From a candidate division KSB1 bacterium (GTDB taxonomy: Bacteria; Zhuqueibacterota; JdFR-76; DREG01), in assembly GCA_022566355.1 (NCBI GenBank), contig JADFJB010000089.1, positions 1-20,145 of the forward strand: a stretch of 20,145 nucleotides of DNA, read 5' to 3'. Below, piece after piece: positions 1 to 20,145 of the stretch. Position numbers and translations under genes: made by a program. The notes beneath the pieces were generated by a model. That model saw nothing but the letters and a program-made list of their open reading frames with translations. It was not told the origin of the DNA and did no database searches. Position 1 is the first letter of the stretch. Every line of letters begins with the position of its first letter.

Positions 1-168
1 TTTTGCCGTTTCAGATTTTTTAGCTTCAAACTCCTTTAGCTTTTGTTCATACTCTTTTTTGCTCTTTTCATACTCTTCCTCAGTTTGAGCAAGTAAATTT
101 TGGGGAACATTGAATCCAATCAATAGAGCGATAGCTACCAAAATGATCGATTGAATTTTTGATTTCAT
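1..168 (-). CDS. Small exported, charged coiled-coil protein, N-terminal part (cut by window edge)
   Basis: The frame is open from an ATG at 168 down to base 1 (56 codons) and runs off the window. A strong ribosome binding site (GGAGG) lies six bases upstream of the ATG and supports this start. Residues 1-28 form a typical signal peptide: Lys at positions 2 and 4, a hydrophobic core (IILVAIALLIGF), and an end at 'LLAQ'. After that the chain is almost only Glu, Lys, Tyr, Gln and Ala ('TEEEYEKSKKEYEQKLKEFE'), as expected of an extended periplasmic helix or coiled coil. The protein family cannot be named from 56 residues; small lipoprotein-like spacers and OmpH/Skp-like proteins look similar. 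It lies just downstream of the tRNA-Leu on the same strand. Confidence 0.7.
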   Translation of the reverse strand, partial: MKSKIQSIILVAIALLIGFNVPQNLLAQTEEEYEKSKKEYEQKLKEFEAKKSETAK

Positions 169-228
169 AATTACCTCCAGCTAAGTTTAATCCTAATTGC
201 TTATACTTAATTCATTCCAAAAAAATAG

Positions 229-312
229 TGCCGAAGGGGGGATTCGAACCCCCACACCCGAAAGGGCACTGCCCCCTCAAGGCAGCGTGTATACCAGTTT
301 CACCACTTCGGC
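229..312 (-). tRNA. tRNA-Leu (anticodon GAG)
   Basis: This is a complete class II tRNA of 84 nt. The acceptor stem GCCGAAG (312-306) pairs with CTTCGGC (236-230), and the discriminator is A at 229. The anticodon stem CTGCC/GGCAG encloses the loop TTGAGGG with anticodon GAG (Leu, CUC/CUU). A long variable arm with a TTTCGG hairpin loop and a T arm GGGGG-TTCGAAT-CCCCC follow. CCA is not encoded. The D-arm side (GTGAAACTGGTATACACG) differs from that of the tRNA-Leu fragment at 2291-2332 (GTGGAATTGGTAGACACG), which has the more usual GGTAGAC form. The gene may therefore be a hybrid whose 5' half came with the inserted segment at 313-2290. Confidence 0.95.
274..290. repeat. 17-bp direct repeat, left copy (candidate att core in tRNA-Leu)
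   Basis: CCCTCAAGGCAGCGTGT covers the anticodon stem-loop and the end of the D arm of the intact tRNA-Leu. The identical 17-mer occurs in the same orientation at 2294-2310, inside a tRNA-Leu half. The anticodon loop is a known crossover site for some tyrosine recombinases. Calling it an att core is inference from the paired positions. Confidence 0.6.
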
Positions 313-392
313 GGGCCTTTAAATTGTATTTGAGCTTGATAAATCCGCTATAAATCTTTCCGTCCTTTTCCGTTAGTCTCCTTTTGACAACA

Positions 393-413
393 ACCGGGCA
401 CCAAATAGGACAC
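393..413 (+). repeat. ACCGGGCACCAAA repeat, left copy, coding TGHQIGH
   Basis: The 13-mer ACCGGGCACCAAA (393-405) is repeated exactly at 2185-2197. Both copies are followed by a second GG(A/G)CAC and, read in the plus direction, give TGHQxGH close to a stop codon (TAA at 450-452 here). The open stretch here begins only at 354, so it is at most a remnant. It could be the tail of a lost recombinase gene or a pair of protein-binding repeats. The sequence does not decide between these. Confidence 0.4.
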
Positions 414-491
414 CTTAATTTTTTTAGTATTTTTCATGATTTTGCAATATAAAATAAAAATTCTAATTAATCAAGAATAAAACGCAAATTA

Positions 492-602
492 TTGGTTCTA
501 TGTTCCCATTGCGGCTTATATTTACGCAAAAGTAAATCATCAATAGATCTCTCGAAAGCGAAAGCTGGCGGATATACAGCATGTAAGGTTTGTAAGCCGT
601 GA
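492..602 (+). CDS. Tiny putative zinc-ribbon protein (36 aa)
   Basis: From a TTG at 492 this frame gives 36 residues with two CxxC knuckles: C4-S-H-C7 and C31-K-V-C34, separated by a Lys/Ser-rich stretch. This is the pattern of a small treble-clef or zinc-ribbon fold. No ATG and no good ribosome binding site are visible. The frame is open from 471, so the true start is uncertain. The stop TGA (600-602) is followed in the same frame by TTG and a 36-residue membrane segment, so the two may be pieces of one broken protein. I do not recognise the family. The spaced cysteine pairs are the only support for its being coding. Confidence 0.35.
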   Translation: MVLCSHCGLYLRKSKSSIDLSKAKAGGYTACKVCKP

Positions 603-713
603 TTGACCAAAGAATACAAAATCTTCAGGATCGGTGTGGTTATCGGTATGGCTATAGGATTTATCCTGGCTATGGTTCTGGGATTTTATGAGGTGCGCCT
701 TATACAATATTGA
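603..713 (+). CDS. Tiny putative single-pass membrane protein (36 aa)
   Basis: The frame begins with TTG directly after the TGA of the zinc-ribbon ORF and ends at a TGA at 711-713. Residues 7-30 (about IFRIGVVIGMAIGFILAMVLGF) form one strongly hydrophobic helix with Gly spacing that suits helix packing, preceded by Lys/Arg and followed by a short polar end. A stop lies 19 bases before the start of the 298-residue gene at 732, so it could be its translational leader or partner. There is no ATG and no clear Shine-Dalgarno sequence. It may equally be the C-terminal half of a zinc-ribbon/membrane protein split by the in-frame TGA. Confidence 0.3.
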   Translation: MTKEYKIFRIGVVIGMAIGFILAMVLGFYEVRLIQY

Positions 714-731
714 ACTATAGAAAGGATAAAA

Positions 732-1628
732 ATGCGAATTGAAAACATATATAAGGGACTTAAACAGATTGACTTTACCGGATCTTTATTAACATATGAA
801 CATGTTAGTGGGGTTACTAAAAAAAGAAAATTAGGAAATGTCACAAAATTCAAAACAATTATAAACGAAATTGATGATTTAAATATTTTTAAAGATGCAA
901 TTAACATATTGTATAAAACCGATCTTTATACGTATGCTGGCGATTCATTCTCAGTAGATTTGGATTCATTTAATAAGTTCTGGCCATTTGTATTAAAAAT
1001 TTTCAATGGAGCAATTGGTTTGTTAGAAATACTAGATAATATTGTAGTAAATCCTAAAGCACATTCTATTCTAATAAAACTTCCTGATAAAAATGATTTT
1101 TCACAGCTTGTTAATAACATGGCCTCCATCAACAAATCCTTAGAACAATTAGTTCTCCATGATGATATCAAAGGCAAAATAGTAATAACTAATTGGCATT
1201 ATAGTTCATTTTGGATTGAATTGATGCTTGGCTCTCAGGCTGCCTTAGTTCTACTGGGAAGTATAGCTTGGTCTTCATCAGTAATCTATAAGAAACTTAA
1301 TGAAGCTATGATAATTGGGCAGCACGTCAAATCTTTAAAAATAAAAAATGATAGTCTTGAAGATATAAAACAAGGTCAAAAAATATTAATAGAACAATTA
1401 TTAGAACTAGAATCTAAAAACGTTCTTAAGAAGCATTATCCAAATGGAGATAACGAACAAACTGAACGAATAAAATTGAGTATTAAGTCATTCGCCAAGC
1501 TAATTCAACAAGGAAGTGAAATCCATCCTGCCTTAAATGCTCCGGAAGACGTGGCAAATCTTTTCCCAGATTTTAAGCAACTTGACTCGGTTGAATCAAA
1601 AGTAAAAAAATTGAAAGACAAAAATTAA
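732..1628 (+). CDS. Unrecognised membrane-anchored protein, main cargo gene of the tRNA-Leu insert (298 aa)
   Basis: The ATG at 732 is preceded by AAAGGA at proper spacing. I do not recognise the function. Visible parts: an N-terminal soluble domain (about 1-160) with mixed helices and strands, including 'FKTIINEIDDLNIF' and 'NMASINKSLEQLV'; one hydrophobic helix at about 161-187 (WIELMLGSQAALVLLGSIAW); then a basic stretch and a charged, probably coiled-coil or helical cytoplasmic part (about 188-298, 'MIIGQHVKSLKIKNDSLEDI'). Codons are strongly AT-rich compared with the glycolytic genes. There is no signal peptide, so the N-domain is probably cytoplasmic or the protein a single-pass type without cleavage. 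Its position in a tRNA-borne insert marks it as element cargo. A defence, immunity or stress role would be guesswork. Confidence 0.8.
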   Translation: MRIENIYKGLKQIDFTGSLLTYEHVSGVTKKRKLGNVTKFKTIINEIDDLNIFKDAINILYKTDLYTYAGDSFSVDLDSFNKFWPFVLKIFNGAIGLLEILDNIVVNPKAHSILIKLPDKNDFSQLVNNMASINKSLEQLVLHDDIKGKIVITNWHYSSFWIELMLGSQAALVLLGSIAWSSSVIYKKLNEAMIIGQHVKSLKIKNDSLEDIKQGQKILIEQLLELESKNVLKKHYPNGDNEQTERIKLSIKSFAKLIQQGSEIHPALNAPEDVANLFPDFKQLDSVESKVKKLKDKN

Positions 1629-1675
1629 AACTGTCATGACTATATACAATCACTAACTCAACTCCAGGGAGTCTT

Positions 1676-1855
1676 ATGCACCAAAATGAGAAACCTGCAA
1701 TCTACAACGTTGAAGACAAACCAGGCCAAGGCATTTACAAATGTTTCCGTTGCTTCTCGATAGTAAAATTAAGAGATGATGAGAAATTACCGATATGTGG
1801 CAATTGTGATAGAGGTTATAAAACTAAGTATATTAAGGTTGAAAAAGTGGCTTGA
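1676..1855 (+). CDS. Small rubredoxin-like zinc-ribbon protein (59 aa)
   Basis: The ATG at 1676 follows a good ribosome binding site (CAGGGAG, about 5 bases away). The protein has the order 'DKPGQGIYKC' then C23-F-R-C26, a 14-residue spacer, and C41-G-N-C44. This is the layout of the short zinc-ribbon/rubredoxin-type proteins found as stand-alone ORFs in many bacteria, whose usual consensus is 'KPGxGxYxCxxC...LPxCxxC'. The two cysteine pairs should bind one Zn or Fe. The product is probably a structural or protein-protein interaction domain rather than an enzyme. It lies 47 bases after the 298-residue gene in the same direction and may be co-transcribed with it. The fold is supported by sequence; the cellular role is unknown. 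Confidence 0.65.
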   Translation: MHQNEKPAIYNVEDKPGQGIYKCFRCFSIVKLRDDEKLPICGNCDRGYKTKYIKVEKVA

Positions 1856-1908
1856 GTTTACATAAATAAACGCTCCTGCCTTGCCGGCAGCATTGCCCAT
1901 GATGGTTT

Positions 1909-1937
1909 CCCCGCCGTGTGGGCTTCGGCTGGCGGGG
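1909..1937. other. GC-rich hairpin between insert genes
   Basis: CCCCGCC (1909-1915) and GGCGGGG (1931-1937) are perfect inverted arms around a 15-base loop, in an otherwise AT-rich insert. A second short hairpin, CTGCC-TTGCC-GGCAG, lies at 1876-1890. No T-run follows, so this is not a convincing terminator for plus-strand transcription. A scattered palindromic repeat unit is another possibility. Confidence 0.4.
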
Positions 1938-1962
1938 GTTGTTAATTTGAAGGGAACCGATA

Positions 1963-2232
1963 ATGGCATCCAAAACATCCAACGACAAGACCAAAAAATC
2001 TGATGTTCTTTCTAGTAATCAATTTGTATATTTTCTTCTAAATTTGCTGAACGAAACCGATCGTGCAGCGGTTATTGTCGGCGCTGCAAACCTTGACCTA
2101 ATTCTTTACAAGATATTAACAAAGTTTTTGCTACGAAGTCATCGCCAAAACGAAGCAAACGCTATTAACTTTACTCCGACAAAGACCGGGCACCAAACCG
2201 GGCACATGGGAATTATTAATAAAACTCAGTAG
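1963..2232 (+). pseudogene. MltR-like fragment fused to a foreign tail (89 aa)
   Basis: The ATG at 1963 is preceded by GAAGGGA. Residues about 20-57 ('FVYFLLNLLNETDRAAVIVG' and 'AANLDLILYKILTKFLL') resemble the first helices of the MltR (mannitol operon repressor) family, in which an E-x-D-R-(A/G)-A motif is followed by 'A-x-L-D-x-L-L'. MltR-type domains are normally around 150-170 residues, so most of the domain is missing. After 'KFLL' the sequence becomes a polar tail ending TGHQTGHMG, unlike MltR and shared with the short repeat at 393. I read this as a deletion fusion between an MltR-like gene and the end of another gene, possibly the element's recombinase. MltR-like proteins outside enterobacteria have no established role. 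Confidence 0.5.
2185..2205 (+). repeat. ACCGGGCACCAAA repeat, right copy, coding TGHQTGH
   Basis: ACCGGGCACCAAA (2185-2197) is an exact copy of 393-405. Here it is followed by CCGGGCAC, so the octamer CCGGGCAC appears twice with a four-base gap. It codes for TGHQTGH near the end of the 89-codon frame. It lies 97 bases inside the right 17-bp repeat, while the left copy lies 103 bases inside the left one. That near-symmetry fits element-end structures. Confidence 0.4.
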
Positions 2233-2290
2233 TCTAATAAGTTATATTAAAAACAACCTTTTGTGAATTTTGAAGTTCTCCTCCGACATA

Positions 2291-2332
2291 GCTCCCTCAA
2301 GGCAGCGTGTCTACCAATTCCACCACTTCGGC
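2291..2332 (-). pseudogene. 5' half of a tRNA-Leu gene (truncated at the anticodon)
   Basis: On the minus strand the sequence starts GCCGAAG (2332-2326), continues with a canonical D arm (GTGGAATTGGTAGACAC) and the anticodon stem-loop CTGCC-TTGAGGG, then departs from tRNA sequence after GAGC. There is no variable arm, T arm or 3' acceptor strand, so it cannot make a tRNA. It lies just past the end of secG, the position of tRNA-Leu(GAG) in several bacteria, and is best read as the displaced original 5' half. Confidence 0.85.
2294..2310. repeat. 17-bp direct repeat, right copy (candidate att core)
   Basis: CCCTCAAGGCAGCGTGT is identical to 274-290 and in the same orientation. Identity between the tRNA half and the intact tRNA breaks on both sides of this block: T/G just before it on the tRNA strand, and G/A just after. 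This is what a crossover within the block would leave. Confidence 0.6.
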
Positions 2333-2340
2333 TTTCTTTT

Positions 2341-2367
2341 AATAAAAAATCAAGATATTTTTTTATT
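2341..2367 (-). terminator. AT-only hairpin at the end of secG (weak terminator candidate)
   Basis: AATAAAAAA (2341-2349) and TTTTTTATT (2359-2367) can pair around a 9-base loop and overlap the secG stop codon. On the minus strand the second arm is a T-run. The stem has no G-C pairs, so strong termination is doubtful, and transcription may run on into the tRNA fragment. Confidence 0.3.
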
Positions 2368-2725
2368 ATTTTGTTGAGTCAATTGGAACAGGAATAATTG
2401 CCTGGGGCAATAAGCCGTCTGCATTTTGCAAAATATTCGCTGGAGAGGGATTATTTTGAATTTCTTGCTGGATTAAACTTTGATTTGGTGCAACATTTTT
2501 TTTGATTAAACCCTGGACAACACTTCCCAGCATAAAGATGATTGCAAGTACAATGGTTAATTTGGTTAAAAAATCTCCTGCGCCTCTACCGCCGAAAACC
2601 GCACCAATATTTCCTTGTCCTCCGAATGCACCTGCAAGACCGCCACCCTTACTCGACTGCATAAGAATAGAAACAGCTAACAATAGACAAACGACTATAT
2701 GCAAAAATACTAAAAAAGATAACAT
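2366..2725 (-). CDS. secG: Protein translocase subunit SecG
   Basis: SecG is the small membrane subunit of the SecYEG channel and stimulates protein export. The 119-residue product shows the family plan: a first membrane helix (about 2-22, FLVFLHIVVCLLLAVSILMQ), the conserved cytoplasmic loop 'QSSKGGGLAGAFGG' with its Gly run, 'GAVFGGRGAGDFLTK', and a second helix (about 54-72, LTIVLAIIFMLGSVVQGL). A Gln/Asn/Pro-rich tail (about 75-119) makes it longer than the minimal family core, as is common in Bacteroidota relatives. The start ATG at 2725 has a GAGGAG-type site close upstream. It lies 28 bases after tpiA as the last gene of the glycolytic operon, an arrangement seen in many bacteria. Confidence 0.95.
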   Translation of the reverse strand: MLSFLVFLHIVVCLLLAVSILMQSSKGGGLAGAFGGQGNIGAVFGGRGAGDFLTKLTIVLAIIFMLGSVVQGLIKKNVAPNQSLIQQEIQNNPSPANILQNADGLLPQAIIPVPIDSTK

Positions 2726-2753
2726 TTTTTCTCCTCGAACTTTTTACAAATTA

Positions 2754-3521
2754 TTAATTGGATTGTTCCGCTGCAAATATGATTTCAAAAAAGCTTTCTG
2801 ATTTTAAACTGGCGCCACCTACCAGGGCGCCATCAATATCCGGTTGTGACAGTAGTTCTCTTGCATTAGTCTCACTCACGGATCCGCCATATATAATACG
2901 GATACTTTGAGCCACTTGATCGTCATACCACTGTTTTATTGTTCCTCGAATATACTGATGCACTTCAATCGCTTGCTCCGGGGTTGCTGTTTTTCCGGTT
3001 CCTATTGCCCAGACAGGTTCGTACGCCAATATAATTTTTTTTATCTCCTCTTTCGACAATCCTTGTAAACCGTTTTGCAATTGGGTTTTGATGACATCTT
3101 TCGTCTGATTCGTTTGTCGCTGGTCTAATGATTCACCTATACATACAATCGGGATTAGATTTGATTGTAAAGCTCGTTTGATTTTTCTATTCACGATTTC
3201 ATCGGTTTCACTAAAATATTTTCTTCTTTCTGAATGGCCAACAATCACATATTTACAGCCAACAGATAATAATATTTCCGCAGAAATTTCACCGGTAAAA
3301 GCTCCTTTTTCTACCCAATATAAATCCTGTCCGCCTAATGAGCAAGATGAATTTTGGATCATATCATAAATACTGGACAGAAAAGGATAAGGAGGACAAA
3401 ATACCACTTCTGTCTTTTGGATTGAATTTAATTTTTGCAGAAGATTACCAACTAACTCTTTGCCGCTTTCAAGATCCATGTTCATTTTCCAATTCCCGGC
3501 AACAATTTTTCTTCGGCTCAT
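2754..3521 (-). CDS. tpiA: Triosephosphate isomerase
   Basis: TpiA interconverts dihydroxyacetone phosphate and glyceraldehyde 3-phosphate in the cytoplasm. All landmarks are present, numbered from the ATG at 3521 (255 aa): N10 and K12 in 'GNWKMN', the electrophile H96 in 'IVGHSERR', the catalytic base E168 in 'AYEPVWAIGTGKTA' (with the flexible loop), and the phosphate-binding 'IIYGGSV' and 'DGALVGGASL'. Length is normal for the family. A GTG directly before the ATG (3524-3522) overlaps the pgk stop TAG by one base and could also start the protein. Both starts are served by AAAAGGA. Translation is probably coupled to pgk. Confidence 0.97.
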   Translation of the reverse strand: MSRRKIVAGNWKMNMDLESGKELVGNLLQKLNSIQKTEVVFCPPYPFLSSIYDMIQNSSCSLGGQDLYWVEKGAFTGEISAEILLSVGCKYVIVGHSERRKYFSETDEIVNRKIKRALQSNLIPIVCIGESLDQRQTNQTKDVIKTQLQNGLQGLSKEEIKKIILAYEPVWAIGTGKTATPEQAIEVHQYIRGTIKQWYDDQVAQSIRIIYGGSVSETNARELLSQPDIDGALVGGASLKSESFFEIIFAAEQSN

Positions 3522-3523
3522 CA

Positions 3524-4726
3524 CTAATTCCTTTTATCGGTTAAGGCAGCTAATCCGGGCAATTCGTAACCACTTAACAATTCCAAAGAAGCCCCTCCAC
3601 CGGTAGAAATATGTGTAATAGAATCCTGAAAACCGCATTGATTAATCGCTGCGACAGAATCTCCTCCACCAACAATAGTTAAAGCCCCTTTCTTTGTTAA
3701 AGTTGATAAGATTTTCGCAATTTCAAAAGTGCCTTTGGCAAATTCCGGCTGTTCAAAAATGCCCATGGGTCCATTCCATACAACCGTCTTTACGTTGACC
3801 AATTTCTCTCTAAACAAAGCTATTGAACCAGGACCGATATCAACTCCTATTATTTCAGGAGTCATTGAATTTGCATTCATTATTTGTAAATTAGAAGTAT
3901 TGTCCAAATGATCGGTCGTTAAAACATCAATTGGCAGGACTAAGTCTCTTCCTTCTTTTTCTGTTTGCCGTAAAATATCTTTCGCAATTTCGATTCGATC
4001 TTCCTCTAAAATTGAATTACCGATTTCATATCTTAAAGCTTTGAAAAATGTAAAGGCCATTCCACCACCAATTAGCAAGACATCGACTTTGGCAAGAAGG
4101 TTTTGAATGGCATCAATTTTACCGGATATTTTAGCTCCACCGATTATCGCTGCAAGGGGTCTATTTGGATTTTCAACGGCATTGGTTAAATAGTTGATCT
4201 CTTTCTCCATCAAAAATCCGGCTGCACATAAATCAAAAAATCTGGTTACACCTTCTGTTGATGCATGAGCCCGGTGGGCCGTGCCGAACGCATCATTCAC
4301 ATAAACGTCACCAAATTTAGCTAAAATTTCTGCAAATTCCGAGTCGTTTTCTGTTTCTTCTTTGTGAAACCTCAAGTTCTCCAACAAAAGAACTTGACCT
4401 GGAATTAATTTTGCATTTTTATCAACGGTCTCCGGGCCAATACAATCACTTACAAAATCAACGGGTTTCATCAGAAGCCTGCTAAGATGCTCAGCAACCG
4501 GTTTTAAGCTCATCTCTGTAATTACGGATCCTTTTGGTCTTCCCAAATGGGACAATAAAGTTAAACTTGCTCCTTTCGAAAGGATGTATTCAATAGTTGG
4601 CAACACTTTTCTTATTCGTGTGTCGTCTAAAACGTTTAGATTCTCATCTAAAGGTACATTAAAATCTACACGCATTAATACGTGTTTACCATTTAACTCA
4701 AGATCATTTATGATTAACTTGTTCAA
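3524..4726 (-). CDS. pgk: Phosphoglycerate kinase (TTG start)
   Basis: Pgk makes ATP and 3-phosphoglycerate from 1,3-bisphosphoglycerate. The 400-residue length is standard for bacteria. Conserved blocks occur in order: 'RVDFNVPL' (about 19-26), 'SHLGRPKG' (about 59-66), 'LLENLRFHKEE', 'NDAFGTAHRAHAS', 'AAIIGGAKISGKI', 'LLIGGGMAFTF', 'VVWNGPMGIFE', 'GGGDSVAA' and 'HISTGGGASLE' near the C-terminus. The start must be the TTG at 4726. The first in-frame ATG is residue 18, inside the conserved N-terminal strand, and AGGA stands just upstream of the TTG. The gene begins 9 bases after gap and its stop overlaps the tpiA start region, so the three are translationally linked. Confidence 0.97.
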   Translation of the reverse strand: MNKLIINDLELNGKHVLMRVDFNVPLDENLNVLDDTRIRKVLPTIEYILSKGASLTLLSHLGRPKGSVITEMSLKPVAEHLSRLLMKPVDFVSDCIGPETVDKNAKLIPGQVLLLENLRFHKEETENDSEFAEILAKFGDVYVNDAFGTAHRAHASTEGVTRFFDLCAAGFLMEKEINYLTNAVENPNRPLAAIIGGAKISGKIDAIQNLLAKVDVLLIGGGMAFTFFKALRYEIGNSILEEDRIEIAKDILRQTEKEGRDLVLPIDVLTTDHLDNTSNLQIMNANSMTPEIIGVDIGPGSIALFREKLVNVKTVVWNGPMGIFEQPEFAKGTFEIAKILSTLTKKGALTIVGGGDSVAAINQCGFQDSITHISTGGGASLELLSGYELPGLAALTDKRN

Positions 4727-4735
4727 CAGTTTTTC

Positions 4736-5734
4736 CTATTTTGAACTGATGAAATGGATAAGATCGATCACTCTGCAGGAAAAGCCCCATTCATTATCAT
4801 ACCATGCCAAAACTTTAAGCATATTATCGCCTACTACTAAAGTTGCAAGACCATCTACAATGGAAGAATTCGGATTGCCATTATAATCTTTAGAGACGAG
4901 TGGTTCGTCTGAATAGGCTAAAATCCCTTTTAAACTGGAATTTGCCGCAGCTTTTAAGGCTGCATTTGCGGTTTCCTTTGATACAGGTTTCAGAGTATTA
5001 AACACCACATCAACCAATGAAACGTTAGGAGTTGGAACTCGTATTGCCATTCCGGTCAATTTACCTTTTATTTGTGGCATCACTTCACCTACCGCTTCAG
5101 CTGCACCCGTTGAAGTCGGAATCATTGAAGTTGCAGCAGTACGTGCTCTTCTTAGATCTGTATGTGGTGCATCCAGAGTATTTTGATCGTTAGTATAGGA
5201 GTGTATAGTCGTCATCACACCTTTTTCAACACCAAACTGTTCATCGATTACTTTAACTACGGGAGCTAGGCAATTTGTTGTACAGGAGGCATTTGAAATA
5301 ATATGATGTCCTGTTGGATTATATTTATCTTCATTAACACCCATGACCAGGGTAATGTCAGGATTTTTTGCTGGAGCTGAAATTATGACTTTCTTAGCCC
5401 CTGCATCAAGATGTAGCTGTGCTTCGTCTCGTTTACGAAATAATCCCGTAGACTCAATTACAATTTCCACTCCCAGTTCACGCCAGGGTAGATCCGCAGG
5501 ATTTCTTGAGGCCAATATTTGAATTGTTTTTCCGTTCACAATTATGTTATTATCTTCAACATGAACATCGTCTAAAATACCATGAGTTGAATCATATTTC
5601 AGTAAATGAGCTAGTGTTGCAGAATCGGTGATATCATTTACAGCCACGAATTCTATATTATCATCGTCGATACCGGCTCGAAGGACTAATCTACCTATTC
5701 TTCCGAAGCCATTAATTCCGACTTTTACTGACAT
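4736..5734 (-). CDS. gap: Glyceraldehyde-3-phosphate dehydrogenase (NAD-type)
   Basis: This is the phosphorylating GAPDH of glycolysis, a cytoplasmic homotetramer in the family. The 332-residue product has the Rossmann motif 'GINGFGRIGR' (6-15), D34 in 'AVNDITD' (an acidic residue here favours NAD over NADP), the catalytic nucleophile C151 in 'NASCTTNCLAP', H178 in 'TTIHSYTNDQ', the phosphate-site 'PTSTGAA', and the C-terminal 'WYDNEWGFSCR'. A strong GGAGG lies 9 bases before the ATG at 5734. The gene is the first intact member of gap-pgk-tpiA-secG. Directly upstream lies a pfkA remnant, so the ancestral operon probably started with phosphofructokinase. Confidence 0.97.
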   Translation of the reverse strand: MSVKVGINGFGRIGRLVLRAGIDDDNIEFVAVNDITDSATLAHLLKYDSTHGILDDVHVEDNNIIVNGKTIQILASRNPADLPWRELGVEIVIESTGLFRKRDEAQLHLDAGAKKVIISAPAKNPDITLVMGVNEDKYNPTGHHIISNASCTTNCLAPVVKVIDEQFGVEKGVMTTIHSYTNDQNTLDAPHTDLRRARTAATSMIPTSTGAAEAVGEVMPQIKGKLTGMAIRVPTPNVSLVDVVFNTLKPVSKETANAALKAAANSSLKGILAYSDEPLVSKDYNGNPNSSIVDGLATLVVGDNMLKVLAWYDNEWGFSCRVIDLIHFISSK

Positions 5735-5765
5735 TTGACAACCTCCAAAAGAGTTATTTTTTTTA

Positions 5766-6013
5766 TCATGAATTTATACTTGACAATTTTTGTGCTAATT
5801 CTAGCAATACCGGGTTCAACACCTTTGTATTTGTCACGATTTCATTAAGTGAATTCGAAATATACTCATCCCTACAAGACAAGTGTCCAGCCCGGATTTA
5901 CTTCTCAAGATTAAATCAACTGCGTTTTGTCCAAGTTTATTTGTTAATGTACGGATCGCTACATTCATCCCAGAGCAATCACCGCCACTGCTTAATAATC
6001 CGATTTTTTTCAT
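5766..6013 (-). pseudogene. pfkA: Remnant of 6-phosphofructokinase (N- and C-termini only)
   Basis: From the ATG at 6013 the frame reads 'MKKIGLLSSGGDCSGMN' plus 'VAIRTLTNK', the ATP-binding N-terminus of PfkA. It then jumps to 'NAVDLILRSKSGLDTCLVGM', which matches the family's C-terminal region. About 230-280 residues in between, including the substrate-binding and catalytic Asp region, are missing. The original frame is then lost by a shift: another frame continues as 'SNSLNEIVTNTKVLNPVLLE' and 'LAQKLSSINS', a typical PfkA end, stopping at 5766. The remnant cannot be active. It lies 31 bases before gap and probably marks the old first gene of this operon. The cell would need another phosphofructokinase (ATP or PPi type) or use the operon mainly for lower glycolysis and gluconeogenesis. 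Confidence 0.85.
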
Positions 6014-6360
6014 GATATCCAAATCTTTATAGTAAAATTTAAACTCTATAATAAAACCATTTCCCTGGAATATCCACATTAAATTGACAAGAAAAAGGCT
6101 GCTAAATTATTATTCTCTTGATGACTTAAATCATTACAAATTAATCAGATAGTTTGTATTTTTATTTCCCAATTCTTGAATTTTGGATCAAGTTGATGAA
6201 TAAAACTATAATCAGAATATCTCCTACAAAAGCCACAAATATATGGAAGAATACAATGTCAGTTATTTCGTAAACTTTGTGCCTTCATTGCGTCCTTGTG
6301 GTTAATCTAATTCATGTCGGTTTGATGCTAAAGCTTCACTCCAAATTTAATTTGAAAGCT
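6014..6360. other. Intergenic stretch between the pfkA remnant and comF
   Basis: I see no gene here. Minus-strand readings upstream of the pfkA ATG give only a short run without family features. The stretch 6277-6308 (TTTGTGCCTTCATTGCGTCC and on to GTGGTTAAT) resembles a short motif scattered between genes in many bacterial genomes. An imperfect inverted repeat, AGCTT..AAATT against AATTT..AAGCT, lies at about 6331-6360, at the end of comF, and could be a weak terminator. No clear promoter could be assigned. Confidence 0.4.
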
Positions 6361-7074
6361 CTAAGCTCTGGCTAAAGCGAGGGCATATACTTCTTTGGCT
6401 TTATTTTCTTTTAGAATTCTGGCACATTCATTTAAAGTTGAGCCGGTTGTAATCAGATCATCTATTAAAAGAATTACTTTCTCTTGAATTTTTTGATTAT
6501 CTGAGACAGAAAAAGCGCCGGCCATATTTTCTAACCTCTCATGAGCATCCAACTGTGTTTGAGACTTCGTATTTGTCACTCTTTTTACAACATTAGTAAA
6601 AAACGGTTTTTCTAAAATTATGGCAATCTCCCTGGCAAGTAATTCACTCTGGTTATAGCCCCTTTCTTTTTGCCTTTTGGTATGAAGAGGTATTGGTATT
6701 ATAATTTCAATTTCATGAAAATGATTTGATATATCTTTTTTCAAAAACCGAATAATCTCCCTTGCAATCCGGGTTTTTCCGTTATATTTCATCTCATGAA
6801 TAATCTTTTGAATTCCTTCATTAAAATCAAAAAATGCATGGAAACGGGCGATAAACACAAGCAGATCTTCTTCTCTTACCAGCCATAGATTACTTATAGC
6901 TGTATCCGTTGTTCTTGGCAGTTGATGCCAGCACTTATTACAGACCTGGTTCAGTCCTTCAATTTCGGAAGATTCGCATAGAATACAATTTGTCGGATAA
7001 ATCCACTGAAGCAATGGTAATAATACGCATCGATTTGAAAATTCAATCAACCTTCTAAGAGCTAGCCCCCTCAT
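6361..7074 (-). CDS. comF: ComF family protein (zinc finger plus phosphoribosyltransferase fold)
   Basis: ComF-type proteins assist uptake of transforming DNA in naturally competent bacteria and carry a PRTase fold. The 237-residue product shows the N-terminal four-cysteine zinc finger (C30-x2-C33 ... C45-x2-C48), then 'MKYNGK' (95-100), the signature 'KERGYNQSELLAREI' (about 136-150), and the PRPP-binding loop 'VILLIDDLITTGST' (200-213). Length and order are those of a full ComF. The start ATG at 7074 has AAGG about nine bases upstream. The end, 'VYALALARA', is the normal C-terminus. It stands alone between the pfkA remnant and a barrel protein. Other competence genes are not in view, and many lineages keep comF without proven competence. 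Confidence 0.92.
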   Translation of the reverse strand: MRGLALRRLIEFSNRCVLLPLLQWIYPTNCILCESSEIEGLNQVCNKCWHQLPRTTDTAISNLWLVREEDLLVFIARFHAFFDFNEGIQKIIHEMKYNGKTRIAREIIRFLKKDISNHFHEIEIIIPIPLHTKRQKERGYNQSELLAREIAIILEKPFFTNVVKRVTNTKSQTQLDAHERLENMAGAFSVSDNQKIQEKVILLIDDLITTGSTLNECARILKENKAKEVYALALARA

Positions 7075-7110
7075 TCATATACCTTATCTATCTATATAAC
7101 ATTAATGAAG

Positions 7111-8424
7111 TTACATTGAAAATTCATAGTTAAAGACAAGCCGGGGACTATAACGTTCTTGTGGAATATATTGATTGCTCTCTTCATCCAATTCAAATGT
7201 CCAAATATAATCCATAAACAGGATTAAAAATGGTTTGATTTTATAACCTATGCCAAGGCGCGCAATAGATCGATTATCGAGGGTTCTTATGTCTTTAAAA
7301 CTGCCAATGTTTTTCTTATCATACGTTGCTTGAAATGTTACCAGGGGTATGTGGCGCCTGGTAATTGCATTAATATGTAAAATACCACTATTATCGACAG
7401 CATCAAGTTTCTGAAAATTGCCAATAATATCCACTATACCCAAAATATTGCTACGTAATTCGCCAAATACACCTTTTAAACTGGAGGTAATGCCTGAGAG
7501 GATTTCTGTCTTGTAAACTCCCGTGGTAGATGTCAGAGGAACATAGCGATCAATTTCATAAAATGAATCAAAATAACTTGGCAAAAATTCTTCTCCCAGC
7601 CATCTTCTCTCCAATCTTGCCTCAAAATATACAAACTCTCCCATCCCTTTTAACCTCAGACCAACACCAACGGCTTTTCCGGAACCAAAATTATTTATTT
7701 TTGCATAATCCGCATAAATTGCAGTCCAAAGCAATTTATTGTCAATAAAGGGCAATTCAATATCAAGACCATATACACTTACATCATCATTTTCAGTAGC
7801 TCGATTTACATCCGGATCCACATCTGTAATATAAGTCGCGCCAAAGATAACATTGTTAAGCAAAGGCATGTTCAAAACATTTTTGAAAGGTCTCAGGTAA
7901 AATCGTCCTCCAATGATTTCAGATCTGCCCAGGTTACTTGTCATGGTTTCAATGCCATATCTGCCAAAATCCGAATCCAGAGTTAGCCCAATTTTTCGAT
8001 TATCCCAATTTGCCTCGTTTGTGTAATAATTCATTATGAAGCCATGGCCGATCCTGGTCGCGTCTAATGTCCCTATGCGAGTGTATAAATCATCCCCTTT
8101 CCAACCATATCGTAGGTAACGAATTGCGCGAAAATAATCATAGCTTTCATCCCAATCCTTCGAGCGGATATGACCATTATTGGTATTGTACAACAAAAGC
8201 ACGTTTAATCCTACTCCTATTTTTCCGAAAGACAGCTCGGGAGTTAAGGTTATCGTTACATAAGAATCATTATCGATTGACGTATAACCAAGCCCTCCCC
8301 CAAGCAAACCGAATTTATCGTATCTTCCATAACCGATCATGCCAACTTGTGCTTTTGAAGTTGTTACAAATAAAAGAGTTAATAGGAAACCGATTATTAT
8401 ATATTTTTTATTGATATTTAACAT
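7111..8424 (-). CDS. Outer-membrane beta-barrel protein of unknown function (437 aa)
   Basis: The ATG at 8424 has AAAGGA at good spacing. Residues 1-25 are a signal peptide (Lys6-Lys7, core IIIGFLLTLLFV, end TTSKA-Q). The rest is a series of amphipathic strands with alternating hydrophobic residues and many Tyr, Asn, Gly and Asp turns ('GLLGGGLGYTSIDNDSYVTI', 'NVIFGATYITDVDPD', 'RLGIGYKIKPFLILFMDYIW'). It ends in an aromatic strand, 'RLVFNYEFSM'. This is the pattern of a 14-18-stranded outer-membrane barrel. No TonB plug, OmpA or lipoprotein domain is present, and the transported substrate cannot be named. The gene lies 37 bases upstream of comF on the same strand, so the two may share a transcript. 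Confidence 0.8.
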   Translation of the reverse strand: MLNINKKYIIIGFLLTLLFVTTSKAQVGMIGYGRYDKFGLLGGGLGYTSIDNDSYVTITLTPELSFGKIGVGLNVLLLYNTNNGHIRSKDWDESYDYFRAIRYLRYGWKGDDLYTRIGTLDATRIGHGFIMNYYTNEANWDNRKIGLTLDSDFGRYGIETMTSNLGRSEIIGGRFYLRPFKNVLNMPLLNNVIFGATYITDVDPDVNRATENDDVSVYGLDIELPFIDNKLLWTAIYADYAKINNFGSGKAVGVGLRLKGMGEFVYFEARLERRWLGEEFLPSYFDSFYEIDRYVPLTSTTGVYKTEILSGITSSLKGVFGELRSNILGIVDIIGNFQKLDAVDNSGILHINAITRRHIPLVTFQATYDKKNIGSFKDIRTLDNRSIARLGIGYKIKPFLILFMDYIWTFELDEESNQYIPQERYSPRLVFNYEFSM

Positions 8425-8558
8425 TTTTTGTCCTTTGATGTTTTAAAAGTCATATTGAAATTGATAATAGTATATATTGAATTTGTGGGAAAATGGATTC
8501 AAATCTTAATTCCCTTAATCTTTGTTCATTTATTTCACCAAAGTCAAAGAATACAAAT

Positions 8559-8723
8559 TCAATCGATTTGAAGTGATAATGATACTCTAAACAAATCGTA
8601 CAAAGGATGAACGACATACGCGAAATCAATAAATGAAAAAAGTTTATCCCGGTAATTTTGAGTTATCCCTGCTCCAAAACTATAATAAAGTCTTTCAGAC
8701 TGATCGATTGAAGTAGGGTCTAC
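8559..8723 (-). pseudogene. C-terminal fragment of a second outer-membrane barrel protein
   Basis: On the minus strand a 54-codon stretch ends at a TGA (8561-8559) and reads 'ERLYYSFGAGITQNY', 'KLFSFIDFAYV' and 'DLFRVSLSLQID'. The alternating hydrophobic pattern and final strand are those of the last hairpins of a PorV/UPF0164-like barrel protein. The upstream frame is closed by a TAG directly before it, with no start codon or ribosome binding site. I take it as a remnant. The family call rests on pattern only. Confidence 0.45.
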
Positions 8724-8836
8724 CTAAAAAAGAAATTCACCAATTTGAAAAACGTATTATTGATGTTTTGTTCATTGACGATTTATCAAGTTGACTATCT
8801 CTTACGTTCTTTTGGTTGCTACGATTAAATTCTGAG

Positions 8837-9073
8837 TTAAAAGTCCCATTTTAATCCACGATTCTTCTGTTTTGGCAATTTAGCTCGGATTAATCCTAAG
8901 TGGAAGTTGGTTTTTCCATAACCTATGGCACCTTCAATACGGTTTCGTTCCCGTTGTTTCTTTCGTCGCCATTGGCGCTCCTTTTCAACCTCTACTGAAT
9001 TTTTGTTTCGACGTCCTAAAGGCTTTACCGCTGCCCGAATGCTATGTTTTTTCAAATAAGCGCAAAAGCCTGT
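8837..9073 (-). pseudogene. C-terminal fragment of an IS1182/IS5-like DDE transposase
   Basis: The open stretch has 79 codons and is closed upstream by a TAA (9076-9074). It reads 'FCAYLKKHSIRAAVKPLGRR', then a very basic linker 'EKERQWRRKKQRERNRIEG', then 'AIGYGKTNFHLGLIRAKLP'. The series PLGR(P/R)...ERNRIEG...GxGK...L..I.AKL is the end of IS1182/IS5-type transposases, where the Glu in NRIEG is likely the last acidic residue of the DDE triad. The front part with the two catalytic Asp residues is absent, so it is inactive. Terminal inverted repeats were not found. It shares the decayed interval 8559-9073 with the barrel fragment. Confidence 0.7.
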
Positions 9074-9255
9074 TTATAATAAAACTTATGAATTGGTTTG
9101 AACTTAACAACATTTGAAATATTTCGCCATTAAAATAATACATAGCCAGATTTGAGGAATCATCGCTTATTTATTTTATCAATAATATGCTCATGGAGTT
9201 GGATTTTTTAAAAAATAATTACAATTAATTAATTTAAAATGCTTATTATAAAAAG

Positions 9256-11667
9256 ATGTTGAATCAACAAATGAAAATCTGCAAAACAAAACTTATCTTT
9301 CTTCTATTTCCGATTTTATTAACCTCGATTTCAAAACCATGCTTATCACAGCAAGACAACCAAACAGCTTCATTAACAGGACAAGTCAGCGATGAAAATA
9401 CCGGCAAGCCTTTAGCCTTTGTGCAAGTATTTATTCAATCCATTCAAGTTGGTGATGATAGTGATGACAGCGGCATGTTCGCAATCAATAACTTAAAGCC
9501 TGGCGAGTATCAAGTTACGGTAAAGTTGGTTGGCTACAAAACGATTCATAGCGAAGTGGAAATAAAACTCAATGAAGTGTTTCGGATTAATTTCCAAATG
9601 ACGGCAGAATCTTTTTATCTCCAGGATGTTCAGATCACAGCAAGCCGGCACATAGTTTTGGAGCAGGACGCCTCACAACTGGTTTCAGTGATAACACAAG
9701 CAGAAATCCGGGATTTAAATGCCAATCAGACACCGGAGTTACTGCGTGAAGAAATCGGCATCTATATACAGAAAACCAACAATGGCGGCGGCTCTCCTAT
9801 TATAAGGGGCCTACGTGCCAATAAAATCCTACTTGCGATAGACGGCATCAGACTCAATAATTCTACCTATCGCGGCGGCAATCTCCAATATCTCAATACC
9901 ATCGATCCACAATCAATAGAGAGGATTGAAATCGTTCATGGCCCTGTTTCTGCTTTATATGGCAGCGATGCTTTGGGAGGTGTTATTAACATCATCACTA
10001 AAAGCCCGATAATGGATGCTCAACACAAGCAAAAATGGGATGGTTTTGCCTCGATCAACTCCTCAACAGCAGATAATACCCATTCCGCCCATTTAGGTTT
10101 GCAAACTGCAAACAGCAAATGGGGCTTTTTGGTTGATGCTTCATTTTATTCACATGGCAATATCACCAGGGGGACTTCTGGAGGCAGCACCTTAATGGAT
10201 CGATTACGAAATGATTCCAGGGTATCAAGGATTCTTAACAAAACACAATCGCCAAACGAATATAACAAATTTGATCTAATGACAAAAATTCAGTTATCGC
10301 CAAAAGAGTCTCATCATTTTTCGTTGGCTTACCAGTTGAGCCGCCAAAATGAAGTTCCGCGTTATGATACCATAGAATCCCGGATAAACAGTTTATGGCT
10401 GTATGATCCCCAGGAGCGTGATTTGGTCTATTTGAATTACGAAAACACAAACCAAAATGGTTTTTTTGAAACGGCAAAGTTCACGCTGTCTCTAAACAGG
10501 CAATTTGAAAGACGTATCCAGCAAAGAACCGGAAGCAGTAACCAGACCAGGGATCAATTTGAAACTGTGACTTACGCCGCCCAAATCCAGATGAATAAAA
10601 TACTGCTTAAAAAACATTATTTTGTATATGGATCGGAAATCTATTTTGATCATGTAAATGCAAATTCATCCATTGTTGATTTATCATCAGGGGTCGAAAC
10701 AAGCCAAGATCCGATTTATCCGGATGGTTCGACCTACCTGAGTTTCGGGATATTCGGTCAAGCTGAACTCAAACTCTCCCGCCGTTTGAATTTTAATATT
10801 GGAACACGATTTAGCGCTTTTAAGCTGAAAGCCCCTTTTGCAGCAAGCGGCAGCACCGCCGATTTAGGAACATTCGAAATATCCCCGGCTTCGTTCACCG
10901 TCAGCTCCGGTGTGACATATTCCATCACCGAAAATGTAAACTTTGTGTCAAATATTGCCCAGGGATTCCGGGCGCCTAATTTGGATGACGCCAGCAAATT
11001 AGGGCCGGGAAAAGGCGGCAGTTTTTATGATGTGCCAAATCCTGACGTGCAACCCGAAAGGATTTTAAGCTTTGACGGAGGATTTAAAATTGCAACTGAC
11101 ATCATTAAGATCAATTTAATCGGTTATTATAGCGATATTTCAGATTTACTTTTGCGCAAACAAACATCATTTAACGGGCTGCCAACCATTGTCTATGACA
11201 GCGACACGCTAACTGTGTTCCACAAGACCAATGTGGGTGATGCATTCATAACCGGAATTGAATTTGGCATCGAAGCGGTCCTTTCTGAAAACCTGCTGCT
11301 TAAATCAAATTTGAGTTATACTTACGGAGAAAACAGCTCTTTTTCAGAGCCGCTAACAGCCATACCGCCATTGAATGGCTTTTTTGCAATCCGCCGGCAA
11401 ACCAGCCGCAGATGGTTTGAGATCAACTCAAGATTTGCCGCAGCCCAAAATCGCCTGTCATCCGAAGATCATCTGGATCTGCGTATTCCCGAAGGGGGTT
11501 CACCGGGTTGGATTACTTTCAACTTGCGTTCAGGATTTGAGCTGAATGAGTTTTTTAATATTCGATTTTCGATTACCAATCTTTTGGATAGAAATTACCG
11601 GGAGCACATGAGTGGGTTTAATGCTCCCGGCAGAAATTTTGTTTTAGGGGGTGAGGTGAGTTTGTGA
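9256..11667 (+). CDS. TonB-dependent outer-membrane receptor
   Basis: This receptor imports a large or scarce nutrient (siderophore, haem or similar) through the outer membrane, driven by TonB-ExbB-ExbD. The 803 residues fall into a signal peptide (about 1-32), a carboxypeptidase-regulatory-like domain (about 38-115, 'LTGQVSDENTGKPLAFVQVF', 'GEYQVTVKLVGYK'), a plug (about 130-250, 'SPIIRGLRANKILLAIDGIR', 'IERIEIVHGPVSALYGSDAL', 'GGVINIITK'), and a 22-strand barrel ending 'FVLGGEVSL'. 'GFRAPNLDDASKLG' and 'VQPERILSFDGG' resemble haem/haemoglobin-type receptors, but the substrate is not certain. The ATG at 9256 lacks a clear Shine-Dalgarno; an ATG at 9271 is equally possible. It is the only intact large plus-strand gene here. 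Confidence 0.93.
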   Translation: MLNQQMKICKTKLIFLLFPILLTSISKPCLSQQDNQTASLTGQVSDENTGKPLAFVQVFIQSIQVGDDSDDSGMFAINNLKPGEYQVTVKLVGYKTIHSEVEIKLNEVFRINFQMTAESFYLQDVQITASRHIVLEQDASQLVSVITQAEIRDLNANQTPELLREEIGIYIQKTNNGGGSPIIRGLRANKILLAIDGIRLNNSTYRGGNLQYLNTIDPQSIERIEIVHGPVSALYGSDALGGVINIITKSPIMDAQHKQKWDGFASINSSTADNTHSAHLGLQTANSKWGFLVDASFYSHGNITRGTSGGSTLMDRLRNDSRVSRILNKTQSPNEYNKFDLMTKIQLSPKESHHFSLAYQLSRQNEVPRYDTIESRINSLWLYDPQERDLVYLNYENTNQNGFFETAKFTLSLNRQFERRIQQRTGSSNQTRDQFETVTYAAQIQMNKILLKKHYFVYGSEIYFDHVNANSSIVDLSSGVETSQDPIYPDGSTYLSFGIFGQAELKLSRRLNFNIGTRFSAFKLKAPFAASGSTADLGTFEISPASFTVSSGVTYSITENVNFVSNIAQGFRAPNLDDASKLGPGKGGSFYDVPNPDVQPERILSFDGGFKIATDIIKINLIGYYSDISDLLLRKQTSFNGLPTIVYDSDTLTVFHKTNVGDAFITGIEFGIEAVLSENLLLKSNLSYTYGENSSFSEPLTAIPPLNGFFAIRRQTSRRWFEINSRFAAAQNRLSSEDHLDLRIPEGGSPGWITFNLRSGFELNEFFNIRFSITNLLDRNYREHMSGFNAPGRNFVLGGEVSL

Positions 11668-11669
11668 TT
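11628..11669. repeat. Direct repeat: 3' end of the TonB-receptor gene, left copy
   Basis: The last bases of the receptor gene (CGGCAGAAATTTTG, GGTGAGGTGAGTTTG) recur with few changes at 12418-12457, beyond the vapBC locus. About 36 of 42 positions match by eye. This copy codes for 'GRNFVLGGEVSL' and includes the stop codon. Confidence 0.7.
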
Positions 11670-11696
11670 GGGTTGTTAGCAGAAATCTTCTCTTAA

Positions 11697-12073
11697 CTAT
11701 GAAAACCTTTCTACTTTTGATAAAATTGATAACAAATTCTTATCCAAAGTCCAAACCTGACTTTTAGTTTCTCTTGCATACATTAATATGGCACAATCAA
11801 TTAGTCCAACACCCTTAATAAGCCATTTGCTTCGACCAGATTTTTTACCTGCTTTAAAGAAAATCCCATCCACCATAGAGTATTTTCGGTAAATTGTACC
11901 AATATTCAGATATCATACCACGTTCCCGTTTTTCTCTGGTGCCCGGCATCAATTCTGCAAATACACATTCAACTACAAGCGCTTGTCCATTTTAGCAATC
12001 CCTGCATGCGCGAGAAAACAGGTTCATTTGCCTTTAAAAAGTCAATCCAGATTGACGTATCAATAACAATCAC
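11697..12073 (-). pseudogene. VapC-like PIN-domain toxin, broken by two frameshifts
   Basis: PIN-domain VapC toxins are Mg-dependent RNases. From a GTG at 12073, overlapping the antitoxin stop by four bases (GTGA), the first frame reads 'VIVIDTSIWIDFLKANE' with the first catalytic Asp. At about 11990 the homology moves to another frame: 'NGQALVVECVFAELMPGTRE' with the conserved Glu. At about 11860 it moves again: 'AGKKSGRSKW' and 'GVGLIDCAILMYARE', then 'QVWTLDKNLLSIL', with the remaining acidic residues, ending at TAG 11699-11697. The two shifts do not cancel, so no full-length toxin is made. All four acidic positions are still readable, so decay is recent. Confidence 0.85.
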
Positions 12074-12282
12074 TGCCTGTTAATCTTTCTTACAAAGGAG
12101 CTACTAAATCCTTCTTTGAAAACAAAAGGAGTCCGGGCGACCTGGATATTTAAAGATTTTATTTTTTGAATAGAGACCCATTCGGATAATGCTTTTATCA
12201 AGGAGTCGGTGATATTTTTCCCCTGGGTCAATTGCTTAACATCAGCAATCAGGTCATCGGGTATAAGTGCGGTTACTTTCAT
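12070..12282 (-). CDS. VapB-like antitoxin (70 aa), orphaned
   Basis: The product has the usual antitoxin order. An N-terminal DNA-binding part ('MKVTALIPDDLIADVKQLT', then 'NITDSLIKALSEWV') is of the ribbon-helix-helix kind seen in VapB proteins that start with a short strand and a DDxL helix. A C-terminal toxin-binding tail ('VARTPFVFKEGFSSSFVRK') follows. The stop overlaps the start of the toxin gene (GTGA), the standard coupling in such pairs. An inverted repeat stands directly before the ATG at 12282 and no ribosome binding site is visible, so the transcript may be nearly leaderless. Since the toxin is broken, the antitoxin may persist as a DNA-binding repressor or by immunity to related toxins. 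Family call is firm; the exact subfamily is not. Confidence 0.8.
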   Translation of the reverse strand: MKVTALIPDDLIADVKQLTQGKNITDSLIKALSEWVSIQKIKSLNIQVARTPFVFKEGFSSSFVRKINRQ

Positions 12283-12286
12283 AGTT

Positions 12287-12312
12287 TATACGATACGACA
12301 GTGCATCGTATA
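12287..12312. promoter_or_regulatory. Candidate VapB operator (inverted repeat)
   Basis: TATACGAT (12287-12294) and ATCGTATA (12305-12312) are perfect 8-base inverted arms with a 10-base spacer, starting five bases upstream of the antitoxin ATG. Antitoxins of this type bind such palindromes to repress their own operon, so this is the likely autoregulatory site. Binding is inferred from position and symmetry only. Confidence 0.6.
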
Positions 12313-12417
12313 TGTCAGCCGGTTTTTGATATTTCTAATCGTGAAACCTCACAACTCCGCAGCTGCCATAACACCTTTCGTCAGATATTATATTTATTTC
12401 TTTATTCATCATTCCTG

Positions 12418-12457
12418 CCGGTAGAAATTTTGCTTTGGGGTGAGGTGAGTTTGGGAT
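12418..12457. repeat. Direct repeat: remnant of a TonB-receptor 3' end, right copy
   Basis: CCGGTAGAAATTTTGC...TGAGGTGAGTTTG matches 11628-11669 but has lost one G in the G-run, so the coding frame (GRNFALG / EVSLG) is broken. Nothing upstream of it looks like the rest of a receptor. It is either the stub of a second receptor gene or a duplication made when the vapBC segment entered. Confidence 0.65.
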
Positions 12458-12491
12458 TAAATTCAAATCACAATTAGTTTATTCTATCGGT

Positions 12492-14720
12492 TCACTTCAT
12501 CAACATTAATTTTTTTGTCTGAATAAAACTGCCGGCACTCATTTTAAGCAGATAAGCGCCGCTGGCCATTTGCATTCCTTTGTCATTACGGCCATCCCAA
12601 TCAACCGTGTAAGATCCTGCAGGCAGAGAAGCACTCACTAAAGTTCTTACCGATTTACCTTGCAGGTTGTAAATGACTAAGCTGACTTCGGAAACTTCCG
12701 GCAATTCATACTTAATCGTCGTTGTTGGATTGAAGGGATTGGGATAATTTTCATAAAGCGCATATTCCGTGGGCAATTCGATCCCACTACTAACCGAAAC
12801 AGTAGTGGTAATCTCATAGCATGCAGAAAACTCCGAGGAGTTACCTGCCGCATCTGTAGCAGTCGCAGTTACGAATTGGCCAATAGATGCCGATCCAATT
12901 GCTGTAATCGAAAATGCTGCATCGCCATTACCGTCGGTGGTTACATTAGTTGATCCTAATAACACTTCACCCTCGCCGTTTCCGGATGGATCACAACTTT
13001 CATTTGTGAAAAATTGCAGTGAAAAAGAGGAATTGGAAACGCTGTTTAGTCCGCCTTCTACTAATGGGCCCCTACCCTCAACCCGTAATTGAACGTTCGT
13101 CAATTCCGGGAAGTTCTGCAAGTTGTTCGGCCCTGTGTCTCCATCACCAGCGTCGTTGGCGGTAGCGCCGTCCGCACCCAAATCGATGGCCGGCCCAGCG
13201 TTGCCGGAAAAAACGTTATAAAGGATCGAGTTTCCTACTCCGGCCTCCACGACGATCCCAGGCCCACCATTGTTCATAAAAACGTTTCCATCTTCTTGTG
13301 TGCCGCCCACCGTGTTGACTGAATCTGCGATTAGCATGCCGCCCAGTCCGTTGTTGTCGAATTGGCTGTTCGTAACTGTATTACTGTCACTTTCCAGCAC
13401 CACACCATAGTTCGGAAAGCCGGTGAAAGCAATGCCATTGATACCGCTGTTACCTCCCTGCAGGATTAGGCCGCTGCAGGGCGCCGGGCAATTGCTGCCG
13501 TCTATCGTGACGACCGGTGCACCGGTGGTTTTTCTTAAGCTTGAATAGTCATCAAATAAAACCGTCTCGACCCGCGGCAGCGGCTTCAGGATCCCGAAGC
13601 GCTCGCTCACCAGGCCGATGGTCTTTTCGTTAAATACCGTATCGTCGTTGAACAATTCTATGGCCTCAGCCAGCTCTTCTGCGGTGAGCACCGGCAGCTT
13701 CTTGTCTTCGTTAATCACCCCGACAGGTTTTTCCTTTGGGGTGCTGGTGGTACTGTCGGCAGCGGCCCCGGTATTCCACGAAGTGATGTCGCCGCTCTCG
13801 AAGCCGTCCGCGAAGATCAGGGTATTGAACGGACCAAAGCCGTTGCCGAAATCGATCTTGAAGCACCTCACGTCCTCCCCCGAGCATGCGTCAAGCGAGT
13901 CTATCAGCATTTTGTGCTTCAGCCGTTCCAACTCCTCCGCCAGCGTTTCCGGACCGATGCGGGTTAAGCCGAACGGGCTCGGGTCCGGCAGCCTGATATT
14001 AATCGAATCGCTGGTCTTTATGCTGATGAAGCCTTCCATATTGATGAATGGATCAGGTGGCGGCGGCAGCGGGGCAGGGATTTTAAAATTATACGTGGCC
14101 ACTGCACCGGTCTGAATCACACCCGGGCCTTCAAAGGTGTGGTCCACGGTAAGCAAGCCTCGGAGTACCATATGAAGCTGATTTGAAGCTCCCGGGAGAC
14201 TGACATTTTTATTTTGAGATACACTGCGGAGACTATCCGAGCCTTTTTCGCCTGTCGAAAAAATAGGGCCTGCGAGGCTGTCCATTATTTCGTAACTAAA
14301 GCCAAAAGGTCCCGGCGGTAGGAAAAATGACGAATCTGAAATATCATGGTCGATAAAACGTTCCACCTCATTGGGATCGAAACCCGGCAAACTCAAAAAT
14401 GGAAATGCTCGTATCAAGGTGCCGTTTGTATCCGCGTTGGTGCCTTTGTAAAATCGGATAGTCATAGCGAATGAGTCTGGTGAGGAGGTAAAGTAACCGA
14501 ATTCAAAATGAGTGACGGTACCGCCGCCACTGGAGTCCCAATCCATAATTTCTTGTGGCGGTTTAAGATTTCCAGGTGGGATTTTGCTTATGGGCACGAA
14601 TTGATTTTGCGAATTACTATTGTTGTAAATAACTGTCCCTTGAGCCAAAGATTGACTGCAAATTGCAACCACGAGCATGGGTGACAATAAAAGGGCCGTA
14701 AATATCTTTCTTAGTTGCAT
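12492..14720 (-). CDS. Secreted beta-helix/Ig-like protein with type IX secretion sorting domain (742 aa)
   Basis: The best start is the ATG at 14720. AGGA lies seven bases upstream and the product opens with a good signal peptide (MQLRKIFTALLL..., ending SLAQ); the frame is open 38 codons further up without such support. Order: about 27-240 a beta-rich N-domain; about 307-310 the motif F-E-S-G in 'FADGFESGDITSW'; about 430-560 right-handed beta-helix repeats ('SNTVTNSQFDNNG', 'GNAGPAIDLGADG', 'NNLQNFPELT'), as in CSLREA/parallel beta-helix surface proteins; an Ig-like 'TATATDAAGNSSEF'; then residues 647-742, the Por/type IX sorting domain with 'YENYPNPFNPTTTIKY' and a Lys-rich end. It is probably exported by T9SS and attached to or released from the surface. 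The middle is far more GC-rich than both ends. No enzyme site is seen. Confidence 0.85.
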   Translation of the reverse strand: MQLRKIFTALLLSPMLVVAICSQSLAQGTVIYNNSNSQNQFVPISKIPPGNLKPPQEIMDWDSSGGGTVTHFEFGYFTSSPDSFAMTIRFYKGTNADTNGTLIRAFPFLSLPGFDPNEVERFIDHDISDSSFFLPPGPFGFSYEIMDSLAGPIFSTGEKGSDSLRSVSQNKNVSLPGASNQLHMVLRGLLTVDHTFEGPGVIQTGAVATYNFKIPAPLPPPPDPFINMEGFISIKTSDSINIRLPDPSPFGLTRIGPETLAEELERLKHKMLIDSLDACSGEDVRCFKIDFGNGFGPFNTLIFADGFESGDITSWNTGAAADSTTSTPKEKPVGVINEDKKLPVLTAEELAEAIELFNDDTVFNEKTIGLVSERFGILKPLPRVETVLFDDYSSLRKTTGAPVVTIDGSNCPAPCSGLILQGGNSGINGIAFTGFPNYGVVLESDSNTVTNSQFDNNGLGGMLIADSVNTVGGTQEDGNVFMNNGGPGIVVEAGVGNSILYNVFSGNAGPAIDLGADGATANDAGDGDTGPNNLQNFPELTNVQLRVEGRGPLVEGGLNSVSNSSFSLQFFTNESCDPSGNGEGEVLLGSTNVTTDGNGDAAFSITAIGSASIGQFVTATATDAAGNSSEFSACYEITTTVSVSSGIELPTEYALYENYPNPFNPTTTIKYELPEVSEVSLVIYNLQGKSVRTLVSASLPAGSYTVDWDGRNDKGMQMASGAYLLKMSAGSFIQTKKLMLMK

Positions 14721-15142
14721 ATTCGCATCCTGGTTGCTAAAGCACGTCGGGATAATTGTTTTGGGTACCGCATCGATAATCAAAGCACGCAACAGGACAA
14801 AAATTGTTCTTCTAACATTCATGATACCATCCATTTAATATTTAGATTTGACAAAAAATTTAGTACTATACCAAAAACCCTTGAAGCATAATATTGTCGG
14901 GGGAACGAATATTCCAAAGCGTGTATTTTGAAACTTGTAACTCCCTCTCTTTTGAAACACCATATCTTTAAACTTTTATTTTAGTAAGGCAATTAACCGG
15001 AATTATGATAAGTTACATTTACCTGAATAAAAATGCAAGAACTAATATAATACGCTTATTTTTTTGCAGCTAAATAATCTAACCACAAAGGAAAATTAGC
15101 TCTCAGATTTATAATAACAGGGGGAATGATGATCGCCAAATT
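14721..15142. other. Intergenic stretch upstream of the type IX cargo gene
   Basis: No convincing gene is seen on either strand. TTGTCA on the minus strand (14854-14849) followed by AT-rich sequence is a possible promoter for the cargo gene, but no good -10 box stands at standard spacing. No T-tailed hairpin was found after the cyanophycinase-like gene. The upper part (14721-14834) is an open extension of the cargo gene frame, judged to be untranslated leader. Confidence 0.4.
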
Positions 15143-16030
15143 TTAATCCTTCTCGGTCCAACCTTTTTTTACTACTCGTTCTATAGGTTGGCGATCGGTT
15201 CTTGGCCGTACTGCTTCACGTGTTTTTAGATTAAAGCGGTCTCCTGGCGCTAGGAAGTAAAATAAACCGCCCGAGTCTATGCTACTGTTGTAATCATAAA
15301 TTGCAACGTAGCTTTGGCCAATTACTTCGAATTGATCACCATTGACCACGATAGCAGTGTTTTCATCCAGGCCGATGCCAAGCAATTTCGGATGCGCCTT
15401 TATAATTTCGATCAAATCGAATTGCCGGTTTCGTCTCAAAAGGTGTTGATCGATAGCACTGTTTTTGAGAAAGCCAAGCCCCACTTCATGATCTCCCATC
15501 ATGATCGTGTTGGTTTTGGAATCGCCCCTTGCCAAATAGGAACCCTGGATGGTGGCTCCCGCTGAGGAGCCGCCTATTACCCCACCTCGTTCTAATAAAT
15601 TCCACAGTTCATCATGAACTTTTGTATTCAAATAAGAATCTGCCAAACGCCATTGCCGCCCGCCGGAAAACCAAACTCCTCGGGCCTTTTTAATCACATT
15701 TACAAATTCGACTGTATTTGCCACTTTTGGATCTTTGGTGTGGAGAACAGTCAGGTCGGTAGCTCCAGCAGCTTTGAATTGACGCAGTCCACGCCAGTAT
15801 TGATCGTAAGTCTCACCTCCGCCTGCAGTTGGAATTACCACAATTGGAACGTCCGCGCCACCGGCCAGGTCCAAGAATCTTTTGATAATTTCTTCACCCC
15901 GAACAGCTCCGCCAGCGATTACCAGAGAACCGTTGGCAGGACCGATTTCCTGGGCGTGAATGCTGATAGTTTGAACAGCTACAAATAAGATAACATAGAT
16001 CACTTTTGACAAGTATTTCTGAACTCTCAT
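15143..16030 (-). CDS. Secreted cyanophycinase-like serine peptidase (family S51)
   Basis: S51 cyanophycinases release beta-Asp-Arg dipeptides from cyanophycin; related S51 enzymes cut Asp-containing peptides. The 295-residue product starts with a signal peptide (1-27, ends SIHAQ), so it acts in the periplasm or outside. It then shows 'GSLVIAGGAVRG', 'VIPTAGG', 'GVWFSGGRQWRL' (about 118-129), the nucleophile elbow 'GGSSAGAT' with S156 as the likely catalytic Ser, 'DQHLLRRNRQFDL' (194-206) and 'GIGLDENTAIVV' (218-229). These are the family's conserved blocks in order and at normal length. GGAGA stands eight bases before the ATG at 16030. Without cyanophycin synthetase in view, the substrate may be external cyanophycin or another isoaspartyl-rich polymer. 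Confidence 0.9.
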   Translation of the reverse strand: MRVQKYLSKVIYVILFVAVQTISIHAQEIGPANGSLVIAGGAVRGEEIIKRFLDLAGGADVPIVVIPTAGGGETYDQYWRGLRQFKAAGATDLTVLHTKDPKVANTVEFVNVIKKARGVWFSGGRQWRLADSYLNTKVHDELWNLLERGGVIGGSSAGATIQGSYLARGDSKTNTIMMGDHEVGLGFLKNSAIDQHLLRRNRQFDLIEIIKAHPKLLGIGLDENTAIVVNGDQFEVIGQSYVAIYDYNSSIDSGGLFYFLAPGDRFNLKTREAVRPRTDRQPIERVVKKGWTEKD

Positions 16031-16066
16031 TATTTAGTCTCCATATTATTTTACTTCACTTTATGT

Positions 16067-16983
16067 TCACTCTTTGGATTTCTCATCTAATGTACGTTTC
16101 AAAATCGGCAATGTAGCTTTGTCTTTTTCACTACCAAGATGTTCTTTAATTTCGATAATAGTTTTTAGATTTAAAATTCTAATCTTCATTTCTCCTTCAA
16201 TTTCTAACCTGATCTATTCATAAACTTTTTACTGTCATCCAGAAAGGATCTATTTTGCAACTATTTATTTAATACTAACAATTATGCTTTTTCAATTTTA
16301 TGGAAATAGATCCCGTTGCGGCAGGCTGTCGCAAAATGCACAACATCATCTGAAATGTCATTCTGAGCGCCAGCGAAGAATCTTGTTGGTACTGCCCTTA
16401 ATAACCTGATTATACGATAGTTACAACGAGTTTCAAACAAGATCCTTCACTCCGCTTCGCTCCGTTCAGGATGACAATTCCAGGCTTTTTGCCTATTCTG
16501 CGACAGCCTGTGCGACGGGATGACAACTTTGGAAACTCAAGCTTAAATCCATAATTCATGAATTATTCAAGCCAATCTATCTGTTTTATCGATTAGGTCA
16601 TCGTATTCCATGGCCATCCCTATGGTTCCTAAAATGATCAAGTGGTCCTAATTTTTCATTAAAAGATGATGGCCAGGAGAATTCAGATGATTCTTTTTGG
16701 GTTTTAACCTACGTTCCGGTTGCTCCCTGTAATAGGCTTCAAGTTTCCTTAAGACATTAACAAGTCGATCAAGGTTTTTATCTTCCTGAGAATGAACAAT
16801 GTCCAGATCGAATGTCATAATCGGCGCTCCGTGCAAAACTGCACCTAGTCCACCCACAACAATGAAATCCACGTTGTGTTCTACAAGAACTTTAAGTATA
16901 CCGATAAAATTAGATAAATTTTCCAAATTTTCGTAAATGATTAATTGAATTAAGATGTTGTTGCAACACCTGCAATCGTTCAA
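16067..16983 (-). pseudogene. Nucleotidyltransferase-family gene split by frameshifts and an insertion
   Basis: Three pieces of one protein lie in order on the minus strand. Piece 1 (to 16648) reads 'IGILKVLVEHNVDFIVVGGL', 'GAVLHGAPIMTFDLDIVHSQ' and 'LNSPGHHLLMKN'; the GG...HG...T-x-D-L-D series is the nucleotidyltransferase fold with its metal-binding D-x-D. Piece 2 (about 16648-16570) continues across two frame changes: 'LGPLD', then 'ILGTIGMAMEYDDLIDKTDR'. Piece 3 (16212-16067) reads 'EGEMKIRILNLKTIIEIKEH', 'LGSEKDKATLPILKRTLDE', the family's usual end. About 293 bases of nested inverted repeats (16233-16525) lie between pieces 2 and 3. The gene follows a small conserved ORF that is its usual neighbour. 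The start of piece 1 is probably a TTG near 16930, as the first residues called from 16983 overlap the upstream ORF. It is not functional. Confidence 0.85.
16233..16525. mobile_element. Nested inverted-repeat (MITE-like) insertion
   Basis: Three inverted pairs lie one inside the other: TGTCATCC (16233-16240) with GGATGACA (16518-16525); CCCGT-GC-CAGGCTGTCGCA-type arms (16312-16333 with 16499-16519, about 20 bases, few mismatches); and TGTCATTCTGA (16356-16366) with TCAGGATGACA (16466-16476). The inner part includes GAAGAATCTTG and AAGATCCTTC plus a short palindromic CGCTTCGCTCCG tract. 'TGTCATTCTGAGCG...GAAGAATC' units are widespread non-coding repeats in bacterial genomes. There is no transposase inside. 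It lies within the nucleotidyltransferase pseudogene. Confidence 0.75.
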
Positions 16984-17116
16984 GTGGTGACAATGAAAGC
17001 ATCCAGCGAATTAAGGTAACATCTACTCCATCTTTACCATAGTTACTGCCAATACCCGGAAATGAATCATCCAATTGGGTATCTGAACCTGTTGAATCAG
17101 TATTCTTCTTTTTCAT
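16910..17116 (-). CDS. Small conserved protein that precedes the nucleotidyltransferase (68 aa)
   Basis: The ATG at 17116 opens a 68-residue protein with a polar N-terminus ('KKKNTDSTGSDTQLDD') and a helical core 'GVDVTLIRWMLSLSPLERLQ' followed by 'VLQQHLNSI'. I recall short proteins with the 'DVTLIRWMLSLTPxERLxVLQ' core directly upstream of nucleotidyltransferases of the type found here, so the two form a conserved pair. Whether it is an antitoxin-like partner is unknown. It lies 23 bases downstream of the S9 peptidase gene and overlaps the nucleotidyltransferase frame at its end. The last residues, 'HLRKFGKFI', may be altered by the same decay that hit the partner. Confidence 0.6.
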   Translation of the reverse strand: MKKKNTDSTGSDTQLDDSFPGIGSNYGKDGVDVTLIRWMLSLSPLERLQVLQQHLNSINHLRKFGKFI

Positions 17117-17139
17117 GTAATCAAGGAAATTAATCTAAA

Positions 17140-19197
17140 TCATTCATCAGATGTACTCTTTACTTTTTCTTTCATTTTCTCAGATCGGCCCAAATGAAAA
17201 TCAAACCAGGTCATTATTCTTTGTGAAACATCCATGAGAAATTTAGGTTCGCGGGGACCATGAGGTGTCCTCGGATAGACGATCATTTCTGTCGGTACTC
17301 CCAATCTTGATAATGATACATAAAACTCCTGTCCCTGGGTAAACGGCACGCGTAGATCATTGGCGCCATGAATCACTTGAGTTGGCGTGGTCACATTTTT
17401 GATACGGTAAATCGCAGAATGCTTTTCATAAGTTTCGTAATCATCCCAATATTCACCGCCGAAATGGGCAACCAGGTAATCGGGGATATCTGTGGTCGAA
17501 ACCATGCTGATCAAGTTGGGCAAGCCGGCTCCCATACTCGCCGCTTTAAATCGATTGGTTTTAGTGACGAGGAACGATGTCATATAACCGCCATAACTCC
17601 ATCCCATTACACAAAGGCTGTCGGGATGACCAATTCCCATATCGATGACCTTATCAACGCCAGCCATGATATCCTCGTAATCGCCAAAACCCCAGTCTTT
17701 GTAATTGGCATAGCGAAATTCTTTGCCATAACCGTTGCTGCCACGCGGATTACCCCGAATAATGGCATAGCCCTTTTGTGCAAAATATTGCAGCATATAT
17801 ATGCTGGGATTACCGGTAAAACTTTGACTATAAACACCGGCAGGTCCGCCGTGAATATTCAGAATTAACGGATATTTCGTACCGGGTTCATAATCCACCG
17901 GGTATGTTAAAAGTCCTTCGATTTCCATCCCATCTTTGGATTTCCAGGTTAACACTTCTGTTCTTCCCATGAGCGGTTTTGGAACATCTCCATTGACAGA
18001 AGTTAATTTTGACATTTTGAAATTCTTAATGGAAGAGGCATAAACATCCGCCGGCATTTCCAGGATTTGATAAGTAAAAGCCAAACTTTTTCCATCTCCA
18101 CTGATTGAGATCGAGCCGAAAACTCCATCCCTCTTTGTGATTGTTTTAGGTTCTTTTCCGTCGACAGGAAGCGCTTGCACCTGGCGGGTTGTTCGAACAG
18201 CATCTGAAACGTAAACCTGTTTGCTGTCAATAGACCAGGCCAGAATACTGGTGTTGCGGTTACTGGTATGGCTCAGATTTTTTATATCGCCGCCTGAACT
18301 CGAAATTAAATAAATATCACTCAAACCAATCCGCTGGAGAGAACCGCCATGGGAAGCAAAAGCAATCCATTTACCATCGGGAGAATATCTCGGCGATCGA
18401 TCGGCGCCTGATCGAGTGACCAGCGGCGTCACTTCCCCACTGTCCGAGGGCACGGTTGAAATATCGGTGGCGATACCGCCTGTATTGATTTTTGGATCCG
18501 GTTGATGAACAAATGCGATGGTTATGCCATCCGGCGACCAATCGAAACTGGAGACATGGAACAACCCTTTAGTCAATCGTTTGGTTTCATGCTTTCCGGA
18601 ATCATCTTCAGCAATAGCTACTGTATATAAGTGATTGTATTTAAAATTTTTGTCAACGAGAATTACATCTCGTTTTTCCTTTTTTCTTTTTTCTTCTTCT
18701 TTCGAATCCGGATCACGCATGGTGTATGCGATTTTTTGTCCATCGGGCGCCCAGCGATAGGACGATACTCCGGATTTCGCATCTGTTAATTTTACAGCCT
18801 CCCCTCCTTGTGTTCGCATTATCCAGATCTGGCTTTTTTTGCCAGTGCGTGAAGACGTAAATGCGAGATATTTTCCATCATGAGAAAAGGATGGATTAGA
18901 AGCCGATTTTTCACCATGAGTATATTGATAATTCATTTTGCCATCCGAGGAAACCACCCAAATTTGGCTTAAGTATTCCGACTTCTCACCCTCCATGACT
19001 GGCTCTCGAACCACATATGCAATTCTGCTACCATCATGAGAAATAGCCGTTCCGCGAATCGATTTGTATTTCATACTCAATTCAGGAGTCCATGATTCTT
19101 CATTGGTTTCCTGGGCTTTCAATCCTGAGAATACAAATAGTAAGCAAATCAAACATCCAAAAACAACAACACGCCCGGTTAAATTATTTTTTTTCAT
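17140..19197 (-). CDS. Secreted S9-family peptidase (prolyl oligopeptidase/acylaminoacyl-peptidase type)
   Basis: S9 enzymes cleave short peptides, often after Pro or at blocked N-termini. The 685 residues comprise a signal peptide (about 1-29, ends GLKAQ), a beta-propeller with PD40/TolB-like blades (about 40-410, repeated 'SHDGKYLAFTS', 'APDGQKIAYT', 'SPDGKWIAF'), and an alpha/beta-hydrolase domain (about 425-670). The triad is visible: S534 in 'GWSYGGYM', D614 in 'HGANDLRVP' and H646 in 'TPHGPRE'. 'LNIHGGPAGVYSQSF' and 'IIRGNPRGSNGYG' form the oxyanion and lid region. AGAGG stands five bases before the ATG at 19197. It is complete and probably periplasmic or extracellular. It fits a peptide-degrading lifestyle together with the S51 enzyme nearby. 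Confidence 0.95.
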   Translation of the reverse strand: MKKNNLTGRVVVFGCLICLLFVFSGLKAQETNEESWTPELSMKYKSIRGTAISHDGSRIAYVVREPVMEGEKSEYLSQIWVVSSDGKMNYQYTHGEKSASNPSFSHDGKYLAFTSSRTGKKSQIWIMRTQGGEAVKLTDAKSGVSSYRWAPDGQKIAYTMRDPDSKEEEKRKKEKRDVILVDKNFKYNHLYTVAIAEDDSGKHETKRLTKGLFHVSSFDWSPDGITIAFVHQPDPKINTGGIATDISTVPSDSGEVTPLVTRSGADRSPRYSPDGKWIAFASHGGSLQRIGLSDIYLISSSGGDIKNLSHTSNRNTSILAWSIDSKQVYVSDAVRTTRQVQALPVDGKEPKTITKRDGVFGSISISGDGKSLAFTYQILEMPADVYASSIKNFKMSKLTSVNGDVPKPLMGRTEVLTWKSKDGMEIEGLLTYPVDYEPGTKYPLILNIHGGPAGVYSQSFTGNPSIYMLQYFAQKGYAIIRGNPRGSNGYGKEFRYANYKDWGFGDYEDIMAGVDKVIDMGIGHPDSLCVMGWSYGGYMTSFLVTKTNRFKAASMGAGLPNLISMVSTTDIPDYLVAHFGGEYWDDYETYEKHSAIYRIKNVTTPTQVIHGANDLRVPFTQGQEFYVSLSRLGVPTEMIVYPRTPHGPREPKFLMDVSQRIMTWFDFHLGRSEKMKEKVKSTSDE

Positions 19198-19369
19198 GCT
19201 AACCTCTGTTTTATTTTGAAGGATTTAGAATGGTCAAATAATATACTAATTGCTAAGATAATAAGCTTGGAGCAAGAAACAAAGTATTACTTTTATTATG
19301 ATTTATTTTATTTATTTCAATATCGTACTGTTTCCTTAGAAAACAGACAAATAAATAATTTTTAGTAAG
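19198..19369. other. AT-rich spacer upstream of the S9 peptidase gene
   Basis: No coding signal is seen. The stretch must contain the promoter of the S9 peptidase gene, which reads leftward, but no clear box pair stands out. On the minus strand it begins where the wecB remnant loses similarity, so it may be fully eroded wecB sequence. Confidence 0.35.
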
Positions 19370-19641
19370 GCCTTTTCTACTTCGCGGATGGCTTGGAAAG
19401 ACTATTTAAATCTCTTTTTGAATTTCCACCAATGCCTTTACAATCTCTGAAAAGTTTTCCCTTGAGTCTACATTGCTTGGGGGCGGTGTAGGGTTAAAAC
19501 TGAGAATTCATGGGACTGTAAGTTTAGCACCTGAAGTATTTTTGAATCTTGAGCCCGGTTTAAATGGCTGAAGAGAGTATCGATCATCACGTTTCCGACG
19601 AAATGAATTTTTTCTTTATCGATGCCTTCTCGTAGCAAATT
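19370..19641 (-). pseudogene. wecB: Remnant of UDP-N-acetylglucosamine 2-epimerase
   Basis: WecB makes UDP-ManNAc for surface polysaccharides. The minus strand reads 'NLLREGIDKEKIHFVGNVMI', 'DTLFSHLNRAQDSKILQVLN', 'EFSVLTLHRP', then after a frame change 'SNVDSRENFSEIVKALVEIQ', 'KEI', an in-frame TAA, and 'IVFPSHPRSRK'. This is the middle of WecB, with its GN-x-x-x-D and T-x-H-R-x-x-N motifs. The N-terminal third is degraded (short frames at 19642-19740 may be traces), and the C-terminal part with the UDP site is absent. It lies directly after a flippase gene end, so a surface-polysaccharide cluster probably lies beyond the window edge and has been eroded here. Confidence 0.85.
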
Positions 19642-19742
19642 ATTATCGTTTCAGATAACGAAGAATCTACTGAACTATTTGTTGAAAACATAGCCTCTGA
19701 TTCGGCTGTTATCAATTTCACACTCCATTAATTCTATTTTAT

Positions 19743-20141
19743 TTATTTATATTTAAACAGCTTTAGTAGCAATATTTTCCCACTCCATTTTTTGATTGAA
19801 CCTCGAATTCGATCTAGCTGGACTGGCTCGTAGAACCGGATCAAGTAAAGGATGAATGGGAATGATAAGATAACCAATCCTTTATAGATGATTCTTTCGA
19901 TCAAACAATAGTTGTTAAAAACTGCGGTAATGAAAAATAAACCGATTGCTATTCCAAACAATATCAAGATCCTATTGATTTCATATTTAACAGGATAAAC
20001 TTTTTGGACAACGCGATAAGCGACAAACAAAGCGCTGAACTGAGCAAAAACGGTAGCATAAACCGCGCCCATCATACCATATTTCGGAATTAGTAAAATC
20101 TGGATTACTATCGTTTGGATTGATTTTATTAAGAATAATAT
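19743..20141 (-). pseudogene. C-terminal part of a polysaccharide flippase (Wzx-like), possibly broken
   Basis: The open stretch reads 'IQTIVIQILLIPKYGMMGAV', 'YATVFAQFSALFVAY', then two further hydrophobic helices ('ILILFGIAIGLFFITAV', 'GLVILSFPFILYLIRFYEP') and a basic end. 'N/QxxLIPKYGMMGA' plus 'AT' is the hallmark of RfbX/Wzx-type oligosaccharide-lipid flippases near their last helices; whole proteins are about 420-500 residues. A TGA in the same frame at 20144-20142 closes the frame right at the window edge, and the parallel frame reads 'LNIILNKINPN', so a frameshift is likely. An internal ATG at 20075 could give only a fragment. Whether the full gene is broken cannot be settled here. 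Confidence 0.65.
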
Positions 20142-20145
20142 TCAG

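Follow-up and report, generated by a model that had tools for sequence, protein, structure and literature searches.

A decayed 2-kb element that probably replaced the 5′ half of a bacterial tRNA-Leu(GAG) gene

Most mobile elements that target tRNA genes keep the host promoter of the gene they enter; integration that replaces the 5′ half instead passes transcription of the tRNA to the mobile element. At one locus of a candidate division KSB1 bacterium, a complete tRNA-Leu gene and a detached tRNA-Leu 5′ half lie on either side of about 2 kb of DNA. Which of the two 5′ halves is the host's own, and what put the other one there? We addressed this in a 20,145-nucleotide stretch of DNA (the window; contig C89 of the 4.62-Mb genome G000) and across 81 further genomes from the phylum.

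Results

A complete tRNA-Leu(GAG) and an orphan 5′ half

ARAGORN finds a single tRNA in the window, a tRNA-Leu(GAG) at 228-312 on the minus strand, which scores 54.5 bits against Rfam RF00005. A repeat search of the window pairs 271-322 with 2291-2342 at 85% identity, a match that includes the 17-mer CCCTCAAGGCAGCGTGT. In both tRNA copies the common 17-mer (ACACGCTGCCTTGAGGG) runs from the D stem through the anticodon loop, and the flanks diverge on both sides. The second copy is a 5′ half only, its minus strand giving GCCGAAGTGGTGGAATTGGTAGACACGCTGCCTTGAGGG and then diverging, and it begins 33 bp past the secG stop codon. The two methods confirm the original observation that an intact tRNA-Leu and a detached 5′ half, sharing a 17-mer, flank about 2 kb of DNA (Table 1). 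Two further matches in the genome are the CAG and CAA leucine tRNAs, and only one GAG 3′ half was found; the tRNA-Leu(GAG) gene appears to be single in G000.

Table 1. Coordinates of the features at the tRNA-Leu(GAG) locus, numbered from the first nucleotide of the window.
Feature	Position	Strand	Basis or remark
Host gene downstream, 5′ end (cut by the contig end)	1..170	-	Homologous to the post-tRNA gene of relatives
Working tRNA-Leu(GAG)	228..312	-	ARAGORN, Rfam 54.5 bits; synteny downstream shared with relatives
17-bp identity block (core), working copy	274..290	-	Spans the anticodon loop
Decayed element body	313..2290	+	34.2% GC; no recognizable integrase domain
Far-arm direct repeat GGGCACCAAATAGGACACC	396..414	+	Overlaps 386-413; 117 bp to the working tRNA's anticodon
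Cargo ORF, 298 aa, family unassigned	732..1628	+	Open reading frame
Zinc-ribbon-like ORF, 59 aa	1676..1855	+	DUF1451, E = 0.003, under the Pfam cut-off
Truncated ORF, N-terminal piece, family unassigned	1963..2139	+	Open reading frame
Candidate integrase C-terminal tail remnant SHRQNEANAINFTPTKTGHQTGHMGIINKTQ	2140..2232	+	In-frame fusion at the end of a short ORF
Near-arm direct repeat GGGCACCAAACCGGGCACA	2188..2206	+	Overlaps 2178-2205; 89 bp to the orphan's anticodon
Original tRNA-Leu(GAG) 5′ half, displaced	2291..2332	-	Repeat pairing; empty sites in relatives
17-bp identity block (core), orphan copy	2294..2310	-	Pairs with 274..290
secG, original upstream neighbor	2366..2725	-	Pfam SecG, E = 9e-21

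Relatives identify the original half

In two genomes of the same family (G001 and G002) and one of the same order (G004), one complete tRNA-Leu(GAG) comes after secG, and then the same downstream gene, which encodes a small exported protein. The gene at 1-170 of the window resembles this post-tRNA gene in tblastn comparisons with G001 (E = 2e-4) and G004 (E = 8e-4; loci L003 and L005), and the resemblance in G002 was judged by eye. Because this gene order is shared by all three relatives, the original gene is represented by the orphan on the secG side (5′ half) and by 273-228 (3′ half). The expectations that the secG neighborhood would show which half is original, and that an empty site with one tRNA-Leu after secG would exist in relatives, are thus borne out at the level of both family and order.

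The stretch from the D arm to the anticodon is matched in 69 of the 82 genomes of the phylum; two copies with a GAG loop occur in G000 only, and the surplus matches in other genomes are CAG tRNAs. None of the relatives among these 69 genomes has two tRNA-Leu(GAG) copies, such as a pair of full genes in tandem. On these counts, we regard a chance origin of the second GAG 5′ half as excluded. Comparison with the relatives shows the working tRNA as a hybrid of an element-derived 5′ half (312 to ~274) and the original 3′ half (~290 to 228), with a crossover point that lies somewhere within the 17-bp identity block at 274-290. The empty-site synteny and the single-GAG count together back the earlier suggestion of a crossover in the anticodon stem-loop that supplied a new 5′ half. 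Because the 5′ half was replaced through this crossover, the tRNA is cut off from its old promoter.

The D arm reads GGTGAAACTGGTATACACG in the working copy, GGTGGAATTGGTAGACACG in the orphan and GGTGAAACTGGTAGACACG in the intact tRNA of G001. Two of the three differences between working copy and orphan are also present in the G001 tRNA (GGTGAAACTGG), and GGTATACACG (T for G; the T in GGTATA) is unique to the working copy among the 69 genomes. The working D arm, which had been described as slightly odd, is therefore odd at one base but not at the two positions that it shares with G001. In the anticodon stem, both G000 copies (228-312 and 2291-2332) have CTGCC where close relatives have CTGTC. 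The shared C suggests either a recent common history of element and host or later conversion between the copies.

The insert retains two putative arm-type repeats

The insert had been described as consisting of AT-rich, oppositely oriented genes. Its orientation is as described, with three ORFs between the tRNA copies all on the plus strand and secG and the tRNA on the opposite strand, but it is only mildly AT-rich compared with the 38-40% GC of its surroundings. The 298-aa cargo ORF has no relative above noise in the 81 other phylum genomes, in viral contigs or in plasmids, one weak phylum match (E = 0.007) having been judged noise. A CRISPR-repeat match at 1020-1047 is under threshold and within an ORF, and was attributed to chance.

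Near each end of the insert lies a copy of a 28-bp direct repeat (386-413 and 2178-2205). The copies agree at 23 of 28 positions, the best of 120 shuffled end pairs reaching 20, and in each, two GGNCACC-like units lie 12 bp apart, in the pattern GGGCACC-N5-GGNCAC. With at most one mismatch in total, the doubled unit occurs on the plus strand of the window at 396-414 and 2188-2206 only; shuffled windows yielded a mean of 0.18 matches each at a looser limit (one mismatch per unit, pairs with two mismatches counted). In both unit and spacing, the window repeats match those at the 3′ ends of the phylum's tRNA-adjacent tyrosine-integrase genes. These observations support the assignment of 396-414 and 2188-2206 as putative arm-type integrase sites that flank the core in an attP of ~250 bp. 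Exact and near-exact searches found the window's arm repeat in none of the 81 other phylum genomes; its matches in viral and GTDB contigs are at chance level, none of them inside an integrase.

No integrase domain was found in 313-2290. The repeat at 2188-2206 translates in frame as TGHQTGH close to the end of the ORF that stops at 2232, and 2140-2232 has the position, frame and arm repeat seen in intact integrase relatives, although a search with an integrase-tail profile did not pick out this stretch (not significant).

Related integrases often face tRNA 5′ ends

A tyrosine-integrase search of G000 found a broken gene on contig C80 that adjoins tRNA-Arg(CCT) on the upstream side and is directed into the 5′ end of the tRNA. 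With arm repeat GGTCACCAAATGGTTACC just past its stop, this broken integrase makes C80:16043-16950 (L058) a second candidate scar in the genome; a displaced 5′ half of the tRNA-Arg was not found in the G000 assembly at ≤3 mismatches. Searching the phylum with a 90-residue query from this gene (one residue off the genome) gave 23 loci, C80 itself included. In 11 of the 23, a share that is not an unbiased rate because the sample is small and was seeded by a 5′-facing integrase, the gene stops just short of an intact, same-strand tRNA (Arg, Val, SeC or Leu), at its 5′ end. The integrases of five other loci face the 3′ end of an intact tRNA, those of five abut a displaced 3′ fragment, and two do neither. 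An integrase ahead of an intact tRNA implies, but does not alone prove, that the element supplied the 5′ half of that tRNA. In the contig stretches of the other relatives, the majority of them running no more than a few kb beyond the integrase, no displaced fragments were found.

Many of the integrase tails have a doubled unit, for example TGCCACC-TATT-TGCCACC. In seven 5′-facing loci with a recognized repeat, the end of the repeat lies 86, 73, 99, 87, 88, 86 and 92 bp from the anticodon (range 73-99, with five of the seven at 86-92), and the window's distance of 89 bp falls among them. We propose that the window element belongs to this group of integrases in the phylum, which often work from the 5′ side of the tRNA. 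At one locus (L079; G077 contig C231, ~1864-1881) the integrase frame enters tRNA-Arg(CCT) and stops within the D arm; the same bases would encode the integrase C-terminus and the start of the tRNA.

The window element need not be dead: with both arms and the core intact in sequence, and with a decayed integrase that has a similar arm retained at tRNA-Arg in G000, it could be a small non-autonomous passenger with a full attP, moved by an integrase encoded elsewhere. We consider this unlikely, as there is one copy in G000 and none in the 81 other phylum genomes, and the recognizable partner integrase of G000 is itself broken. An intact copy of the element was not found in G000 or in the 81 other genomes, nor was its attP junction found in viral contigs.

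A probable parallel replacement at tRNA-SeC

Genome G046 contains two exact tRNA-SeC 5′ halves. On contig C16, an integrase is followed by TGCCACCTATCTGCCACC and then by the intact tRNA-SeC; on contig C3, the tRNA-SeC sequence breaks off within the anticodon stem, and TGCCACCTAACTGCCACC, oriented the same way, comes after it. The case is read from these two contigs, whose join was not seen. The distances from repeat to anticodon are 99 and 126 bp, compared with 89 and 117 bp in the window. In G047, of the same genus, the sequence upstream of an uninterrupted tRNA-SeC resembles the region upstream of the G046 orphan (108-bp alignment) and is unlike that upstream of the G046 intact copy. Because the G047-like upstream sequence stays with the orphan, the 5′ half and its upstream region were replaced in G046 as well. 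Relative to the near arm, the tRNA runs antisense in the window and sense in G046 and the other 5′-facing loci; since the anticodon stem-loop is nearly symmetrical, both orientations are plausible.

This parallel bears on an alternative explanation, in which local duplication gave a tandem pair of tRNA-Leu genes, the 3′ half of one disappeared later and unrelated DNA came to lie between the two. Such a history requires no integrase, and none is present. We nonetheless find it quite improbable: two GAG copies are present in no other genome among the 69 with a match, and duplication leaves unexplained why the similarity ends in the anticodon stem, why two arm repeats stand at the expected distances and why G046 presents a parallel. 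That the element brought a complete tRNA-Leu and merely broke the host gene, as mycobacteria phages do in tRNA-dependent lysogeny (PMC10865867), is hardly credible, because the 3′ end of the working tRNA adjoins the same gene as in the empty-site relatives, which makes this 3′ half the host's, and it is the only GAG 3′ half found in G000.

A model for the exchange

We favor, with a probability of roughly 0.87, the reading in which the 2-kb segment is what remains of a tyrosine-integrase element that swapped the 5′ half of tRNA-Leu(GAG) in the anticodon stem-loop, kept its arms and lost its integrase by deletion. According to this model, the element would have had a tRNA-Leu 5′ half within its attP and would have recombined with the lone tRNA-Leu(GAG) between secG and its downstream neighbor, at the anticodon stem-loop. 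Integration stranded the host 5′ half by secG and joined the element 5′ half to the host 3′ half, as the synteny shows, and both arm-type sites would have been retained as direct repeats around the core of the ~250-bp attP, as their geometry supports. Judging from position and the DNA repeat, the integrase would have been the last gene before the near arm, ending at 2232, and would later have been deleted to ≤~30 codons. The hybrid tRNA would now be transcribed from a promoter inside the element. That the element must supply a promoter, as originally argued, stands as a logical requirement, but a promoter scan was not above chance (10 matches compared with 10.3 expected). The sequence TACAAT lies 10 bp ahead of the tRNA-Leu(GAG), and folding of the tRNA as a free RNA was uninformative.

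Discussion

Replacement of the 5′ half has precedents. In the Islander data, 159 of 3,919 islands leave a 5′ fragment (PMC4383910). A review of archaeal elements, according to which bacterial tRNA genes, with very few exceptions, are still expressed from the original promoter once an element has integrated, gives pTN3-like elements as the 5′-half type in archaea (PMC8371274), and integration of pTN3 separates a tRNA-Leu from its original promoter (PMC5495485). The 5′ mode is therefore known but uncommon, the rarer of two known ways, and the window element is, by its scar, a further and decayed instance.

The closest comparison can be made feature by feature. Islander's 5′-fragment islands have an intact tDNA with the cognate 5′ fragment upstream in the same orientation, an anticodon-centered crossover and an attP whose quoted size is ~250 bp (PMC4383910). 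The window likewise has a flanking intact tDNA and 5′ fragment, relatives with a single-tDNA empty site and putative arm sites on both sides of the core, but has no integrase gene inside the island; at ~2 kb and with no integrase left, the element would be rejected by Islander's filter. Because the integrase domain is absent, we call it a remnant and not an intact member. The pTN3-like plasmids of Thermococcales also attach in the 5′ half of tRNA-Leu and cut the rebuilt tRNA from its promoter (PMC5495485, PMC8371274), but they are archaeal and their attP lies within the integrase gene, and integration splits that gene. No integrase is left in the window; any such gene would have ended outside the core, and the candidate tail, which stops at 2232 ahead of it, would speak against an attP-in-integrase arrangement of the pTN3/SSV type. 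Islands and prophages of the common, 3′-restoring mode share the enzyme class and the target gene, and the anticodon loop is one of their usual crossover sub-sites; unlike the window element, they strand a 3′ fragment, and the tRNA stays on its original promoter. Mycobacteriophages with tRNA-dependent lysogeny share a short core within a tRNA gene but do not rebuild the tRNA, a full phage tRNA compensating instead (PMC10865867), whereas in the window the tRNA was rebuilt as a hybrid whose 3′ half, by synteny, is the host's.

Within this phylum, the 5′ mode seems common: 11 of 23 integrase loci are 5′-sided, in a small and 5′-seeded sample, compared with about 4% of mapped islands that have a 5′ fragment generally. 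After the element decays, this mode leaves a hybrid tRNA, here the only GAG leucine tRNA found in G000. A broader idea, which we offer tentatively and would rate at somewhat below even odds, is that a clade of tyrosine integrases in the phylum adopted 5′-side attack as a main mode and repeatedly gave tRNAs that are essential or present in single copy (Leu-GAG, SeC, Arg and Val) a new promoter and 5′ half, placing tRNA expression partly under mobile-element control. The phylum would be well suited to studies of promoter supply and of the choice of the replaced half.

Other features of the window

Three further stretches of the window, all on the minus strand, hold apparently incomplete genes. 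A short ORF at 5834-6079, near GAPDH, PGK and TPI-like genes, matches 6-phosphofructokinase at its N-terminal start alone (Pfam PFK, E = 4e-5, profile positions 1-32); this is either a pseudogene or a pfk gene that has lost a large internal part. At 16648-17116 there are two overlapping ORFs, one of which resembles the start of a nucleotidyltransferase (PF10706/DUF6036, under the cut-off); this is probably a frameshifted or truncated gene. A C-terminal remnant of a DDE transposase at 8837-9055 (PF13586, E = 1.6e-8) marks a decayed insertion sequence.
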